Origin: Dongibacter bovis
GTDB lineage: Bacteria > Bacillota > Negativicutes > Selenomonadales > Selenomonadaceae
NCBI GenBank assembly: GCA_902763085.1
Contig: CACWQW010000013.1
Coordinates: forward strand, 1-64,000
Direction: 5' to 3'
DNA length: 64,000 bases
A program made the translations under genes and the position numbers. Shown one piece after another: positions 1 through 64,000 of this stretch. Each line of letters starts with the position of its first letter. Within the stretch, counting starts at the first letter, position 1. The notes beneath the pieces were generated by a model. The model was not told the DNA's origin and searched no databases. It was given only the letters and a program-made list of their open reading frames with translations.

Positions 1-609
<609 letters not shown>

Positions 610-626
610 TCAAAAGGAATGAAGGA

Positions 627-908
627 TCAGAGTACCGCGAGGATATCGCTTTCGCGGACGATCAGATACTCCTTGTCGCCGTCCTTGACTTCCGTGCCGG
701 AATACTTCGAGAAGATGATCTGATCGCCAGCCTTGACTTCCATCGGTGCACGCTCGCCGTTATCGAGGAGCTTGCCGGAACCGACAGCGACGACCGTGCC
801 CTTCTGCGGCTTCTCTTTTGCCGTGTCCGGCAGCACGATCCCGCTGGCCGTCTTTGCGTCGTTCTCGGAAACTTCAATGACAACTCTTTCGCCCAATGGT
901 TTCATCAT
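627..908 (-). CDS. groES: Co-chaperonin GroES
   Basis: Hsp10 lid of the GroEL chamber. The 93-residue protein has the expected length and pattern: [14 protein letters not shown] at the N-terminus, a mobile-loop region around [14 protein letters not shown], and a C-terminal DILAVL strand. Two adjacent ATG codons are possible. The first is chosen because AGGAGG sits 9 bases before it; starting at the second would lose only one Met. A longer frame upstream would run into the CIRCE operator and is rejected. groEL follows at once, and the CIRCE element with a sigma-A promoter lies directly upstream. Confidence 0.97.
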
Positions 909-946
909 ATATATCTTCCTCCTAACATGAATTGGCAATGTTTCTG

Positions 947-973
947 TTAGCACTCACATCGCCTGAGTGCTAA
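947..973. promoter_or_regulatory. CIRCE operator (HrcA binding site)
   Basis: Perfect match to the CIRCE consensus: TTAGCACTC, nine bases, GAGTGCTAA. It sits between the promoter and the groES ribosome site. In Firmicutes this element binds HrcA, which represses groESL until heat or misfolded protein titrates GroEL. The hrcA gene itself is not in the window. Confidence 0.97.
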
Positions 974-984
974 CTACAGTTCAT

Positions 985-1013
985 ATAGTACCCCCTCTTA
1001 GTCAAAATGTCAA
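985..1013 (-). promoter_or_regulatory. Sigma-A promoter of groES-groEL
   Basis: On the minus strand TTGACA and TACTAT are separated by exactly 17 bases. The predicted start of transcription falls just before the CIRCE element, so bound HrcA would block initiation or early elongation. Confidence 0.85.
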
Positions 1014-1049
1014 GAATTTATTTTGACAAATCGCAGAGGGGGTTCCTTC

Positions 1050-1631
1050 TCATTTGACGGCGGCGCGCACGATGGCCTCGGCGACGTCCTTGACGGTCAG
1101 GCGCTTCGCCATCGCGTACTGCTGGATGCGGCGGTAGGCCTCCTTCTCCGTGAGGTGATGCACCGCCATGAGGATGCCTTTCGCGCGGTCGAGCGTCTTG
1201 CGCATCTCAAGCGTGCCGCGCACCTTGTCGAGCTCTGCCGAGAGGTCCTGCATCTCCTCCCAGCGCGAGAGCGCGATCTCCATCGCGGGGAAGAGGTTGC
1301 TCTCCTTGACGGGCTTCACGAGATAGGCGAGCACGCCGGATTTTTTCGCACGCTCGACGATCTCGGGCTGACTGTACGCGGTGAGCAGCAGCACGGGAGC
1401 GAGGCCCTCGTCGGAGATCTTCTTCGCCGCTGTGATGCCGTCCATCTCCGGCATCTTGATATCCATGATGACGAGGTCCGGGCGGCGCGCGCGCGTCGTC
1501 TCGACCGCGTGCCAGCCGTCGACGGCCTCGCCGACGATCTCATGACCAGCGTCCTCCAGCATCTCCCGCAGGTCCATGCGGATGATGGACTCGTTGTCCG
1601 CAATGACGATGCGCAGGCTTTTCTTCTTCAT
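1050..1631 (-). CDS. ANTAR-domain response regulator (PdtaR/EutV type antiterminator)
   Basis: Two-component output protein of 193 residues. A receiver domain (about residues 5-120) has the acidic pocket at D12, the phospho-acceptor D57 in VIMDIKMPEMDG, the switch Thr in LLLTAYS and the Lys of LVKPVKES. A C-terminal ANTAR domain (about 130-190, ending VKDVAEAIVRAAVK) is the RNA-binding helical bundle that prevents terminator formation in target leaders. ATG is chosen because GGAGAG lies 6 bases upstream; a GTG four codons earlier has no ribosome site. It follows its histidine kinase by 60 bases. The RNA targets are not known from this window. Confidence 0.93.
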   Translation of the reverse strand: MKKKSLRIVIADNESIIRMDLREMLEDAGHEIVGEAVDGWHAVETTRARRPDLVIMDIKMPEMDGITAAKKISDEGLAPVLLLTAYSQPEIVERAKKSGVLAYLVKPVKESNLFPAMEIALSRWEEMQDLSAELDKVRGTLEMRKTLDRAKGILMAVHHLTEKEAYRRIQQYAMAKRLTVKDVAEAIVRAAVK

Positions 1632-1691
1632 GATGCTCTCCACTCCATGGATTGTACTATGAGATTCTAAAATTCTGCTATGACCGTACTT

Positions 1692-3101
1692 TCATCCTTT
1701 TTTCGGAATCGCGATCTCGACGCGCGTGCCGCCGCCCTTGCGATTCTCGTAGCGGATCGTGCCGCCGAGGTCGCCCTCGATGAGCGTCCGCATGATGGAG
1801 ATGCCGAGGGAGCGCTGTTTCTCCGGCGCGAAGCCCTCCGGCAGGCCGATGCCGTCGTCCTCGAAGACGAGGGTGTACGCCTCGCCGTCCCCGAGCGTAA
1901 GGCGGATGTGCCCGGAGGAGCGCCCCGTGAAGCCGTGTTCCGTCGCGTTGAGCACGAGCTCGTTGAGCACGAGGCCGATGGAGCTCGCATACGCCGAGGG
2001 CAGGATGAGCGTCTCGCCCACGCACTCCGAATGGAGCTCGAACGCGCGGTCGACCATGCTCATCGCGACGAGATCGAAGATATGCTGCGCGACCTCGCCC
2101 ACGTTGATCGTCTTCTCCCCCTGCTCGGAGAGGAATTCGTGCACGACGGAGATGGAGAGGATGCGGTTGACGCTCTCCTGCAGCGCTTCCTTGACGTCGG
2201 GCGACTTCGAGCGGCGCGCCTGCATGCGGAGCAGGCTTGCGATCATCTGGAGGTTGTTCTTCACGCGGTGATGGATCTCCTGGATGACGGCGGATTTCAC
2301 CTTGATCTCGCGATCCTTTTCCCGCACCTCCGTGAGGTCGGAGACGATGACGATGCGCTTCAAAAGGTGCCCGCCCTCCATGAGCGGCAGGTTGCGCTCG
2401 CGGATGATGAGCGTCCCCGCCTCGATCTCCCGCTCCCACGGGCGGCTCGTCTCCTGCGTCTCCTTGCGGATGTGCTGCGTGATCTGCCGGTCGAAGAGGT
2501 GGGCGCCGACGAGGCTGCCGACGCCGAGCACGCGGAAGATGCGCAGCGCCGCCGTCGTCGCGTACGTGATGCGGTTGTACTGGTCCGTGAGGAGGATGCC
2601 GTCGCTCGCGCTCATCGGCGCGAACATCTCCGGATTGAGCTGCCGCCGCGGGTTGCGAAGGAGCAGGCGCGCCGTGGAGAGCAGGCGATCGTAGCCATCC
2701 GACTCCGCCATCTCGCTCGTCGTCTCGAAGCAGACGAGCCCGAGCAGTCCCGTGCCGTCGATGAGCGGCTGCACCATCATGTCGACCATGCTGCCGTAGT
2801 TCCACTCGCGCTTGCCTCGCAGGAAATGGTGCGACTCGACGGCGTGGCAGAGGATCGGCTCCTCCATCGCGCGCACGACGCGCCCCTCCGCCGTGCCGTC
2901 CGGCGGCAGGTAGATCGTGCGCGGCCACTCCTGCGCCGCGATGACGAATGCCTTCCCGTCCCGCGTCTCAAGATAGAGCCGCACGCGTGCATGCGCGAGG
3001 TCGGCGAGGAAGGGAAAAATCACAAGCAGTCGCTTGAGGAACTCCTGCTGCACAGCCGTGAGCGTCGTATACGTCCGGCAGAGCTTGCAAAAATCATCCA
3101 T
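1692..3101 (-). CDS. HisKA_2-type sensor histidine kinase (PdtaS/EutW-like)
   Basis: Cytosolic sensor kinase of 469 residues with no membrane segment. The N-terminal ~150 residues resemble the GAF-like sensor of PdtaS kinases, followed by a PAS region (about 160-260). The HisKA_2 dimerisation motif IQEIHHRVKNNLQMIASLL places the phospho-His near residue 278. The ATPase domain shows the N box (LNELVLNATEHGF), FEDDGIGLP and GGTRVEIAIP. The start follows GGAGG by 8 bases; an ATG two codons earlier is too close to that site. It begins 15 bases after tsaD ends and is followed by the ANTAR regulator, so kinase and regulator form a cognate pair. The signal is unknown. Confidence 0.9.
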   Translation of the reverse strand: MDDFCKLCRTYTTLTAVQQEFLKRLLVIFPFLADLAHARVRLYLETRDGKAFVIAAQEWPRTIYLPPDGTAEGRVVRAMEEPILCHAVESHHFLRGKREWNYGSMVDMMVQPLIDGTGLLGLVCFETTSEMAESDGYDRLLSTARLLLRNPRRQLNPEMFAPMSASDGILLTDQYNRITYATTAALRIFRVLGVGSLVGAHLFDRQITQHIRKETQETSRPWEREIEAGTLIIRERNLPLMEGGHLLKRIVIVSDLTEVREKDREIKVKSAVIQEIHHRVKNNLQMIASLLRMQARRSKSPDVKEALQESVNRILSISVVHEFLSEQGEKTINVGEVAQHIFDLVAMSMVDRAFELHSECVGETLILPSAYASSIGLVLNELVLNATEHGFTGRSSGHIRLTLGDGEAYTLVFEDDGIGLPEGFAPEKQRSLGISIMRTLIEGDLGGTIRYENRKGGGTRVEIAIPKKG

Positions 3102-3116
3102 CGCCATCCCCTCCTG

Positions 3117-4142
3117 TCAGCGATCCGTAAGGCCGAGCCCCGGCACGGCGTTGAGGTAGAGATCGCTCTCCTCGCCCGCCAGCGCCTGGTAGTAGCCGCG
3201 GCAGCCGATCATCGCCGCGTTGTCCGTGCAGAGGATGCGGTCGGGGAAATAGAAGCGCACGTGACGCTTTGCCGCCTCCTGCCGCAGACGCGCCTCGAGT
3301 CCGGAGTTCGCCGCGACGCCGCCCGCGAGCACGAGCGTATCGAGCCCTGAGGACTGCACGGCCTCGAACGCCTTGTGCGTGAGCACCTCGACGACCGCCG
3401 ACTGAAACGACGCTGCAATGTCCGCCGTCCTGAGCGCGTGTCCCTTCATGCGCTCGCTGTTGATGTAGTTCAGCACCGCCGACTTGAGCCCACTGAAGCT
3501 GAACTCGTAGTTGCCCTTTTCCTCGAGCGCGCGCGGGAAGTCGATGACAGGCTCCCCCTCCGCCGCGAGCTTATCGATCTGCGGACCGCCCGGATACGGC
3601 AGGCCGAGCACGCGCGCTACCTTGTCGAACGCCTCGCCCGCCGCGTCGTCGCGCGTCTGCCCGAGCATACGGAAGCGATTGTAATCGTCGACGCGCACGA
3701 GCGCCGTATGTCCACCGGAGACGACGAGCGCCACGAACGGCGGCGCAAGCTCCGGCGCCGCGAGGAAATTCGCGAAGATGTGCCCCTCGAGGTGGTTGAC
3801 GCCGATGAGCGGCACGCCAAGCGAGAAGGCGAGCGCCTTCGCCGCCGAGACGCCGACGAGCAGCGCGCCCACGAGGCCCGGTCCATACGTCACGGCGACC
3901 TGGTCGATCGCAGGGAGCGAGACACCCGCCTCCGTGAGCGCCTCGTCGATGACGGGCATGATATTTACGATATGCTTGCGCGAAGCGATCTCCGGCACGA
4001 CGCCGCCGAAGCGCTGATGCACGGGGATCTGCGTCGAGATGATGTTTGAGAGAATCTCCCGCCCACCGCGCAGGACCGCCGCGGAGGTCTCGTCACAGCT
4101 CGACTCGATGGCAAGCGTCAGTTTTTCCTTTTCCAAGCTCAT
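3117..4142 (-). CDS. tsaD: tRNA N6-adenosine threonylcarbamoyltransferase TsaD
   Basis: Transfers the threonylcarbamoyl group from threonylcarbamoyl-AMP to A37 of ANN-decoding tRNAs, together with TsaB and TsaE. The 341-residue protein has the ASKHA-fold signatures LAIESSCDETSAAVL at the N-terminus, the metal-binding HLEGHIFANF, SGGHTALV, and late GGVAANSGLEARLR and CTDNAAMIG. Length is typical of the family. It is the first gene after a good promoter and is followed by the ANTAR two-component pair. tcdA, which acts on the same modification, lies elsewhere in the window. Confidence 0.97.
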   Translation of the reverse strand: MSLEKEKLTLAIESSCDETSAAVLRGGREILSNIISTQIPVHQRFGGVVPEIASRKHIVNIMPVIDEALTEAGVSLPAIDQVAVTYGPGLVGALLVGVSAAKALAFSLGVPLIGVNHLEGHIFANFLAAPELAPPFVALVVSGGHTALVRVDDYNRFRMLGQTRDDAAGEAFDKVARVLGLPYPGGPQIDKLAAEGEPVIDFPRALEEKGNYEFSFSGLKSAVLNYINSERMKGHALRTADIAASFQSAVVEVLTHKAFEAVQSSGLDTLVLAGGVAANSGLEARLRQEAAKRHVRFYFPDRILCTDNAAMIGCRGYYQALAGEESDLYLNAVPGLGLTDR

Positions 4143-4202
4143 TCACGCTCCCAGGATTCCTTCCCTGGCAATCGCCTGCGGGAAAGAAGAACTTTTCCTT
4201 CA

Positions 4203-4230
4203 ATTCTACTATGGATCCGAGAGATGTCAA
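4203..4230 (-). promoter_or_regulatory. Predicted promoter of the tsaD-kinase-ANTAR operon
   Basis: TTGACA and TAGAAT are separated by 16 bases on the minus strand, about 60 bases before the tsaD start codon. Confidence 0.65.
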
Positions 4231-4241
4231 GATACGGCAAG

Positions 4242-4280
4242 AGGGCGGCACCGCCCCTCAAAAAGAGACGATGCCGCCCT
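4242..4280 (-). terminator. Possible terminator after the glycosyltransferase operon
   Basis: A 9-bp inverted repeat (AGGGCGGCA and TGCCGCCCT) encloses a 21-base loop just past the stop codon of the minus-strand glycosyltransferase gene. There is no T-run after the second arm, and the arms overlap a shorter alternative hairpin, so termination efficiency is uncertain. Confidence 0.4.
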
Positions 4281-4300
4281 GCATGTATCATAGAAACGCC

Positions 4301-5254
4301 TCACGCGCCCGCCTGCGGCGCGTGCTCCTCGCGTTCGCGCTCCACGAGGTAGATTGGCCGCCCCTTCACCTCGCGGAAGATGCGTCCCACGTACTCGCCG
4401 AGCACGCCGAGCACCATGAGCTGCGTACCGCCGAAGAAGGAGAGGCAGACCATGAGCGTCGACCAGCCCGCGACCGTCGCGCCCATCGCCTCCTCGAAGA
4501 AGACGTGGGCAAGCAGGCCGAGGCTCACGAAGAGGCTCAGCACACCGATGTAGAACGAGATGCGCAGCGGCAGGATGGAGTTTCCGAGGATGCCGTCGAG
4601 TGCGAATTTCGCCATCTTCTTCAGCGAGAACTTCGACGTGCCCGCGTAGCGCTCGGGCGCGATGAACGGCACCTGCACCTGCCGGAACCCCATCGCACCC
4701 ACGAGCCCGCGGATGAAACGGTCGTGCTCGCGGTAGCGGCGGAACGCCAGCACCGCCTCGCGGTCCATGAGGCGGAAATCCGAGCCGCCCGGCTGCACGG
4801 GCACCTCTGAGATGAGGTTGAGGAACTTGTAGTAATACTTCGACGTCAGCCGCTTGAAAAGGGAGACGCCCTCCGTCGTCTGCCGGATGGTCTGCACGAT
4901 CTCATAGCCCTGCTCCCAGAGTGCGAGCAGCTGCGGCAGGAGCGCCGGCGGATGCTGCATGTCGCCGTCCATCGTGATGACGGCGTCCCCCTCCGCGTGG
5001 TCGAGCCCGCAGGTCAGCGCCGCCTGATGGCCGTAATTGCGCGAGAGGAAGAGCGCGTGCACGCGCGCCTCGCTCCGCTCCGTCTCCCGCAGGACGCGGC
5101 GGCTCTCCTCCCGCGAGCCATCGTCGACGAAGAGGATCTCGTAGTCGTAGGGAAGGGCGCCGAGCGCCTCCTTCACCGCCCGCGTGAAATGCGGGATATT
5201 GTCTCCTTCATTGTAAACAGGCACCACAACGGTCACCCGTCTTTTTCTCGTCAT
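4301..5254 (-). CDS. GT2-family polyprenyl-phosphate glycosyltransferase (GtrB/DPM1-like)
   Basis: Predicted to transfer a sugar from a nucleotide donor onto undecaprenyl phosphate at the cytoplasmic face. The 317-residue protein has an N-terminal GT-A domain (VVVPVYNEGDNIP, LFVDDGS, the catalytic MDGDMQHPP and a Q/R-rich acceptor region around SDFRLMDREAV). Two C-terminal membrane helices follow (about 225-290), the layout of GtrB and ArnC. It overlaps the upstream ArnT-like gene by four bases (ATGA), so the pair probably makes and then uses a lipid-linked sugar for envelope modification. The sugar cannot be told from sequence. Confidence 0.88.
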   Translation of the reverse strand: MTRKRRVTVVVPVYNEGDNIPHFTRAVKEALGALPYDYEILFVDDGSREESRRVLRETERSEARVHALFLSRNYGHQAALTCGLDHAEGDAVITMDGDMQHPPALLPQLLALWEQGYEIVQTIRQTTEGVSLFKRLTSKYYYKFLNLISEVPVQPGGSDFRLMDREAVLAFRRYREHDRFIRGLVGAMGFRQVQVPFIAPERYAGTSKFSLKKMAKFALDGILGNSILPLRISFYIGVLSLFVSLGLLAHVFFEEAMGATVAGWSTLMVCLSFFGGTQLMVLGVLGEYVGRIFREVKGRPIYLVEREREEHAPQAGA

Positions 5255-6819
5255 CGACCCATCTCCTCACCCTGCAGTCCGTCCGCGGCGCGCCGCAGGA
5301 AAATCTGCTCGCCGTTCCCAGTCTCGCCGATCTGCTCCCACGTGCCGGAGAGCTCCTGGCTGAGCGTCTCGGCCGTCATCCGGACGCCATCTTTCCGCTC
5401 GACGTCGGTCAAAAGGACGACGTCGCGGTCTCCCGGCAGGTCCTCCTGGAAGAGGTAGGGCATGACGTTCTTATCGTTCCAGCTGATCTCCCCAGGTGCG
5501 GGCATCGACTGCTTCAGCACCTCTGCCGGCGCCAGACGATACGGGACGATGCCCGAATAGTAGACGAGCGAGCAGGAATAGTCATCCCGGTAGGAGACGA
5601 CAAGCGGCTGCGCGCCCGTCTCCGCCGTGAGGCGCTCTACGGCAGGTGTCAAGAGCGTCGCCGTCTCCCTGCCGGACGCCTTCTCCATGAGTGGCGGCGC
5701 CACGAAGCAGGCGAGCACGACGAAGAGCGCCGTCATGCCGCCCGCGAGGAAGCGCGAGAGCTCGCGCCGCGCGGCGAAGTACCGCGCGAGCAGCAGCGAG
5801 ACCGGCAGCAGGTACGGCATCGTATACGTGATGTACTTCGTCGCGAAGCACTGGAAGACCACAAAGACCGTCACCGCCCAGAGGACGAGGAACCGCAGGT
5901 CGCTCGAGCGCGGCAGGTGCACGTCCCGCCGCCAGAGCCTCTTGAGCGCCGCCGGCAGCGACGCGAGCGACCAGGGAAAGAGCCCCGCGAGATAGACGAG
6001 GATGTAGAAGTACCAGACGTTGTCGCGCGGATGCTCCGACACCGTGGCGCGCAGCACGTTGTGCACGCCGAGGAACTTGCCGATGAAGTCGCTGCCGTGC
6101 AGCTGCACCATCGGATAGTACCAGAACGCCGTCACGGCGAAGAAAAGCGCGAACCCAGCGAGGATGTGCCAGCTGAGGAGCTCGCGCAGCCGCCGCTCCC
6201 ACGCGAGGAACAAGAGGATGATGAGCCCCGGCAGGCAGAGGCCAATCGGCCCTTTCGTGAGCACGGCGATGCCGGCGAGGAAAAAGGCGAGGTAGTACCA
6301 GCGCACGCGCCGCTCCGTGTAGCCGAGGTAGAAGGCGATGAGCATACCGCTCAGCGAGACGAAGAGCGTCGTGTCGGTGATCACCGCATGGCCGATGTAC
6401 CAGAGCTCGACGGACGTCCCCATGATGAGCGCCGCGAGCCAGCCGATGCGCTCCCCATAGAGCCGCCGCCCGAAGAAATACGTGAGGAAGAGGCTAACCA
6501 GCGAGAGCAGCGCGGGGAAGAACCGCGCCGCAAACGACGTCTGCCCGAAGAGCGAGAATGCCGCGATGAGCTCCCAGTAGAAGAACACGGGCTTATCGTA
6601 CCAGTAGTTCCCGTAGATGCGCGGCGAGAAGAGGTCGCCCGACGCCATCATCTCCTTGGCGGTCTCGACGTAATTCGACTCCACGGGGTCCGTGATGACC
6701 ATCGACGCATTGCCCACGAAATAGACGAGCACGGCGAAGAGGAAAAGCAGCGCCATATGACGCCGCGCGACTTTCCGTTCCTGCCTGCTTTCCCCGATTC
6801 CCTGTAGATTCACACTCAT
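5251..6819 (-). CDS. ArnT-like GT-C glycosyltransferase (dolichyl-P-Man / L-Ara4N transferase family)
   Basis: Integral membrane glycosyltransferase of 522 residues expected to move a sugar from an undecaprenyl-phosphate carrier to an acceptor such as lipid A. The first periplasmic loop has the family acidic motif in ITDPVESNYVETAKEM and then YGNYWYDKPVFFYW, as in ArnT/PMT proteins. About 11-12 hydrophobic helices follow and then a soluble C-terminal domain. The start is the ATG preceded by AGGAG at 9 bases; 39 codons of open frame further upstream are rejected because they cover the promoter. Translational coupling to the GtrB-like gene suggests a common substrate. Confidence 0.85.
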   Translation of the reverse strand: MSVNLQGIGESRQERKVARRHMALLFLFAVLVYFVGNASMVITDPVESNYVETAKEMMASGDLFSPRIYGNYWYDKPVFFYWELIAAFSLFGQTSFAARFFPALLSLVSLFLTYFFGRRLYGERIGWLAALIMGTSVELWYIGHAVITDTTLFVSLSGMLIAFYLGYTERRVRWYYLAFFLAGIAVLTKGPIGLCLPGLIILLFLAWERRLRELLSWHILAGFALFFAVTAFWYYPMVQLHGSDFIGKFLGVHNVLRATVSEHPRDNVWYFYILVYLAGLFPWSLASLPAALKRLWRRDVHLPRSSDLRFLVLWAVTVFVVFQCFATKYITYTMPYLLPVSLLLARYFAARRELSRFLAGGMTALFVVLACFVAPPLMEKASGRETATLLTPAVERLTAETGAQPLVVSYRDDYSCSLVYYSGIVPYRLAPAEVLKQSMPAPGEISWNDKNVMPYLFQEDLPGDRDVVLLTDVERKDGVRMTAETLSQELSGTWEQIGETGNGEQIFLRRAADGLQGEEMGR

Positions 6820-6853
6820 GCTTTCACGCTCCTGTAAGATTTTACATATGCCT

Positions 6854-6882
6854 ATTCTAACGTAAGGCGTCCGGTGATTCAA
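6854..6882 (-). promoter_or_regulatory. Predicted promoter of the ArnT-like/GtrB-like operon
   Basis: TTGAAT, 17 bases, TAGAAT on the minus strand, about 35 bases before the ArnT-like start codon. Confidence 0.55.
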
Positions 6883-6934
6883 GTAAACAATGTGTAACAT
6901 CCCCCGCGCGCAGGCGTATGACACTTTTATGTGC

Positions 6935-6977
6935 AAAAAGAAACGAGCCGGCTTCTTCGCGAAGCCGACCCGTTTCC
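6935..6977 (-). terminator. Intrinsic terminator of the hydrogenase operon
   Basis: A long stem with arms GAAACGGGTCGGCTTC and GAAGCCGGCTCGTTTC (minus strand), a very short loop, then TTTTT. It lies about 15 bases past the stop of the HybB-like gene. Confidence 0.85.
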
Positions 6978-6991
6978 TTAGGAAAGACTGC

Positions 6992-8173
6992 TTAGAGCAA
7001 GTCTGTTTTCTGCAAGATGTGATGCTGCGTCACGCGGCGCGAGCCGAGCACGTTGAAGTTCTCCACGATGATGCCGTAGGCGAGGCAGCCGATGGAGACG
7101 AGCCCGATGCTCACGGCGAACTCGAATGGCGAGGGGAAGTAATCACCCGACTTGTACATGGCGGTGAACACGCAGTTCATGCGGTTGAGCACGACGCCTG
7201 CGACGACGAGCCAGGAGTAGACGAGCACGCCGTACTTCCGATGCGCGAGCGGGCTGAAGATGATGAAGAGCGGGACGAGGATGCCGCCGACCATCTCGAG
7301 CAGGTAGAGGTTGCTCTGCATGGATCCCTGGAATACGAGCCCCCACTGACCCTGTCGCGTGACGTCGATGAGCTTGAGCGCGAGATAGACGAGCATGATG
7401 CGGCCGCCGACGCGCGTGAGCTGCAGCATGATGTGCGGATCGATCCTATGCGCGTAGTTGCGCCGCGCGAGGTCCGACTCCACGCAGACCATCGCCGAGC
7501 CGACGAAGAACGAGGAGATGAGGAAGTAGAGCGGCAGCAGCGGGCTCCACCAAAGCGGGAACATCTTGCTCTTCGCGATGAGGAAGAGGCCGCCGAGCGA
7601 TGACTGGTGCATCATCGGGAAGATCAGGCCGATGATGACGAGGAACGGCAGTGCCTTGAGCACGTAGGGATGCAGGAACTTGAACATGCGCTCCGTGATG
7701 ACCTCGTGGAACTCGAGCGTGAGGATCGTCGTGTAGATGGAGATGCACCAAAAGACCTCGAAGAGCACCGAGGTGTAGCCCCAGGAAACGAACGGGCGCC
7801 AGAAATGAGGCCAGAGGCCGATGTCAAGGAACAGCCCCGCCATGACGAGCAGATACCCGAGCAGGGAAGTGAGCAGCGCACTGCGGGCGACGACGCCATA
7901 TTTCTGATACTTGAACCCGCCGACGAGCAGCGCCGTCGAGTAGCCGCCGCCCGCGAGCGCGACGCCGCAGAGCACGTCAAACGAGATCCAGAGGCCCCAG
8001 GGCGTCTCATCCGTGAGGTTCGTGATGTAGCGGAAGCCCGTGAGCAGACGCGTGAGCGCCACGCAGCCCATGAAGGCGACGAGCAGGAGCAGCACGACGC
8101 GCGCGGGCGTGATGGTGAAATCCCAGCCGAGGATGCGGTAGCAGCGATACATCTGCGGCAGCTTGATCTTCAT
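6992..8173 (-). CDS. NrfD/HybB-family membrane subunit of the hydrogenase
   Basis: Polytopic membrane protein of 393 residues with about ten hydrophobic helices and the NrfD/PsrC fold pattern (for example PWGLWISFDVLCGVALAGGG near residue 55). In HybB and NrfD proteins this subunit carries electrons between periplasmic iron-sulfur partners and the menaquinone pool. Its ATG overlaps the stop of the ferredoxin gene (ATGA). A longer reading frame starting inside that gene is rejected because GGAAGG precedes this ATG directly. Together with the two upstream genes it should make a quinone-coupled respiratory hydrogenase. Confidence 0.88.
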   Translation of the reverse strand: MKIKLPQMYRCYRILGWDFTITPARVVLLLLVAFMGCVALTRLLTGFRYITNLTDETPWGLWISFDVLCGVALAGGGYSTALLVGGFKYQKYGVVARSALLTSLLGYLLVMAGLFLDIGLWPHFWRPFVSWGYTSVLFEVFWCISIYTTILTLEFHEVITERMFKFLHPYVLKALPFLVIIGLIFPMMHQSSLGGLFLIAKSKMFPLWWSPLLPLYFLISSFFVGSAMVCVESDLARRNYAHRIDPHIMLQLTRVGGRIMLVYLALKLIDVTRQGQWGLVFQGSMQSNLYLLEMVGGILVPLFIIFSPLAHRKYGVLVYSWLVVAGVVLNRMNCVFTAMYKSGDYFPSPFEFAVSIGLVSIGCLAYGIIVENFNVLGSRRVTQHHILQKTDLL

Positions 8174-8967
8174 ATCCTTCCATCCCCTTCCTCTTTCTTC
8201 TCCGGCGGCTTCTTCTCGTTCTTTGCTCGCCGGTGATGATAGTAGGACATCCCTGCGAGGAACAGCCCCCATGCCGCCGCGAGGAACGGCACCTTCGAGA
8301 GATAGGCATGCGTGTACGTGCTCGGCGGGATCTCCTCGAGTCCCATCTTAAAGCCGAGCTTCTCGAACGGCTGGTCGGAGATGTAGAGCCACTGCGTGCC
8401 GCCGAGCTCCTTCTCGCCGTAGACGTAGTCCACATAGTGCGGGTTCGCCGCGATGATCTCATGCGCCCGCGCGATGAGCGCGTCGCGCTCGCCGTAGACG
8501 AGTGCGCCCGTCGGGCAGGCGCTCACGCAGGCGGGCGCGTCCCCGTCCTTGAGCCGACCCACGCAAAACTCGCACTTCGTCACGAGCGGCAGCGGCTCAT
8601 CCCACTGATAGCGCGGGATCTCAAACGGACAGGCGATCATGCAGTAGCGGCAGCCCACGCAGAGCTCCGGCACGTAGACGACGGCATGCGTGTCGGGATC
8701 GACGCGCAGCGCCTTGGAGAAGCAGGCGGAGGCACACGAGGGCTCCAGGCAGTGCAGGCACTGCTTCTTCACGAAGCGCGTGTACGCCTTGCCGTTCTCC
8801 CCCTCGACGTGCTTCTCCTGGATCACCGTCCAGTTGTCATCGTTGAGGTCCTTTTCCTTCTGCCGGCGGCTCTTCTCTTTGCCGTAGGGCAGCTTATTCC
8901 AGAGTTTGCACGCGACGCTGCAGCTCTCGCAGCCGATGCATTTCGTCAAATCTACCAAGACAGCCAT
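8170..8967 (-). CDS. HybA-like four-cluster ferredoxin subunit
   Basis: Electron-transfer subunit of 265 residues with four [4Fe-4S] sites: CIGCESCSVAC near residue 10, CLHCLEPSCASAC near 70, CVGCRYCMIAC near 104 and CEFC...CVSACPTGA near 132-155. One C-terminal hydrophobic helix (about 224-245) is followed by a charged tail, as in HybA, where it anchors the protein to the membrane. No signal peptide is visible, so export would have to be by hitchhiking with the Tat-targeted hydrogenase; that is inference. It starts 15 bases after the hydrogenase gene and overlaps the HybB-like gene. Confidence 0.9.
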   Translation of the reverse strand: MAVLVDLTKCIGCESCSVACKLWNKLPYGKEKSRRQKEKDLNDDNWTVIQEKHVEGENGKAYTRFVKKQCLHCLEPSCASACFSKALRVDPDTHAVVYVPELCVGCRYCMIACPFEIPRYQWDEPLPLVTKCEFCVGRLKDGDAPACVSACPTGALVYGERDALIARAHEIIAANPHYVDYVYGEKELGGTQWLYISDQPFEKLGFKMGLEEIPPSTYTHAYLSKVPFLAAAWGLFLAGMSYYHHRRAKNEKKPPEKKEEGDGRI

Positions 8968-8982
8968 GGAAGCCCCTCCTCA

Positions 8983-10506
8983 TCACGCCTGTGACTGCGT
9001 CTCACGGTCGAACAGGCGGCCGCTGCGGTCCTCGAAATGCGTATGCAGGAATTTCTCTGCGCGCGCGGAGAGCGGTGCGCCGTAGAACTCGCGGTAGAGC
9101 GCCTGCACCTCGCCGTTCTCGTGGCTCATGCGCCGCGGCGCTCCCTTGTCCTCCGCGTAGAGTGCCTCCATGCGCTTCCTGCGCACCGCCTCGTCTGCGG
9201 GGAACTCGCTCTTCGGCTGCCCACCGCCGCCGAGGCAGCCGCCAGGGCACGCCATGAACTCGATGAACTGCCAGCGGCTCCTCCCGGTGCGGCGCACCTC
9301 GTCGAGCACGTGTCGCGCCGCCGCCATGCCGCTCACGACGGCGACATGCACCGTACCGACGCCCGGCACGGATGCTGCGGCCTCCTTGATGGAGGTGAGT
9401 CCGCGCACCGCCTGCCAGGAGAGGAGATCTGCCGGCGGCTGCTGCTTCGTCGCGAAATAGTAGAGCGACCGCACCGCCGCCTCCGTCACGCCGCCCGTCG
9501 CCGCGAAGATGCGCCCTGCACCCGAGCTCTCGCCGAGCACGGAGTCGTATCCAGACGGCGAGAGCGCGGAAAAATCGATGCCGCGGCGCTTGATGAGGCG
9601 CGCGAGCTCCCGCGTCGTCAGCACGTAGTCGACGTCGACGCGGCCATCGACGCCGAGCTCCTCGCGCTGCGCCTCGAACTTCTTCGCCGTGCAGGGCATG
9701 ATGGAGACCGTGACGATGTTTTCAGGCGCGATACCCTGCTTCTCCGCGTAGTACGACTTGACCGTCGCGCCGAGCATGGCGGCCGGCGACTTGCAGGTGG
9801 AAAGGTGCTCCATGAGGTCAGGGTAGAAATACTCGCAGAACTTGACCCAGCCGGGACAGCACGAGGTGAAATGCGGCAGCTCCGCCTGCTTCTTCGTCAG
9901 GCGCATGAGCGCCTCGCTCGCCTCCTCCATGATCGTGATGTCCGCGCCCGTGCAGGTGTCGAACACCGCGTCGAACCCGAGCGCCCGGAGCGCTGCGACC
10001 TGCTGCGCGCTCACGATGGCGCCGGGCGCGAGGCCGAACTCCTCGCCGAGAGAAACCTTCGTCGCGGGCGCCGTCTGCACGACGACGTATTTCTCATCGT
10101 CCGCGAGCGCCGCCTCGACCTCCTCTACGGCTGGGCGCTCCGTGATCGCTCCCGTCGGGCACCAGAGCGTGCACTGCCCGCAGCCGATGCACGCCGTTTC
10201 ATCCTTGATGGGCAGCGGATAGTAGCCGTGGACGCTCATCACTTTCTGACACGCCTCGATGCACTGGCCGCAGAGAATGCATTTCTCATCGTCGCGCACG
10301 ATGGCGGCGTTGTCCGGCGCGATGGCGACGCGCCCCTTGAGCTGCGCCGGGAAATCGCCACGCCCGTGATACTGGTCCGGCATCCAGCCGTCGCCGCCCG
10401 ACTGCTTCTCCTCACTCGCACAGCCAGAAGCCAGGACGCCGAGACCGAACAGGCTCGTACCTGAGGCGAGCTTCAAAAAATCCCTGCGCGAAATATTCTG
10501 TGCCAT
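8983..10506 (-). CDS. Periplasmic Tat-exported [FeFe]-hydrogenase, probable lipoprotein
   Basis: Catalytic hydrogenase of 507 residues. The N-terminus has a twin-arginine signal SRRDFLKLASG and then LASGC, which fits a lipobox with Cys29 as the lipidated residue. Two [4Fe-4S] sites follow (Cys 76/79/82/86 and 106/109/112/116). All three H-cluster motifs are present: TSCCPGW (214-220), MPCTAKKFEAQREE (270 on) and MACPGGCLGGGGQP (418-431). A small-subunit-like region lies at the C-terminus. The ATG is preferred over a GTG three codons earlier because AAAGG lies 9 bases before it. HydE, HydF and HydG maturases are not in the window. Uptake or evolution cannot be decided from sequence. Confidence 0.93.
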   Translation of the reverse strand: MAQNISRRDFLKLASGTSLFGLGVLASGCASEEKQSGGDGWMPDQYHGRGDFPAQLKGRVAIAPDNAAIVRDDEKCILCGQCIEACQKVMSVHGYYPLPIKDETACIGCGQCTLWCPTGAITERPAVEEVEAALADDEKYVVVQTAPATKVSLGEEFGLAPGAIVSAQQVAALRALGFDAVFDTCTGADITIMEEASEALMRLTKKQAELPHFTSCCPGWVKFCEYFYPDLMEHLSTCKSPAAMLGATVKSYYAEKQGIAPENIVTVSIMPCTAKKFEAQREELGVDGRVDVDYVLTTRELARLIKRRGIDFSALSPSGYDSVLGESSGAGRIFAATGGVTEAAVRSLYYFATKQQPPADLLSWQAVRGLTSIKEAAASVPGVGTVHVAVVSGMAAARHVLDEVRRTGRSRWQFIEFMACPGGCLGGGGQPKSEFPADEAVRRKRMEALYAEDKGAPRRMSHENGEVQALYREFYGAPLSARAEKFLHTHFEDRSGRLFDRETQSQA

Positions 10507-10553
10507 GCAGGTCACCCTTTCTTTCCACCGAAAAAGCCATGGTTTGTTCTTGT

Positions 10554-10581
10554 TTTATAAATTACATGAATTGGCTAACAA
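10554..10581 (-). promoter_or_regulatory. Candidate promoter of the hydrogenase operon
   Basis: TTGTTA, 16 bases, TATAAA on the minus strand, about 50 bases before the hydrogenase start. The match is imperfect and other AT-rich hexamers nearby are possible. Confidence 0.4.
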
Positions 10582-10684
10582 TTTCTCTTGTAACTTATCA
10601 TATCATAAACGGGACGTTAATTTCCAGCGTAAAAAATGGTATTTCGCGCATTTCCGGCAGAAAGTACGGTGTAATATTGTAAAT

Positions 10685-10713
10685 TTGTCAACTTCACATC
10701 TTTTTTCTGTTAT
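10685..10713 (+). promoter_or_regulatory. Candidate promoter of the kinase-like gene
   Basis: TTGTCA, 17 bases, TGTTAT on the plus strand, which leaves an untranslated leader of about 140 bases. Confidence 0.4.
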
Positions 10714-10857
10714 TTTTTCTACATGTCTTTATCAAGAAGGACAGCTCCGTCCCCTGTCCCATCGCCTCTGCCGATCGGTAGGAGTTCCCTCCTTCCCCGT
10801 CGAACAATAGGAGTAACGAATGGATTGACCCACTGCGTGTACAAAGGAGTGTTCCAC

Positions 10858-11862
10858 ATGTCAGCGAAATCATGGCGCAGCTGCCGCGTGACCATCAACG
10901 GACGGGTGCGCAAGCTCTCCTACAGCGACGACGCCATCAAGCATCTCTTTTTGCCGCTGCTCCAGCGCCTCTCCGACCTCTCGCGCCACGAGGGACGCCG
11001 TGTCGTCGCCTTCCTCGCGGCGCCTGCCGACACGGGCAAGACGACGCTCGCGCTCTTCCTCGAGCGCCTCTCGCTGCTCGGCGCCGAGAGCGGTCTGCTG
11101 CCGCTCCAGCGGCTCGGGCTCGAGGGGTTCGGGCGGCAGACGTCGGAGCTCGACGCCGAAGGGAAGCCTCTCTCTCCCTATGCGCCGGAGGCGTTCGATA
11201 CTGAGGAACTCACGAAGAAGCTTGCCGCACTCGCCGCAGGCGAGGACCTGCGCTGGCCCGTCTTCGACAAGGCGCGCGGGGAAAGCATCCCCGAGATCAC
11301 GCCCGTGCGCAAGCCCATCGTACTCGTCGAAGGTTGCTGGCTGCTGCTCAAGCAGGACGGCTGGGAACATCTGCGCTCCTTTGCCGACTACACGCTCGCG
11401 ATCATGGCGCAGCCGGAGAGCCTCGCCGCGCGCACGACGCAGCGCCTCGTCGACCGCGGGCTCACGCCGCAGGACGCGGCGGCGCGCTACGACCGCGACT
11501 ACCGTCCCGCCATCATGCAGGTGCTCACGCAGTCCTGGCCGGCGGATGAGACCTGGATCTACAGCCCGGACGGCGACTATCATCCGCAGCCCGACCGGCT
11601 GAAGAACTACCGCGCGAAGCAGAAGTCGACGCAGACGGATTTCGACTCCGTGCGGCGCAAGGATGAGCCGATCTTCCGCGCCTACGAGGAGCAGATGACG
11701 AAGAGTGGCGGCCAGACGTTCGCCGTCGGCTACCAGCAGGGCCTCGAGACGGCGCGGCGCAACATCCTGCGCCGCCTCGCAAGCTCCGGCGGCATGGGGC
11801 GCGAAGCGCTCAAAGAGACATTCCACATCACAGAGGAGGAGCTCCAGAAGCTCCTCTCCTAA
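10858..11862 (+). CDS. P-loop kinase-like protein (uridine kinase/phosphoribulokinase superfamily), role unknown
   Basis: 334 residues. A P-loop AAPADTGKTTLALFLERL (about residue 55) begins a nucleotide-kinase-like domain. It continues through VEGCWLLL (Walker-B-like, about 160) and an arginine-rich lid (RTTQRLVDRGLT). This resembles the uridine kinase/PRK/pantothenate kinase superfamily. The C-terminal ~90 residues (from the YHPQPDRLKNYR region) are not recognised. The P-loop is slightly unusual (ADTGKT rather than GSGKS). The ATG follows AAAGGAG by 9 bases; open frame upstream has no such site. It is monocistronic, divergent from the hydrogenase, with its own terminator. The substrate cannot be inferred. 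Confidence 0.6.
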   Translation: MSAKSWRSCRVTINGRVRKLSYSDDAIKHLFLPLLQRLSDLSRHEGRRVVAFLAAPADTGKTTLALFLERLSLLGAESGLLPLQRLGLEGFGRQTSELDAEGKPLSPYAPEAFDTEELTKKLAALAAGEDLRWPVFDKARGESIPEITPVRKPIVLVEGCWLLLKQDGWEHLRSFADYTLAIMAQPESLAARTTQRLVDRGLTPQDAAARYDRDYRPAIMQVLTQSWPADETWIYSPDGDYHPQPDRLKNYRAKQKSTQTDFDSVRRKDEPIFRAYEEQMTKSGGQTFAVGYQQGLETARRNILRRLASSGGMGREALKETFHITEEELQKLLS

Positions 11863-11880
11863 GTCCAGGGCACAGCAAAC

Positions 11881-11918
11881 GGCGGCCTCCCCTCTTCCGG
11901 GAGACCGCCGCTTTCTTT
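11881..11918 (+). terminator. Terminator between the kinase-like gene and the TRAP permease
   Basis: Stem GGCGGCCTCCC / GGGAGACCGCC with a 7-base loop, followed on the plus strand by CTTTCTTTT. It ends the plus-strand gene; its place between convergent genes means it may also serve the minus-strand permease. Confidence 0.8.
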
Positions 11919-11952
11919 TCAGATATGGGAACTGCCAGGGAGCGCAATCGCC

Positions 11953-13884
11953 TTATGCCGCGACCTGCACTGCCTTCCGCCGCTTCCACTGGCTCAGCAG
12001 GACGACGGCGAAGAGCGCGAAACCCGCAAGGTCCGTCATCATGCCCGGCTTGATCATCATGAGGCCGCCGGCGATGAGCAGCAGGCGCTCGTAGGGGCGG
12101 CAGGTATCCGCCAGATAGCCGATGAGCGCGGAACTCAGGGCGACCATACCGATGATGGCGGTGATGGTCGTGAGGATGAGCGTCCCCGCCGTCGCGTCGA
12201 TCATGAGGATGACGGGCGAGAGCACGAACATGTACGGGATGATGAAGGCCGCGATCGCGAGTTTCGAGGCGTTGATGCCCGTGCGCAGGGCGTTGCCACC
12301 CGCGATGCCCGCACCGGCAAACGCCGCGAGCGCGACCGGCGGCGTGACATCGGCGATGATGCCGAAATAGAACACGAACATGTGCGCTGCGAGCACGGGC
12401 ACGCCCATCTGGATGATGGCCGGCGCCGCGATCGTCGAGGTGATGACGTAGTTCGCCGTCGTCGGCACGCCCATGCCGAGCACGATCGCCGTGATCATCG
12501 TGAAGAAGAGCGTCGGGAGCAGCAGGCCGCCCGAGAGCGTCAGCAGCCCGGACGCGAGCTTGAGCCCGACGCCCGTCTTCGTGACGACGCCGATGACGAT
12601 GCCCGCCGAGGCGCACGCCACGAGCACGGAGAGCACGTTGCGCGCGCCCTTGTCGAGGCCGCGCACGATCTCGACGGGCTTCATGCGCGTCGATTTCCGC
12701 AGCGCGGAGCAGACGATGGAGAGCACGATGGCGACGAGCGCCGCGCGCATCGGCGTGTAGCCTGAGACGAGCAGGTAGACGATGACGACGAGCGGCAGCG
12801 CGAGATGACCCCGCTCGAGGAAGAGACGGCTGAACTTCGGCAGCTGCTCGCGCGGCAGGCCCTTGAGGTTGTTGCGCTTCGCCTCGAAATGCACGCCGAG
12901 CCAGACGCCCGTGAAATAGAGCAGCGCCGGGATCACCGCCGCCTTGACGATATCGATGTAGGGGACGCCGACGAACTCCGCCATGAGGAACGCCGCCGCG
13001 CCCATGACGGGCGGCATGAGCTGGCCGCCCGTCGACGCCGCTGCCTCGACGGCGCCCGCGAAGTTCTTGTGGTAGCCGAGCTTCTTCATCATCGGGATCG
13101 TGAGCGAGCCCGTGCCGACGACGTTCGCCACGGAGCTGCCGGACACCGTGCCCATGAGGCCGGAGGAGAGCACGGCGACTTTCGCCGGGCCGCCGCTCGC
13201 CCAGCCCGCAATGCTGTTCGCGAGGTCGATGAAGAATTTTCCGAGCCCCGTCGACTCGAGGTAGGCGCCGAAGAGGATGAAGAGGAAGATGAACGTCGAC
13301 GAGACGCCGAGCGGAATGCCGAAGATGCCCTCCGTCGTGAAATAGAGATGGCTCACGAGCTGGCTGAGCGTGAGGCCGCGATGCGCGAGCACGCCGGGCA
13401 TGTAGGGGCCGGCGAACGCATAGGCGATGAAGCAGAGCACGACCGTCACCATCGGGATGCCGACGACGCGCCGCGTCGCCTCCACGACGAGCAGGATGCC
13501 GAGCAGACCGATGACGAGGTCCGGCGTCGTCACCGTCCCCGAGCGCAGCACGAGCTCCTTGTACTCCAGCACGATGTAGGCGGGCGACGCCGCGCCGAGG
13601 ATGGCGAGCACGACGTCGAGCGGATGTACGCGCGTGCGCGACCAGGACTTGCGCGACGGATAGAGCAGATAGACGAGCGCGAGGCCGAAGCCGAGATGCA
13701 CCGCGCGCTGCAGCTGCGCGTCGAGCACGCCGAACGTCGCCGTATAGAGCTGGAACACGGAGAACGTGATGGCGATGGCAGAGACGATCTTCGCCATGAT
13801 GCCTTTGTACTGCATGGTGTCAGCGTCGCTGTCGTATTTCTTGAGCACCTCCTCCGCAAGCTCTTTCTCTGATTTCTCACTCAT
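11953..13884 (-). CDS. TAXI-family TRAP transporter, fused DctQM permease
   Basis: Membrane permease of 643 residues in which the small (4-helix) and large (12-helix) TRAP subunits are fused, typical of the TAXI subclass. The N-terminal soluble region (MSEKSEKELAEEVLKKYDSD) is followed by about 16 hydrophobic helices and family-type segments such as SGSSVANVVGTGSLTIPMMKK and TGGQLMPPVMGAAAF. Ion-driven uptake of a carboxylate or amino acid is expected. The start is the ATG after GGAAAGG; a TTG six codons earlier is rejected. The DUF1850 gene and the TAXI binding protein lie upstream in the same operon. Confidence 0.93.
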   Translation of the reverse strand: MSEKSEKELAEEVLKKYDSDADTMQYKGIMAKIVSAIAITFSVFQLYTATFGVLDAQLQRAVHLGFGLALVYLLYPSRKSWSRTRVHPLDVVLAILGAASPAYIVLEYKELVLRSGTVTTPDLVIGLLGILLVVEATRRVVGIPMVTVVLCFIAYAFAGPYMPGVLAHRGLTLSQLVSHLYFTTEGIFGIPLGVSSTFIFLFILFGAYLESTGLGKFFIDLANSIAGWASGGPAKVAVLSSGLMGTVSGSSVANVVGTGSLTIPMMKKLGYHKNFAGAVEAAASTGGQLMPPVMGAAAFLMAEFVGVPYIDIVKAAVIPALLYFTGVWLGVHFEAKRNNLKGLPREQLPKFSRLFLERGHLALPLVVIVYLLVSGYTPMRAALVAIVLSIVCSALRKSTRMKPVEIVRGLDKGARNVLSVLVACASAGIVIGVVTKTGVGLKLASGLLTLSGGLLLPTLFFTMITAIVLGMGVPTTANYVITSTIAAPAIIQMGVPVLAAHMFVFYFGIIADVTPPVALAAFAGAGIAGGNALRTGINASKLAIAAFIIPYMFVLSPVILMIDATAGTLILTTITAIIGMVALSSALIGYLADTCRPYERLLLIAGGLMMIKPGMMTDLAGFALFAVVLLSQWKRRKAVQVAA

Positions 13885-13910
13885 ATAGAACATCCTTTCC
13901 AAAGGGAATT

Positions 13911-14429
13911 TCAGCGGAATACCTCATAGCCGGGCGCGACCAAAAGATCGATCTTCGTCCCCGGCGGGAACATCTCGTAGAGGCGCAGCGTCCCCGCCGA
14001 CGTGGTGAGCGTGAGCTGCGTGCCGACGCCCGTGCGCAGCGAGATCGTGCGGAAATGGCGGTCCATGTGGTCGAACACGAAGAAATCCCCCTCCTCGTGG
14101 AACTCGCCCTCGCTGAGCCAAAACGGCAGGCCGACGCCAAACGACTGATAACGCGTCGAACAGAGGCGCAGCTCTTTCTTCTGCCCATCCGCCACGAGGT
14201 TCTCGAGCACCGGCGTCTTCTGCACCGAATGCATGAACCAGATGGAGAACGGCTGCTCTTGGCGAAGCGGCAGCGCGGCGAGCGTCCGCCCGCCGCCGCG
14301 GATGAGGAATACCGGCTGCAGCAGCTCGAGGAAGATGAGCAAACAGCCGAGCGCGAGCACGCTGAAAACCTTGATTTTCTTCATGGAGAAAGGGCGGGCA
14401 AGCGCCCGCCCCTGCCTTCTTTCCTTCAC
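13911..14429 (-). CDS. DUF1850 protein of the TAXI transporter operon
   Basis: 172 residues from a GTG start, or 157 from the ATG 15 codons later. One membrane helix (KVFSVLALGCLLIFLELLQ) is followed by a soluble domain with FSIWFMHSVQKTPVLE, typical of DUF1850 proteins that accompany TAXI-TRAP systems. Function is unknown; a periplasmic accessory role is inferred from context. The start is ambiguous. The GTG directly follows the stop of the binding-protein gene (TAAGTG), whereas the ATG has no ribosome site and sits just after a perfect hairpin. GTG with translational coupling is preferred. Confidence 0.8.
   Translation of the reverse strand: MKERRQGRALARPFSMKKIKVFSVLALGCLLIFLELLQPVFLIRGGGRTLAALPLRQEQPFSIWFMHSVQKTPVLENLVADGQKKELRLCSTRYQSFGVGLPFWLSEGEFHEEGDFFVFDHMDRHFRTISLRTGVGTQLTLTTSAGTLRLYEMFPPGTKIDLLVAPGYEVFR
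14392..14411 (-). promoter_or_regulatory. Perfect 8-bp hairpin between the TAXI binding protein and DUF1850
   Basis: GGGCGGGC, GCTT, GCCCGCCC on the minus strand, followed by TTTCTCC. It lies inside the first codons of the DUF1850 frame if GTG is used. It could stabilise or partially terminate the upstream binding-protein mRNA, giving the usual excess of binding protein over permease. Confidence 0.6.
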
Positions 14430-15398
14430 TTATTTCTCTTCAAAGAACTTCTTCGCACCTGCGTTCATGTCAAGCGACATGCCCTTCTCAGCATTCTCCT
14501 TCGAGATGAGCTTGCCGACGGAATGCGCCGCCTGCAGGCGATCGAGGTTCGAGAAAATCGCCTTCGCAATCTCATAGCCGAGTTTGTCATCGACCTTGTC
14601 GTTCGCCACGAGCATCGACATGACGGAGATCGTCGGCACTTCCTCATTGAAGCCCGCATACGTGCCCGCAGGGATCGTTGTCTTCGTGTAGAACGGGTAC
14701 TTCGCGATCAGCGCGTCCGCCTTGTCGCCGTCGATCGGGAGCAGGCGGATCTTGTTCTGCGAGGAGATATCCTGCACGGAGGCCGTCGGATAGCCTGCCG
14801 TGAGGAATGCCGCATCGACGTTGCCGTCCTTGAGCGCGCTCGCGGCCTCGCCGAACGAGAGGTACTGCACGTCGATGTCATCGTAGGTGATGCCGTACGC
14901 CGCGAGGATCTGACGCGCATTCGCCTCCGCGCCGGAGCCTGCCGCGCCGACCGCGACACGCTTGCCCTTGAGGTCCGCGATCGTCTTGATGCCCGAGCTG
15001 TCGAGTGTCACGAACTGGCACGTCTCAGGATAGAGCGTCGCGATGCCCTTGAGGTTCGTCACCTTCTTGTCCTGGAACATCTCCGTGCCGTTCACAGCGT
15101 AGTAAGTGATATCGTTCTGCACGATCGCCATGTCGACGGAGCCGTCCTTGAGCATGTTGATGTTCGCGACCGTCGCCCCCGTGCTCTGCGCACTCGCGTT
15201 CATGCCCTCGATGTTGTTGTTGAGGATCTCCGCGATGGCGCCGCCGATGGGGTAATACGTCCCCGCCGTGCCGCCCGTGCCGATGTTGAGGAATTTCTTC
15301 TGGCTCGCCTGATCGCCGCCGCAGCCCGTAAGGAGCGCCGCCGAGACGACAACCGCCAGCCCTGCCGTCAAAATCTTTTTCATGGAACCGAACTTCAT
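14430..15398 (-). CDS. TAXI-family TRAP substrate-binding lipoprotein
   Basis: Periplasmic binding protein of 322 residues. The signal peptide ends in LLTGCGG, a clear lipobox, so the mature protein should be membrane-anchored. The family core is evident: LNIGTGGTAGTYYPIGGAIA at the start of the mature domain, and later LKGKRVAVGAAGSGAE and DAAFLTAGYP. The start ATG follows GGAGGG by about 7 bases; an internal Met five codons later is possible. It is first in the operon with DUF1850 and the fused permease. TAXI proteins with known ligands bind acidic amino acids or organic acids; glutamate here would fit the operator motif shared with gdhA, but that is inference. Confidence 0.95.
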   Translation of the reverse strand: MKFGSMKKILTAGLAVVVSAALLTGCGGDQASQKKFLNIGTGGTAGTYYPIGGAIAEILNNNIEGMNASAQSTGATVANINMLKDGSVDMAIVQNDITYYAVNGTEMFQDKKVTNLKGIATLYPETCQFVTLDSSGIKTIADLKGKRVAVGAAGSGAEANARQILAAYGITYDDIDVQYLSFGEAASALKDGNVDAAFLTAGYPTASVQDISSQNKIRLLPIDGDKADALIAKYPFYTKTTIPAGTYAGFNEEVPTISVMSMLVANDKVDDKLGYEIAKAIFSNLDRLQAAHSVGKLISKENAEKGMSLDMNAGAKKFFEEK

Positions 15399-15447
15399 GC
15401 AGATCCCTCCAAATCATTCATATAATTTCTTTATAAAATCTATGAAG

Positions 15448-15476
15448 ATTATAGCATAGGAGGTGTACACTCGCAA
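15448..15476 (-). promoter_or_regulatory. Promoter of the TAXI transporter operon, with GTGTACAC in the spacer
   Basis: TTGCGA, 17 bases, TATAAT on the minus strand. The spacer contains the perfect palindrome GTGTACAC (15463-15470), a position from which a bound repressor would block polymerase. Confidence 0.7.
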
Positions 15477-15515
15477 GAGATATTCTGGTAATTTCTTTGA
15501 TATTGTACAGTTATA

Positions 15516-15533
15516 TTGTATACATGCGTACAA
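15516..15533. promoter_or_regulatory. Operator-like palindrome upstream of the TAXI promoter
   Basis: TTGTATACATGCGTACAA is an 18-bp imperfect palindrome (14 of 18 positions symmetric). Its TGTATACATG core recurs upstream of gdhA. A TTGTACA half-site lies at 15503-15509. The spacing and symmetry resemble GntR-family operators; no regulator is identified. Confidence 0.5.
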
Positions 15534-15615
15534 ATCTTGATGAATGTCTATGATTCCTCTCGCAGGTTCCGATTGCCGCGTGTTGGTTCTTCTTTCCTTT
15601 GGAAACAGCGCGTCT

Positions 15616-16995
15616 TCAGCTGCGCGGCATCGCGAGCTTGAGCGCCTCGCCGATCGTCGCTGCACCGTAGAGCGCGATGCCGCGCACCCCCTCCGCGATC
15701 TGCTCGTAGTTCTTGCGCGGCAGGATGACGTGGGAGAAGCCGAGCCGCTTCGCCTCGTGCACGCGGAGCTCCGCCTGCGAGACGGCGCGCACTTCCCCGG
15801 AGAGGCCGACCTCGCCAAAGACGATCGTCTTTGGGCGCAGCAGGCGGTTCGCGAAGCTCGACGCCATGGCGACGCAGATGCCGAGGTCCGCCGCTGGCTC
15901 GTCGATGCGGATGCCGCCCGCGACCTTCACGTAGACATCACAGGCGCCGATCTGCAGGTGGACGCGCTTCTCGAGGACGGCGAGCAAGAGCTGGATACGC
16001 TTGATGTCGACGGCGTCTGACGTGCGGCGCGGCGGCACGTAAGGCGTCGGCGCGACGAGCGCCTGCAGCTCGACGAGCAGCGGGCGCGTCCCCTCGACGG
16101 TCGGAATGATGACCGTGCCGCTGTCCTCCTCGCGCTCTGAGAGGAAGAGCTTCGAGGCGTCGGGCACGTCGATGAGGCCCGCCTCGCGCATCTCGAAGAG
16201 GCCGAGCTCGTTCGTGCTGCCGAACCTGTTCTTCACGGCGCGCAGCACGCGGTACTCCGCGTTGCGCTCGCCCTCGAAATAGAGCACGGTGTCGACGATA
16301 TGCTCGAGCACGCGTGGGCCTGCGAGGTTGCCTTCCTTCGTCACGTGACCGATGAGGAAGACGGCGATGCCGTGCGTCTTCGCGATGCGAAGGAGCGAGA
16401 CGGCGCACTCGCGCACCTGCGAGACGCTGCCGGGCGCGGAGGCAATGTCCGGCCGCAGCATCGTCTGAATCGAGTCGATGACGAGGAGCTCCGGTTTCTC
16501 GTGCTCGACGTGCGCTTCGATGGTCTCGAGGTTCGTCTCGCTCACGACGAGGAGCGTATCGGCGAGGGCGTCGAGGCGGTCGGCGCGCATGCGCACCTGC
16601 CGCGTGCTCTCCTCGCCTGTCACGTAGAGCACGCGCTTCCCCTGCCGCGCGACCTTGGCGCACGCCTCGAGCGTGAGGCTCGACTTGCCGACGCCGGGGT
16701 CGCCGACGATGAGCACGAGCGAGCCTGGGATCACGCCGCCGCCCAGCACGCGGTCGAGCTCGCCCGATCCCGTCGAGAACCGCGGCAGGTCGCGCGTCTC
16801 GACCTCTGCGATGGGCTGCGGCTTTTGCGCGTCGGAGAGGCCGAGCCGCAGGCCGCCCCCCTTTGGCGGCTCCTCGGGGATCACCTCTTCGACGAGCGTG
16901 TTCCAGCTGCCGCATCCCGGACATCTCCCGAGCCATTGCAGGCTGTCATAGCCGCATTGCTGGCAGACATACCGCGTCTTCCTCTTCTTTGCCAT
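15616..16995 (-). CDS. radA: DNA repair/recombination ATPase RadA (Sms)
   Basis: RecA-like branch-migration ATPase of 459 residues. An N-terminal zinc finger (CQQCGYDSLQWLGRCPGCGSW, with two CxxC pairs) precedes the ATPase core with Walker A GDPGVGKSSLT and the RadA-specific KNRFGSTNELGLFEM. A C-terminal Lon-protease-like domain follows (ADLGICVAMASSFANR, FGEVGLSGEVRAV). The start is the ATG preceded by GGAGGAGC. It lies downstream of the ctsR-clpC operon but behind its terminator, so it may have its own promoter. Confidence 0.97.
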   Translation of the reverse strand: MAKKRKTRYVCQQCGYDSLQWLGRCPGCGSWNTLVEEVIPEEPPKGGGLRLGLSDAQKPQPIAEVETRDLPRFSTGSGELDRVLGGGVIPGSLVLIVGDPGVGKSSLTLEACAKVARQGKRVLYVTGEESTRQVRMRADRLDALADTLLVVSETNLETIEAHVEHEKPELLVIDSIQTMLRPDIASAPGSVSQVRECAVSLLRIAKTHGIAVFLIGHVTKEGNLAGPRVLEHIVDTVLYFEGERNAEYRVLRAVKNRFGSTNELGLFEMREAGLIDVPDASKLFLSEREEDSGTVIIPTVEGTRPLLVELQALVAPTPYVPPRRTSDAVDIKRIQLLLAVLEKRVHLQIGACDVYVKVAGGIRIDEPAADLGICVAMASSFANRLLRPKTIVFGEVGLSGEVRAVSQAELRVHEAKRLGFSHVILPRKNYEQIAEGVRGIALYGAATIGEALKLAMPRS

Positions 16996-17064
16996 GCTGC
17001 TCCTCCCTCTCCATCGGCGGCCGTCTCCAGCGGTGCCGCCGCGCATGATACTACATTCCTTACT

Positions 17065-17107
17065 AAAAAAGAGCTGTCCGCGGGCAATGCCTGCCCGCGG
17101 GCAGCTC
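17065..17107 (-). terminator. Intrinsic terminator of the ctsR-mcsA-mcsB-clpC operon
   Basis: Minus-strand stem GAGCTGCCCGCGGGCA / TGCCCGCGGACAGCTC with a 5-base loop and TTTTTT. Confidence 0.9.
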
Positions 17108-17132
17108 AGGGCGTGCCACAGAGGCTGTGCCC

Positions 17133-17282
17133 TCAGTTCCGCTTCCGCGTGTCCTTCCCTCTCGCCTTGATGCCCCGCACGCACGACCTGCCGAGCCACC
17201 AGAGCGACCAGAGGAGGTTCGCGGCGAGGTTGCCGAGGCGGGCGCGGCGCCCGCGCGGGGCGAGACGGTTACGCCTCCGCAT
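17133..17282 (-). CDS. Possible 49-residue basic protein after clpC
   Basis: An ATG overlapping the last codons of clpC (with GGAAG just upstream) opens a frame for a very arginine-rich peptide with one hydrophobic stretch (LGNLAANLLWSLWWLG). It ends before the operon terminator, so it would be on the ctsR-clpC mRNA. No family is recognised. High GC gives many chance frames, so this could be spurious. Confidence 0.3.
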   Translation of the reverse strand: MRRRNRLAPRGRRARLGNLAANLLWSLWWLGRSCVRGIKARGKDTRKRN

Positions 17283-19815
17283 GAGCGGCTTCCGCAGCGG
17301 GTGTGGGTGCAGGCGCTTCTGCAGCGTCTGCGTGCGCGCCCTTGGCAGGCGCACCGCCCTTGCCCGCCTTCGGCTTTTTCACCTTGGCGACGAAATCGAG
17401 CACGTCGCCGGTCTTCTTGACGTAGATGGTCTCGCCCGCCTTGAACTTGCGCGCGAGGAGCTGCTCGGCGAGCGGGTCCTCGATGAGGCGCTGGATGGCG
17501 CGCTTGAGCGGACGCGCACCGTACTTGAAGTCCGTGCCCTTCTCGACGAGCTTGTTCTTCGCCGCGGGGCTGATCTCGAGCGAAAGGCCGCGCTCCGCGA
17601 GGCGGTCCTTGACGCCGCGCAGGAGGATGTCGACGATCTTCGCGAGCTCGGCGCGTCCGAGCGGGTGGAAGACGATGAGCTCATCGATGCGGTTGAGGAA
17701 CTCCGGCTTGAAGATGCGCTTGACCTCGTCGAGCACGCGCTTCTTCGCGTCGGCGTGACGATCCTCGTCCGTCTCCTCCTTCGTCGCGAAACCGAGCGCC
17801 GGCGGCGCCTGCCGCAGGAAGTTCGCGCCCGCGTTGCTCGTCATGATGATGACGGTGTTGCGGAAGTCGACAGTGCGGCCCTGTCCATCGGTCAGGCGGC
17901 CATCCTCGAGCACCTGCAGCAGCAGGTTGAAGACATCGGGGTGCGCCTTCTCGATCTCGTCGAGCAGGATGATGCTGTAGGGTTTCCTGCGCACGGCGTC
18001 CGTGAGCTGTCCGCCCTCCTCGTAGCCGACGTAGCCCGGAGGCGCGCCGACCATGCGCGAGACGGAGTATTTCTCCATGTACTCAGACATGTCGAACCGC
18101 AGGATGCTGTCCTCGCTGCCGAAGAGCACCTCGGCAAGCGTGCGCGCGAGCTCCGTCTTGCCGACGCCCGTCGGGCCGAGGAAGAGGAACGAGCCGATGG
18201 GACGCTTTGGGTCCTTGAGCCCAGAGCGCGCACGGCGCACAGCTTTCGAGACCGCCTGGACGGCCTCCTCCTGCCCCACGACGCGCCGCGAGAGCGTGCG
18301 CTCCATGTGCAGCAGCCGGTCGGATTCCTTCGCGGCGATGCGGCGCACGGGGATGCCCGTCCAAAGGGCGACGACGTCGGCGATATCGTTCGCCGTGACC
18401 GTGATGGGCGTCTCTTCCTTTTTCTCCCAGCGCTTCTTCGCCGCCTCCAGCTCCTCCTTGAGATGTTTCTCCGCATCGCGCAGGTGCGCGGCGCGCTCGT
18501 AGTCCTGCGAGGTGATCGCCGCCTCCTTGTCGTTCGTGAGGCGCGAGAGGCGCTCCTCGACCTCCTTGACTTCCTGCGGCTGCTCGACCATCTTCATGCG
18601 AACTTTCGACGCGGCCTCATCCATGACATCGATGGCCTTGTCCGGCAAAAACCGGTCCTGGATGTAGCGATGGCTGAGCTTGACGGCCGCGACGATGGCG
18701 TCGTCCTGGATCTTCGCGCGGTGGAACGCCTCGTATTTGTCGCGCAGCCCCTTGAGGATGGCGATGGCGTCCGTCGTCGATGGCTCCTCGACCATGATGG
18801 TCTGGAACCGTCGCGAGAGCGCTGCGTCCTTCTCGAGGTGCTTCTTGTACTCATCGAGCGTCGTCGCGCCGATGATCTGGATCTCGCCGCGCGAGAGCGC
18901 GGGCTTCAAGATGTTCGCCGCGTCGAGCGCACCCTCGGCGGCGCCCGCACCGACGAGCGTGTGCATCTCGTCGATGAAGAGGATCACGTCCCCCGTGCGG
19001 CGGATCTCGTCGATGACGCCCTTGAGGCGCTCCTCGAACTCCCCGCGGTACTTCGCGCCCGCGACGAGCGAGGCCATCGAGAGGGAGTAGACGCGCTTAT
19101 CCTGCAGCATGTACGGGACGGAGCCCTCGACGATGCGCTGCGCGAGCCCTTCGGCGATTGCCGTCTTGCCGACGCCCGGCTCGCCGATGAGGATGGGATT
19201 GTTCTTCGTGCGGCGCGAGAGGATCTGGATCACGCGCTGGATCTCCTTCTCGCGCCCGATCACGGGGTCCATCTTCTCCTGGCGCGCCATGTCGTTGAGG
19301 TTCCTGCCATAGCGGTTGAGGAGCGGCGTCGCGTTCTTCTTGCCCGTGACATTCCCCTGCGCATCGAGTGCCTCCGGGTCCTTCGCGTCGAGGAGGTTGT
19401 AGACGGTCGCGCGCAGCGTCTCGAGCTCGACGCCCATCGACTCGATGACGCGCGCGCCCGCGCTCGACTCCTCGCTCAGGAGCCCGAGCAGGATGTGCTC
19501 CGTGCCCACGTATTTATGACCGAGTCGCTGCGCCTCGCGCATGCTCATCTCCATCACGTGCTTCGCAAGCGGCGTGTAGTACGGGTTGTCCGAGGGGTAC
19601 TGCTCTTCCTGCTCGAGGACGTTCTCCACCTGCTGGCGCACGGCGGCGAACTCGAGCCCGACGGCGCGGAGCGCCTTCGCGGCAATGCTCTCTTGCTCGT
19701 GCAGCAGCCCGAGCAGGATGTGCTCCGTGCCGATGTAGTCCTGCTGGAGTTCCTGCGCCTCGTACTGTGCGAATTCGATCGCATGCACGGCGCGGTTCGT
19801 GAATCTTCCCTGCAT
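17269..19815 (-). CDS. clpC: AAA+ unfoldase ClpC
   Basis: Hsp100 unfoldase of 848 residues that feeds arginine-phosphorylated and damaged proteins to ClpP. Domains in order: Clp N-domain repeats ([27 protein letters not shown] twice), AAA1 with Walker [15 protein letters not shown], a UVR/middle region ([19 protein letters not shown]), AAA2 with Walker [12 protein letters not shown], and the C-terminal D2 domain ending in an Ala/Pro-rich tail. It is the last main gene of the CtsR-controlled operon and starts at the mcsB stop. Confidence 0.97.
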
Positions 19816-20915
19816 TATGTGTCCTGCCTCCTCTCTCCCGGATGGGCGGCGAGGGCCTTGCGCACCGTCTCCGCCCGCAGTTTGTCAAGCTCTCCCGACG
19901 ACATATTCTCCGTGCCCGCGAGGCTCTCGAGCCAGCTCGCGCGGCTGCCGATGAGGATCTCCGGATAGCACTCCGCCGAGACCTCCTTGATGAGCCGCAT
20001 ATCGATGCCGAGCCGCACCTTCGAGAAGAGCGTGAGCACCTCTTTCTCCGTGAGCAGGCGCGCGTAGCGCAGCGTGCCATAGGCACGCCAGATGCCATCC
20101 TCGAGATGTTCCTTCATGTAGAGGGAGAGCGCCTTGCGCGCGCGTCGCTCGTGCGCGATGATCTCCGTCACGGCGCTCTTGACGTTGTCGAGGATCTCCT
20201 GCTCGCTGAAGCCGAGCGTGAGCTGGTTCGACACCTGGAAGAGGTTCCCGACGACCTCCTTGTCGTCGCCGTAGAGGGCGCGCAGGGAGAGGCCGAGCTG
20301 CTGGGAGATGTTGATGATGTTGTTGATGTTGCGCGTGTAGACGAGGCCCGGCAGATGGAGCACGACCGAGGCGCGCAGCCCCGTGCCGAGATTCGTCGGG
20401 CACGACGTGAGGTAGCCCATCTTCTCATCGAACGCGAGGTCGAGCTGCCCCTCGATGGCGTCGTCGATCGCCGAGGCGGCCTCGTAGGCGCGCTCGAGGT
20501 CGAGACCGGCGCGCATGCTCTGGATGCGCAGATGGTCCTCCTCATTGACGAGCACCCCCATGCTCGCATCATCCGCGAGGAACGCCACGCGGTCCTGCGG
20601 GTTCTTCACGAGGTTCTTCGTGATGAGGCGCTTGTCGACGAGCACCTCGCGCTGGAGCTTCGTGAGCTTGTCGATCGCGTAGCGCGAGAAATGCTGCTGC
20701 GTCGCAGCGGAGACCGCTGGCATCGCGCCGTCCGTGAGCTGCAGCACGGCGGCGAGCTGCTCGAAATCCGCGCGGTTCGGGAACGGGATCTTGCGGAAAT
20801 TGCGCGCGAGGCGCACGCGGCTTGAGAGCACGACATCGCTCTCCGGCGCCTTGCTCGTGAGCCAAGGCAGGCAATTCGCGTGGAAAACATCCCCGGCGCT
20901 TTCATTCTGCAGCAT
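19815..20915 (-). CDS. mcsB: Protein arginine kinase McsB
   Basis: Phosphorylates arginine residues of CtsR and of misfolded proteins, marking them for ClpCP. The 366-residue guanidino-kinase fold shows VLSSRVRLARNFRKIPFPN, EDHLRIQSMRAG and TSCPTNLGTGLRASVVLHLPG (substrate and nucleotide loops). Two ATGs are possible three codons apart; the second is used here because AAGGGG lies at a better distance. The start overlaps the end of mcsA, so the two are translationally coupled. Confidence 0.95.
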   Translation of the reverse strand: MLQNESAGDVFHANCLPWLTSKAPESDVVLSSRVRLARNFRKIPFPNRADFEQLAAVLQLTDGAMPAVSAATQQHFSRYAIDKLTKLQREVLVDKRLITKNLVKNPQDRVAFLADDASMGVLVNEEDHLRIQSMRAGLDLERAYEAASAIDDAIEGQLDLAFDEKMGYLTSCPTNLGTGLRASVVLHLPGLVYTRNINNIINISQQLGLSLRALYGDDKEVVGNLFQVSNQLTLGFSEQEILDNVKSAVTEIIAHERRARKALSLYMKEHLEDGIWRAYGTLRYARLLTEKEVLTLFSKVRLGIDMRLIKEVSAECYPEILIGSRASWLESLAGTENMSSGELDKLRAETVRKALAAHPGERRQDT

Positions 20916-21450
20916 GTGCCTCATCCCCTTCCTGCTGCGCGAGTTTCTTCTCGAGGGCGCGGATCTGGTCGCGGTACTCCGCCGCCTGCTCGTACGCCTC
21001 CTGCGCCACGGCGTCCTTGAGCGCCGCGCGCAGCACCTCGATCTCGTGCTTCGTCTCGAGGCGGCCGCCCGTGCGGTGCGGAATCTTCCCGCTGTGCACG
21101 CTCGACCCGTGGATGCGACGAAGCAGCGGCTCGAGCTGCGTGCGGAACGTATCGTAGCAGACGCTGCAGCCGATCTTGCCCGTCTGTTGGAAATCACGGT
21201 AGCGCATGCCGCAGTTTGGGCAGACGAGGTCTGCCCCCGCGGGCTCGCTGTCCTCCTGCGGGCGCGGCGTGTTGCTGAACACACCCTTGAGGAAATCGTT
21301 CACCGACATCGCGCGTTCATGCGGTGCGAACATCTCATTGCCATATTTTTGCGCGCAATCCTCGCAGAGATTCTTCTCCACGCGGCCGTTCGGTCCGATC
21401 TGCACGATATGGACCACGGCCTCCTTCTTGCCACAATCATCACAAAGCAT
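20902..21450 (-). CDS. mcsA: McsA, activator of McsB
   Basis: Zinc-binding partner of McsB, 182 residues. Two pairs of CxxC motifs form zinc sites (CDDCGKKEA with CEDCAQKY, and CPNCGMRYRDF with CSVCYDTF). A C-terminal UVR motif (AVAQEAYEQAAEYRDQIRAL) matches the ClpC-contacting region of the family. It lies between ctsR and mcsB in the standard Firmicutes order. Confidence 0.93.
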   Translation of the reverse strand: MLCDDCGKKEAVVHIVQIGPNGRVEKNLCEDCAQKYGNEMFAPHERAMSVNDFLKGVFSNTPRPQEDSEPAGADLVCPNCGMRYRDFQQTGKIGCSVCYDTFRTQLEPLLRRIHGSSVHSGKIPHRTGGRLETKHEIEVLRAALKDAVAQEAYEQAAEYRDQIRALEKKLAQQEGDEAHAAE

Positions 21451-21494
21451 TTGGTATCCTCCCTCTGCGAGCTATTTCTTCTCCCTCTCTGCCG

Positions 21495-21959
21495 CTAGGA
21501 GAACTTCTCCAGCGTCAGCAGGAGCGCCTGGATCATCTGCACCTTCTCCGACACATCCATCGTCGGCGAGTGGAAGAGCCCGTCGATGACCTGCATGCAG
21601 AGCGCTGCCTCACGCTGGGTAATGAGCTCATGCTGCTGCAGATAGTTCATCATGCTCTCTACCTCACCGTACGTCGTATCGCCCGTGATCTTGCTGCGCA
21701 TATCGGCGAAGATGAGGTTCTTCACTTGCTGCTGGTCCGGCACCTGCACGATGCGGATGTAGCCGCCGAGGCCGCGCCGCGACTCGACGACGAAGCCCTT
21801 GTCCTGCGTGAAGCGCGTCGAAAGCACATAGCTGATCTGCGACGGCGCGCAGGAAATCTTATCCGCGATATCCGTGCGGCGGAGCTCCACCTTGCCGTCC
21901 TGCTGCTGCGCGAGCTGCTGGCGGATATACGCTTCGATCAAGTCTGCAATGTTGCTCAT
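21495..21959 (-). CDS. ctsR: Class III stress repressor CtsR
   Basis: DNA-binding repressor of clp genes, 154 residues. The N-terminal winged helix reads MSNIADLIEAYIRQQL...ISCAPSQISYVLSTRFT, followed by the wing ESRRGLGGYIRI containing the conserved RGGGG-like glycine loop. The C-terminal domain is the McsB/ClpC-regulated part. An ATG after AGGTGG is chosen over a GTG three codons earlier. First gene of its own operon, with a heptad operator over the start of transcription. Confidence 0.95.
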   Translation of the reverse strand: MSNIADLIEAYIRQQLAQQQDGKVELRRTDIADKISCAPSQISYVLSTRFTQDKGFVVESRRGLGGYIRIVQVPDQQQVKNLIFADMRSKITGDTTYGEVESMMNYLQQHELITQREAALCMQVIDGLFHSPTMDVSEKVQMIQALLLTLEKFS

Positions 21960-21984
21960 AAGAACCACCTTCCAACATTGTTCA

Positions 21985-21999
21985 TTGACTATTTGACTT
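21985..21999. promoter_or_regulatory. CtsR operator (tandem heptads)
   Basis: On the minus strand AGTCAAATAGTCAAT lies just downstream of the ctsR -10 box. It contains two AGTCAA units with a period of 8 bases. The published CtsR consensus has tandem GGTCAAA-like heptads with a period of 10, so this is a shortened variant. Position and half-site identity support autoregulation. Confidence 0.6.
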
Positions 22000-22012
22000 T
22001 TATCTATCCCCT

Positions 22013-22041
22013 ATTATAGAGACCCCGGCGCGATTTGGCAA
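22013..22041 (-). promoter_or_regulatory. Promoter of ctsR-mcsA-mcsB-clpC
   Basis: TTGCCA, 17 bases, TATAAT on the minus strand, directly before the CtsR heptads. Confidence 0.75.
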
Positions 22042-22065
22042 GGAAAAATTCCCGCGCCGAGACGC

Positions 22066-22097
22066 GAAAGAGCCGCCCCTCACAGTCGAGGGACGGC
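22066..22097 (-). terminator. Terminator of gdhA
   Basis: Minus-strand hairpin GCCGTCCCTC / GAGGGGCGGC followed by TCTTTC, about 45 bases past the gdhA stop and just before the ctsR promoter. The T-run is weak. Confidence 0.6.
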
Positions 22098-22140
22098 CCT
22101 TCCTATCCTATGGACGCTATAGCAGACGCGCTGCCACGCC

Positions 22141-23505
22141 TCACACGAGACCCTGTGCGAGCATGACCTCAGCGACCTTGCTGAACGCCGTGATGTTCGC
22201 GCCGGAGACGAGATCGTCCGGGTCTGCGTACTTCTCCGCGTTCTTCTTTGCGTTCTCGTAGATGTTCTTCATGATGCCCTGGAGCTTGCCATCGACTTCC
22301 TCAAACGTCCACTGCAGACGCTCGGAGTTCTGCGCCATCTCGAGCGCCGAGACGGCGACACCGCCGGCATTCGCTGCCTTCGCGGGAGCGAAGAGGACCT
22401 TGTGCTCCTGGAAATACGCGATCGCATCGAGCGTGGACGGCATGTTCGCGCCCTCGCCGACCGCCGTGACGCCGTTCGCGACGAGCGCCTTGGCGCTCTC
22501 GAGATCAATCTCGCCCTGCGTCGCGCACGGCAGCGCGACGTCGCACTTCACGGTCCAGACGCCCTTGCAGCCCTCATGGTACTCTGCCTTGGGATGCGTC
22601 TCGACATACTCCTTGATGCGGCCGCGGCGCACCTGCTTGATTTCCTTCACGGCGTCGAGGTCGATGCCGTCCGGATCGTAGACATAGCCGTTCGAGTCGG
22701 AGCAGGTCACGACCTTCGCGCCGAAGCTCTGCGCCTTCTCGATGGCGTACTGCGCGACGTTGCCCGCGCCGGAGACGACGAGCGTCTTGCCCGCAAGATC
22801 GATGCCCTTCGCGTCGAGCATGTTCTTCACGAAATACAGGAGGCCGTAGCCCGTCGCCTCCGTGCGCGCGAGCGAGCCCCAGCAGTCGACGCGCTTGCCC
22901 GTGAGGACGCCCGCGTCATAGCTGTCGCGGATGCGCTTGTACTGACCGAAGAGATAGCCGATCTCACGACCACCGACGCCGATATCCCCCGCGGGCACGT
23001 CGACGTCCGGGCCGATGTGGCGGTAGAGCTCCGTCATGAAGCTCTGGCAGAAATGCATGACCTCGTTGTCGGACTTGCCGTGCGGATCAAAGTCCGAGCC
23101 GCCCTTCGCGCCGCCGATGGGCAGGCCCGTGAGCGCGTTCTTGAACACCTGCTCGAACGCGAGGAATTTCAAAATATCGAGGTTGACGCTCGGATGGAAG
23201 CGCAGACCGCCCTTGTAGGGGCCGAGCGCGCTGCTCATCTGGACGCGGAACCCGCGGTTCACCTGGATTTCACCCTTGTCATCCTGCCAGGGGACGCGGA
23301 ACATGACGACGCGTTCCGGCTCGACCATGCGCTCGAGCAGCTTGTGCTGCTCGTAATTCGGATGCCGGTCGAGGACCGGTGCGACGGTCTTCAGGACTTC
23401 CGTGACAGTGTCTTTGAAATGCGTCTGTCCCGGGTCCTTCTTCGATACGAGATCCAACACGGACTGGATGTACTTTTTGCTGTCTGACAAGGTCAGGGAT
23501 GGCAC
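22141..23505 (-). CDS. gdhA: Glutamate dehydrogenase, hexameric 50-kDa type (NADP-type GdhA)
   Basis: Interconverts glutamate with 2-oxoglutarate and ammonia. The 454-residue length and an N-terminal extension (SDSKKYIQSVLDLVSKKDPG) match the bacterial/fungal NADP-dependent class. Active-site segments are GPYKGGLRFHPSVN, the catalytic-lysine region LPIGGAKGGSDFDP and the Rossmann loop VVSGAGNVAQYA. GTG is taken as start because an in-frame stop lies just upstream, but its ribosome site is poor. A well-placed AGGGATTGC-ATG 11 bases upstream is in another frame. It is monocistronic, with operator-like palindromes before the promoter. Confidence 0.95.
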   Translation of the reverse strand: MPSLTLSDSKKYIQSVLDLVSKKDPGQTHFKDTVTEVLKTVAPVLDRHPNYEQHKLLERMVEPERVVMFRVPWQDDKGEIQVNRGFRVQMSSALGPYKGGLRFHPSVNLDILKFLAFEQVFKNALTGLPIGGAKGGSDFDPHGKSDNEVMHFCQSFMTELYRHIGPDVDVPAGDIGVGGREIGYLFGQYKRIRDSYDAGVLTGKRVDCWGSLARTEATGYGLLYFVKNMLDAKGIDLAGKTLVVSGAGNVAQYAIEKAQSFGAKVVTCSDSNGYVYDPDGIDLDAVKEIKQVRRGRIKEYVETHPKAEYHEGCKGVWTVKCDVALPCATQGEIDLESAKALVANGVTAVGEGANMPSTLDAIAYFQEHKVLFAPAKAANAGGVAVSALEMAQNSERLQWTFEEVDGKLQGIMKNIYENAKKNAEKYADPDDLVSGANITAFSKVAEVMLAQGLV

Positions 23506-23545
23506 GAATGTTCATGCAATCCCTGCGGCAGCCCCTAATACAACA

Positions 23546-23614
23546 GTGTACGTTGTTACCAAGTTGAAGTATACTATATTCCACGGGAAATGTATACATG
23601 TATTTTTGTATACT
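23546..23614. promoter_or_regulatory. gdhA upstream region with repeated GTATAC/GTGTAC palindromes
   Basis: This 70-base stretch contains GTGTAC (23546), AGTATACT (23568-23575), ATGTATACAT (23590-23599) and TTGTATAC (23606-23613). The core TGTATACATG is identical to that upstream of the TAXI operon. The likely -10 boxes (TATAGT or TATACT) have no good -35 partner, which fits a promoter that depends on an activator bound here. Confidence 0.45.
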
Positions 23615-23652
23615 TACTATAAACTTCAAGCATAGTTCCCCGTCCCAGTGTC

Positions 23653-24816
23653 TCACTGCGCGCCGGTCGCATCCTGCGCCGTGATATCGACATGGATTCC
23701 TGCCGCCCCTTCCGCAACAGTGCCATCCCCCTGCAGACGGTAACGCTCAGCCGCCGCGAGGGCCTGGCGCGCCGTCGTGCGGTAGGGCGCCTTGCCTGAG
23801 GCGCGGCGGCGCTCCTCCGTCCCGGAAGCGAGCGCGTCGAGCGCGCTCTCCGGAAGTGCATCGTAGTCCTCGGAGTTCACGAACTTCTTCCACTCATCCT
23901 GGATGGCCGCGAACATGTAGAGATACTTCTCCTCCACGGGAGGCTTCGCGTCCTTCGCGCTCTCGAGCTGGCCGGGGGCAACGGCGCGGTTCGCCTGCTG
24001 CTCGGAGAGACGCTCCGCGCGCTGCGCCGCCACGCGCTCGCTCTGCGCCTGCGTCCCCTGCGGCGCATCGTCTCCTGCCGCAATCTGGCCGTCTGCCGCC
24101 TCGCCGCCATGCACAGCCGCGGAGGCAGCGTCCTGCGATCCAGCCGCTGCGCCAATAGGAGACGCCGCCCCCTGCGCGCTTTTTCCTGCGCCTGCCGCCG
24201 CGGGAGACGACGACCCCGCTTCAGGCAACGCCGCAGAATCGGCAGCAGATATCCCCGTCTCTCCCGCCGCACTCACTCCGGACGCGTCGGCCGCGCCGCT
24301 CGCGCCCATATCCGCCACCGTGCCGGCAGAAGCAGCAGCGCCGGCTGGTGATGCGCCCGCGCCCATAGCGCCGCTCATCGCCGCGTCGGCCGAGCCGTAT
24401 TTCGACTCATTCATCGCCTGCGTCGCGACCTTGAGTTGTGCTGCGGCGACGGCGCGCTGCGCCTCCTCCTTCGTCTTCGCCTGCTTGAGCGCGCTCTGCA
24501 GCTCCGCGCGCGTCTCCTGCGCCTGCTTCGCCTTCGTGTAGAGGTCGGGATCCTTTTCCTTGAGGTACTTGAGCTCATTGGCCGAGAGCTCCTGGCCGCG
24601 CCGCAGCTTCTGCATGATGATGCTCGTGCGCGTATCGTCCGAAACATCCTTTTTCTTCTTCGTCTTCTGCGCCGCGAGATTCTGCTCCGTCATCTGACGG
24701 TTCCACGCCGCCTGCTGCTCTTTGAGGCTCTTGCCCGTCCTGAGCTTCGTCTTGGCCTGCAGGCGCAGGTCTTGCATCTGCAGATAGCTGCCGATGGTGC
24801 CGATTCCTTCCAGCAT
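23653..24816 (-). CDS. Conserved protein of unknown function with Ala/Gly-rich centre
   Basis: 387 residues without signal peptide or membrane helix. The N-terminal ~120 residues are charged and helical (IIMQKLRRGQELSANELKYL, ETRAELQSALKQAKTKEE); this block resembles short conserved stretches in uncharacterised Clostridia and Negativicutes proteins. A low-complexity Ala/Gly/Ser region (about 145-275) follows. The C-terminal ~110 residues (EEKYLYMFAAIQDEWKKFVN, YRTTARQALAAAERYRL) look folded again. ATG follows GGAGGAATGCATC. No function is proposed. Confidence 0.7.
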   Translation of the reverse strand: MLEGIGTIGSYLQMQDLRLQAKTKLRTGKSLKEQQAAWNRQMTEQNLAAQKTKKKKDVSDDTRTSIIMQKLRRGQELSANELKYLKEKDPDLYTKAKQAQETRAELQSALKQAKTKEEAQRAVAAAQLKVATQAMNESKYGSADAAMSGAMGAGASPAGAAASAGTVADMGASGAADASGVSAAGETGISAADSAALPEAGSSSPAAAGAGKSAQGAASPIGAAAGSQDAASAAVHGGEAADGQIAAGDDAPQGTQAQSERVAAQRAERLSEQQANRAVAPGQLESAKDAKPPVEEKYLYMFAAIQDEWKKFVNSEDYDALPESALDALASGTEERRRASGKAPYRTTARQALAAAERYRLQGDGTVAEGAAGIHVDITAQDATGAQ

Positions 24817-24838
24817 GATGCATTCCTCCATGAATGAC

Positions 24839-24862
24839 AAAAGGGCACCCTGAGAGGTACCC
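24839..24862 (-). terminator. Terminator of the helicase operon
   Basis: Minus-strand stem GGGTACC / GGTGCCC (one G-U pair) with a 6-base loop, then TTTT, located past the helicase stop and just before the ribosome site of the next gene. Confidence 0.6.
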
Positions 24863-24920
24863 TCTTTTCTTTCTCTCTACTTATTTTATCGACAAAGCGC
24901 AGCGTTTCCTTAACTCTCCC

Positions 24921-27515
24921 CTACACGCGCCTCACATCCTCCGACGGCAGCACGCGCAGGAATTCGCTTTCCTGCTGGCCGTGGCCGTAGCAGAACTGGC
25001 TCCAGGAGATGAGGAGTTTCCTGCGGGCGCGCGTGATGGCGACGTAGAAGAGGCGCTTTTCCTCCTCGATGTTGCCGCGCCGGAGCGCCGCAAGGCCGGG
25101 GAAGGTGCCTTGCTGGAGGCCTGCGAGGAAGACGTAGTCGAACTCGGCGCCTTTCGCCTGATGGATGGTGATGATGGGGATGCGGGGCTTCTTCGAGAGC
25201 GCCTCGAGGTCCGTCGTCGAGAGCGTCGTGTAGCGCAGGAAGCGGAAGATGGCATCCTGCGGCGGGATTTCGCGGTCGTCGAGCTCCTTTGCGCGGCGGA
25301 AGAGGTCGCGCAGGTTTTCGAGGCGCTGCTCCTCATGGCGTTTCTTATAGTAGTCCGCCATGCCCGTCTCGAGCACGATCTGCCCGAGCAGCTGCCAGGG
25401 GCGCATCTGCGCCGCCTGCGCGCGCAAGAGCGCCATCTTGTCGGCGAGCGGAGCAAAGGCGGCGAGGAATTTCTTGATGCAGGCGCGGCGCGCGTCTGCT
25501 GTCGGCGCGATGTCGTGCTCCAGGGCGTAGTGCAGGATCTCCGCCGTCGCGCAGATGTCGTCGAAGGCGTCGTGCGAGGAGGCGTGCTGCACCTCGCAGA
25601 CTTCACCGAGATAGGCGAGCGTATGGCAGCGCAGGTTCGGGTGGAAACGGCGGAAGATGTCGAGCGTATCGTAGTAGGTGTCATAGGCGAGCGGCGGCAG
25701 CTCGAGCCGCGCGAGATGGCTCGCGAGGATGTGCAGGTCATAGGTGACGTTGTGCCCGACGATGACGCTGCCCGCGGCGAAGGCGGCGAAATCGCGCAGC
25801 ACCTCTGCGGCGGGTTCACCGTTTTCCCGGAGGAAGTCGTCCGTGAGCCCGTGCACGCGCACGGAGGTGCCGACGGGCCGCTCCGGACGGATGTAGCGCA
25901 TGAACTGCTCCTTGATGCTCCCGTCCGCCGCGAGCCGCACGCCCGCGATCTGGATGATCTCGTCGCGCGTCGTGTCGATGCCCGTCGCCTCGACATCGAA
26001 GACGACGACGTTCTCCGCCGCCAGCGCCTCCGTGAGCCGCGCGAAGGGATCGCCCGTCTCGCGCGTGAGCGCGTCGAGATAGTCGGTGATGCGCACGCCC
26101 GCGCGGCGGTACGCCTCTGAAGAGATCGTGCGGACAGCAGCGGGTCCGACGCCGCGCGCGAAGCGGCCGAGCACGCGCAAGAGGCTCACGGTATCGTGAC
26201 GGTTGACCGTGAGCTTCAGGAAGGCGAGCGCGTCCTTGACCTCCTGCCGCCGGAAGAAGCGCGTATCGTCGATGAGCAGGAACGGCAGCGGCTCCCCCTC
26301 TGCGTAGCGGCTGATGGAGCGGAACTGCGCCGAGAGTTCCTTCGTATAGCGGTTGCTGCGCGTGAGGATCGCCACGCGCGCGTAGTTCTCGACGGGCAGG
26401 GAGAGGATGCGGTAGTAGATCCACTGCGCCTCTTCGCTGAAATCCGCCGCGCCCTTGATCTCGATGAGCTCGCCGCGCTCCTGGCTCTCCGCCCGGAGTC
26501 CGTCCGGGTAGAGCGCCGCTACACGCGCGGGGAACAGGCGCTCGAGTGCGCAGGTGGAGGCCGAGAGGAGGCGCTGCGTCGCGCGGTAGTTCTCGATGAG
26601 CACGATCTCGCGCGGATGGTAGGCCTCTTTGAACCGCTCGCGCACGATCTCTGGGTGCGAGCCGCGCCATTCGTAGATGGTCTGAAAGGGATCGCCCGCG
26701 AGCAGCAGGCGGCTCTCCCCGAAGATGAGCGAGAGGATCTCGTACTCGAGCACGCTCGTGTCCTGAACCTCGTCGATGTTGATGTAGCGGAACCGCGCCG
26801 CCCAGCGCCGCGCGATCTCGAGCTGGCGCAAGAGCGCCTTCGCGCGCACGATGAGGTCGGTGAAATCGAGCCCGTGCGCCTCTGCGAGCCGCGCGTCGTA
26901 GCGACCGAGCAGCGCGGCGCCCCAGATCTCCCAGCCGTCGCGGAGCTTCGGCAGCTGATGGTACTGCGCGTCGATGCAGAGGCGGGAGAACTCATCCTTC
27001 GCCTCCCGATAGATGCGCGCGATGCAGGAGCGGCGGTCCGCCTGAGGATCGCCGCTCCTGATGTCCCAGGCCGCCTGTTTCTCCTTCGTGAAGGCGATGG
27101 CGCGGGCGAGCGCCTCCACGGGGACATCAAGGTCCTCCGAGACGATCTCGCGCAGCAGCGTGCGGCAGTCCACCTCGTCGAAAATGACGAAATCCGAGAA
27201 GAGGTCGAGGTGGCGTTTCGCCTCCGTCCGGATCACGTCGTAGCAGAAGCTGTGGAACGTCTTGACCTCCACGCGGCTGCCCGGCTCGCCGGCGCGCCGC
27301 TCGATGCGCTCCCGCATCTCCTGGCACGCCTTGTTCGTGAATGTGAGGCAGAGCACCTCCTCCGGCTCCGCGCGCCCCTCCGCGAGGATGTTCGCGATGC
27401 GATAGGCGAGCGTATCCGTCTTCCCCGTGCCGGCGGGCGCCGTGAGCAGGATGTGGTCATCGAGGTCCTCTGCCGCCGCCCGCTGGCGGTCATTGAGCTC
27501 CAGCAGTTCCAGCAT
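24921..27515 (-). CDS. UvrD/PcrA-family helicase with an internal DnaQ-like 3'-5' exonuclease domain
   Basis: 864 residues. SF1A helicase motifs are present: Walker A APAGTGKTDT (26-35), motif II NIDEVQD (247-252), motif III AGDPFQTIYEWRG, and at the C-terminus IHQAKGAEFDYVFL and VAITRARRKLL. Between them, at about 503-665, lies a DEDDh exonuclease: FDVEATG (D507/E509), VHGLTDDFL, GHNVTYD (D593) and SSHDAFDD (H648/D653), so all catalytic residues are retained. The insert is in frame and continuous. ATG follows GGGAGG by 6 bases and overlaps the CYTH gene by 26 bases. The fusion suggests coupled unwinding and end trimming in repair. Confidence 0.9.
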   Translation of the reverse strand: MLELLELNDRQRAAAEDLDDHILLTAPAGTGKTDTLAYRIANILAEGRAEPEEVLCLTFTNKACQEMRERIERRAGEPGSRVEVKTFHSFCYDVIRTEAKRHLDLFSDFVIFDEVDCRTLLREIVSEDLDVPVEALARAIAFTKEKQAAWDIRSGDPQADRRSCIARIYREAKDEFSRLCIDAQYHQLPKLRDGWEIWGAALLGRYDARLAEAHGLDFTDLIVRAKALLRQLEIARRWAARFRYINIDEVQDTSVLEYEILSLIFGESRLLLAGDPFQTIYEWRGSHPEIVRERFKEAYHPREIVLIENYRATQRLLSASTCALERLFPARVAALYPDGLRAESQERGELIEIKGAADFSEEAQWIYYRILSLPVENYARVAILTRSNRYTKELSAQFRSISRYAEGEPLPFLLIDDTRFFRRQEVKDALAFLKLTVNRHDTVSLLRVLGRFARGVGPAAVRTISSEAYRRAGVRITDYLDALTRETGDPFARLTEALAAENVVVFDVEATGIDTTRDEIIQIAGVRLAADGSIKEQFMRYIRPERPVGTSVRVHGLTDDFLRENGEPAAEVLRDFAAFAAGSVIVGHNVTYDLHILASHLARLELPPLAYDTYYDTLDIFRRFHPNLRCHTLAYLGEVCEVQHASSHDAFDDICATAEILHYALEHDIAPTADARRACIKKFLAAFAPLADKMALLRAQAAQMRPWQLLGQIVLETGMADYYKKRHEEQRLENLRDLFRRAKELDDREIPPQDAIFRFLRYTTLSTTDLEALSKKPRIPIITIHQAKGAEFDYVFLAGLQQGTFPGLAALRRGNIEEEKRLFYVAITRARRKLLISWSQFCYGHGQQESEFLRVLPSEDVRRV

Positions 27516-27993
27516 CGTGCGCCTCCCAAAGCCGATACGGTCTCCGCGCGAGACTCGAATTGTAATAGCGCGCATCGCCCGTCACCTCAGCGGCGAGCCA
27601 TGCAGGGCGCGCGAACACCTCGTCCTCCGCGCCGAGCTCGACCTCCGCGACGACGAGCCCCTCGTTCTCCCCGTGGAAGACGTCGACCTCCCACGTATGC
27701 CCGTCGGCCGCCGGCACGAGGTAGCGCGTCTTCTCTATGACGCCTGGCTCGGCGAGCGCGAGCATCGCGCGCGCATCCGCTGCGGGGATCTCATACTCGA
27801 ACTCCGCGCGGCGCGCCGCGTCCGCGCCGCCGTTTTTCCCCTTCACCGTCAGGTAGCCGCGCTCTCCGCGCAGGCGCACGCGCACCGTGCGCTCCGGCAC
27901 AGAGGAAAGGTATCCCTGTGCGATCGCCTCGCCCGTGCCGTCCGGCTGCCAGTCCTCCCGCACGCGGAATTTCCGCTCGATCTCAACGCCCAT
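27490..27993 (-). CDS. CYTH-domain protein (inorganic triphosphatase family)
   Basis: 167 residues. The N-terminal signature MGVEIERKFRV is the ExExK motif of the CYTH/triphosphate tunnel fold, followed by alternating charged strands (VRVRLRGERGYLTVKGKNGG, AEFEYEIP, KTRYLVP, WEVDVFHGENEGLVVAEVEL). Family members hydrolyse inorganic triphosphate or related triphosphates with divalent metal. ATG follows GAGGAG. It overlaps the helicase start. A fragment of a second CYTH gene occurs at 32256-32339. Confidence 0.85.
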   Translation of the reverse strand: MGVEIERKFRVREDWQPDGTGEAIAQGYLSSVPERTVRVRLRGERGYLTVKGKNGGADAARRAEFEYEIPAADARAMLALAEPGVIEKTRYLVPAADGHTWEVDVFHGENEGLVVAEVELGAEDEVFARPAWLAAEVTGDARYYNSSLARRPYRLWEAHDAGTAGAQ

Positions 27994-28101
27994 GTCCTGC
28001 TCCTCCCCGCCGCTCCTGCGGCATCGTACCACACATTCTCGCTCCACCGGCATCCCCCGTCGTCCGGGGAACCGGGAAACCGCCCGCGGTCTCCGCGCGT
28101 T

Positions 28102-28632
28102 TCAGAAAAAGCGCTTGATGAGGTCCGCCGCGAGATTTCTGCCGCCACGGAACCCGTCGCTGCCGCTGCAGGGGATCGCGCCGCTGTAGCGCGGGTCGCC
28201 GTAGTAGCGCACCTTCCAGTGACGATTCGTCTTCTCTGCCACATCGATGCCGAGCTCCGAGAGCTTGCGCCGCAGCGAGGCGTCGAGCGTCTGGTAGCCC
28301 GTGAGCGCCTTCTTGAGTGCTTTTTCCCTGGCCTCTGGCACGCCCTTGACGGGGCAGCCCGCGATCACATCGTCGATGACATCGGCGCGCCGCGTGCCAT
28401 CGGGGATGCTCCGCCGCGCCTGCCGCAGGACATCCACGAGGATCTCGCGCCGCTCCTGCGGGTAGAGGTCCTTCTCGCGGCTTCCCCCGGGGAGCGCGTC
28501 CCCCGGAGAAGCCGCGCGCTCCGCCGCGCTGCGCGCCTCCAGCAGCTCGAGCTTCTCCTGCAGCTCGAGCACCTCCGTCTCGAGCGCGTCGATCTGCCGC
28601 ACCTGCTGCTTGATGAGCTCTTCCTTCGTCAT
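28102..28632 (-). CDS. Unknown protein with N-terminal coiled coil
   Basis: 176 residues. The first ~45 residues (EELIKQQVRQIDALETEVLE, QEKLELLEARSAAERAA) form a predicted coiled coil. The rest appears folded, with a distinctive C-terminal section rich in aromatic and Gly residues (HWKVRYYGDPRYSGAIPCSG, RGGRNLAADLIKRFF). No signal peptide. ATG follows GAGGAG. It lies between comEC and the CYTH gene on the same strand. I do not recognise the family. Confidence 0.6.
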   Translation of the reverse strand: MTKEELIKQQVRQIDALETEVLELQEKLELLEARSAAERAASPGDALPGGSREKDLYPQERREILVDVLRQARRSIPDGTRRADVIDDVIAGCPVKGVPEAREKALKKALTGYQTLDASLRRKLSELGIDVAEKTNRHWKVRYYGDPRYSGAIPCSGSDGFRGGRNLAADLIKRFF

Positions 28633-28764
28633 AGATCTCCTCTCTCCTGCCGAGGCGACAGGACCTTTTTCCTTCGTTGACCGGCACATGCAGGCATCCC
28701 GCAGGAAGCCATCCTTTCTTACTTTCGCTGCCGATGCCGGAATTCCTGCTGCCCCGCAGACGTC

Positions 28765-31242
28765 TCACGACTCCTGCGTCACGTACGTCTCCGCCCAGAG
28801 GCGTTTCCCATCCGTGTGGAACGTCACGGCGCCGTCCTCATCCGTGCGATAGAGCCTGACGCCTGCCGCGCGGAGACGGTCGAGCACCTCGGGGCGCGGA
28901 TGGCCGAACGTGTTGTCGGCACCGACGGAGATCACGGCCCAGCGCGGCTGCACGGCCTGGAGGAACGGGTCGCCCGTCGAGGTCGCGGAGCCATGGTGCC
29001 CTACCTTGAGTACCGTCGCACGCAGGTCCGGCACGGAGGCAAGCAGTGCCGCCTCCTGCTCCTTCTCCATATCGCCGGTGAAGAGGAACGAGGCGCCGCC
29101 GTAGCGCACGCGCAGCACGGCGCACGCCTCGTTGCTCACGGCGCCGCCCTTCCCCTCGCCGCCTGCGGCAGGCGCGGAGAGCACCTCGATGCGCACGCCC
29201 TCGATGTCATACGTCTCGCCGGCCTTGAGCTCGACGAACTTGCCGAGGAGCGGGTCCGCCGTCGAGAGCCCCAGGCTCGCCGCGTAGGCGGCGCGCCCCT
29301 CGCCCGCCGTGAAGACCGTACCGACGGGCATTTTCCGCAGGATGCCGCCCGCCCCCGCCGCGTGATCCTCATGCGCATGGGAGAGGAAAATCGCGTCGAG
29401 GCTGCGGCTGCCGCTGTGCAGGAGATAGGGCACATCGACGCGCCCACCGATGTCATACGCCTGCCCCCGCGTGCCGCCGCAATCGATCATGAACGTATGC
29501 CCTTTGACCTTGAGCACCGCGGCATCTCCCTGATGCACGTCGAGGAACGAGACCGTGAGCTCATCTGGCTGCACGCCGCGCATGATGGCGAGCGCCAGCA
29601 AGGCGAGCGCGAGTGCACCTGCGCCAGAGCGCGCGTGCCGCCGGACAAAGGCGCCCCCCTGTGCCCGGAGCGGCGCCGGCAGCAGGCAGGCGCCGAGCGC
29701 CGCATACCAGAGGAAGCACGCCAAGGCCCCCGGCGACGGCACGTAGACCTGACTCCCCGGCAGGCGCGCGAGCAGATGCGCCGCCTCCGCGACGAAGGCG
29801 AGCAGGAGCCCCGCGAAGCCGAACGCGAGCTTCCCGAGCGGCGGCAGCAGCCACGCGATGATGCCGGCGGCGAGCGCCAGCACGATGAGCAGCTCGACGA
29901 TGGGCACGAGCAGGAGGTTCGCAGCAAACGAGGAGACGGAGAACATATTGAAGTAATAGGCGATGACGGGCATGGTCGAAAGATGCGCCGCCGCCGTGAT
30001 GGCGAGCCCCGCCGCGAGGAACGTGCCGCAGCCGTGCGCCCGGAGCCACGCGGTGAGCGGCGGCGAGAGGAACAAGAGCCCCGCCGTCGCGAGGAACGAG
30101 AGCTGGAAGCTGATGTGGAAGAGCCAGAGCGGCCAGACGGTCAGCATCAAGAGCCCCGTGAGCAGCAGGATGCGCCGCGCGGACCGCTCCCGCCCGAGCG
30201 CGAGCGCCGTGAACGTCAGCATGCCCATGATCGCCGAGCGGATGACGGGCGGCACAGAGCCCGCGAGCAGCGCGTAGACCGCGATGCCCGCGATGACGCC
30301 TGCCGCGCGCAAGAGCCGCGGCAGGCGCAGCAGGGAGCCGAGGAGCGCGAGCACCGCCGCGAGCAGGCTGATGTGCGACCCAGAGACCGAGAGGATATGC
30401 ACGATGCCCGTCGTCGTGAAATCCGCCACGAGCTCCTGCCGCACGCCCTCGTAGCCGCCGAAGAGCAGGGCAAAGATGGCGGCGGCGTCCTCACGCGGCA
30501 TCACTTGCTCCATCTGCATGCGGTAGTGCGCGCGCACGTCGGTGAGCCAGCGCGCGAACGCATGCCCGTCCTGCGACGTGATCTTGGCGCCCTGCTTGCC
30601 CGCGGCGAGCGTCGCCGTGATGCCGCTTGCGCGCAGGAGGCGCGCGGGGTCGAGCTGTCCTGGGTTCCGATAGCCCTGCGGCGTGCGCACGCGTCCGCGC
30701 GCCGCGATGCGATCGCCGACGCGCGCCGCCGGCGGCTCCTTCCCCTCCGGCAACACCGTGTAAAGGTAGGCGGCGCCTGAGGCGTGCTGCCGCCCGCTAG
30801 CTCCCGCGGATGGCTGCACCGCATCGACGGCCACCTCGTAGCGGACGCGGCGCCCTCCCTGCGCATCCGTCGTGACGACAGGCGCCGCGCGCAGTTCCCC
30901 CTCGAGCCGCACCTCCTGCCGCGCATAGTGCGAGATATCATCGGCAGGCAGCGCCGCAGCGGTCAAGAGCCGCAGCGCCCCCAACGAAAAAAAGAGCGCG
31001 CTGAACGCCAAAAACGTCCAGGCACTCTTGCGCCAGGCGAGCACGCCCGCGAGCGGCAGGCAGAGGAAGAACGCGGCGAACGCCGCCGTGAGCGACAGGA
31101 GATGGCGATCCGCCGCCCAGATGCCGAGCGCGAGCATGCCGAGCAGGAGCGCGAGGAACGACTCCTGTCCCTGTCCCGGCTCCACGGACAGGGCGACCAA
31201 ACGGCGGCGGAGGCGCGCCGCGCGCGCACGAACTGCGTCCAT
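28765..31242 (-). CDS. comEC: ComEC, DNA-uptake channel
   Basis: Inner-membrane channel for incoming single-stranded DNA in natural transformation. The 825-residue protein has the three family parts: an N-terminal DUF4131 region, a central multi-helix Competence domain (VRQELVADFTTTGIVHILSVSGSHISLLAA), and a C-terminal metallo-beta-lactamase-like domain (FLDVHQGDAAVLKVKG, HAHEDHAAG, FTGDMEKEQEAAL, KVGHHGSATST). All metal-ligand motifs are intact. ATG follows GAGG at 5 bases; a GTG 17 codons earlier lacks a site. comEA is immediately upstream. Confidence 0.95.
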   Translation of the reverse strand: MDAVRARAARLRRRLVALSVEPGQGQESFLALLLGMLALGIWAADRHLLSLTAAFAAFFLCLPLAGVLAWRKSAWTFLAFSALFFSLGALRLLTAAALPADDISHYARQEVRLEGELRAAPVVTTDAQGGRRVRYEVAVDAVQPSAGASGRQHASGAAYLYTVLPEGKEPPAARVGDRIAARGRVRTPQGYRNPGQLDPARLLRASGITATLAAGKQGAKITSQDGHAFARWLTDVRAHYRMQMEQVMPREDAAAIFALLFGGYEGVRQELVADFTTTGIVHILSVSGSHISLLAAVLALLGSLLRLPRLLRAAGVIAGIAVYALLAGSVPPVIRSAIMGMLTFTALALGRERSARRILLLTGLLMLTVWPLWLFHISFQLSFLATAGLLFLSPPLTAWLRAHGCGTFLAAGLAITAAAHLSTMPVIAYYFNMFSVSSFAANLLLVPIVELLIVLALAAGIIAWLLPPLGKLAFGFAGLLLAFVAEAAHLLARLPGSQVYVPSPGALACFLWYAALGACLLPAPLRAQGGAFVRRHARSGAGALALALLALAIMRGVQPDELTVSFLDVHQGDAAVLKVKGHTFMIDCGGTRGQAYDIGGRVDVPYLLHSGSRSLDAIFLSHAHEDHAAGAGGILRKMPVGTVFTAGEGRAAYAASLGLSTADPLLGKFVELKAGETYDIEGVRIEVLSAPAAGGEGKGGAVSNEACAVLRVRYGGASFLFTGDMEKEQEAALLASVPDLRATVLKVGHHGSATSTGDPFLQAVQPRWAVISVGADNTFGHPRPEVLDRLRAAGVRLYRTDEDGAVTFHTDGKRLWAETYVTQES

Positions 31243-31301
31243 CCCATCCTCGACTTTCTGGTCCGTCCTGCTTTTCTCCACGAACGCCCACACCGCAAGA
31301 C

Positions 31302-31865
31302 TCAGATCGTGACCTTGTCCTTGAGCTTCTCGTACTTCGCCTGCCCGATGCCCTTGATCTTCATGAGGTCCTCCGGGCTCTGGAACCCGCCCTCGCTCTC
31401 ACGGTAGTCGATGATCTTCTGCGCCGTCGCCGGGCCCACGCCCGGCAGCGTATCGAGCGTCTTCGCATCGGCGGTATTGAGGTTGACGCGACCGTCCTCC
31501 TCCTTGCCGGCCGCCGCACTGCCAGACGCAGCCCCCGCTGCCTTCTTCTCCGGCACGCGGATCTGCTGCCCATCCTTGAGCGGCTGCGCCATATTGACCT
31601 TCTCCGCGTCCGCCTGCGGCAGGAGGCCGCCGCACGCATTGACGGCATCCGCCGTGCGCGCGCCCGCCGCGACCGACACGACGCCCGGCTGCTGCACCGC
31701 TCCCGTCACATACACCGTGATGCCCGCCGCCTCCTGCGCCGCCGGCGTCTCCGCCGCATCGAGCACGACGGCGTCCCGCTGCGACTGCATCCCGTAGAAC
31801 GCCGCGCCGCCCGCCACGGCTACGAGCAGCAAGAGGACGAGCATGGATTTCCGAAACAAAGGCAT
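31302..31865 (-). CDS. comEA: ComEA, DNA receptor for transformation
   Basis: 187 residues. One N-terminal membrane anchor (SMLVLLLLVAVAGGAAFYGM) is followed by an SLBB domain (ITVYVTGAVQQPGVVSVAAG) and a C-terminal helix-hairpin-helix pair (VNLNTADAKTLDTLPGVGPA, DLMKIKGIGQAKYEKLKDKV) that binds double-stranded DNA. ATG follows AGGAGGTG. First gene of the comEA-comEC operon behind a good promoter. Confidence 0.95.
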   Translation of the reverse strand: MPLFRKSMLVLLLLVAVAGGAAFYGMQSQRDAVVLDAAETPAAQEAAGITVYVTGAVQQPGVVSVAAGARTADAVNACGGLLPQADAEKVNMAQPLKDGQQIRVPEKKAAGAASGSAAAGKEEDGRVNLNTADAKTLDTLPGVGPATAQKIIDYRESEGGFQSPEDLMKIKGIGQAKYEKLKDKVTI

Positions 31866-31949
31866 CACGCACCTCCTGACGGACAAAATGGCTCCGTTCC
31901 GCCCTCCCCCTGCCGCACGGCGACAGGACGAGGCGAATCTCTAAGCACC

Positions 31950-31978
31950 ATTATAAAAGACAAGCAATCATCCAGCAA
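31950..31978 (-). promoter_or_regulatory. Promoter of comEA-comEC
   Basis: TTGCTG, 17 bases, TATAAT on the minus strand, about 85 bases before the start codon. Confidence 0.65.
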
Positions 31979-31996
31979 GAGGATTCCTAGAAAAAT

Positions 31997-32203
31997 CTAA
32001 TTTTTGACCTCGATCTGACAAGCCTTCATCGCCAGCAGTGCCCTCTCATGGCTCTCCGGCGTGACACCCGCACTCCTCGCCCATTTCTCCGCCTGTTCTC
32101 CTACGGTCATAACATAGAACCCTCGACCAAAATCGAGATTCCTATAAGAATGATTTACATCAGGATGATCCACAACAACATCGGAACCATGATAAACAAT
32201 CAT
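31997..32203 (-). pseudogene. Truncated DUF3990-like gene
   Basis: 68 residues beginning IVYHGSDVVVDHPDVNHSYR and LDFGRGFYVMTVGEQAEKWA, which matches the N-terminal half of DUF3990 proteins (usually about 150 residues). The frame then stops after MKACQIEVKN, so the C-terminal half is lost. Its ATG overlaps the stop of the DUF3791-like remnant (ATGA), preserving the usual DUF3791-DUF3990 gene order. Local GC is lower than in flanking genes. Confidence 0.6.
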
Positions 32204-32339
32204 GCAGTCGCCTTCCGATCCTTGAGATACTCCCCGATATCCTCAACGACGAAATCACGGTCAGGAAGAACGCCGTGCGATTGACCGAACGGAACCGGAT
32301 CTCCGGCTCCCAGGTGAGATAGCCCTGCGCAAGATAAGC
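32200..32339 (-). pseudogene. Fused remnants of a CYTH gene and a DUF3791-like gene
   Basis: Reading down the minus strand, 32339-32256 encodes AQGYLTWEPEIRFRSVN and RTAFFLTV, a convincing internal piece of a CYTH domain. At about 32255 the frame shifts and 32253-32200 encodes FVVEDIGEYLKDRKATA and a stop, like the C-terminus of DUF3791 proteins. Neither has a start codon. This is a deletion junction between two broken genes. The upstream edge coincides with the first copy of the 100-bp repeat. Confidence 0.5.
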
Positions 32340-32435
32340 GCATCAGAAGATGAGAATATTCATCAACTGATGCGCTTTTTTTCTGCCTGTGGATAACTTC
32401 TCCTCAGAGAATCACAGCTTTTTCAGCGGCCTCGC
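32336..32435 (+). repeat. 100-bp direct repeat, copy 1, with terminator hairpin
   Basis: About 97 % identical to copy 2 at 33122-33220 (one base of the T-run and two substitutions differ). Its first half is a long stem-loop: AAGCGCATCAG ... CTGATGCGCTT with an inner GATGA/TCATC stem, followed by seven T residues, an excellent plus-strand terminator. The rest reads CTGCCTGTGGATAAC and beyond, unstructured. Confidence 0.85.
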
Positions 32436-32513
32436 TTTGACCCGCCGACTTTTCTATGTCTGATGGTAGCATAAGCCGCCTATAACTGCAAACACTATCA
32501 TTTAGGAAGGCAA

Positions 32514-32904
32514 TTAGCCCAGATAACCCATCTCGATCTCGTCGACCCGGCTATTTTCAATCTCAAAGACGAGCCCGATGCTCTTGTCTTCATCGCAGTA
32601 GTAGATGTACTTGTCCCCGCGGATCTTGTCGGGTTCGCCGTAGGCTGCCTTGACGGCGTCAAGGGTGGAGCCGACTTCGATGCCTGCGGCAGTCTTGATG
32701 CCATTGTGGCGGGAGATCTCGATGTGGCGTGCGTAACCGTCGACGAACTTCAGCTCGAAGGAATCGCCGTACTCGTATTCCGTTACCTCGCCATTCCACA
32801 TCGTATGGTGCTTCGTCTCCACATGACGGGACAGCCGCCGCGCAGATCGAGGCGCTCATCGTCAGGACAGCACCTGCAGCCAGTGAAGGAATCCATTTTT
32901 TCAT
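32514..32904 (-). pseudogene. Frameshifted gene for a small secreted protein
   Basis: A good ribosome site (GGGAGATGATCGTG) and ATG open a frame with a clean signal peptide (MKKWIPSLAAGAVLTMSASI CAAA). After residue ~26 this frame becomes nonsense, while a second frame carries on with a plausible mature domain (YGDSFELKFVDGYARHIEIS, DAVKAAYGEPDKIRGDKYIY, GLVFEIENSRVDEIEMGYLG). A single-base indel near 32820-32840 would join them into a ~130-residue exported protein of unknown function. Either a real frameshift or a sequencing error. Confidence 0.6.
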
Positions 32905-32990
32905 CACGATCATCTCCCTTTCATGCATTTGGCTAAACTAAGATCTTTTTTATTATACAGAATCTGCATGAAAACTGCATGGAATGGTAG

Positions 32991-33314
32991 CTGTTCTCAA
33001 AGACGATTCATCTTCCGTACGCCATCATCGCGCGCTTTGCTTTCTGGACAGAACTGCATGATCTACCTCGCGCGGATCAGAAAAGCGAATATCAGAACCT
33101 CTATGAAAGGCTCATCCCAAAAAGCGCATCAGAAGATGAGAATATTCATCAACTGATGCGCTTTTTTCTGCCTGTGGATAACTCCTCCTCAGAGAATCAC
33201 AGCTTTATCAGCGGCCTCGCGAACTGCCACTCGTTTTTTCATCATCTCACCGCACGATGCCGCGCGCGAGCAGGAGTCCTGCCCAGACGGCGGCAAAGCC
33301 GCAGAGGATATTGA
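32991..33314 (+). pseudogene. Possible C-terminal remnant of an unknown plus-strand gene
   Basis: An open frame without start codon encodes LPYAIIARFAFWTELHDLPR, SEYQNLYERLIPKSASEDEN and IHQLMRFFLPVDN, a composition unlike random frames in this genome. It runs through repeat copy 2 and then into antisense of crcB, where it loses protein-like character. In copy 1 the same frame is broken by the extra T. No family recognised; could be chance. Confidence 0.3.
33122..33220 (+). repeat. 100-bp direct repeat, copy 2, with terminator hairpin
   Basis: Second copy of the element at 32336-32435. The same AAGCGCATCAG/CTGATGCGCTT stem is followed by six T on the plus strand. Here five A residues precede the stem, so it can also terminate minus-strand transcription downstream of crcB. 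Confidence 0.85.
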
Positions 33315-33642
33315 GCGCGACATTGGCTGCCGCGTAGAAAAGGCTGCCTCCGCGCAGGAGCGTCATCGTCTCCATGCTGAACGAGGAAAACGTCGTGAAG
33401 CCGCCGAGGAAGCCGACGGTCAGGAGAAGCTTTGCAGGACCGGCGGCGACGAAACCATGCCGCTCTGTAAGGAGGAGCAGCGCGCCCATGATGAGCCCCA
33501 TGAGGAAACTGCCGACCGTGTTGACCGTGAGCGTTCCGAACGGAAACACCGTCCCGAACCGCGCGCCGACCTGCGTCGTCACGAGATAGCGGCAAACGGC
33601 GCCGAGGCCGCCGCCGAGGAAGACGAGAGCGATCGGGGGCAA
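33247..33642 (-). CDS. crcB: Fluoride channel FluC/CrcB
   Basis: Small dual-topology fluoride exporter, 131 residues with four hydrophobic helices. Family signatures are GGGLGAVCRYLV, TLTVNTVGSFLMG with the conserved Asn, and GFLGGFTTFSSFS with the Phe box. TTG is the start, 10 bases after AAGGA. No fluoride riboswitch is present: the gene follows the metal ABC permease by about 50 bases and is probably its last operon member. Confidence 0.93.
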   Translation of the reverse strand: MPPIALVFLGGGLGAVCRYLVTTQVGARFGTVFPFGTLTVNTVGSFLMGLIMGALLLLTERHGFVAAGPAKLLLTVGFLGGFTTFSSFSMETMTLLRGGSLFYAAANVALNILCGFAAVWAGLLLARGIVR

Positions 33643-33694
33643 GGGAATCCTTCCTTTCTGAGATATCTGAAAAACATCCGTGCGGCAAGGCGCC

Positions 33695-34531
33695 TCAGCG
33701 CCGCCTGCCGAAAAAGAGTGTTACGAAGAAGACGCCCGCCGCGACGACGACGATCGTCGCGCCCGCCGCCATGTTGCAGTAGTAGGCGAGCAGCAGACCG
33801 ACGATGCCCGAAAAGAGCGCCGTGCAGACAGAGATGAGGTGGTACTGCTTGACATCCTGCGCGACGTTGCGCGCGGCGGCCGCAGGGAGGACGAGCAGCG
33901 CGTTGATGATGAGGATGCCGACCCACTGGATGCTGATCGAGACGACGACGGCGAGCAGCGCGGCGAACGCGCTCTCCACCCAGAACGCGCGGATACCGCG
34001 GCTGCGCGCGAACGACGCGTTGACGGAGAGCACGAGCAGCCGGTTGAACAGCACGCCCCAGGCAGCGAAGACGAGCAGGAAGATGACGGCGAGCGCCGAG
34101 AGGTCCTCCGGTGTCACGCTGAGGATGTCGCCGATGAGATACGTCGAGAACTTGTTGAAGCCACCGCCGTAGCTCATGAGCATGAGACCGAGCGCGATGG
34201 CGGTCGAGGAGAAGACGCCGATGATCGTATCCGTCGACGCCGTGCTCTTGTTCTTGACGTACGTGATGAAGACAGCGAACACCACGGAGAAGATCACGAG
34301 CGAGACGAGCGGCGAGACGGCGCCGAGCAACACGCCGATCGCGATGCCCGTGAAGGCGCCGTGCCCGAGCGAGTCGGAGAAAAAGGCCATGCGGCTCGCG
34401 ACGACCATCGTGCTGAGGAGGCCGAAGAGCGGCGTCACGAGCAGGATCGCGAGGAACGCATTCTGCATGAAATGATGGGCTGCCCACTCGAAGGGGAAGA
34501 GCTGCGGCAGGAGACCTGCGATCTCTGTCAT
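33695..34531 (-). CDS. Zn/Mn ABC transporter permease (ZnuB/MntB family)
   Basis: 278 residues with about eight membrane helices typical of the ABC-3 family (LLSTMVVASRMAFFSDSLGH with the conserved SDSLGH, TIIGVFSSTAIALGL, WVGILIINALLVLPAAAAR). Imports divalent metal with the adjacent ATPase, whose stop it overlaps by four bases. Zn or Mn specificity cannot be told. No substrate-binding protein gene is nearby. Confidence 0.9.
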   Translation of the reverse strand: MTEIAGLLPQLFPFEWAAHHFMQNAFLAILLVTPLFGLLSTMVVASRMAFFSDSLGHGAFTGIAIGVLLGAVSPLVSLVIFSVVFAVFITYVKNKSTASTDTIIGVFSSTAIALGLMLMSYGGGFNKFSTYLIGDILSVTPEDLSALAVIFLLVFAAWGVLFNRLLVLSVNASFARSRGIRAFWVESAFAALLAVVVSISIQWVGILIINALLVLPAAAARNVAQDVKQYHLISVCTALFSGIVGLLLAYYCNMAAGATIVVVAAGVFFVTLFFGRRR

Positions 34532-35364
34532 GCGTCTCCCTCCTCTCTCCGCGCGGCCGCGGCGCGCGGGATCTCTGCGGCCGCCTCGTCCGCCGTCTCG
34601 CCCGCGAGCACGCCGAAGATATGCTTCGTGCGGCGGTCGGCGAAGACCTCCGCCGGCGTTCCCGAGCAGATGACGCGCTTGTTGAGCAGCACGACCTGGT
34701 CCGCGTGCTTTGCGACCATGTTGAGGTCGTGCGAGATGAGGATGATCGCCATGTCCTCTTTCTCGCGCAGTTCTGCCACAATCTCGTAGAAGAGCTCGAG
34801 CCCGTTCTGGTCGACGCCCGAGACCGGCTCGTCGAGCAGCAGGAGGTCGGGCATGGGGTCGAGCGCGAGCGCGAGCAGCACGCGCTGCAGCTCACCGCCG
34901 GAGAGCGCACCGAGGCGCCGGTCGATGAGGTGCTCCGCGCGCACGCGCGCGAGGCCGCGCCGGATGCGCGCGCGCAGCTTCCCCGCGGGAAACAGCCATA
35001 CGGGGCGGCGCGAAAGGCACGCCATGAAGAGGTCCTCAACACTCGTCGGCGCGCTCACGTCGAAGCGCAGGTACTGCGGCACGTAGCCGATGACGGGGTG
35101 CCCCGTGTGCTTGCCCTTCGCGTCGACGTAGTGCAGCGTCCCCGCATGCGGCACCTCACCGAGGATGGCCTTGAGGAGCGTGCTCTTGCCCGCGCCGTTC
35201 GGACCGATGAGCGCCGTGAGCTGACCGCAGTGGACGTGGAGATGCACGTGCTCGAAGATGGTGAGCCGCCCGATGCGGACGGTGAAGTCATCGATTTTCG
35301 TGCAACAGAGTTTCGCGCAGTCCTCGCACGAGGACGCGCGGTGATGCAGGATCGTTCGGAACAA
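34528..35364 (-). CDS. Zn/Mn ABC transporter ATPase with Cys/His-rich N-terminal tail
   Basis: 278 residues. The ABC core is complete: Walker A GPNGAGKSTLLKAIL, Q-loop GYVPQYLRF, signature LSGGELQRVLLA, Walker B DLLLLDEPVSGVD and the H-loop ILISHDLNMV. Before it lies an unusual tail of about 25 residues with HH, CEDC and CC (HHRASSCEDCAKLCC), plausible as a metal-binding sensor or chaperone segment. TTG is the start, 6 bases after AGGAGGT. It begins 3 bases past the ABC-2 permease gene, so two unrelated transporters share an operon. Confidence 0.9.
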   Translation of the reverse strand: MFRTILHHRASSCEDCAKLCCTKIDDFTVRIGRLTIFEHVHLHVHCGQLTALIGPNGAGKSTLLKAILGEVPHAGTLHYVDAKGKHTGHPVIGYVPQYLRFDVSAPTSVEDLFMACLSRRPVWLFPAGKLRARIRRGLARVRAEHLIDRRLGALSGGELQRVLLALALDPMPDLLLLDEPVSGVDQNGLELFYEIVAELREKEDMAIILISHDLNMVAKHADQVVLLNKRVICSGTPAEVFADRRTKHIFGVLAGETADEAAAEIPRAAAARREEGDA

Positions 35365-35367
35365 GAT

Positions 35368-36111
35368 TTACCTCCTGAGCTGGGAAAACGCACGGCATCC
35401 CCAGACGAAACAAAAAAGCGCGTAAGCGAGCAGCACGAGCAGCGACAGAGAGGAGACCGCCGTCCCCGTCCCGAGCCCGCGCAAGAGATAGCTCGTATGC
35501 GTGAGCGGCAGGAGCTCGATGAAGATGCGCACGGCGGCCGGCAGCGCGTGCGTCGAGAAGAACGTGCCACAGAGGAAGGACATCGGCAGCAGGATGTACG
35601 TGTTGACCTGCCCCATCTCCTCGTACGTGCTGATCTTCATCGCTGCGAGGAAGCCGATCTCCGCGAAGATGATGCAGTTGAGCACGAGCACGGCGAGGAA
35701 GAGCGGCGAAAACGCGATGTGCGCGCCGAAGAGCAGCGCGAGCACGACGATGAGCGCCGACGAGATCAGGCCGCGCAGCACGGCGGCGAGCACCTTGCCG
35801 ATGACAAACGCGGGCGGCCAGATCGGCGCGATGAGGTACTCCTCGAGGCTCTTGTGGTAGATGCGCTCGGCATGCACGGGCGTGATGCTGTTGAAGCTGA
35901 TGTTCATGGAATTGAGCGCGAGGATGCCCGGCACGAGAAAATCGAGATAGGTGCCGGATGACACCTCGATGCTCCGCCCGAGTCCCCAGCCGAACGCCAC
36001 GAGATAGAGCATGGGCGCGACCATGCGCGAGAGAATGAACTTCGTGAGGCGCCGCTTCAGCACCACCCAGTCGCGCCAGAAGACCGTCCAAATATCCATG
36101 AGCGCGTTCAT
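35368..36111 (-). CDS. ABC-2 type export permease
   Basis: 247 residues with six predicted membrane helices and the ABC-2 pattern (FWRDWVVLKRRLTKFILSRM at the N-terminus, YLDFLVPGILALNSMNISFN, SFLCGTFFSTHALPAAVRIF). Partner of the upstream ATPase, whose stop overlaps its start (ATGA). Such pairs export drugs, antibiotics or lipids; the substrate is unknown. Its ATPase lacks the signature motif, so the system may be inactive. Confidence 0.85.
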   Translation of the reverse strand: MNALMDIWTVFWRDWVVLKRRLTKFILSRMVAPMLYLVAFGWGLGRSIEVSSGTYLDFLVPGILALNSMNISFNSITPVHAERIYHKSLEEYLIAPIWPPAFVIGKVLAAVLRGLISSALIVVLALLFGAHIAFSPLFLAVLVLNCIIFAEIGFLAAMKISTYEEMGQVNTYILLPMSFLCGTFFSTHALPAAVRIFIELLPLTHTSYLLRGLGTGTAVSSLSLLVLLAYALFCFVWGCRAFSQLRR

Positions 36112-36827
36112 GGCGTCACCTTCTTCCCCGTGAGCGCGAGGAACACGTCCTCGAGCGTCGAGAGCCCCATCTTCTCGCAGAAATGCGCGGGCGTGTCGAG
36201 GTCGACGAGATGGCCGCCCGCGAGCATTGCCACGCGGTCGCAGAGCGCTTCCGCCTCCTCGATGTAATGCGTCGTAAGGAACACCGTCACGCCCGCCGCC
36301 TTCATCTTCCGCACGAGCGACCAGATGCGGCGCCGCACCTGCGGATCGAGCGCGACCGTCGGCTCGTCGAGGAAGAGCACGCGCGGCCGGTGGATGAGCG
36401 CGCGCACGATGAGCAGGCGGCGCTTCATGCCGACGTAGTCCAAGAGCTGCCGGATGCGCGCCTCCCGCGCCGCGCGGTCCATGTGGTGCAGGCGCGCGTG
36501 CAGCTCGAGGTTCTCACGCACCGTGAGGTCCTGGTCGAAATTCACGTGCTGCGGCACGACGCCGATGATCTGTTTCACCGCCTGCGCGTGCGCCGCAGCC
36601 TCGCGCCCATCGTAGAGGATGCGCCCGGACGTCGGCTCCATGAGCAGCGTGAGCATGCGGATCGTCGTCGTCTTGCCCGCCCCGTTCGGGCCGAGCAGGC
36701 CGAACACCTCGCCGCGCTCCACGGAGAGCGTCAGGCCGTCCACCGCCGTCTTCCACGCGGCTTTCCCTTCTGGGTCCTTGTGCCGGAAGCGCTTCGTGAG
36801 CGCCTCCAGCTCCATCATTGGCTGCAT
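36108..36827 (-). CDS. ABC-2 exporter ATPase lacking the LSGGQ signature
   Basis: 239 residues. Walker A GPNGAGKTTTIRML, Q-loop VVPQHVNFD, Walker B RVLFLDEPTVALDPQ and the H-loop FLTTHYIEEAE are intact. Where family members read LLDYVxL (about 15-20 residues) LSGGMKRRL, this protein reads RQLLDYVGMKRRLLIVRAL, so the signature and its surroundings have been removed by an in-frame deletion. ATP sandwich formation needs this motif. Start ATG follows GGGAGG. Probably a damaged gene that still keeps its reading frame. Confidence 0.85.
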   Translation of the reverse strand: MQPMMELEALTKRFRHKDPEGKAAWKTAVDGLTLSVERGEVFGLLGPNGAGKTTTIRMLTLLMEPTSGRILYDGREAAAHAQAVKQIIGVVPQHVNFDQDLTVRENLELHARLHHMDRAAREARIRQLLDYVGMKRRLLIVRALIHRPRVLFLDEPTVALDPQVRRRIWSLVRKMKAAGVTVFLTTHYIEEAEALCDRVAMLAGGHLVDLDTPAHFCEKMGLSTLEDVFLALTGKKVTP

Positions 36828-36861
36828 CGTCTTCCTCCCATCGCTTTTGAGCTGCTTTCTC

Positions 36862-36890
36862 ATTCTATCACATCCGGCAAGGGAAACAAA
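36862..36890 (-). promoter_or_regulatory. Candidate promoter of the ABC/crcB operon
   Basis: TTTGTT, 17 bases, TAGAAT on the minus strand, about 35 bases before the ATPase start. The -35 hexamer overlaps the T-run of the preceding terminator. Confidence 0.45.
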
Positions 36891-36923
36891 GACGGCAGGA
36901 GCAGCCAACGCCCTCCTGCCGTC
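36884..36923 (-). terminator. Terminator after the PPOX-family pseudogene
   Basis: Perfect 11-bp stem GACGGCAGGAG / CTCCTGCCGTC on the minus strand, followed by TTTGTTT. Confidence 0.8.
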
Positions 36924-36951
36924 TCTCGCAGCATGCGCGCAAAGGAACGCC

Positions 36952-37426
36952 TCAGACCTGCTGACGCTTTTCCATGAGCTCCCGCGCTTCTTTGCCCGTT
37001 GCGTGTTCGATGTCGAGCACGAGGACGACGAGCGCCTGCTTCAGCTTGCCTATTTCATCCTCACGGCTCTTCGCGGAAACATCCTGACAATATTTGTCCG
37101 CGAGCAGATCCAGCCCGCGGCGCTTTTCTGGATCATCATCCGACTCGATGATGCGCACCCTGCCGAACGCAATAACGCTTTGATAATATGTCGTGAACTC
37201 TTCCGGCACAACATGATCCTGCAAGATAACACAGAACGATGCTTTTTCCTGTCGGCGCAGAGCATCGAGCTTGTGCCCGCTCTTCGCCGCATGAAAATAC
37301 AGCTTTCCCTCCGACCATGCAAACGACAGCGGCACACCGCACGCCCGAAGTCGCCTGCTGCAGAACGCGTACGCATTCCTCCTGCGAAAGCGCCTGACGT
37401 TTTCGTCTCATTTCGCGAAACACCAT
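36952..37426 (-). pseudogene. Broken pyridoxamine-phosphate-oxidase-family (NimA-like) gene
   Basis: The 5' part (ATG after AAAGGAGTGG) encodes FREMRRKRQALSQEECVRVL and QQATSG, the typical start of PPOX-family flavoproteins. The rest of the protein (VPLSFAWSEGKLYFHAAKSG, KASFCVILQD, YYQSVIAFGRVRII) lies in another frame that joins near 37340. The usual strand between these two pieces (about ten residues ending GYP) is missing. A small deletion with frameshift therefore inactivated the gene. The downstream fragment has no good start of its own. Confidence 0.75.
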
Positions 37427-37623
37427 GTCCCACTCCTTTCCACTTCTGACCCCTTTCACAGTTTCATCATTCTCTGTTGCTTTGGCAGATTCCTGCTTTC
37501 GTCAGCAGTATCGCCATACACCTCCATACCGTGCACCTTCCGCCTCGGCCAACATCCATCGGCCAATCAAGGCAAAAAGCCGTTCCTATGGCGGAAAGGT
37601 TCCACAGAAACTGCTCACACTAC

Positions 37624-37670
37624 CCAAAAAGGCCCGACGGCAGCTTTTCCCCTTGCTGCCGCCGAGCCTT
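37624..37670 (-). terminator. Terminator of the cbiK-like gene
   Basis: Minus-strand stem AAGGCTCGGCGGCAGC / GCTGCCGTCGGGCCTT with two mismatches and a 10-base loop, then TTTTT (one overlaps the stem). Confidence 0.8.
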
Positions 37671-37693
37671 CTTCTCAGCAGAATAGTTGCCGA

Positions 37694-38692
37694 TCACTGA
37701 TCATTTTCGAGCGCATCCCACGCGTCGTTCGCACGCTTGACGTAGAGCGCGCGGATCTTCTCGTTCTCGCCGATGCCGTGGATGTAGGCGTCAACCTTGT
37801 AGCCTGCCGCCTCGAGCTGCGACTTATGGCTGTCCGGATCGCTGCCCGCCATGTCGTTGTTCGCATGATCGCCTGCGACCATCATCATCGGCATGAGCGT
37901 GACCTTCTTGATGCCGTTCGCCTTGAGCTTCGGCATCACAGTCTCGAGGGACGGCCAGCCTTCGACCGTATAGACGAAGACATTCTTGAGACCGAGCTCG
38001 TTGATCTTCGCCTGGATGACGGAGTAGTACGCATTCGACACCTGCGGCGTGCCATGCGCCATGATGAGGATGGCCTCATCCTTCTTCTGCTTCGGGAACT
38101 GCGTCTCGAGCGCCTCGATCGTCTCCGTCACATCGTCCGGCTGATCTTCCTGGCCCTGCCAGTACATGAGCGACGTGCCGAGCGTCATCTTCTTGAACTG
38201 ATTCTTGTAGTTCTCGTAGACGCCCTTGTCATAGGCGTACTCCATGCCGGGGATGACATCGAGGGAAGCGAGTGCGACGCGCGTGTAGCCGTCGCTCTTG
38301 AGCTCTTGGAGCGCCTCCTCCGGCGTCGGATACTTGATGCCCTCGTTCTTCGCGATGCGGTCGATGATGATATGGCTCGTAAACGCCGTGACGACCTTGA
38401 CATCCGGATGCGCTGCCTGGATGGCTTTGACCGTTGCATCAATCGTCTTCGCGCGCGTATCCTTGAACGTCGTGCCGAAGCTCATGACGACGATGGCGTC
38501 TTTGTTCGCCTCATTCTGAAGCTCGGGCGTCTCGTGCTTGAGCACACCGATCTGCGACGCCTCTTTGAGCGCCGGCGTCGCGTCCTTGACCTCCGGGTTC
38601 AGCGTGTACGCCGCTTCCGTCATCGGCGCCGAGAAGCCGACGAGCGCCGAGACCGCGAGAGAAGCCGCTAGCATCTTTTTCCAGTTTTTCAC
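37694..38692 (-). CDS. cbiK: Exported cobalt chelatase CbiK-like protein
   Basis: Class II chelatase family that inserts metal into sirohydrochlorin or related tetrapyrroles. 332 residues including an N-terminal signal peptide (MLAASLAVSALVGFSAPMTE), so the enzyme should be periplasmic. The catalytic core is conserved: AIVVMSFGTTFKDTRA, ILIMAHGTPQVSNAY with the metal His, and MMMVAGDHANNDMAG with the second His. GTG follows GGGGGA and is preferred to an upstream ATG that overlaps the promoter leader. Desulfovibrio CbiK-P is a periplasmic precedent. Monocistronic, with its own promoter and terminator. Confidence 0.88.
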   Translation of the reverse strand: MKNWKKMLAASLAVSALVGFSAPMTEAAYTLNPEVKDATPALKEASQIGVLKHETPELQNEANKDAIVVMSFGTTFKDTRAKTIDATVKAIQAAHPDVKVVTAFTSHIIIDRIAKNEGIKYPTPEEALQELKSDGYTRVALASLDVIPGMEYAYDKGVYENYKNQFKKMTLGTSLMYWQGQEDQPDDVTETIEALETQFPKQKKDEAILIMAHGTPQVSNAYYSVIQAKINELGLKNVFVYTVEGWPSLETVMPKLKANGIKKVTLMPMMMVAGDHANNDMAGSDPDSHKSQLEAAGYKVDAYIHGIGENEKIRALYVKRANDAWDALENDQ

Positions 38693-38772
38693 AAGAAATC
38701 CCCCTTTGCAGAAGCGCGGACCGTTCGTCCGCATTCCTGAACTCTTTGAGAACTGTTCGATTGCCATTTGTT

Positions 38773-38801
38773 ATTATACTATGCCTAAAAGTAATTAGCA
38801 A
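38773..38801 (-). promoter_or_regulatory. Promoter of the cbiK-like gene
   Basis: TTGCTA, 17 bases, TATAAT on the minus strand. The ~75-base leader contains a small hairpin (GCGGAC, GAACG, GTCCGC) but is too short for a cobalamin riboswitch. Confidence 0.75.
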
Positions 38802-38803
38802 GC

Positions 38804-38838
38804 AAAAAGAAGCAACTGCCACGAGGCAGCTGCTTCTT
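38804..38838 (-). terminator. Terminator of sigH
   Basis: Minus-strand stem GAAGCAGCTGCC / GGCAGTTGCTTC, loop TCGT, then TTTTT; it begins at the sigH stop codon. Confidence 0.9.
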
Positions 38839-39596
38839 CAGGAATGGCTGTAAGGATTCCGCTTCTCGCTCTCTTCCCGCCGCTGGCGGTTCATCGCCGA
38901 GAGCCCCTGGTAGACCGTCGTGAGGTCGATGCCCTCGCCGCGGTTCTCCATGTATTTCTCGAGCTTGCGCTTGACGCGCTGCAAGGCATTGTCGATGGAT
39001 TTGACGTGACGGTGCAGCTCCTCGGCGATCTCCTGGTACGATTTGCCGTCAAGGTAGCTCATGAGGACCTTCCACTCGAGGTCGGAGAGGATCTCCTCCA
39101 TCTTCTTCTCGATGTCGACGAACTCCTCCTGGCTGATGACGAGCTCCTCAGGATCGGACGCCTTGGCACCGGAGAGCACGTCGAGCAGCGTGCGGTCGGA
39201 CTCCTCGTCGTAGATGGGCTTGTTGAGCGAGACGTAGGAGTTGAGCGGGATGTGCTTCTGCCGCGTCGCCGTCTTGATGGCGGTGATGATCTGGCGCGTG
39301 ACGCAGAGCTCAGCAAACGCGCGGAACGATGAGAGCTTGTCGTTGCGGAAATCGCGCACGGCCTTGTAGAAGCCGATCATGCCCTCCTGGATGATGTCCT
39401 CGCTGTCCGCGCCAATGAGGAAATACGAGCGGGCTTTGGCGCGCACGAAGTTCCGATACTTGTTAATGAGGTAATCGAGCGCCTCGCTGTTCGTATGCTC
39501 CTTGATTTCTGTGATAAGCTCTTCATCCGAAAGGCCGGAGAATGCGTTGACTTCTTCCGGACTCATCCCCAGGTTTTCATTTGCTTCTGCTTCCAT
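38838..39596 (-). CDS. sigH: RNA polymerase sigma factor SigH
   Basis: Sigma-70 family factor of 252 residues matching SigH (Spo0H). Region 2 reads LINKYRNFVRAKARSYFLIG and ADSEDIIQEGMIGFYKAVRD with FRNDKLSSFRAFAELCVTRQ, and region 4 reads DLEWKVLMSYLDGKSYQEIA and HRHVKSIDNALQRVKRKL. In Firmicutes SigH drives early sporulation or competence genes; the presence of comEA and comEC makes competence plausible here. It lies after yacP but has its own promoter inside the yacP stop region. Confidence 0.95.
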   Translation of the reverse strand: MEAEANENLGMSPEEVNAFSGLSDEELITEIKEHTNSEALDYLINKYRNFVRAKARSYFLIGADSEDIIQEGMIGFYKAVRDFRNDKLSSFRAFAELCVTRQIITAIKTATRQKHIPLNSYVSLNKPIYDEESDRTLLDVLSGAKASDPEELVISQEEFVDIEKKMEEILSDLEWKVLMSYLDGKSYQEIAEELHRHVKSIDNALQRVKRKLEKYMENRGEGIDLTTVYQGLSAMNRQRREESEKRNPYSHS

Positions 39597-39641
39597 CGCA
39601 TAGTCCCCTTATGCACTTTTTCTCAATATTTAACAATGAAA

Positions 39642-39671
39642 ATTATACCGCAAGGGGGGGACTTTCGTCAA
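39642..39671 (-). promoter_or_regulatory. Promoter of sigH
   Basis: TTGACG, 18 bases, TATAAT on the minus strand. The spacer contains a run of seven C. The -35 hexamer overlaps the yacP stop codon, giving sigH transcription separate from the upstream cluster. Confidence 0.7.
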
Positions 39672-40201
39672 TCCTTGTCCTTCCGCTTGCGCAGCGCGTC
39701 GAGCTTCGCCGCCGTGTCGCTGTCGAGCCGCTCGCTCACGACGTAGCGCGCTTCCGGGAGGTGCACGGCTCCGAGGTAGTCGCGGCGGAGCTCGCGTTTC
39801 ACGCGCAGGACGTTCTTACGGAATTCTAAGGATGGGATGCGGCAGGCGCCCGCGCCGAGCACGACACTCTCCACGGCGCCATCGCTCGAGACGACGTAGA
39901 CCTCGCGCCCCCGGTGCGCCTCCTCGTAGGCGAGACGCTCGATGCGGCTGTCCGCCGTCTCGCCTGCGCCCGTGTAGATGATGCGCGTATGACGCCCGCG
40001 GTGCTCGACGTGCTCCTCGTCCTCCGTGAACATGGCGTCAAAGACGAGCGTGATCTCGTACTTCTCGAACGCGCCGTACTCCGTCAGGAGATGGATGAGC
40101 GCATCGCGCGCCTCGGCGAGGTCGCCGCGCAGGCGCTTGAGTTCCGGCCACGCGTTGATGACGTTGTAGCCGTCGATGAGGTAATGGGACCGCTTCGCCA
40201 T
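39668..40201 (-). CDS. rae1: NYN-domain ribonuclease YacP (Rae1 family)
   Basis: 177 residues. The NYN/PIN-like nuclease fold is shown by YLIDGYNVINAWPELK near the start, ITLVFDAMFTEDE, and VYVVSSDGAVESVVLGAGA with the conserved acidic residues. In Bacillus subtilis Rae1 cleaves mRNA in the ribosomal A site. The start is the ATG after AAAGGAG; 48 upstream codons overlap rlmB and are rejected. It follows rlmB in the conserved cysS-mrnC-rlmB-yacP-sigH order. Confidence 0.92.
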   Translation of the reverse strand: MAKRSHYLIDGYNVINAWPELKRLRGDLAEARDALIHLLTEYGAFEKYEITLVFDAMFTEDEEHVEHRGRHTRIIYTGAGETADSRIERLAYEEAHRGREVYVVSSDGAVESVVLGAGACRIPSLEFRKNVLRVKRELRRDYLGAVHLPEARYVVSERLDSDTAAKLDALRKRKDKD

Positions 40202-40227
40202 GGCGCATCGCTCCTTTCCTGCCCGCT

Positions 40228-41019
40228 TTACCCCTGTGCCCGCTGACGCTGGCGCAGCGCCTCGTACATGAGAAGAGAGCCGGCGACGGAGGCGTTTAAC
40301 GAGTTGATGCGGCCGACCATCGGCAGGCTCACGATGAAGTCGCACTGCTCCCGCACGAGGCGCGTCATGCCGTGCCCCTCGCTGCCGACGACGAGCACGA
40401 GCGCGCCCGTGAGGTCCGCCTCGTCATAGGGCGTGCCGCCCATGTCGGCGCCCGCGACCCAGAAGCCCTTTCCCTTGAGCTCCTTGAGCGTCTGCGTGAC
40501 GTTGCCGATGCGCGCGACGGGTACGTACTCGATGGCGCCCGCCGAGGTCTTCGCGACCGTCGCATTGAGTGGGACGCTGCGCCGGCGCGGGATGAGAATG
40601 CCGTCGACGCCCGTCGCGTCCGCCGTGCGCAGCAGCGCGCCGAGGTTGTGCGGGTCCTCGAGCTCGTCGAGCAGCACGAGCAGCGGCGCGTGTCCCTTCG
40701 CCTCCGCCGCGCGCAGGATGTCGTCGAGCTCCTGGTAGGCGATGGGCGCCACCTGCGCGAGGACGCCCTGATGGCGCGCGCCGCCCGCACTGCGCTCGAT
40801 CGCGGCGCGCGTGACGAATTCGACGGGCACCCCGCGCGTGCGCGCGAGCTCGACGAGGGGCGCGACCTGTGCCTCACGGCTGCCCTGGGCGATCATGATC
40901 TTGTTGATGCCGCGCCCCGCCCGAAGCGCCTCCATCACGGCGTTGCGGCCGAGCAGGACATCGTCTGGGAGCGGCGCCATTTTCCCCGGCGCCGCACCGC
41001 GCTCTTTTTTCTCTTTCAT
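40228..41019 (-). CDS. rlmB: 23S rRNA (guanosine-2'-O)-methyltransferase RlmB family
   Basis: SPOUT-class RNA methyltransferase of 263 residues. An N-terminal L30e-like substrate domain (LLGRNAVMEALRAGRGINKI) precedes the trefoil-knot domain with the three TrmH motifs: LDELEDPHNLGALLRTADAT, LVLVVGSEGHGM and SLPMVGRINSLNASVAGSLL. The second of two possible Met codons is used because the first directly abuts the AAGG site. It overlaps the thyX stop by a few bases. Confidence 0.93.
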   Translation of the reverse strand: MKEKKERGAAPGKMAPLPDDVLLGRNAVMEALRAGRGINKIMIAQGSREAQVAPLVELARTRGVPVEFVTRAAIERSAGGARHQGVLAQVAPIAYQELDDILRAAEAKGHAPLLVLLDELEDPHNLGALLRTADATGVDGILIPRRRSVPLNATVAKTSAGAIEYVPVARIGNVTQTLKELKGKGFWVAGADMGGTPYDEADLTGALVLVVGSEGHGMTRLVREQCDFIVSLPMVGRINSLNASVAGSLLMYEALRQRQRAQG

Positions 41020-41020
41020 C

Positions 41021-41731
41021 TCACGCTTCATCCTTTTCCCGCAGTTTCAGCATCTCCGCGAGATGGCCGCACGTCATCTCGCCCTCGGGGCAGCGCCCCG
41101 TGTTGACGCAGCTCGCGCCCGCGTTGAAGAAGAGCGTCGGCGCGACCTTCTTGACCTCCCTGAGCATAAGGTTCGCCATCGCGCGGATCTCCCACTGCGC
41201 GCGCAGGCAGCAGCGCAGGTTGAAGAAATGCAGCAGGCTGCGCGCGTTCATCGTCACGAGGATCTTCGTCTCCGTCGCGTTGGCGAGCACATAGCGCGCG
41301 TCCTCCTTCGGGATGCCGAGCGCCGTGAGCTTGTCGTAGGCGGCGCGGATGTCCGCGATGATCTCGTCGTAGGCCTCCTTCGCCGCGGGATTGCCCGCAA
41401 TGGTCGGCGGCGTGATGTACGCGAAGCCGTGCGCCGCGACGTAGCGCTGCGACTGCTGATCGTAGCTCGCGATGCGATGGCGCACGAGCTGATGCGTGAG
41501 CACGCGGCTCACGCCCTCGATGCCGAACGTGAACGAGGCGTGCTCGAGCGTCGAGCCGTGGCCGATCTTGACCATCTTGCGCACCATCTTCCGCACGGTC
41601 TCCTCGTCGAGGCGCTCCGCGAGCTCCTCCGCGCCGCTCGCGGAGTAGCAGAGCCGCGCCGCCATGGCGACGACGCGCTCCGGCTCCGGCGTGTAATCCA
41701 GAAGTTTTACCTTGATCGCCACTCGTTTCAT
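41021..41731 (-). CDS. thyX: Flavin-dependent thymidylate synthase ThyX
   Basis: Makes dTMP from dUMP using methylene-tetrahydrofolate, FAD and NADPH. The 236-residue protein carries the defining ThyX motif [14 protein letters not shown] near residue 85, preceded by [20 protein letters not shown] and followed by [21 protein letters not shown] Cys-rich C-terminus ([15 protein letters not shown]) is seen in many Firmicutes homologues. Overlaps mrnC by four bases. No thyA is present in the window. Confidence 0.97.
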
Positions 41732-42264
41732 CCTTTCCCCTGCATGTCCTTCGTCTCGTCTCCGCGCGCCTCGCCTGCTGCCTGCCCGTGGATCTCCTGC
41801 ATCATCGCCTTGCTGATGGCCTGGAACGACGCCTCGGCGATCTCGTAGAGGCGCTCGTCGCGATCCTCGAGGTAGAGGCTGCCCAAGAGCGCCTCAAAGC
41901 CCGTGCTCGAGTGGTACTCCGCGACGGTGGCGCTGCGCGGCGCATGGCTCTTCGCGTTGCGCCCGCGCCTGTAGATCGCCTGCTCCTCCTCCGTGAGCAT
42001 CGGCGCGATGGCAAGGTAGGCGCGGTGCTGCCAGACGGCTGAGACCATCTGCGCGGCAAACGCGTGGAGCGCCTGCACCTTCGCCTGCTCATAGGAGAGC
42101 AGGCGCGTGCGCACGAAGAGGTGAAAGTACGCGTCGCCGACATAGGCGAGCACGAGCGGGCTGAGCTGACGGACGTCGACGGACGCGTAGCGCTGCCGCG
42201 CGCCGCCCGCACCATCCGGCTCGAACATCATCGCGACGAGGCGCTGGAAGTGTTCGAATCTCAT
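41728..42264 (-). CDS. mrnC: Mini-ribonuclease III
   Basis: RNase III catalytic domain without a dsRNA-binding domain, 178 residues; matures 23S rRNA ends in Firmicutes. Motifs are [20 protein letters not shown] with the catalytic acidic residues, RGRNAKS and [23 protein letters not shown] follows GAGGTGG by 8 bases and overlaps the cysS stop; the GTG four codons earlier is inside that site. Confidence 0.95.
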
Positions 42265-43694
42265 ACGCGTTTCCACCTCACGCCATTCGGCGTGTCCTCG
42301 AGCGCGACGCCCGCCTCCTTGAGGTCATCACGGATCTTGTCGGCGAGCGCCCAGTTCTTATTCTGGCGCGCCTCCTGACGGATGGCGACGATGAGCGCCA
42401 TGAGCTTCTCCGTGAGCCCGTCATCGCCGGCGGCCTGCTGCTCGAAGATGCCGAGGATCGACGCCATGTATGCCCAGACTTTCTGCACGGCGGCGAAGTT
42501 CTTCCCGTCGAATGGCTTGCCGCCCGTCATGACTTCCTGATAGTAGATGTTGATGTCCTTGGAAAGTGCGAACATCTGGCTGATGGCGAGCGCCGTGTTG
42601 AAGTCGTCCTCCATCGCCGCATCGAAGTCCTTCTTGAGCGCTGCGGCGCGCTTGATGAGCTCCGCCGCCGTCGTCTCGTCCGTGGGGTTCGCCTTGTCGA
42701 CGAGCTCGTGGATGTACTCGTCGGTATTCGCGAGGCGGCCGTAGCTCGTCTGCGCTTCCTTGAGGCGGTCGTCGCTGAAGTCGAGCGGGCTCCGGTAGTG
42801 CGTCTCCAGGATGAAGAAGCGCACGACCTCGCCGGGGTACTGCTTGAGGATGTCCTCGACCGTGAAGAAATTGTTCTTCGACTTCGACATCTTCTCGTTG
42901 TGGATCGTGATGAAGCCGTTGTGCAGCCAGTACTGCGCAAAGCTGTGGTCATCGCCGAGGCACGCCTGGCTCTGCGCGATCTCGTTCTCATGGTGCGGGA
43001 AGATGAGGTCGCTGCCGCCGCCGTGGAAATCGAACTTCTTCCCAAGGTATTTCAGCGACATCGTCGAGCACTCGATGTGCCAGCCTGGACGTCCCTTGCC
43101 CCAGGGGCTGTCCCAGGACGGCTCGCCCGGCTTCGCCGCCTTCCAGAGCGCGAAGTCCATCGGGTGATGCTTGCGCTCGTCGACCTCGATGCGCGCGCCC
43201 GCCTGCATGTCCTCGAGCTTCCTGCCGCTGAGCTTGCCGTAGCCGTGGAACTTTTCGACGCTGTAGAAGACGTCGCCGTTGTCGAGCGCGTAGGCGTAGC
43301 CCTTGTCGATAAGCGTCTCGATCATCTTGATGATGTCCGCCATCGTCTCGCTCACGCGCGGGTAGCGGTCGGCGCGATGTACATTGAGCGCGTCCATGGA
43401 GTGGAAGTACACCTTGATGTTGCGGTCCGCGACGTCTTTCCACGTCGTGTGCTCCGCGTTCGCCGTGCGGATGATCTTGTCGTCGACGTCGGTGAAGTTC
43501 TGGATGTAGTGCACCGCCACGCCCTTGGCGGCGAAGAACCGGCGGATGACGTCCCACGTCACAAACGGGCGCGCGTTGCCGATGTGCGGGGCGTTGTACG
43601 GCGTGACGCCGCAGCAGTAGATGCTGACCTCCCCCTCCTTCAGCGGGTGAAACTCCTCTTTGCGGCGCGTCATCGTATTGTAGACCTTCAGCAT
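42261..43694 (-). CDS. cysS: Cysteinyl-tRNA synthetase
   Basis: Class I aminoacyl-tRNA synthetase, 477 residues. The signature CCGVTPYNAPHIGNARPFV contains the zinc Cys and the HIGH-type motif; STMSLKYLGKKFDFHGGGSD and the KMSKS loop (KMSKSKNNF) follow. The C-terminal anticodon-binding region ends in [14 protein letters not shown]. Length is normal. First gene of the cysS-mrnC-thyX-rlmB-yacP cluster, behind a structured 120-base leader. Confidence 0.97.
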   Translation of the reverse strand: MLKVYNTMTRRKEEFHPLKEGEVSIYCCGVTPYNAPHIGNARPFVTWDVIRRFFAAKGVAVHYIQNFTDVDDKIIRTANAEHTTWKDVADRNIKVYFHSMDALNVHRADRYPRVSETMADIIKMIETLIDKGYAYALDNGDVFYSVEKFHGYGKLSGRKLEDMQAGARIEVDERKHHPMDFALWKAAKPGEPSWDSPWGKGRPGWHIECSTMSLKYLGKKFDFHGGGSDLIFPHHENEIAQSQACLGDDHSFAQYWLHNGFITIHNEKMSKSKNNFFTVEDILKQYPGEVVRFFILETHYRSPLDFSDDRLKEAQTSYGRLANTDEYIHELVDKANPTDETTAAELIKRAAALKKDFDAAMEDDFNTALAISQMFALSKDINIYYQEVMTGGKPFDGKNFAAVQKVWAYMASILGIFEQQAAGDDGLTEKLMALIVAIRQEARQNKNWALADKIRDDLKEAGVALEDTPNGVRWKRV

Positions 43695-43737
43695 ATCATC
43701 GCTCCCCTTGTCCCGTTCCGGCAGGAGCCGTTCTCCC

Positions 43738-43857
43738 GGGATTGACTAGAAACCTACGTGCGCAAACGTCCACTTCGTGGACATTGTGCACCGCCCTTGC
43801 AGTAAATCCAGCCAATCGCGCTGCGCCTGCGGCTTGCGCACTTGGGGATTTACTAGT
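43738..43857. other. Structured leader/intergenic element upstream of cysS
   Basis: Two nested structures: a near-perfect hairpin at 43758-43791 (arms GTGCGCAAACGTCCAC and GTGGACATTGTGCAC around TTC) and a stem AGTAAATCC/GGATTTACT at 43801-43854 with GC-rich inner pairing. The block is bounded by near-identical direct repeats GGGATTGACTAG (43738) and GGGATTTACTAG (43846). It does not look like a T-box: no specifier-antiterminator order was found. Confidence 0.45.
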
Positions 43858-43883
43858 AAAAAAGCTGCCGCCGAAGCAGCAGC
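43858..43883 (-). terminator. Terminator of ispD-ispF
   Basis: Minus-strand GCTGCTGCTTCGGCGGCAGC followed by TTTTTT, about 40 bases past the ispF stop. Confidence 0.85.
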
Positions 43884-43924
43884 CCCAAAATCCATTTTCG
43901 TGAAAAACCATCGGTGATATTTTA

Positions 43925-44410
43925 TCATTCTTTGCCCGCTCTTTCAATCCCCGCGACGGCGTAGGCGGAAATTCCCTCGCCGCTGCCGGTGAAACCGAGC
44001 CTCTCCTCCGTCGTCGCCTTGACGTTGACGGCGTCCTCCGGCACGCGGAGAATCTGCGCGATGTTTGCCGTCATGCGCGGGATGAAGTCCATGAGCTTCG
44101 GTCGCTGCGCGACGACGGTCGCGTCGACGTTGCCGACGCGGTAGCCTTTCTCCTCGAGGAGTTCCCGCACGTGCGCGAGCAGTTTGCCGCTGTCCGCCCC
44201 CTCATAGCGCGGGTCCGTATCGGGGAAATGGCGGCCAATGTCTCCGAGCGCCGCGGCGCCGAGCAGAGCGTCCGCAACCGCGTGCAGGAGCACATCCGCA
44301 TCGCTGTGGCCGAGCAGGCCCTTCTCAAACGGGACCTCGACGCCGCCGAGGATGAGCTTCCGCCCCGCAACGAGACGGTGCACATCATATCCCATGCCAA
44401 ACCTGGTCAT
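43925..44410 (-). CDS. ispF: 2-C-methyl-D-erythritol 2,4-cyclodiphosphate synthase
   Basis: MEP-pathway enzyme of isoprenoid synthesis, 161 residues. The zinc-site motif GMGYDVHRL and [21 protein letters not shown] are diagnostic, as is [22 protein letters not shown] at the C-terminus. It lies 37 bases downstream of ispD, the usual pairing. Confidence 0.97.
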
Positions 44411-44447
44411 CGTTCCTCCTCACTGCTGCCATCGCAGCGAATCCTTA

Positions 44448-45149
44448 TCATCGATCTTCCTGCGCCGCCTTCAGGAGCGCTTCGGCGATCACGAGGTCCT
44501 CTGGCGTCGTCACCTTGATGTTCTGGTAGTCACTTTCGACGACCGCGACGGGCGCGCCGAGGCGCTCGACGAGGCTCGCGTCGTCCGTGCCGAGAAACCC
44601 GTCCGCCGCGGCCTGCGCATACGCCGCCGCGAGCGTCTCGCGGCGAAACCCCTGCGGCGTCTGCACCGCCCAGAGCGCGCTGCGCGGCGGTGTCTCAACG
44701 ACGCGTCCCGCCGCGTCGACCACCTTGACGGTGTTCTTCTCGGGGACCGCCGCGATGGCGCCGCCCGTCGTGCGCGCCGCCTCGATGACGGCCTCGATGA
44801 CGGCGGGGCGGATGAGCGGGCGCGCCGCGTCGTGGACGAGCACGATCTCCGCCTCCTTGTCGCACGCTGCGAGGCCATTCGCGACGGAATACTGCCGCTC
44901 CGAGCCGCCCGCGACGACGCGCCAGGAGGGGAGCCCCTCGCGCGCGTCCGCCGCGCGCAGCATCGCCTCGACCGTCTCCATCTCCTGCGCGCCCGCCACG
45001 ACGATGCACTCCGAGACGGCGGGGACGCGCGCGAACTGACGCAGCGTGCGCACGAGCACGGGCTCGCCGCCGAGCGTGAGGAACACCTTGTTGCACCCCG
45101 CCTGCATGCGGCGGCCCTGCCCCGCGGCAGGGATGATCACAGATACCAT
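44448..45149 (-). CDS. ispD: 2-C-methyl-D-erythritol 4-phosphate cytidylyltransferase
   Basis: MEP-pathway enzyme, 233 residues. Nucleotide-binding motif VIIPAAGQGRRMQAGCNKVF at the N-terminus, then AGGSERQYSVANGL, VLVHDAARPLI and ALWAVQTPQGFR match IspD. ATG follows GAGGAGC; the GTG four codons earlier overlaps that site. It follows the PIN-TRAM gene by 13 bases. Confidence 0.97.
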   Translation of the reverse strand: MVSVIIPAAGQGRRMQAGCNKVFLTLGGEPVLVRTLRQFARVPAVSECIVVAGAQEMETVEAMLRAADAREGLPSWRVVAGGSERQYSVANGLAACDKEAEIVLVHDAARPLIRPAVIEAVIEAARTTGGAIAAVPEKNTVKVVDAAGRVVETPPRSALWAVQTPQGFRRETLAAAYAQAAADGFLGTDDASLVERLGAPVAVVESDYQNIKVTTPEDLVIAEALLKAAQEDR

Positions 45150-45162
45150 GCTGCTCCTCACC

Positions 45163-46383
<1,221 letters not shown>

Positions 46384-46424
46384 TGGTCTTCACCTCCTGA
46401 ACCGAGAGAACACACAATAGAAAA

Positions 46425-46513
46425 CGCGCTGGCAACAGATGCCCCGGCCCGAGAGGATGCAAGAGGCAGCCTTGTCCCCTGCATCCGGGCCGGGCAAACA
46501 CCCCGCCAACGCG
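46425..46513 (-). ncRNA. Extended stem-loop between carD and the PIN-TRAM gene
   Basis: Nested complementary arms: CGCGCTGGC with GCCAACGCG outside, GCCCCGGCCCG with CGGGCCGGGC inside, and GATGCA with TGCATC at the tip, interrupted by small internal loops. There is no T-run, so it is not a canonical terminator. It lies in the 5' leader of the PIN-TRAM mRNA. A structured leader or processing site is possible; a function is not established. Confidence 0.4.
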
Positions 46514-46558
46514 CCTAAACGCCCTGGGCGGCAAGCGCCCAAGACCTTGCCTTTGCCT

Positions 46559-47044
46559 TTACGCGGATTTACGCTCCAGCTGGTCGTCAATCCACTGCTC
46601 GACCTCCGCCGGCGATTTGTCACACGCATAGACGAGCTCGCTCACGAGCATCTGCCGCGCGAGATCCATGAGCCTGCGCTCGCCACTCGAGATCTTCCGG
46701 CGGCGATCCTGCAGGCAGAGATTGCGCATCACCGCCGCCACATCGAGAATATTCCCCTTCTTCATGCGCTCGAGGATGGCGTGGAACCGCTTGTTCCAGC
46801 TGCCGAGCACGCGCTCCGGCTTGTCCTTGAGCACCGAGCGGATATCCTCGACCTGATCCTTCGAGATGATCTCCCGCAGTCCGAGGTTCTCCACATTGTC
46901 CTGTGGAATCATGACCTTGAGATTGCCCATCGGCATCTTGAGCACGAAATAGTCCCGGCTCTCGCCTAAGACCTCGCACGATTCCACCCCCGAGATGACG
47001 CCCGCACCATGCATCGGATAGAATATCCTGTCACCGACTTGCAA
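46559..47044 (-). CDS. CarD/CdnL-family transcription factor
   Basis: 161 residues. The N-terminal RNA-polymerase-interacting Tudor-like domain reads VGDRIFYPMHGAGVISGVES and VLKMPMGNLKVMIPQDNVEN; the C-terminal helical DNA-binding domain contains VLGSWNKRFHAILERMKKGN and SSGERRLMDLARQMLVSELV. CarD proteins bind the polymerase beta subunit and affect open-complex stability. TTG is the start, 9 bases after GGAGG. Two tandem promoters lie upstream. Confidence 0.93.
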   Translation of the reverse strand: MQVGDRIFYPMHGAGVISGVESCEVLGESRDYFVLKMPMGNLKVMIPQDNVENLGLREIISKDQVEDIRSVLKDKPERVLGSWNKRFHAILERMKKGNILDVAAVMRNLCLQDRRRKISSGERRLMDLARQMLVSELVYACDKSPAEVEQWIDDQLERKSA

Positions 47045-47100
47045 AAAAATGCACCTCCACTCGTGTATAATCGATCCAATCCTAAAATGATCCTGTTCCT

Positions 47101-47129
47101 ATTATAGCACGAAATGAAGAAAATATAAA
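47101..47129 (-). promoter_or_regulatory. Proximal carD promoter
   Basis: TTTATA, 17 bases, TATAAT on the minus strand; perfect -10 but weak -35. Confidence 0.5.
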
Positions 47130-47134
47130 AGGAT

Positions 47135-47163
47135 ATACTAGCACGATTTATTTTCGCTGTCAA
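47135..47163 (-). promoter_or_regulatory. Distal carD promoter
   Basis: TTGACA, 17 bases, TAGTAT on the minus strand, directly upstream of the proximal promoter. Confidence 0.7.
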
Positions 47164-47184
47164 GACGAACGTCCCAAACAAAGG

Positions 47185-47955
47185 TCAAGCGGAAACCTCG
47201 ACCTTGGCGCCCGTGAGATCGCGCACGACTTCGCCGGCGCAGATGAGCCCGACGACGGAAGGCACGAACGAGATGGAGCCGGGCACGGCGCGCCGCTTCT
47301 CGCAGTTGTTCGCCGCCCCCGGCGGGCAGATGCAGTGTTCCCCGCAGCCGCTCCCGTGGATGGCGAGCGGGCGCTCCTTGGAGTAGACGACCTTGAGCCT
47401 CTTCACGTGGTATTCCTTGAGCTTCTTGCGCAGGACGCGCGCGATGGGGTCGACGCTTGTCTTGTAGATATCCGCCACCTCGAAGAGCGTCGGGTCCAGC
47501 TTATTGCCGGCGCCCATGCTGCTGATGAGGGGAATATGGCGCTTCTCGCACTCGAGGACGAGCTGGATCTTGCCCGTGACGGTATCGATGGCATCGATGA
47601 CGTAATCGTAAGGCTGCTGGAAAAACATTTCCGCCGTCTCCGGCAGGAAAAACTCCTCGATGCAGTCAACGACGGCGCGCGGATTGATGGCGAGGATGCG
47701 CTCGCGCATCGCCTCCGTCTTCTTCCTCCCCACCGTCTTCGTCGTTGCGTGGATCTGCCGGTTGATGTTCGTGAGGCAGATGAGGTCATTGTCGACGAGA
47801 ACGATATGGCCGACGCCCGCGCGCGCGAGACCCTCTGCCGCATAGGAACCGACGCCGCCCACGCCGAACACCGCCACAGTGGCGGCGGCGAGCCTCTCCA
47901 TCGCCGCGTCGCCTAGGAGCAGCGTCGTGCGTGAAAACCTGCCGAGCTTACTCAA
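47185..47955 (-). CDS. tcdA: tRNA threonylcarbamoyladenosine dehydratase TcdA
   Basis: E1-like enzyme of 256 residues that uses ATP to cyclise t6A37 in tRNA to ct6A. The adenylation loop AVFGVGGVGSYAAEGLARAG, VDNDLICLTNINRQIHATT and GAGNKLDPTLFEVADIYKTS are typical, with an extra Cys-rich segment GCGEHCICPPGA. It follows the FtsZ-like gene by 24 bases. TsaD, which makes its substrate, is encoded at the left of the window. Confidence 0.93.
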   Translation of the reverse strand: MSKLGRFSRTTLLLGDAAMERLAAATVAVFGVGGVGSYAAEGLARAGVGHIVLVDNDLICLTNINRQIHATTKTVGRKKTEAMRERILAINPRAVVDCIEEFFLPETAEMFFQQPYDYVIDAIDTVTGKIQLVLECEKRHIPLISSMGAGNKLDPTLFEVADIYKTSVDPIARVLRKKLKEYHVKRLKVVYSKERPLAIHGSGCGEHCICPPGAANNCEKRRAVPGSISFVPSVVGLICAGEVVRDLTGAKVEVSA

Positions 47956-47979
47956 TGATGGGACACCTGTCCTTTCCTG

Positions 47980-49131
47980 TCATTCCTTCTCATCCTTCCC
48001 CGGCACGATGTGGAACGCGGGGATTGCAAACGCGCCTGACGCAGGCGCCGACTTCGGCTTCTGCATAAAAGACGGCGTATCGAGCGAGAACTGCTCCGGC
48101 TTCTGGAGCTTCGACTGCGGCACCTCGATCTTGGGCGCCTTGATCGCCGTGCTGCCGGCGAAATCCGTCGCGATGATCGTCGCCTGCACCTGCCCCTTCA
48201 TCTGCTCGTCGATGACGGTGCCGAGGATGATGTTGACCTCAGGATCCGTCTGATCGCAGATGTAGCGCGTCGCGTTGTCGACATCGAGCAGACTCATGGA
48301 CTCGTCGCCCGTGAGGTTCAAGATGACGCCGCGCGCGCCCCTGAGCGACTTGTCGAGCAGCGGGCTGCGCACCGCCTGCTCGACGGCTTTCTGCGCGTCC
48401 TCCGCGCAGCCGATACCGAGCAGCGCGTCGCTCGACTCGCTCTGCGTGAAGATCGTCGTGACATCGGCGAAATCGACGTTGATGACGCCCGTCTTGAGGA
48501 TGAGCTCCGCGATGCAGCGGATGGCCTGCTCGAGCACGGAATCAGCGAGCTTGAATGCCTGCACGAGCGTGATCTTGCGGTTCTCCGGCAGCTTCATGAG
48601 GTTGTCGTTGTGGATGGCGAGCAGCGCATCCATGTAGCCCTGCATCTTCAGCACGCCCGCCTCGGCAATGCGCTTCTTGCGCGTACCCTCGAACGCGAAC
48701 GGCAACGTCACGACGCCGATCGTGAGCACGCCCAGGTCCTTGGCGATGCGTGAGACGACGGGCACGACGCCCGTGCCCGTCCCCGCGCCCATGCCGGCGG
48801 TGATGAAGACGAGGTCCGCCCCCGAAAGGGCGCTCCCGATCCGCGCCTCGTCCGCCTTCGCCGCCTGCTCACCGAGGTCTGCGCTGCCGCCCGTGCCGCG
48901 CCCGTGCGTGAGCGCCGCGCCGATCTGCAGGCAGGTCACGCCCGCATCATCGAACAGCGCCAGCTGCTTGGCATCCGTATTGATTGCGATGAGCTCGATA
49001 TCCTCGATGTTCTGCGCATGGATGAAATCGCTTTTCGCCATGCGCAGGAGAACGCTGTTGCCGCCGCCGCCGATACCGACCACCTTTATCTTCACACGCG
49101 CCCGCTTGAGCGCTGCATCATCTGACATCAT
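47980..49131 (-). CDS. FtsZ-family tubulin-like GTPase, divergent
   Basis: 383 residues. Nucleotide-site loops are recognisable: KVVGIGGGGNSVLLRM, LIAINTDAKQLAL, and the tubulin signature as TAGMGAGTGTGVVPVVS; the T7 catalytic loop reads INVDFADVTTIFTQ. Several positions differ from division FtsZ: the T3 region is THGRGTGGSADLGEQAAKAD rather than GAGANPEVG, the signature has Ala for Gly, and the C-terminus ends AIPAFHIVPGKDEKE instead of a basic tail. It is outside a division cluster and next to tcdA. Likely a second FtsZ-like protein; it could still be the sole FtsZ. Confidence 0.85.
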   Translation of the reverse strand: MMSDDAALKRARVKIKVVGIGGGGNSVLLRMAKSDFIHAQNIEDIELIAINTDAKQLALFDDAGVTCLQIGAALTHGRGTGGSADLGEQAAKADEARIGSALSGADLVFITAGMGAGTGTGVVPVVSRIAKDLGVLTIGVVTLPFAFEGTRKKRIAEAGVLKMQGYMDALLAIHNDNLMKLPENRKITLVQAFKLADSVLEQAIRCIAELILKTGVINVDFADVTTIFTQSESSDALLGIGCAEDAQKAVEQAVRSPLLDKSLRGARGVILNLTGDESMSLLDVDNATRYICDQTDPEVNIILGTVIDEQMKGQVQATIIATDFAGSTAIKAPKIEVPQSKLQKPEQFSLDTPSFMQKPKSAPASGAFAIPAFHIVPGKDEKE

Positions 49132-49212
49132 CAGGATCAGACCCCTCTCAACCTACTGACTATATCTTAGCTATTATTCTACACGAAAAAAGTCAATCCT
49201 GCCACCTCGGCC

Positions 49213-49246
49213 AAAAAAAAGTGATGGGCAGCGCTCAGCGCTCCCG
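49213..49246 (-). terminator. Terminator of brnQ
   Basis: Minus-strand GGGAGCGC, TGA, GCGCTGCCC (one bulge) followed by ATCAC and eight T; the hairpin overlaps the brnQ stop codon. Confidence 0.8.
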
Positions 49247-50578
49247 CAGCGAGAGACCCGCCGGGGAGTCCGCGCCCGCCGGCACGAAATACCCGAGCAG
49301 CGCCGCGAGCAGTGCGGGCAGCAGCCAGCCCATGCCCATCGCGTAGAGCGGGACATGCGCCGCGAGGAATGCCTGTACCGATGGGATGACCACACCTGCC
49401 GTCTCCAGGCCGGCGAGGACGGCAAAGACGAGCGTGACGCCGATAGAGAACCGATAGACATTGCTCCGCTTGCCGATCCAGCGATCGAACAGCGACAGCA
49501 CGACGAAGACGATGATGACAGGATAGATGCCCACGAGGAACGGCAGCGACAGCGCGATGATCTGCGTGAGGCCGATGTTGGAGGCAACGAAGCTGAAGAA
49601 CGTGCAGTACACGACGAGGCGCTCATAGGAGATCCTGTTCTTCAGCACCTTGTTGAAATACCACGAGGAGCCGGTGATCATGCCGCAGGAAGTCGTAAGA
49701 CAGGCCAGCGCGATGATGACGGCCACGAGCAAGTTGCCGGCCGGGCCGAAGAAGATGTCCACAGCCTGGGCGAGCAGCTGCCCGCCGTTCGCTGAATGGC
49801 CGAGCACGCTGGCACTCGTCGCGCCGAGGTAGGCGAGCGAACCGTAGACGATGGCCATGAGCAGCACGGCGATGAGGCCGGAGACGAGGCAGATGCGGCT
49901 GACGGCCGCGTCATCCTGCGCCCCCTTCATGCGGATGGCCTGCGCCACGATCGCGCCGATCGAGAGGGACGCCAGGAGGTCCATCGTCTGATAGCCATCC
50001 TGGAAGCCCTGCACGAACGGCGTCTCGATGTATTTTCCCGTCGCAGCGAGGATATCGCCGAGCGGCGTCGTAAACGACTGGAAAAACAAGATGGCGAGGA
50101 AGAGCAGCAAGGCCGGCGTCAAGAGCTTCCCCACGCGGTCCATGAGCTTGCTCGGGTTCATCGCGAGGTACGCCGTGAGCAGGAAGAACACCGCCGTATA
50201 GGCAAACTGCCCCACTGCGAAGCTCTGCTCCGAGAGGAAGGGCCGGATGCCGATCTCGAAGGACACGGCCCCGGTGCGCGGCACGGCAAAGACCGGCCCG
50301 ATCGCGAGGTAGAGGATCACGAGCAGCGTCGTGGCCAGCCACGGATACGTCCTGCGGTTCATGAACTCCACGTATTTGCCTCCCTGCATCGCAATCGCCG
50401 TGATCCCCGCGAGCGGCAGACCGACGCCCGTGACGATGAATCCGAGCATCGCCGTGAGCGTATGATCTCCCGCCGCCTGCCCGAGGGCCGGCGGAAAGAT
50501 CAGATTTCCCGCGCCAAAGAAGATCGAGAACATCATGAGCCCGATCGCAAGGATATCGCCCTTATTCATTTGTGCCAT
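49235..50578 (-). CDS. brnQ: Branched-chain amino acid carrier BrnQ
   Basis: Na+- or H+-coupled importer of Leu, Ile and Val (LIVCS family), 447 residues with about 12 membrane helices. Family segments are FSIFFGAGNLIFPPALGQAA near the N-terminus, YLAIGPVFAVPRTGAVSFEI and LACLTTSCGMITGSSWYFNK. ATG follows AAAGGA; an ATG seven codons earlier overlaps that site. Monocistronic with its own promoter and terminator. Confidence 0.95.
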   Translation of the reverse strand: MAQMNKGDILAIGLMMFSIFFGAGNLIFPPALGQAAGDHTLTAMLGFIVTGVGLPLAGITAIAMQGGKYVEFMNRRTYPWLATTLLVILYLAIGPVFAVPRTGAVSFEIGIRPFLSEQSFAVGQFAYTAVFFLLTAYLAMNPSKLMDRVGKLLTPALLLFLAILFFQSFTTPLGDILAATGKYIETPFVQGFQDGYQTMDLLASLSIGAIVAQAIRMKGAQDDAAVSRICLVSGLIAVLLMAIVYGSLAYLGATSASVLGHSANGGQLLAQAVDIFFGPAGNLLVAVIIALACLTTSCGMITGSSWYFNKVLKNRISYERLVVYCTFFSFVASNIGLTQIIALSLPFLVGIYPVIIVFVVLSLFDRWIGKRSNVYRFSIGVTLVFAVLAGLETAGVVIPSVQAFLAAHVPLYAMGMGWLLPALLAALLGYFVPAGADSPAGLSLRER

Positions 50579-50688
50579 AAAAAAAGAATCCTTTCTCAAC
50601 GAAATGAACAGTTCTCAGGACAACAGCCCATGCCCCAACCGTCCTGGACACGGACAATCTACTCGTCCCTTTCCACAAAATTCTTCTT

Positions 50689-50718
50689 ATTATAGCACGA
50701 TATTCCTGACATGCACAA
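50689..50718 (-). promoter_or_regulatory. Promoter of brnQ
   Basis: TTGTGC, 18 bases, TATAAT on the minus strand, leaving a leader of about 105 bases. A short inverted repeat (GTCCAGGAC region) lies in the leader, but no T-box core was found. Confidence 0.55.
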
Positions 50719-50838
50719 TATTCTTGTTGACTTTCTCCACCTACGTGTGGCATTTCGTCCGTTCCTTGACATTCGATGAGATTCTCTCTCCATATAGGAT
50801 TCTTCAGCCCTTACCTCTCCTGCGGAGCACCACACATC

Positions 50839-51726
50839 TCACGCCGCGCGCCGTCTCCGGCGGAAGAGCCCCGCCTGCGTGACGGTCATGCCGAGGAACA
50901 TGAGCAGGCAGCCGCAGAGCTCCTGCGCCGTGAGCACCTCGTCGAGGAAGAACCAGCTCGCGAGCGCGCCGAACACGGACTCGAAGCTCATGATGATGGC
51001 GGCAGGTCCCGGCTCCGCATACTTCTGCCCGAAGATCTGGAGCGTGAACGCGACGCCCGCCGACATCACGCCGCCGTAGAAGATCGCAAGCCAGCTGTGC
51101 GCGATCGCGGGCAGCGTCACGGTCTCGAAGAGCGCCGCGAGCACGACGCTGCCCACCATGCAGACGAAGACCTGCGCGACGGAGAGCTCGATCGCGTCGA
51201 CACGCGCAGCGAAGCGGTCGATGAAGAGGATCTGCGCCGCCCAGAAAAAGGCGCAGACGAAGACGACGACATCGCCCCAGGCGACCGCGAGCGACCCGTG
51301 CAGGGAGAGCAGCGCGAGGCCGCACGTAGCGAGCGCCGCGCCGTACCAGTTCTCCCGCCGAATCTTCCTGCCGAGGAACACGGCGCCGAGCGGCACGAGC
51401 ACGATGTAGAGCGCCGTGATGAAGGCCGTCTTGCCCGCCGTCGTCCCGGTCATGCCGACCTGTTGGAGCGTCGAGCCGACGAACATGAGCAGCCCCGATC
51501 CGAGCCCCGGCAGCCAGCCGGGCACATAGGTGCCGAGCGCCCGCGCGCGCGCCCGCTGCCCGCGAAAGGCATACCAGATCACGAGCACGGAGACGAAGCC
51601 GAGCACATAGCGTGCCGCCGCATAGCCGTAGGGACCGAGTTCCTCCATGCCCGTCATCTGCGAGACGAACGTCGTCCCCCAGATGAACGCCGCACCGAGG
51701 AGATAGAGATTGCCGCGAAGTCGCAA
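50839..51726 (-). CDS. EamA/DMT-family transporter
   Basis: 295 residues with ten membrane helices in two EamA repeats (AAFIWGTTFVSQMTGMEELG in the first; FFWAAQILFIDRFAARVDAI and FESVFGALASWFFLDEVLT in the second) and a basic C-terminal tail. The family exports metabolites such as amino acids or nucleosides; the substrate is unknown. It stands alone between brnQ and the GntP-like permease. Confidence 0.88.
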   Translation of the reverse strand: MRLRGNLYLLGAAFIWGTTFVSQMTGMEELGPYGYAAARYVLGFVSVLVIWYAFRGQRARARALGTYVPGWLPGLGSGLLMFVGSTLQQVGMTGTTAGKTAFITALYIVLVPLGAVFLGRKIRRENWYGAALATCGLALLSLHGSLAVAWGDVVVFVCAFFWAAQILFIDRFAARVDAIELSVAQVFVCMVGSVVLAALFETVTLPAIAHSWLAIFYGGVMSAGVAFTLQIFGQKYAEPGPAAIIMSFESVFGALASWFFLDEVLTAQELCGCLLMFLGMTVTQAGLFRRRRRAA

Positions 51727-51812
51727 GGAGATTCCCCTTTCTTACCGTAAATTACAAGCATCCACATCCATGCCGTGGGCGTGGATCGTGTGGACTTCCC
51801 TTACATTACAGC

Positions 51813-51863
51813 AAAAGAGGGCACCGCGTCAACGCCAAAGGCGGCGATGACCGATGCCCTCTG
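51813..51863 (-). terminator. Terminator of the GntP-family permease gene
   Basis: Minus-strand stem AGAGGGCA ... TGCCCTCT with further internal GC pairing, followed by TTTTGC, just past the stop codon. Confidence 0.7.
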
Positions 51864-51878
51864 CTATACTCGCTATCG

Positions 51879-53294
51879 TCACGCGATGTGCGTCACGAGA
51901 TAGAAGACGATACAGATATACGGCACGAAGAACTTCAGCAGCATGCAGACTGCGATATCGTAATACGAATCGTTGTGCGTGAGGCCGCAGATCGCGAGCA
52001 GCGTGACGAGTGCGCCGCAGTGCGGCACCGGGTCGATGCCGACGGACGCCACCGCCACGATGCGGTGCAGGACCTCGAGCGGGATGCCCTGCGCGAGCGC
52101 CATCTGCATCCACTGGTCGCCGAGCGCCGAGAGTGCGATCGTGAGGCCGCCCGATGCCGAGCCCGTGATGCCGCACATGATATTCGTCGTCACGACGGCC
52201 GAGACGAGCGGGCCGAACGACTGCGCGAGGCCGACGAGCATGTCCGTCACCGGCGCGAAGCCCGGAAGTGTCGTGAGCACGCAGCCGAACGCATAGCCGG
52301 ACGCCACGTTGAGCGCCGCCGCTGCGGAGGACAGCGCACCGTAGTTGATCGGCGCGAGAAAGCCGTCCATGACCTGGAAGCGCTTGCGACCGATGAACGC
52401 CGCCGCAATCGAGCTGATGATGAGCGCGACGCTGATGGACCAGATCGCGGAGATCTTACCGACCTTCGTCGCAAGCAGCGAGAGGTGGAGCGGCTCGAAC
52501 ACCGCGAGGCTCTCCGGGTCCCAATGATAGCCCCAATCCCAGTGGAACGGGTTGGAGAGGATCACGTTGATGACGATGACCATGACGAGCGGCAACAGCG
52601 CCCAGTACCAGGGGATGTGGATCTTCGGCTCGCGATGACGGCGTCCCTCCGTATGAGCGCCGTATCCCTCTCCCGCCGCCTTGAGCTTGCGCGCGCGGTG
52701 GCTGATCCAACCCCAGCCGATCAGGAGGAAGAGCAGGGAGGCAAAGAGGCCGATCCCCGGCGCCGCCCAGGTCGACGTCTGGAAGTACGAGGATGGGATG
52801 ATGTTCTGGATCTGCGGGGTGCCCGGCAGCGAGACCATCGCGAACGAGAAAATACCCATCCAGAGCGCCGCCGGCAGCAGCCGCTTCGGGATGTCCGCCT
52901 GGCGGAACACGTAGGCGCCGAACGGATACATGACGAAGGCGACGACGAAGACCGACAGGCCGCCATACGTCAGAACCGCACAGCCGAAGAGCACGGCGAG
53001 CACGGCGCGCTTCTCGCCGAGCACCTCGACGATCTTGCCCGCGACCGACGCCGCGAGCCCGCCCTTCTCCATTAAGCGCGCGAAGACCGCGCCGAACAGG
53101 AAGACCGGGTAGTACGTCTTGACATACTCAGCCATCCGCGTCATGTAGAGCTCCGTATACGTCGGCAGGATGCCGAACGAGCTGGCCAGCGCCGCCACGC
53201 CCGCGAACATCGGTGCGATCAGGATGATGGACCAGCCGCGATACGCAAAATACATCAGCCCCAGCAGGGCCACTGCGATACAAAAAGCCTCCAT
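51879..53294 (-). CDS. GntP-family permease
   Basis: 471 residues with about 12 membrane helices. Conserved GntP segments include YPVFLFGAVFARLMEKGGLA, YGGLSVFVVAFVMYPFGAYV and the C-terminal VGIDPVPHCGALVTLLAICG with THNDSYYDI. The family moves gluconate, hydroxybutyrate or related carboxylates with protons; the substrate here is unknown. ATG follows GGAG; 43 upstream codons overlap the leader and are rejected. It is preceded by a promoter and an intrinsic terminator, which suggests attenuation control. Confidence 0.88.
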   Translation of the reverse strand: MEAFCIAVALLGLMYFAYRGWSIILIAPMFAGVAALASSFGILPTYTELYMTRMAEYVKTYYPVFLFGAVFARLMEKGGLAASVAGKIVEVLGEKRAVLAVLFGCAVLTYGGLSVFVVAFVMYPFGAYVFRQADIPKRLLPAALWMGIFSFAMVSLPGTPQIQNIIPSSYFQTSTWAAPGIGLFASLLFLLIGWGWISHRARKLKAAGEGYGAHTEGRRHREPKIHIPWYWALLPLVMVIVINVILSNPFHWDWGYHWDPESLAVFEPLHLSLLATKVGKISAIWSISVALIISSIAAAFIGRKRFQVMDGFLAPINYGALSSAAAALNVASGYAFGCVLTTLPGFAPVTDMLVGLAQSFGPLVSAVVTTNIMCGITGSASGGLTIALSALGDQWMQMALAQGIPLEVLHRIVAVASVGIDPVPHCGALVTLLAICGLTHNDSYYDIAVCMLLKFFVPYICIVFYLVTHIA

Positions 53295-53362
53295 AAACTC
53301 CAAGTCTCTCCTCTCATCGACAAAAACACGACAAAACACGAAATTTCGTTTTCCCCATCCCG

Positions 53363-53395
53363 AAAAAAAGCAGCCGGTTTCTTGCCTCCGACTGC
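53363..53395 (-). terminator. Leader terminator/attenuator before the GntP-family gene
   Basis: Minus-strand stem GCAGTCGG / CCGGCTGC with a 10-base loop and seven T. It lies between the promoter at 53486-53514 and the permease start, so read-through must be regulated. It may also end transcripts of the upstream flavodoxin gene. Confidence 0.7.
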
Positions 53396-53485
53396 CCCCA
53401 TGTCTTTCTGAACGGAAACTCACTCTTGCACTGAGATTTCATTGTTCTGTTATGCTTGTAAGTTATCGCAAAACTCACATTAGAA

Positions 53486-53514
53486 ATTTTATCATTAATT
53501 CTTCTTATTGTCAA
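53486..53514 (-). promoter_or_regulatory. Promoter of the GntP-family permease leader
   Basis: TTGACA, 17 bases, TAAAAT on the minus strand, a near-consensus sigma-A promoter about 190 bases before the permease start. Confidence 0.75.
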
Positions 53515-53547
53515 TGAAAGTGCCCTATCATTCTCGCGAAAAGTCGG

Positions 53548-54129
53548 TTAATCCCGGTCATGTGCCTGCCGGAGGGCGGCCTGCTTCGCCGCGCGTGCCG
53601 CCAGGTATTTCTCCTTATAGGCGAGCTTGCGTCGCATCGCGGCGATGAACGCCTTCGCATCCGCCTCGTCCCCTGCATCGGGGTGCGTCGAGGCGAGGCG
53701 CCAGCGCTCCTTGCTCTTCTCGCCGCCATGCGGATCGTCAGGCGCCGCGTTCTTGCGCCGCGCGAGCATCTCCTCCCTGATCTTCCCGCGGCAGCCGAAC
53801 GTGCCGAGGATCTCGCAGCCTTCGCCGAGGCGGTAGCCCGCGCGCGCGAACGACGTGATGGCGTGCTCGCTCGTCGGCGCCGTGCCGTGCGTCTGGAAGA
53901 AGCAGACGCGCGTGCCGTGAACCTTCGGCAGATACGTGAGCATCAGCGGATCCGGCGCACCGAGGCGCAGCCAGTAGCCGAGCAGAACGACGTCGTAGCC
54001 CGACACGTCCTCCGGTGCGTCCTGCACGCGGAAGAGGTCACAGTCCTCCCCCACGGCCTCCGCCATCGCCTCCGCGATCTTCTTCGTATTCCCGGTCACT
54101 GACGAATACACGATTGCCCACTTTCCCAT
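53548..54129 (-). CDS. Flavodoxin-family protein
   Basis: 193 residues. The N-terminal FMN-binding loop is VYSSVTGNTKKIAEAMAEAV, followed by YDVVLLGYWLRLGAPDPLML and FFQTHGTAP, as in the flavodoxin-like proteins of anaerobes. After about residue 150 the sequence becomes charged and helical (KAFIAAMRRKLAYKEKYLAA). Probably a cytosolic electron carrier or small reductase; partner unknown. Divergent from thiT across a structured intergenic region. Confidence 0.85.
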   Translation of the reverse strand: MGKWAIVYSSVTGNTKKIAEAMAEAVGEDCDLFRVQDAPEDVSGYDVVLLGYWLRLGAPDPLMLTYLPKVHGTRVCFFQTHGTAPTSEHAITSFARAGYRLGEGCEILGTFGCRGKIREEMLARRKNAAPDDPHGGEKSKERWRLASTHPDAGDEADAKAFIAAMRRKLAYKEKYLAARAAKQAALRQAHDRD

Positions 54130-54202
54130 GCTGTCATCCTCCTCCGGACGCCTAGCGCCCGCACGCGCATCATGATCTCATTTCTTCTTATCATACCACA
54201 GG

Positions 54203-54250
54203 GCGCCACCCCCGTCCGTAACAACCGTTACCTATGCGCACGGGTGGCGC
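54203..54250. promoter_or_regulatory. Strong hairpin in the flavodoxin-thiT intergenic region
   Basis: Arms GCGCCACCCCCGT and ACGGGTGGCGC (two extra C in one arm) enclose a second small palindrome GTAAC-AACC-GTTAC. It precedes thiT by 75 bases. It lacks the conserved TPP-riboswitch sequences. It could be a two-way DNA operator or an RNA element of thiT. Confidence 0.45.
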
Positions 54251-54324
54251 GGCCCCCTCCCGGCATCTTGCCAAAGACAGCGCAGAGCGATAAGATAAAG
54301 GCAAAACAGAAAGGAAGGAACCTC

Positions 54325-54855
54325 ATGGAACAACAGACCCCTCGGCTTTTCTCCACGCGGCAGCTCGTCTTCGCCGCCCTCATGATCGCCTGCACGCTCG
54401 TGCTCGAGCAGCTGCGCATCTTCCACATGCCGCAGGGCGGCAGCATCACACTCGGCGGCATGGTGCCGCTGCTCCTGCTCGCCTACCTCGAGGGCCCCGT
54501 CGTCGGCTTGGTCGGGGGCGGCCTCTACGGCCTCCTCAACCTGCTCCAAGACCCGTTCGTCGTCCATCCCGTGCAGGTGCTCTTCGACTACCCGCTCCCC
54601 TACATGTGCATGGGGCTCGCAGGGCTGCTCCCAGGGCACCGCGTCTTCTCGACTGCGCTCGCCTTCGCCGCCCGCTTCCTCTGCCACGTCTTCTCGGGCG
54701 TCGTCTTCTTCGCATCCTACGCGCCCACAGGCATGAATCCCCTCTGGTATTCCCTCACGTTCAATGCGACGTACCTGCTGCCCGATTTCCTCATCTGCTG
54801 CCTCATCCTGAAATTCCTCCCCGTAAAGCGCCTCGCCGCCATACTCCAGCGCTGA
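54325..54855 (+). CDS. thiT: ECF-type thiamine transporter S component ThiT
   Basis: Membrane substrate-binding subunit of an energy-coupling-factor importer, 176 residues with six helices. ThiT features are MPQGGSITLGGMVPLLLLAY, VVGLVGGGLYGLLNLLQDPF, VVHPVQVLFDYPLPYMCMGL and the late NPLWYSLTFNATYLLPDF, which supply the thiamine site. ATG follows AAGGAA. The ECF ATPases and T subunit are not in the window and are presumably shared. Confidence 0.93.
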   Translation: MEQQTPRLFSTRQLVFAALMIACTLVLEQLRIFHMPQGGSITLGGMVPLLLLAYLEGPVVGLVGGGLYGLLNLLQDPFVVHPVQVLFDYPLPYMCMGLAGLLPGHRVFSTALAFAARFLCHVFSGVVFFASYAPTGMNPLWYSLTFNATYLLPDFLICCLILKFLPVKRLAAILQR

Positions 54856-54871
54856 AGGCGAAAGACAAGAC

Positions 54872-54912
54872 GAGGGCTGTGCCGCCCAGGCGGTGGCACA
54901 GCCCTCATTTTT
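54872..54912. terminator. Bidirectional terminator between thiT and pyrR
   Basis: Perfect 12-bp stem GAGGGCTGTGCC / GGCACAGCCCTC followed by ATTTTT on the plus strand; convergent genes end on both sides. Confidence 0.9.
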
Positions 54913-54932
54913 GTGCAGAATCTTTCCTACCC

Positions 54933-55502
<570 letters not shown>

Positions 55503-55527
55503 CTATCCTGAACTACTTGCGTATTTC

Positions 55528-56445
55528 CTACTTCCTCTGCCCGGCGCGCAGCCGCGCGAGGATCGTTGCCATATCCTCCGGCAGCGGCGCCTCGAAGTGC
55601 ATCGGCACCTGCGTCACGGGATGCGTGAGGTCGAGCGTCTTCGAGTGGAGTGCCTGCCCGCGGATCGCAAAGGGCGAGGCGCGGTGCCCGTACTTCGGGT
55701 CGCCGACGAGCGGATGGCCGATGCTCGTGAGGTGTACGCGGATCTGGTGCGTGCGCCCCGTCTCGAGGCGGCATTCGACGAGTGTATAGGTCCCAAAGCA
55801 CTCCAGCACGTGGAAATGCGTGACGGCGGGCTTGCCGCCCTCGACGATCGCCATGCATTTCCGGTCCTTCTCGCTGCGCCCGATGGCGCCCTTGATGGTG
55901 CCGGACTCCTCGCGGATATTGCCCCAGACGATCGCCCAGTAGACGCGGCGCGCCGCCTTCGTGCGGATCTGCTCCGCGAGGTCTAAGTGCGCGCGGTCGT
56001 TCTTCGCCGCCACCATGACGCCTGATGTGTCCTTGTCCAGGCGATGCACGATGCCGGGGCGGATGGCGCCGTTGATGCCCGAGAGGTCTTTACAGTGCGC
56101 GAGCAGGGCATTGACGAGCGTCCCATGCGTGACGCCCGCCGCAGGATGCACGACCATGCCACGCGCCTTGTCGATGACGATGATGTCCGCGTCCTCGTAG
56201 AGGATTGAGAGCGGCAGCGCTTCCGGCACGATGTCAAGCGCCTCGGGCGCGGGCAGCGTGAGCACGACCGTCTCACCGCCGCGGCTCTTGTAGTTCGCCT
56301 TCCGCTGCCTGCCGTCGACGAGGACGTCCCCCGCCTCGATGAGCTTCTGCAAATGCGAGCGCGAGAGCTCCGGCCGCTGCTCCGTGAGGAACTTGTCGAG
56401 CCGCACGCCGGCGCGCTCCATCTTGAGCACTACCTGCTCAGCCAT
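55528..56445 (-). CDS. rluD: RluD-family 23S rRNA pseudouridine synthase
   Basis: 305 residues. N-terminal S4 domain ([20 protein letters not shown]) and a catalytic domain with the RluD/RluA motif [18 protein letters not shown], whose Asp is the nucleophile. [20 protein letters not shown] is also typical. It overlaps lspA by eight bases. Confidence 0.94.
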
Positions 56446-56905
56446 GCAGACGCCTCCCCTCCGCCCGCGCCGCGAACCGCTGCGGGAACAGGATGACGAG
56501 CATCATGCCGATGACGCCGCCGACGATGGCGATATCGGCGATGTTGAACACCGGCCAGATGCGGAAATCGAAGAAATCCACGACGAGCCCCGTCGCGATC
56601 CTGTCGATGAGGTTGCCGGCGGCACCGGCGAGCAGCGCCGCCGCGCTGCAGCGGAGCAGCCGTCCCTCTCGCCGCAGGCGCGGGAAGAAATAGATGGCAA
56701 GCGCGAAGAGCAGCAGCCCCGCCAGGATGAAAAACACCCTCTGGTCGGAGAAGATGCCGAATGCCGCCCCGGGATTGAGCACATAGGTGATGTGGAAGAT
56801 ATGCGGGATCACCGGCAGCGACTCCCCCGGCTGGAACGCCGCCCGGATGTACGCCTTCGCCGCCTGGTCAGCGAGGAGGATCCCGAGAAAAAGAACTGCC
56901 TCCAT
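56438..56905 (-). CDS. lspA: Lipoprotein signal peptidase
   Basis: Type II signal peptidase, 155 residues with four membrane helices. The catalytic aspartates lie in GNLIDRIATGLVVDFFDFRI and VFNIADIAIVGGVIG. It would process lipoproteins such as the TAXI binding protein and the predicted lipoprotein hydrogenase. Six bases after divIVA. Confidence 0.95.
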   Translation of the reverse strand: MEAVLFLGILLADQAAKAYIRAAFQPGESLPVIPHIFHITYVLNPGAAFGIFSDQRVFFILAGLLLFALAIYFFPRLRREGRLLRCSAAALLAGAAGNLIDRIATGLVVDFFDFRIWPVFNIADIAIVGGVIGMMLVILFPQRFAARAEGRRLHG

Positions 56906-56911
56906 CCGCCG

Positions 56912-57568
56912 TCAGCCCTCGGCGCTCGGCTGCGTCCCCTCAGCGGGCGCGAAGGTCGCGGGCGCAGGGGGCGCCGCCTCCGGCGCCCCCTGCGCGGCCT
57001 GCGCCGTCCGCGCCTCCGCGTCCTTCATGCTCTGGTCCGCTGCCGCGGGATCGGGGAGCTCCTGCCGCGTCTGGTCAATCACGGCGAGCTCCTGCGCAAG
57101 CGTCGTCCGCACCTTCATGAGATAGGCGTTCTTCTCGCGCACGAGCCGGTCATACTCCGCGACGATGCGCTGGACCTTGCCCTGTGCCTCGCCGATGAGG
57201 CGGCGCGCCTCATCCTCGGCGCGGTGGCGCGCCTCGCGGCAGTCGATGTCCGTCTGGCGGCGGAGGTTCTGACATTCACGTGCCGTCGTCTCCTTGAGAG
57301 ACTGCGCGCTCTCCTTAGCGCTCTTCGTCACCTCTTCCGCCGTCTTCTGCGCCATGACGAGCGTGTCCTTGATGGTCTGCTCGCGCGCAACATAGTCCTC
57401 GTTCGCCTGCTGGCTGCGCGCGAGATCCTTCTTGAGCTGGTCGTTCTCGCGGTAGAGGCGCTCGTAGTCATTGACGACCTGATCGAGGAACTCGTCGATC
57501 TCGTCCTCGTTGTAGCCGCGGAAACTCCGCTTGAACTCCTTGTTGTGAATGTCCATTGGTGTTAACAA
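56912..57568 (-). CDS. divIVA: DivIVA-family cell-division/polarity protein
   Basis: 218 residues. The N-terminal membrane-curvature domain reads [20 protein letters not shown] and [20 protein letters not shown], followed by a long coiled coil to about residue 165 and a Pro/Ala-rich tail. TTG is the start: GGGGAG precedes it by 7 bases and it gives the canonical MLTPxDIHNKEF beginning. Part of the sepF-ylmH-divIVA division cluster. Confidence 0.93.
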
Positions 57569-57617
57569 GATGATACTCCCCTTTGATGATGAACCGACGG
57601 AAGACTGCCCGCGCGCC

Positions 57618-58406
57618 TCAGAGATACCGCTCGAGCGTGACGCTCGTCCGCCCTTTCTTCGTCTGGCCGCGCACTTCCTTGACTTCGAGGCGCCCTCTGC
57701 CGCGCATGGAGAGGACATCGCCTTCCTTGACCATCTGCGACGCGCTCCTTACGCTCTGCCAGTTGAGCTTTAGCTTTTCCGCCTTGATATCGGCGGCCGC
57801 CCGGCTCCGCGAGAAGCCGAACCCCGCCGCCGCGATGGAATCGACGCGCAGCGACGCGACCGTCGCGCGGATCTCCTTCACGCGCTCTTCCCGCGGCGCG
57901 ATAGCGGAGAGATCCCCCTCGCTGCAGGTGACGGACGCCGCGCCGATCTGCGTGAGGTTCTGCAGGAGGAACGGCGCGATCTTCTGGTCGCAGAGGATGC
58001 GTGCCTCCTCCTGCGTCGCGAGGATGTCGCCGAGCTTGCCGCGGTCCACGCCGAGCCCCATGAGCGAGCCGAGGACGTCGCGGTGCCCGAGCCGCACGAA
58101 CTGGCCGTTCCATTTCGCGCAGATGACCGTGATGTCAAAGCCCGGTGTGCCGCCGAAGTCCGTATCCTTGAGCAGCGCGCGGCAGCGCTCCGCCCCCTCG
58201 TAGCCGCCGTCGAAATCAACGGAGAGCCCCGGATAGTTCGCCGCCACCGTCTCCGCGATCTCCTGGCCGAAGGGATCGAGGAAATCCGTGAGGCGGAACT
58301 TCTGGCTCTTTTGTGCCTGCTCCGCGAGGTCGACGAGGCGCTCGGCGACCTCCGCCCCTTCTGTCCCGCGATAATAGCGGATGATTTTTTCTCTTTGATC
58401 TGCCAT
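57618..58406 (-). CDS. ylmH: YlmH-like S4-domain RNA-binding protein
   Basis: 262 residues. Two N-terminal domains typical of YlmH ([40 protein letters not shown]) and a C-terminal S4 domain ([39 protein letters not shown]). Homologues bind ribosomes and can support ribosome-associated quality control. It lies between sepF and divIVA, the usual place. Confidence 0.92.
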
Positions 58407-58415
58407 GCGTTTCCC

Positions 58416-58922
58416 TTATTTCTTCAGCCAGGGCATCTCCGTCGACACCCTGCGTTCCTCTTCCGTATAGGTCACGTTGACGTTGCTGGGCGCGCAGAAG
58501 AAGACGTTGTGACCGACTTTCTTGATCTCGCCGTTGAGCGCATACGTCGTCCCGCTGATGAAGTCGATGATGCGCTTCGCGTCGTCGGCATCCGTGTTCT
58601 CGAAATTGATGACGACGGGCCGTTTCTCACGCAGGCAATTAGCGACCTGCTGAGCATCGTCGAACGTCTTCGGCTCGATGACGATGACCTTCATCTTGGG
58701 ATTGTTCCCGTTCTCGCGTGCGGATGCCGCACTCGTGAAATCGACGACGTTGCGCGCGCTTCCTTCCGAATGGCTCGTCGGATGCTCAAACTTTGCCACT
58801 TCTTCCTCTTCCTCCTCTTCCTCTGCCTCCCGCTGCTCCTGCTCGATCTCTTCTTTGAGCTGCTTCTCCTCCTCGCTGTCCACGAGGCCGATCTTGCCAC
58901 AGACCTTATCGATGATCTTCAT
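58416..58922 (-). CDS. sepF: Cell division protein SepF
   Basis: FtsZ-membrane tether, 168 residues. The first helix (MKIIDKVCGKIGLV) is amphipathic; a Glu-rich linker (about 22-42) leads to the SepF core with VIVIEPKTFDDAQQVANCLR, RPVVINFENTDADDAKRIID and FISGTTYALNGEIKKVGHNV. ATG follows GGGGAG; 49 upstream codons overlap yggS and are rejected. Confidence 0.95.
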   Translation of the reverse strand: MKIIDKVCGKIGLVDSEEEKQLKEEIEQEQREAEEEEEEEEVAKFEHPTSHSEGSARNVVDFTSAASARENGNNPKMKVIVIEPKTFDDAQQVANCLREKRPVVINFENTDADDAKRIIDFISGTTYALNGEIKKVGHNVFFCAPSNVNVTYTEEERRVSTEMPWLKK

Positions 58923-58947
58923 GTTTATCACTCCCCGCGCGATGCGC

Positions 58948-59637
58948 TCAGTACTGGCGCGGCCCGAAAATCGCCGTGCCGACCCGCACGATGTTGGCGC
59001 CCTCCTCGATGGCAATCTCGTAATCATGCGACATTCCCATGGATAAATATTTAATATTCGCCGTCGCATAGGGAATATCCTTTATCTCATCGAAGATTTC
59101 CCGCATCCGATGGAAGAGCGGCCGGCACTTCTCCACGTCATCGTAATTCGGCGCGATGCACATGAGCCCGCAGAGGCGCAGATGCGGCAGCGTATCGACG
59201 AGCGTGAGCAGCGGCCGCAGGTCCTCCTCATAGACGCCGGACTTGCTCTCCTCCTTGGCGAGGTTCACCTGCACGAGGACATCCTGCACCTTGCCGATCT
59301 TCCCCGCTTCCTTGTCGAGCGCCCGCGCGAGGTGCGGCGTATCGACCGAGTGGATGAGGTCGAAATACTTCACCGCCTGCTTCGCCTTGTTCGTCTGCAG
59401 GTGGCCGATGAGATGCCAGGTCACCTTGCGCGCGAGCGTCTCGTATTTCCCCATCGCTTCCTGGATGCGGTTCTCGCCGATGTCTGTGACGCCCGCGTCG
59501 ATAGCCTCCCGCATCGCCGCCACATCGTGGTTCTTCGTGACGGCGACGAGCTGCACCTCGTCCGTGAGCGCAGCATCGCGGCGTGCCTTCGCCGCCCGGA
59601 TCTTCTCCTCTACTTCCTGAAGTTTCTCAGCAATCAT
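58948..59637 (-). CDS. yggS: YggS-family pyridoxal-phosphate homeostasis protein
   Basis: 229 residues, a single TIM-barrel PLP-binding domain without known catalysis. Motifs are VQLVAVTKNHDVAAMREAID (Lys binds PLP), IGENRIQEAMGKYETLA, WHLIGHLQTNKAKQAV and YLSMGMSHDYEIAIEEGANI. Standard neighbour of sepF in Firmicutes. Confidence 0.95.
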   Translation of the reverse strand: MIAEKLQEVEEKIRAAKARRDAALTDEVQLVAVTKNHDVAAMREAIDAGVTDIGENRIQEAMGKYETLARKVTWHLIGHLQTNKAKQAVKYFDLIHSVDTPHLARALDKEAGKIGKVQDVLVQVNLAKEESKSGVYEEDLRPLLTLVDTLPHLRLCGLMCIAPNYDDVEKCRPLFHRMREIFDEIKDIPYATANIKYLSMGMSHDYEIAIEEGANIVRVGTAIFGPRQY

Positions 59638-59664
59638 AGCGATTCCTCCCCGAACCAGCGCGCC

Positions 59665-60483
59665 TCACGGGCGCAAAGCGATGAGTGCAGCGATCCTGCC
59701 CGTCCGTCCTCCGTCCGCGCGGTAGGAGTAATACCACGCGTGGCGGCAGCAGGTGCATTCCCCCGCCACCTCGATGTTTTCCTCCGGCACGCCGCTCTCC
59801 AGGAGCTGCTGCCGGTTCGCCTCCCAGAGATCGATGTGCGGCTTCCCTTCTACGGTCGTCAGCAGGCGGTCGTCGGCGTAGGGGAACGCCGCGCGGAAGC
59901 GCTCGACGACCTCCGCGCCGACCTCAAAGCAGCACGGGCCGATGGACGGGCCGATGCCGACGAGCACGTCCTGCGGCTGCGTGCCGAACGCCTCCGTCAT
60001 GCGCGCGAGCGTCTTCGCGGCGATGGAGCGAACCGTGCCCTTCCAGCCGCCGTGTGCGATGCCGACGGCGCGGTGCTCCGGGTCGAGGAAGACGATGGGC
60101 GTGCAGTCCGCGAAGCAGAGCAGGAGCGGCAGGTTCGGCGTGTCCGTGATGAGGGCATCCGTCTGCTCGATGCAGTCGTCATAGCGCTGGCTGCCGCGGC
60201 CTGCCTCCCGTTCGCCGACGCAGGCGATGGTCTCTCCGTGCACTTGCTCCGGCGTCACGATGCGCCGCGCGTCGAGCCCGAGGCTCCGCGCGAAGAGGCG
60301 GCGGTTCTCCAGCACCGCTGCCGCGTCGTCGCCGACGTGCAGCGCGAGGTCGAGGCTGTCATAGGGCGGCTTGCTCACGCCGCCGAGCCGCGTGGAGATC
60401 GCGTGCACCGCCACATCCTCCGGGAAGATGGAAAACTTCCCGTGCCAGAGATTCTTCCCCATCTGTTTGAGATAATATGCCAT
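59665..60483 (-). CDS. pgeF: Laccase-domain protein PgeF/YlmD family
   Basis: 272 residues. Conserved zinc/active-site motifs are TPEQVHGETIACV, LLLCFADCTPIVFLDPEHRA, VGIAHGGWKGTVRSIAAKTL and GPSIGPCCFEVGAEV. Homologues act on purine nucleosides or remove mis-incorporated Ser from peptidoglycan precursors. ATG follows GGGAGG; upstream frame overlaps the radical SAM gene. Precedes yggS by 27 bases. Confidence 0.92.
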   Translation of the reverse strand: MAYYLKQMGKNLWHGKFSIFPEDVAVHAISTRLGGVSKPPYDSLDLALHVGDDAAAVLENRRLFARSLGLDARRIVTPEQVHGETIACVGEREAGRGSQRYDDCIEQTDALITDTPNLPLLLCFADCTPIVFLDPEHRAVGIAHGGWKGTVRSIAAKTLARMTEAFGTQPQDVLVGIGPSIGPCCFEVGAEVVERFRAAFPYADDRLLTTVEGKPHIDLWEANRQQLLESGVPEENIEVAGECTCCRHAWYYSYRADGGRTGRIAALIALRP

Positions 60484-60497
60484 GATGACGCCTCCCG

Positions 60498-62222
60498 TCA
60501 ACAAACGCCGCAGCGATGGCACCCTGGAAAGCAGGGAACCGTCGGCAAGAGCTTCTTCGCCCGCTGCAGCTCCGCGTATAGATACTCCTTGTGGAACCCC
60601 ATGTCGAGCCGCTCCCACGGGAAGATTTCCTCTGCAGGACGCTCGCGGTAGAGATAGGAATCAGCATCGAGCCCCAGCTCCTTCAGCGCGCGCTTGAAGC
60701 CCTTGCTGCCGCCGAGCGCGTGGGCGCGCACGAGCGCCTCCGCCACGCGGCGGTCGCCGCGCGCGAGCACGCCCTGCACGTACGCCTCCCGCGGACTCTC
60801 CGCGATGATGTGGATGTGCTTGCGGCGGCGCAGCGCCTGGGTGATGCGCTTGAGAGACTTCTCGACGCGCTTCTTGTCGCACATCGGCTCCCACTGGAAC
60901 GGCGTGAACGGCTTCGGGATGAACGGGTTGATCGAGAGCGTCAGCGTCCCCTTGGCGCCGTGCGCCTCCATGTAGTCCTTGAGCCGATTCGCGAGGTCGA
61001 TGATCGCCTCGATGTCTTCGTCCGTCTCGAACGGCAGACCGATCATCAGGTAGAGGCGGTAGTTCGGGATGCCCGCCGCCATCCCGAGATCCATCGAGTG
61101 GAAGAGGTGCTCCTCCTCGATGCCCTTGTTGATGACGGCGCGCATGCGCCGGCTCCCCGCCTCAGGCGCCATCGTGAGCGTCTTTAATCCACTTTCGGCG
61201 AGCGAGGCGACGAGCTCCTCCGTCACGGAGTCGGCGCGGAACGACGCGACGGACATCGAGAGGCCCTCGCCGAGGATGTTCTTGCAGAGCGCATCGATCT
61301 CGGGATAGTCGGAGATCGCCGCGCCCATGAGGCCAATGCGCTTCCCGTAGGCGAGCGCATCGCGCACCTCCTGCTCGATGACCGCGAGGCTGCGGTTGCG
61401 CGGCACGCGGAAGCAGTAGCCCGCCATGCAGAACCGGCAGTGGCGGCCGCAGCCGCGCGCCGTCTCGATGAGGTAGAGGTTGAACTCCGTATCGTCGGTC
61501 ACAACAACCGTATGCGCCGGCCAGGCATCGAGGTCCTGCACCCATTGGCGCCGCACCTCCTGCGGCGCGCCGCCAATGGGCTCGATTGCGCGCAGGCGGC
61601 CGTCCTCATCGTAAGTGTGATGATAGAGGGACGGCACGTAGACGCCGGGCACGGCTGCGAGCGCGCGCAGCGTCTCCGCCCGCGATCTCCCCGCCGCCCG
61701 CGCCTCCTGGTAGGCGTCCATGAAGGCGGGCATGATGACCTCCCCCTCGCCGATGATGAAGGCATCGATGACGAGAGAGAGCGGCTCGGGGTTGAACGTC
61801 GCGCAGGGGCCGCCGGCGATGACGATGGGGTCCTGCTCCCCGCGCTCCGCCGCGCGCAGCCGCACCTTGCCGAGCGTGAGAATGTCGAGCACGTGGAAGT
61901 AATCCATCTCGAACGACACGGCGAAACCGATGAGCGGGAACTCGTAGAGCGGCAGCTGGTTCTCGAGGCTCATGAGCGGCGTATGCGTTTTCTCATAGCG
62001 CGCGAGGCGCTGCCGCTCCGGCAGGAAGAACCGCTCGCAGGCGGTGTCCCTGCGCTTGTTCAGGAGGTCGTAGATGATGTGCAGCCCGAGGTTGGACATG
62101 CCGACGAAATAGGAATTTGGATAGACGAGCGCGAAGCGCTGCCGCGTCCCCGCCGCATAGCGGTAATATCCCTGCTCTCCCGCCAGTTTCTCCTTGAGCT
62201 CCCTTTTCAGTTCCCAGTCCAA
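60498..62222 (-). CDS. B12-binding-domain radical SAM protein (TIGR03960 type)
   Basis: 574 residues. An N-terminal cobalamin-binding-like domain (RFALVYPNSYFVGMSNLGLH) is followed by a radical SAM core with the [4Fe-4S] motif ARGCGRHCRFCMAGYCFRVP near residue 260 and a C-terminal Cys cluster CFPGCHRCGVC at the very end. The family is conserved in Firmicutes with unknown substrate. TTG is the likely start, about 7 bases after GGGGG. The nrdR terminator lies just upstream, so it needs read-through or an internal promoter. Confidence 0.88.
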   Translation of the reverse strand: MDWELKRELKEKLAGEQGYYRYAAGTRQRFALVYPNSYFVGMSNLGLHIIYDLLNKRRDTACERFFLPERQRLARYEKTHTPLMSLENQLPLYEFPLIGFAVSFEMDYFHVLDILTLGKVRLRAAERGEQDPIVIAGGPCATFNPEPLSLVIDAFIIGEGEVIMPAFMDAYQEARAAGRSRAETLRALAAVPGVYVPSLYHHTYDEDGRLRAIEPIGGAPQEVRRQWVQDLDAWPAHTVVVTDDTEFNLYLIETARGCGRHCRFCMAGYCFRVPRNRSLAVIEQEVRDALAYGKRIGLMGAAISDYPEIDALCKNILGEGLSMSVASFRADSVTEELVASLAESGLKTLTMAPEAGSRRMRAVINKGIEEEHLFHSMDLGMAAGIPNYRLYLMIGLPFETDEDIEAIIDLANRLKDYMEAHGAKGTLTLSINPFIPKPFTPFQWEPMCDKKRVEKSLKRITQALRRRKHIHIIAESPREAYVQGVLARGDRRVAEALVRAHALGGSKGFKRALKELGLDADSYLYRERPAEEIFPWERLDMGFHKEYLYAELQRAKKLLPTVPCFPGCHRCGVC

Positions 62223-62245
62223 GCTCCGACCCCCTGTGCCTTCTC

Positions 62246-62274
62246 AAAGACAAAGCCCGCCGGACGCGGCAGGC
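62246..62274 (-). terminator. Terminator after nrdR
   Basis: Minus-strand stem GCCTGCCG / CGGCGGGC (one G-U pair), loop CGTC, then TTTGTCTTT; begins at the nrdR stop codon. Confidence 0.7.
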
Positions 62275-62742
62275 TCATTCCTTCTTCTTTTTCGACTCGC
62301 GGAGCTCGTCGAGCTCCGTGATGAAATTCCCGATATCCGCGAACTTGCGATAGACGGAGGCAAAGCGGATATACGCCACCTCATCGAAGTCCCGCAGGTG
62401 ATCCATGACGATCTGCCCGAGCTTCTTGGAAGGGATCTCGCGCTCCATCGTATTGCGCACTTCCCGCTCGATCGCATGCGCGAGCTGCACGATGCGCTCC
62501 ATGGGGATATCGCGTTTCTCGCAGGAACGGATCAGCCCGTTGAGGAGCTTCTCCTGCTGGAACGGCTCCCTCCTGCCATCGTTCTTGATGACCATGAGCG
62601 GCACTTTCTCGACCACTTCATACGTCGTGAAGCGGCGCCCGCAGCCTGTGCACTCGCGGCGGCGCCGGATCGTCGTCCCGTCGTCGGCAGCGCGCGAATC
62701 GACGACGCGGCTGTCCGCCTGACCACAATATGGACAACGCAT
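62275..62742 (-). CDS. nrdR: Transcriptional repressor NrdR
   Basis: Represses ribonucleotide reductase genes in response to ATP/dATP. 155 residues with the N-terminal zinc ribbon MRCPYCGQADSRVVDSR and CTGCGRRFTTYEVVE, then the ATP-cone (VIKNDGRREPFQQEKLLNGL). A short basic tail (RESKKKKE) ends the protein. It starts four bases after the ygiQ-type gene. No NrdR box was searched for outside this gene. Confidence 0.96.
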   Translation of the reverse strand: MRCPYCGQADSRVVDSRAADDGTTIRRRRECTGCGRRFTTYEVVEKVPLMVIKNDGRREPFQQEKLLNGLIRSCEKRDIPMERIVQLAHAIEREVRNTMEREIPSKKLGQIVMDHLRDFDEVAYIRFASVYRKFADIGNFITELDELRESKKKKE

Positions 62743-62746
62743 GACA

Positions 62747-64000
62747 TCACCTTCCTTCCGATTGTTTCCTCTCCCGGTTCCGCCGGGCGCGATGCTCCCC
62801 GCGTCCGCCCGCCTGACGGTGCTTTCCCGCCGCTGGTGCCCCTGCCTGCGCATGATGCTCCGGCGGCACGAGCGCGTGCTTCCCGTGGCCGATGAGGTCC
62901 TCCCGATGCGCGAGGCGGAGTGCCTTGCGCACGATCGCGTGATTGCGCGGCAGCCAGTACTGCATGAGCGCGCGCTGCATGCGCTTCTCCTCCGGGCGCT
63001 TCGCCGAGTAGACGCGCTCACCCGTCAGCGGGTTTACCCCCGTGTACCACATGCAGGTCGAGAGCGTCCCCGGCGTGGGGATGAAATCCTGCACCTGCTG
63101 TGGATGATAACCCATATCCCGCAGGAACTCTGCGAGCTCGATGGCATCCTTTAGCTCCGAGCCCGGATGGCTCGACATGAAATACGGCACGAGATACTGC
63201 TTCTTGCCGAGCCGCTCGTTGATGCGCTCGAACTTCTTGACGAACCGCAGGTAGATGTCGCGGTTCGACTTGCCCATGAGGCGCGTCACGCGGTCGGAGA
63301 TATGCTCCGGCGCGATCTTGAGCTGTCCGCTCACGTGATGCGCGCAGAGCTCCTCAAGGAATCCGTCATCGGCGAGCAGCAGGTAGTCGAACCGGATGCC
63401 CGACCGCACGAAGACCTTCTTCACACCGGGGAGCGCGCGCAGCTCGCGCAGCAGGCGGATGTAGTCGCTGTGGTCCGCCACGAGATGGCTGCACGGCTCC
63501 GGCGACAGGCAGGGCTTGCCGCGGCAGGTGCCGCGCACGAGCTGCGCATCGCAGGACGGGCGGCGGAAATTCGCCGTTGGACCGCCGACATCGTGGATGT
63601 AGCCCTTGAAGCCCGGCAGCTGCGTGAGGAGCTTCGCCTCGCGCAGGATGGACGCGTGGCTGCGGCGCTGGATGATCCGCCCCTCGTGGGAGATGATGGC
63701 GCAAAAATGGCAGCCGCCGAAGCAGCCGCGCTGCGAGACGAGGCTGAACTGCACCTCTTTGATGGCGGGCACGCCGCCCGACTTCTCGTAGATTGGATGG
63801 TACGTCCGCGCGTACGGCAGGTCGTACACCTCATCCATCTCCGCCTCCGTAAGCGGCTTCGCCGGCGGATTCTGGACGACGCACCACTCGTCGTTCTGCT
63901 GGGCGAGCCTGCGCCCCCGGATGGGGTCCTGCTCGAGGTACGCGAGGCGGAACGCCTCCGCAAAGGCCTGTTTGTCCGCGCGCACTTCCGCGTAGGACGG
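62747..64000 (-). CDS. YgiQ-family radical SAM protein, 5' end outside window
   Basis: C-terminal 417 residues of a protein usually about 600 long. The radical SAM motif is SQRGCFGGCHFCAIISHEGR; it is followed by the family-specific HDVGGPTANFRRPSCDAQL, SGQLKIAPEHISDRVTRLM and the C-terminal VQDFIPTPGTLSTCMWYTGV. The last ~30 residues are basic and low-complexity. The frame is open to the window edge (reading PSYAEVRADKQAF there), so the N-terminal domain lies outside. Confidence 0.92.
   Translation of the reverse strand, partial: PSYAEVRADKQAFAEAFRLAYLEQDPIRGRRLAQQNDEWCVVQNPPAKPLTEAEMDEVYDLPYARTYHPIYEKSGGVPAIKEVQFSLVSQRGCFGGCHFCAIISHEGRIIQRRSHASILREAKLLTQLPGFKGYIHDVGGPTANFRRPSCDAQLVRGTCRGKPCLSPEPCSHLVADHSDYIRLLRELRALPGVKKVFVRSGIRFDYLLLADDGFLEELCAHHVSGQLKIAPEHISDRVTRLMGKSNRDIYLRFVKKFERINERLGKKQYLVPYFMSSHPGSELKDAIELAEFLRDMGYHPQQVQDFIPTPGTLSTCMWYTGVNPLTGERVYSAKRPEEKRMQRALMQYWLPRNHAIVRKALRLAHREDLIGHGKHALVPPEHHAQAGAPAAGKHRQAGGRGEHRARRNRERKQSEGR

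Follow-up and report, generated by a model that had tools for sequence, protein, structure and literature searches.

Dongibacter bovis, of the Selenomonadaceae-type Negativicutes, probably encodes a menaquinone-linked, outward-facing [FeFe]-hydrogenase complex (probability about 0.7) whose catalytic subunit is predicted to be a Tat-exported lipoprotein. The architecture is not new: the same trimer is known from papers on the genomes and the surface proteome of Desulfotomaculum. What is gained is a place in the Negativicutes for a candidate quinone-linked, outward-facing respiratory [FeFe]-hydrogenase complex. A maturation gap weighs more than the complex itself: HydA, HydE and HydF are kept without HydG, the enzyme accepted as supplying the H-cluster with its CO and CN ligands.

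The operon and its catalytic subunit

The window, which is the whole stretch of 64,000 nucleotides analysed, carries on its minus strand an operon (6992-10506) of hydA, hybA/hmcB-like and hybB/hmcC-like genes, in that order. The features considered here are:

8983..10506, minus strand: hydA, predicted exported [FeFe]-hydrogenase catalytic subunit, 507 aa (profile matches and alignment)
10420..10506, minus strand: Tat signal peptide MAQNISRRDFLKLASGTSLFGLGVLASG and predicted lipidated Cys29 (codon 10420-10422), with SRR and GC invariant in a 12-row alignment
10159..10281, minus strand: eight Cys for two [4Fe-4S] clusters, C76, C79, C82, C86, C106, C109, C112 and C116 (invariant columns)
9235..9861, minus strand: H-cluster ligands C217, C272, C420 and C424 and proton-transfer Cys C216 (invariant columns)
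8170..8967, minus strand: hybA/hmcB-like four-cluster ferredoxin subunit (profile matches, alignment)
6992..8173, minus strand: hybB/hmcC-like NrfD-fold integral membrane subunit, 393 aa (NrfD PF03916, E 1.2e-14)
6937..6979, minus strand: intrinsic-terminator-like hairpin and T-run after the last gene (-31.1 kcal/mol, z -5.67)

The three genes are probably cotranscribed, as judged from the 15-base gap between the HydA and HybA genes, the 4-base overlap (ATGA) between the HybA and HybB genes and the terminal hairpin. The hairpin was absent from the list given by the consensus terminator scan. The hydA start (ATG at 10506) is preceded by AAAGGGTG. Comparison within the genus gave dN/dS values of about 0.06-0.27 for the HydA, HybA and HybB genes, and all motifs are kept in distant relatives, which rules out chance.

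HydA consists of a domain for two [4Fe-4S] clusters, an H-cluster domain and a fused small-subunit domain, with Pfam matches to PF02906 (E 1.9e-90) and PF02256 (E 7.7e-20). It contains the H-cluster motifs TSCCPGW, MPCTAK and MACPGGC and scored 456.4 bits against the group A model TIGR02512 (cut-off 405.95). By profile score and the three motifs, HydA is a group A [FeFe]-hydrogenase. The roles of the H-cluster ligands and C216 were assigned by homology to solved [FeFe]-hydrogenases, and invariance of the HydA residues was scored in the 12-row alignment. Residues 64-498 align with the fused Desulfovibrio desulfuricans periplasmic HydAB (PDB 9gbu), and bifurcating HydA1 proteins align over a similar span; HydA is without the N-terminal [2Fe-2S] part that the bifurcating enzymes have. 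HydA shares the two accessory clusters, the H-cluster domain and the small-subunit sequence with the Desulfovibrio enzyme, but the latter is soluble and made of two chains, whereas HydA is a single fused polypeptide that has a lipobox and comes with fixed membrane partners.

The N-terminus of HydA has the features expected of a Tat-exported lipoprotein: a twin-arginine motif (S6-R7-R8-x-F-L-K, read as SRRDFLK), a hydrophobic stretch and an LASGC lipobox ending in the conserved Cys29, in a genome that encodes TatC, a TatA-type protein and Lgt. All 25 Tat-HydA sequences inspected (15 plus 10) retained the hydrophobic stretch, Gly-Cys and a twin arginine in the form SRR or TRR; they came from Negativicutes, Desulfotomaculum-type Clostridia and some metagenome assemblies. 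Lipidation at Cys29 would be the simplest reading of the conserved Cys. Alternatively, HydA could be held in the same complex by an uncleaved Tat N-terminal helix, as was predicted for the D. ruminis homologue in the paper on that genome (PMC3569383), and the Ala at position -3 of the D. bovis lipobox, in place of Leu, Ile or Val, is not the commonest residue there. The residue at -3 varies among the Tat-HydA relatives. We regard the uncleaved helix as improbable: several relatives have the canonical LAGC, Gly-Cys closes the hydrophobic stretch in 25 of 25 sequences, and Lgt is encoded in the genome. The coordinates and motifs that the earlier note gave for the three genes were correct, and so was its description of a twin-arginine signal and lipobox on the [FeFe] subunit; the Tat genes, whose absence would have counted against it, are present.

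Partner subunits and electron flow

The HybA-like ferredoxin contains 16 Cys, and its first cluster motif lies right at the start, with no signal peptide of its own. By sequence reading and alignment, its C-terminus has a hydrophobic stretch with basic residues after it; the stretch fell below the threshold of a 19-residue hydropathy scan. The closest solved relative is Escherichia coli FdnH (PDB 1kqf_B, E 9.9e-36). The FdnGHI complex likewise has a four-cluster subunit with a C-terminal helix and no signal, carried by a Tat-exported catalytic subunit, but its catalysis is Mo- and formate-based and its membrane subunit is a haem b protein and not of the NrfD type. The HybB-like subunit was modelled with ten long helices (mean pLDDT 71.8; about 72 for the HydA and HybB models), and this model matches ActC, the quinone-interacting subunit of alternative complex III, with a TM-score of about 0.6-0.7.

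A four-cluster ferredoxin and an NrfD-type membrane protein thus stand beside HydA, as the earlier note had described. Its naming of them as HybA/HybB-type partners holds as far as relatedness goes, but HmcB and HmcC fit equally well or better and all four equivalog cut-offs were missed: the partners scored 206 and 243 bits against HybA and HybB (cut-offs 263 and 450) and 270.5 and 245.4 bits against HmcB and HmcC (cut-offs 420 and 550). By these scores, the partner subunits are related to the Hyb and Hmc families and are members of neither. HmcB and HmcC of the Desulfovibrio Hmc complex are the best curated matches of the two partners, although the scores are below the cut-offs and the operon is without the multihaem cytochrome HmcA. 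E. coli hydrogenase-2 (HybOABC) also combines a HybA-like ferredoxin, a HybB-like NrfD subunit and an exported catalytic part, but its catalytic subunits are of the [NiFe] type. E. coli HybA bears its own Tat signal, unlike the D. bovis ferredoxin.

A mechanism can be proposed from this arrangement. HydA would fold and gain its metal clusters in the cytoplasm and then cross the membrane by Tat, probably taking the signal-less ferredoxin with it, as FdnG carries FdnH, and it would be anchored via a lipid on Cys29, as the conserved lipobox suggests. H2 and protons would be interconverted at the H-cluster on the outer face of the membrane. Electrons would pass from the two HydA clusters to the four HybA-like clusters and on to menaquinone, which would probably react in the NrfD-like subunit.

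The link to menaquinone was examined across 60 Negativicutes genomes drawn from the organism's own genus, family and class. MenB of the classical men pathway was above the cut-off in only one of the 60, and the futalosine route was tested instead. A futalosine-pathway gene (PF02621) was found in all 15 genomes with Tat-HydA compared to 21 of the 45 others (36 of 60 overall), a correlation on a small tree with Fisher p = 1e-4 over genomes and 0.0023 over genera. The D. bovis genome encodes an SdhA/FrdA flavoprotein of the Bacillus subtilis type (fumarate/succinate), which is a plausible acceptor route for menaquinone electrons. It also encodes a bifurcating HydABC set; H2 made inside the cell could therefore be oxidised again by the exported enzyme on the outside. 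The likeliest default direction would be H2 uptake, with electrons flowing through menaquinone to fumarate reduction; reverse running to vent surplus electrons may also occur.

That the complex instead works chiefly as an H2 producer, drawing on menaquinol and aided by the membrane potential, seems rather unlikely. Reducing protons to H2 with menaquinol is energetically unfavourable at usual H2 pressures, and quinone-linked hydrogenases of such layout are mostly uptake enzymes. E. coli hydrogenase-2, with its related HybA and HybB, runs in both directions, however, and the homologous D. reducens subunits appeared higher in fermenting cells (PMC4137172).

The view of the earlier note, that this is a respiratory hydrogenase working on the menaquinone pool from the outer side of the membrane, is largely supported by the Tat motif and Cys, the Tat and Lgt genes and the menaquinone gene in 15 of 15 genomes. 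The maturases that such an enzyme would need are found only in part, as described below.

Distribution and known relatives

Tat-HydA was detected in 15 of the 60 Negativicutes genomes, belonging to nine genera, and a HybB-like gene stood beside it in every locus read in this sample. In a few loci of high GC content, antisense frames masked the HybA-like gene from the simple gene picker used. Among the matches listed, HydA was directly followed by both HybA and HybB in Anaerovibrio slackiae, A. lipolyticus and Desulfotruncus alcoholivorax, and in metagenome-assembled genomes (MAGs) of Desulforudis, Gracilibacteraceae, Peptococcaceae (L079), Negativicutes and Selenomonadales. One Tat-HydA contig (L076) showed no partner and ends shortly past the gene. 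A second, from a Peptococcaceae MAG (L078), also lacked a partner though it runs 6 kb further, and is a real exception to the operon arrangement at the search sensitivity used.

In a quick tree of HydA (SH-aLRT support, midpoint root), a branch with 100% support split 22 Tat-HydA rows, their Tat status read from inspected sequences, from 85 other group A sequences. The tree placed D. bovis HydA with the Desulfotruncus and Desulforudis loci, which are related to Desulfotomaculum and hold the same operon. A Tat signal on HydA, an adjoining four-cluster ferredoxin and an NrfD-type gene, the traits of the Desulfotomaculum-type trimer, are all present in D. bovis, and Tat, Gly-Cys and HybA/HybB together provide sequence criteria for finding such complexes.

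Judged from the published descriptions of three species, the Desulfotomaculum Tat-[FeFe]-hydrogenases are trimers of this kind. The Tat motif was reported on the catalytic subunit of the membrane-associated [FeFe]-hydrogenase of D. gibsoniae (Desgi_0926-0928; PMC4148979) and on the catalytic subunits of D. ruminis (Desru_3431-3433 and Desru_0447-0445; PMC3569383). The D. reducens trimer (Dred_0461-0463) comprises a surface-detected 4Fe-4S subunit with one C-terminal helix, a 10-helix cytochrome-b-like subunit and a catalytic subunit, and was proposed to oxidise H2 (PMC4137172). The same work called the catalytic subunit cytoplasmic (PMC4137172), which counts against an outward-facing enzyme. 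These organisms are Gram-positive sulfate reducers, whereas D. bovis belongs to the Selenomonadaceae-type Negativicutes and is without HydG.

Several loci differed in gene number. One genome (G052, L041) has two Tat-HydA/HybA/HybB clusters with an additional HybB in between, and another (G042, L042) has one HydA followed by two HybB genes. A further Tat-HydA (G004:C98:14265-15778) appeared as two overlapping matches, suggesting a frameshift or an assembly error. Selenocysteine in relatives was considered because two matches had an internal TGA, and was rejected: in the one match read on the right strand (G010), the TGA is the normal C-terminal stop.

H-cluster maturation

HydG was not found by profile search in the D. 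bovis genome or in six congeners, some of whose assemblies are 99% complete. Low sensitivity does not account for its absence from the genus, since 30 of the 60 Negativicutes genomes matched HydG at over 420 bits. HydA, HydE, HydF and HydG occurred together in 29 of the 60 genomes, HydA, HydE and HydF without HydG in 20, and HydA with another incomplete set in four. Beyond the 60-genome sample, HydG was present in seven of eight Tat-HydA genomes (named or MAG) among the matches listed. In two relatives the operon is immediately preceded by maturase genes, HydE-HydG-HydF in G027 and HydG-HydF in G010. A diverged HydG in D. bovis was considered and rejected; the best match in the genome is ThiH-like, lies in a thiazole (thiS/thiG/thiF-like) cluster and leaves the HydG C-terminal domain uncovered. 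A search for a replacement maturase revealed no other recurrent radical-SAM gene near HydE or HydF.

HydF is intact in D. bovis, and HydE was above the cut-off in all seven genomes of the genus. In the D. bovis hydE (L061 6175-7192, minus strand; G000:C19), 66 bases are missing in frame when the gene is compared with that of congener G005, and the protein thereby loses 22 residues, among them two of its three radical-SAM Cys. This deletion may be real or an assembly error, the latter because the assembly is 88% complete and in 104 contigs. The full set of HydE, HydF and HydG, which would lend support to a group A assignment, is thus not found in D. bovis. The earlier note had held that absence of the maturases would speak against it, and here the outcome is divided: HydF is intact, but HydG is missing genus-wide and HydE is damaged in the assembly. 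Given this gap, the complex of the D. bovis strain is only putatively active.

Without HydG and with a damaged HydE, the D. bovis strain might make no H-cluster at all, and HydA would then be an exported, inactive iron-sulfur protein or a gene in decay. The missing HydG and the loss of two radical-SAM Cys favour such a relic. Against it, the genes for HydA, HybA and HybB remain intact, and purifying selection acts on them throughout the genus; the congeners inspected have an intact HydE, HydF is intact in D. bovis itself and the deletion may come from the fragmented assembly. On this evidence we think a relic unlikely. It is conceivable, at somewhat less than even odds, that this genus, together with roughly one third of the Negativicutes sampled, builds functional H-clusters without HydG, using an unrecognised source of CO and CN, for an exported respiratory [FeFe]-hydrogenase. 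An isolate with HydA, HydE and HydF but no HydG would make the maturation question directly testable. Such a gap was already known as an oddity, and the present genomes extend it to the Negativicutes: in Clostridium acetogens, the absence of HydG alongside HydE and HydF was noted earlier, and low activation by HydE and HydF alone was cited (PMC9431212).

Two other [FeFe]-hydrogenase proteins have unusual fusions. In G039, whose genome is also without HydG, one open frame (L180 4275-6713) joins phosphate acetyltransferase to an [FeFe]-hydrogenase whose TSCCPxW motif reads TSACPSW, with Ala at the position of the proton-transfer Cys. In D. bovis, a second protein (L068 5742-7535; G000:C44) joins an [FeFe]-hydrogenase domain to a GGDEF diguanylate cyclase domain and is possibly an H2 or redox sensor that makes c-di-GMP.

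Follow-up and report, generated by a model that had tools for sequence, protein, structure and literature searches.

A promoter element conserved at TAXI and gdhA genes suggests a wider amino-acid and nitrogen regulon in Selenomonadaceae

Regulators of the GntR/FCD type are mostly repressors, for which a site in the promoter of their own operon is common but not essential, and many of them share contact residues such as SRTPVREA. The Negativicutes, common bacteria of the rumen, the gut, and the oral cavity, live partly on amino acids and dicarboxylates. For Atu1419, a member of the GntR superfamily from Agrobacterium fabrum, binding to the operator ATGTATACAT has been reported, with Arg31, Glu34 (main chain), Ser44, Arg45, Thr46, and Arg49 as DNA contacts (PMC7797058). 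In this study, we analyzed a stretch of 64,000 nucleotides from Dongibacter bovis (GenBank assembly GCA_902763085.1, contig CACWQW010000013.1), referred to as the window, for which a sequence-only reading had suggested that one regulator, perhaps of the GntR family, governs uptake and catabolism of glutamate, based on operator-like palindromes upstream of a TAXI transporter gene and on a 10-mer recurring upstream of gdhA.

The gene for the TAXI-family TRAP solute-binding protein (322 aa; NCBIfam TIGR02122, 363.7 bits) was located at 14430..15398 on the minus strand. Its predicted promoter, read from the sequence, covers 15448..15476 on the same strand and consists of a -35 box TTGCGA (15476-15471), a 17-bp spacer, and a -10 box TATAAT (15453-15448), with the stretch TATG.TATAAT being conserved among orthologues. 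As claimed before, the spacer harbors GTGTACAC (15463..15470, no strand assigned), a putative second copy of the TGTATACA-type element at TAXI; in relatives, this position about 16 bp upstream of the -10 box is occupied by TGTATA, TGTATAC, or TGTATACA. The upstream element, TGTATACA-ATATAAC-TGTACA (15504..15524, minus strand; core TGTATACA at 15517-15524), starts 71 bp upstream of the -10 box, and TTGTACGCATGTATACAA was found on the minus strand about 60-80 bp upstream of it. The previously described 18-bp palindrome, TTGTATACATGCGTACAA (15516..15533, no strand assigned), is present and also kept in the congener G049, but it is imperfect, with 7 of 9 pairs matching and an extra half-site TTGTACG upstream. 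The solved chains closest to the TAXI protein were 1us4 and 1us5, described as 'putative GluR0 ligand binding core', a likeness that suggests glutamate as a possible ligand. Just past the -10 box, at 15425-15447, the window carries a degenerate copy of a second TAXI element, and most TAXI relatives (e.g., L059, L068, and L073) keep roughly TATAATnnTATACRTgATAT there. A short gene-like stretch was also seen on the minus strand (13905-14429) between TAXI and the fused TRAP permease gene (11953-13902, TIGR02123), and some relatives have a similar one after TAXI.

The gene gdhA (22141..23505, minus strand, GTG start assumed) codes for a glutamate dehydrogenase of 454 aa, which exceeded the cut-off of the NADP-specific model (NCBIfam NF006929, 746.5 bits versus 536 bits). 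Since enzymes of the NADP-specific type are usually assimilatory, the proposed role in glutamate catabolism is doubtful, and assimilation appears the likelier function. In the gdhA promoter, TGTATACA was found at 23591..23598 (no strand assigned) at a distance of 25 bp from the -10 box; the TATACA within it (23596-23591) is separated by 17 bp from the -10 box TATACT (23573-23568), and according to this reading it can serve as the -35 hexamer. Directly upstream of the 8-mer, two tandem near-repeats, AGTATACA and AAAATACA, were identified (23599..23614, minus strand), with a hand-counted distance of 41 bp between the start of the former and the -10 box.

The 10-mer TGTATACATG occurred exactly twice in the window, at 15517-15526 in the TAXI promoter and at 23591-23600 in the gdhA promoter, whereas in 100 dinucleotide shuffles it averaged 0.01 copies and was not seen twice in any of them, so that both its restriction to these promoters and its rarity by chance were borne out. 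Throughout the draft genome (2.19 Mb), the 10-mer was found at four sites, compared with none for the reversed control, the other two being located upstream of a gene for a sodium:alanine symporter (AGCS; PF01235) and upstream of a gene for a 119-aa protein, for which searches against Pfam and NCBIfam resulted in no family match. In three congeners, the promoter of the gene for this 119-aa protein (L006 7084-7443; L112) carries the conserved element. The 8-bp core TGTATACA was counted 15 times in the own genome versus once for the reversed word, with 14 of these sites outside called genes and one within a HisZ-like open reading frame. Thus, the word does not occur mainly within genes or at many unrelated promoters; its sites in this genome are mostly intergenic, and their neighbors mostly belong to amino-acid or nitrogen metabolism. 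In G049, the core exceeded the reversed word less strongly (27 versus 12), and in G025 there was hardly any excess (17 versus 14).

Orthologues of gdhA and TAXI were detected in 49 (E<=1e-100) and 53 (E<=1e-40) of the 61 family genomes, respectively, and upstream regions of 300 bp each, 47 for gdhA and 50 for TAXI, were compared. TGTATACA was present in 33 of the 47 gdhA regions and 21 of the 50 TAXI regions and was the most frequent 8-mer in both sets alike, while first-order simulations gave a mean of about 0.3 and a maximum of 3 per set; kinship inflates these counts, though the matches are nevertheless spread over many genera. Among 43 genomes, the 8-mer was found at both genes in nine and at neither in five. 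In a set of named TAXI loci, 46 of 80 harbored it, including those of Selenomonas bovis, Mitsuokella multacida, Selenomonas ruminantium, and Anaerovibrio lipolyticus; the exact word was absent at TAXI of Mitsuokella sp. oral taxon 131 (L190) and at eight Selenomonas/Centipeda TAXI loci (L207, L209-L211, L213, L214, L220, and L221), which we take to be largely from oral species. Alignments of relatives showed that the conserved stretch extends beyond the 8-mer, reading TGTATACAnATAnACwTTACA at TAXI and TGTATACARTATT at gdhA. EM motif discovery recovered a GTATAC motif in the gdhA set, but in the TAXI set the promoter and its -10 region instead of the 8-mer; the conservation result rests on direct word counts, not on EM motifs. 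The spaced double motif GTATACNNRTATAC was considered as the full site and rejected, as it matched in 33 of the 61 genomes but its reversed control was also frequent. Altogether, this family-wide conservation lends good support to the claim that the TAXI and gdhA promoters have one regulator in common, and we regard such a regulator as very likely.

Sites common to the own genome and G049 and/or G025 precede or adjoin several further genes of amino-acid and nitrogen metabolism, i.e., apart from TAXI and gdhA those for AGCS, amtB-glnK (PF00909, PF00543), an aminotransferase, ilvB, and ilvN (PF10369). Other genes sharing a site among these congeners encode pyruvate kinase, a 119-aa and a 147-aa orphan protein, a CofH/MqnC-like radical SAM protein, and DNA polymerase IV, of which pyruvate kinase, DNA polymerase IV, and the MqnC-like protein are exceptions to the amino-acid and nitrogen theme. 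In G049 and/or G025, sites were also located at a dicarboxylate symporter gene that diverges from ilvB and at genes for an aspartase-like lyase and a branched-chain amino-acid carrier; the own genome has a further one at a gene for an OPT peptide transporter. Upstream of the own amtB lies a gene for a PucR-family regulator (P0003; Pfam PucR, HTH_30), placed between an amino-acid permease gene and amtB-glnK (L099 4120-5304, contig C6); it was dropped as a general regulator, since G049 has a different gene there.

The long form TGTATACARTATTNC was found at 25 sites in 22 of the 61 family genomes, with no match for the reversed control. Based on neighbors read by ourselves, with Pfam searches on a sample, 18 of the 25 sites adjoin amino-acid or nitrogen genes, namely gdhA (five, one of which, L255, was assigned by likeness to L256), TAXI (four), amtB (three), ilvB (two), and genes for an aspartase-like lyase, glnA, an aminotransferase, and a dicarboxylate symporter; two others lie beside a gene for a bile-acid-type symporter and five elsewhere. 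The long form is oriented towards gdhA and TAXI, except in G036, and mostly away from amtB, ilvB, the lyase gene, and glnA. Class-wide, 87 of 380 genomes matched, and by hand tally from the table there were 96 matches versus 15 for the control among those listed; in family f2, the matches listed numbered 15 versus 3 and preceded genes for dicarboxylate symporters and DcuC-like carriers. Since the long form adjoins such varied genes, the predicted regulon is one of amino acids and nitrogen, not of glutamate alone. A regulator of glutamate, as proposed originally, is therefore too narrow a description for an element that precedes genes for ammonium, alanine-type, peptide, branched-chain, and dicarboxylate transporters as well as for an aspartase-like lyase, glutamine synthetase, an aminotransferase, and acetolactate synthase.

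The distance between the site and the -10 box gave hints on the direction of control. When -10 boxes were predicted independently of the site and each combination of genus and gene was represented by its median (n=30), distances of 25, 27, 42, 43, 49, 49, 51 (five), 52 (five), 53, 59, 60, 62 (four), 63, 68, 71, and 72 bp (four) were obtained, clustering at 51-53, 59-63, and 71-72 bp. The phase test, which dropped 9 of 57 site rows with distances outside 20-110 bp, mostly because the promoter was called upstream of the site, revealed a phasing of R=0.63 at 10.5 bp, with similar values from 9.5 to 11 bp. TAXI alone displayed distance classes of 48-53, 60-63, and 70-73 bp, also in the named set. 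The window's TAXI site at 71 bp is in phase, whereas its gdhA 8-mer at 25 bp is an exception overlapping the -35 box. Between genera, the site thus shifts in steps of full helical turns, which suggests that the polymerase is contacted and hence activation, and we consider it fairly probable that the regulator is an activator. A repressor-style operator would fit the spacer element, but the helical phase of the upstream element with the -10 box suits an activator better. At amtB and AGCS, the core is located farther upstream than a good -35 box, at a hand-counted distance of about 44 bp from the -10 box. At ilvB, it falls between the -35 and -10 boxes, and at ilvN it closely follows the -10 box. 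From these positions, uptake genes look activated and acetolactate synthase genes repressed.

For the regulator itself, the leading candidate would be a GntR protein with an FCD domain (GntR-FCD), an assignment that we make tentatively and with somewhat less than even confidence. A single strong protein of this type per genome was detected in 57 of the 61 family genomes and in 45 of the 46 high-quality ones; the candidate protein revealed a GntR winged-helix domain (PF00392, 69.7 bits, cut-off 27) and an FCD effector domain (PF07729, 115.8 bits, cut-off 24.3), and in G025 its gene adjoins, by eye, ispE-like and glmU-like genes. Using a phmmer match (offset 7), the DNA contacts of Atu1419 were mapped to Arg38, Glu41, Ser51, Arg52, Thr53, and Arg56, and all six were present in 47 of the 50 sequences examined out of the 57 found. 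The other three, all from genus g9, have Trp in place of the Arg31 equivalent, and their genomes lack the 8-mer at both genes; the remaining two of the five genomes lacking it at both are G040, in which no GntR-FCD was detected, and G017, which has a normal one. A Trp variant or no detected GntR-FCD was thus seen in 4 of these 5 genomes versus 2 of the 38 others, the latter two being incomplete assemblies without a detected GntR-FCD (Fisher p=0.0006, kinship ignored). Because the Trp variant is confined to one genus, it counts as one event. The gdhA promoters of g9 keep a variant, TGCATATTGTATTC, at 52 bp (hand count in G056), and the long form was absent from all 14 g9 genomes in the class survey; TGCATATTGTATTC also occurs at TAXI of G017 beside an unchanged GntR protein, which weakens the argument from covariation. 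In 30 GntR loci, no evident 8-mer was found at the operon, three pattern hits looking incidental. The earlier suggestion of a GntR regulator gains indirect support from this nearly family-wide protein with the Atu1419 contact residues and from the genomes lacking the 8-mer, but autoregulation was not seen. GntR proteins of the UTRA and MocR types were set aside; the gene of the UTRA one adjoins a glycoside-hydrolase-like gene.

The same regulon could alternatively be read by the single Lrp/AsnC-family protein of the genome, acting as an Lrp-like dual regulator of amino-acid genes, which we regard as unlikely although it ranks first among the alternatives. Exactly one AsnC-family gene was present in each of five genomes examined, it is well conserved and adjoins an aminotransferase gene, and the pattern of activated uptake and repressed ilv genes resembles that of Lrp. 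However, nothing structural links this Lrp to TGTATACA, known Lrp consensus sequences differ from the element, and the stretches read upstream of lrp genes revealed no 8-mer, although G053 has TTGTACACTTTACA just before lrp. In genus g1 (L322, L323, and L325), a T-box-like GGTGGTACCACGG followed by a terminator-like hairpin was noticed by eye before the lrp-aminotransferase genes.

Rather unlikely, too, and placed behind Lrp, is an activator of the CRP/FNR superfamily with an NtcA-like site (TGTA-N8-TACA, 16 bp). Several sites fit this pattern, e.g., the TAXI palindrome and that at amtB, class I activation typically involves phased upstream positions, and CRP proteins were found in five of five genomes; the AGCS and MqnC-like sites have CRP-family genes at distances of about 4 kb and 1 kb, respectively. 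On the other hand, the strict 14-mer GTATACNNRTATAC was only modestly above its control, stretches read upstream of CRP genes contained no 8-mer, and the recognition helices read by eye, the own C3 copy not being among them, did not look like the known NtcA type, because of which we ranked the CRP family below GntR-FCD.

It is very improbable that the words are simply promoter parts kept by sigma-factor constraints, i.e., TATACA as a -35 box and AGTATACT as a -10 box. The spacing of the two hexamers in the window's gdhA promoter is in line with this, as is the fact that 11 of 30 regions share the AGTATACT of the gdhA -10 box, but in TAXI and most gdhA relatives TGTATACA lies farther upstream than the -35 box, at 51-72 bp from the -10 box, and conservation extends well beyond the 8-mer. 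Least probable of all is the originally proposed local GntR repressor of TAXI and gdhA only. It would fit the 10-mer shared by both genes and the nine genomes with the 8-mer at both, but speaking against it is an element that is kept within the genus at amtB-glnK, AGCS, ilv, aminotransferase, and other genes, and whose extended form marks amtB, glnA, ilvB, and others family-wide.

Inferring binding, direction of control, ligand, and regulator identity from the computed sites, conservation, phasing, neighbors, and contact-residue match, we propose that one conserved regulator acting at TGTATACA would control uptake of amino acids, ammonium, and C4-dicarboxylates together with nitrogen metabolism in Selenomonadaceae, with TAXI and gdhA as two members of a regulon that probably extends to other Negativicutes. 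From the helically phased main site at TAXI, the protein would most likely activate from the DNA face occupied by RNA polymerase, while the weaker spacer copy GTGTACAC, when occupied, could lower or tune this promoter. The same protein probably represses ilvB and ilvN, since the site there overlaps the promoter or lies just past the -10 box. It would most likely be the only strong GntR protein of the FCD type, whose gene adjoins the ispE-like gene; the SRTPVR helix of this protein would recognize TGTA half-sites, and its FCD domain would sense a small carboxylate. As a whole, i.e., one conserved regulator at TGTATACA, phased activation, ilv repression, and GntR-FCD as its most likely identity, we judge this proposal to be, by a little, more probable than not. 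More speculative, and in our view rather doubtful, is that an ancient single-copy GntR of the FCD type, normally a local repressor type, became a global nitrogen and amino-acid regulator in Negativicutes, activating uptake and assimilation and repressing acetolactate synthase, with the contact arginine and the sites changing together in one genus. Among the literature matches listed, including those on Negativicutes, Selenomonas gdh, TAXI, and amtB, no described regulon with this word was found; if true, the regulon would offer a compact, testable set of genes for nitrogen control in Negativicutes, together with one candidate for its regulator.

Compared to known systems, GlnR and TnrA of Bacilli, with the site TGTNAN7TNACA, are similar in their nitrogen-assimilation scope, but this site does not fit the sequences found here. 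Regulators of the Lrp/CodY type resemble our findings with respect to transporters, ilv genes, and aminotransferases as well as activating and repressing site positions, but differ in their DNA word. NtcA-type regulators of the CRP/FNR superfamily share the scope of ammonium transporter, glutamine synthetase, and glutamate dehydrogenase and the TGTA...TACA half-sites, whereas here conservation is stronger for the 8-bp core than for the 16-bp form and the CRP helices read do not look NtcA-like. Likeness to Atu1419 comprises the core TGTATACA within its operator ATGTATACAT (PMC7797058), an identical residue at every reported DNA-contact position in GntR-FCD of Selenomonadaceae, and paired, spaced operators that might be bridged. 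Atu1419 is described there as repressing hydroxycinnamate genes locally, from operators separated by 190 bp (PMC7797058), whereas the sites in Selenomonadaceae, at distances phased with the promoter, would make up a wide amino-acid regulon, for which an activator appears likelier.
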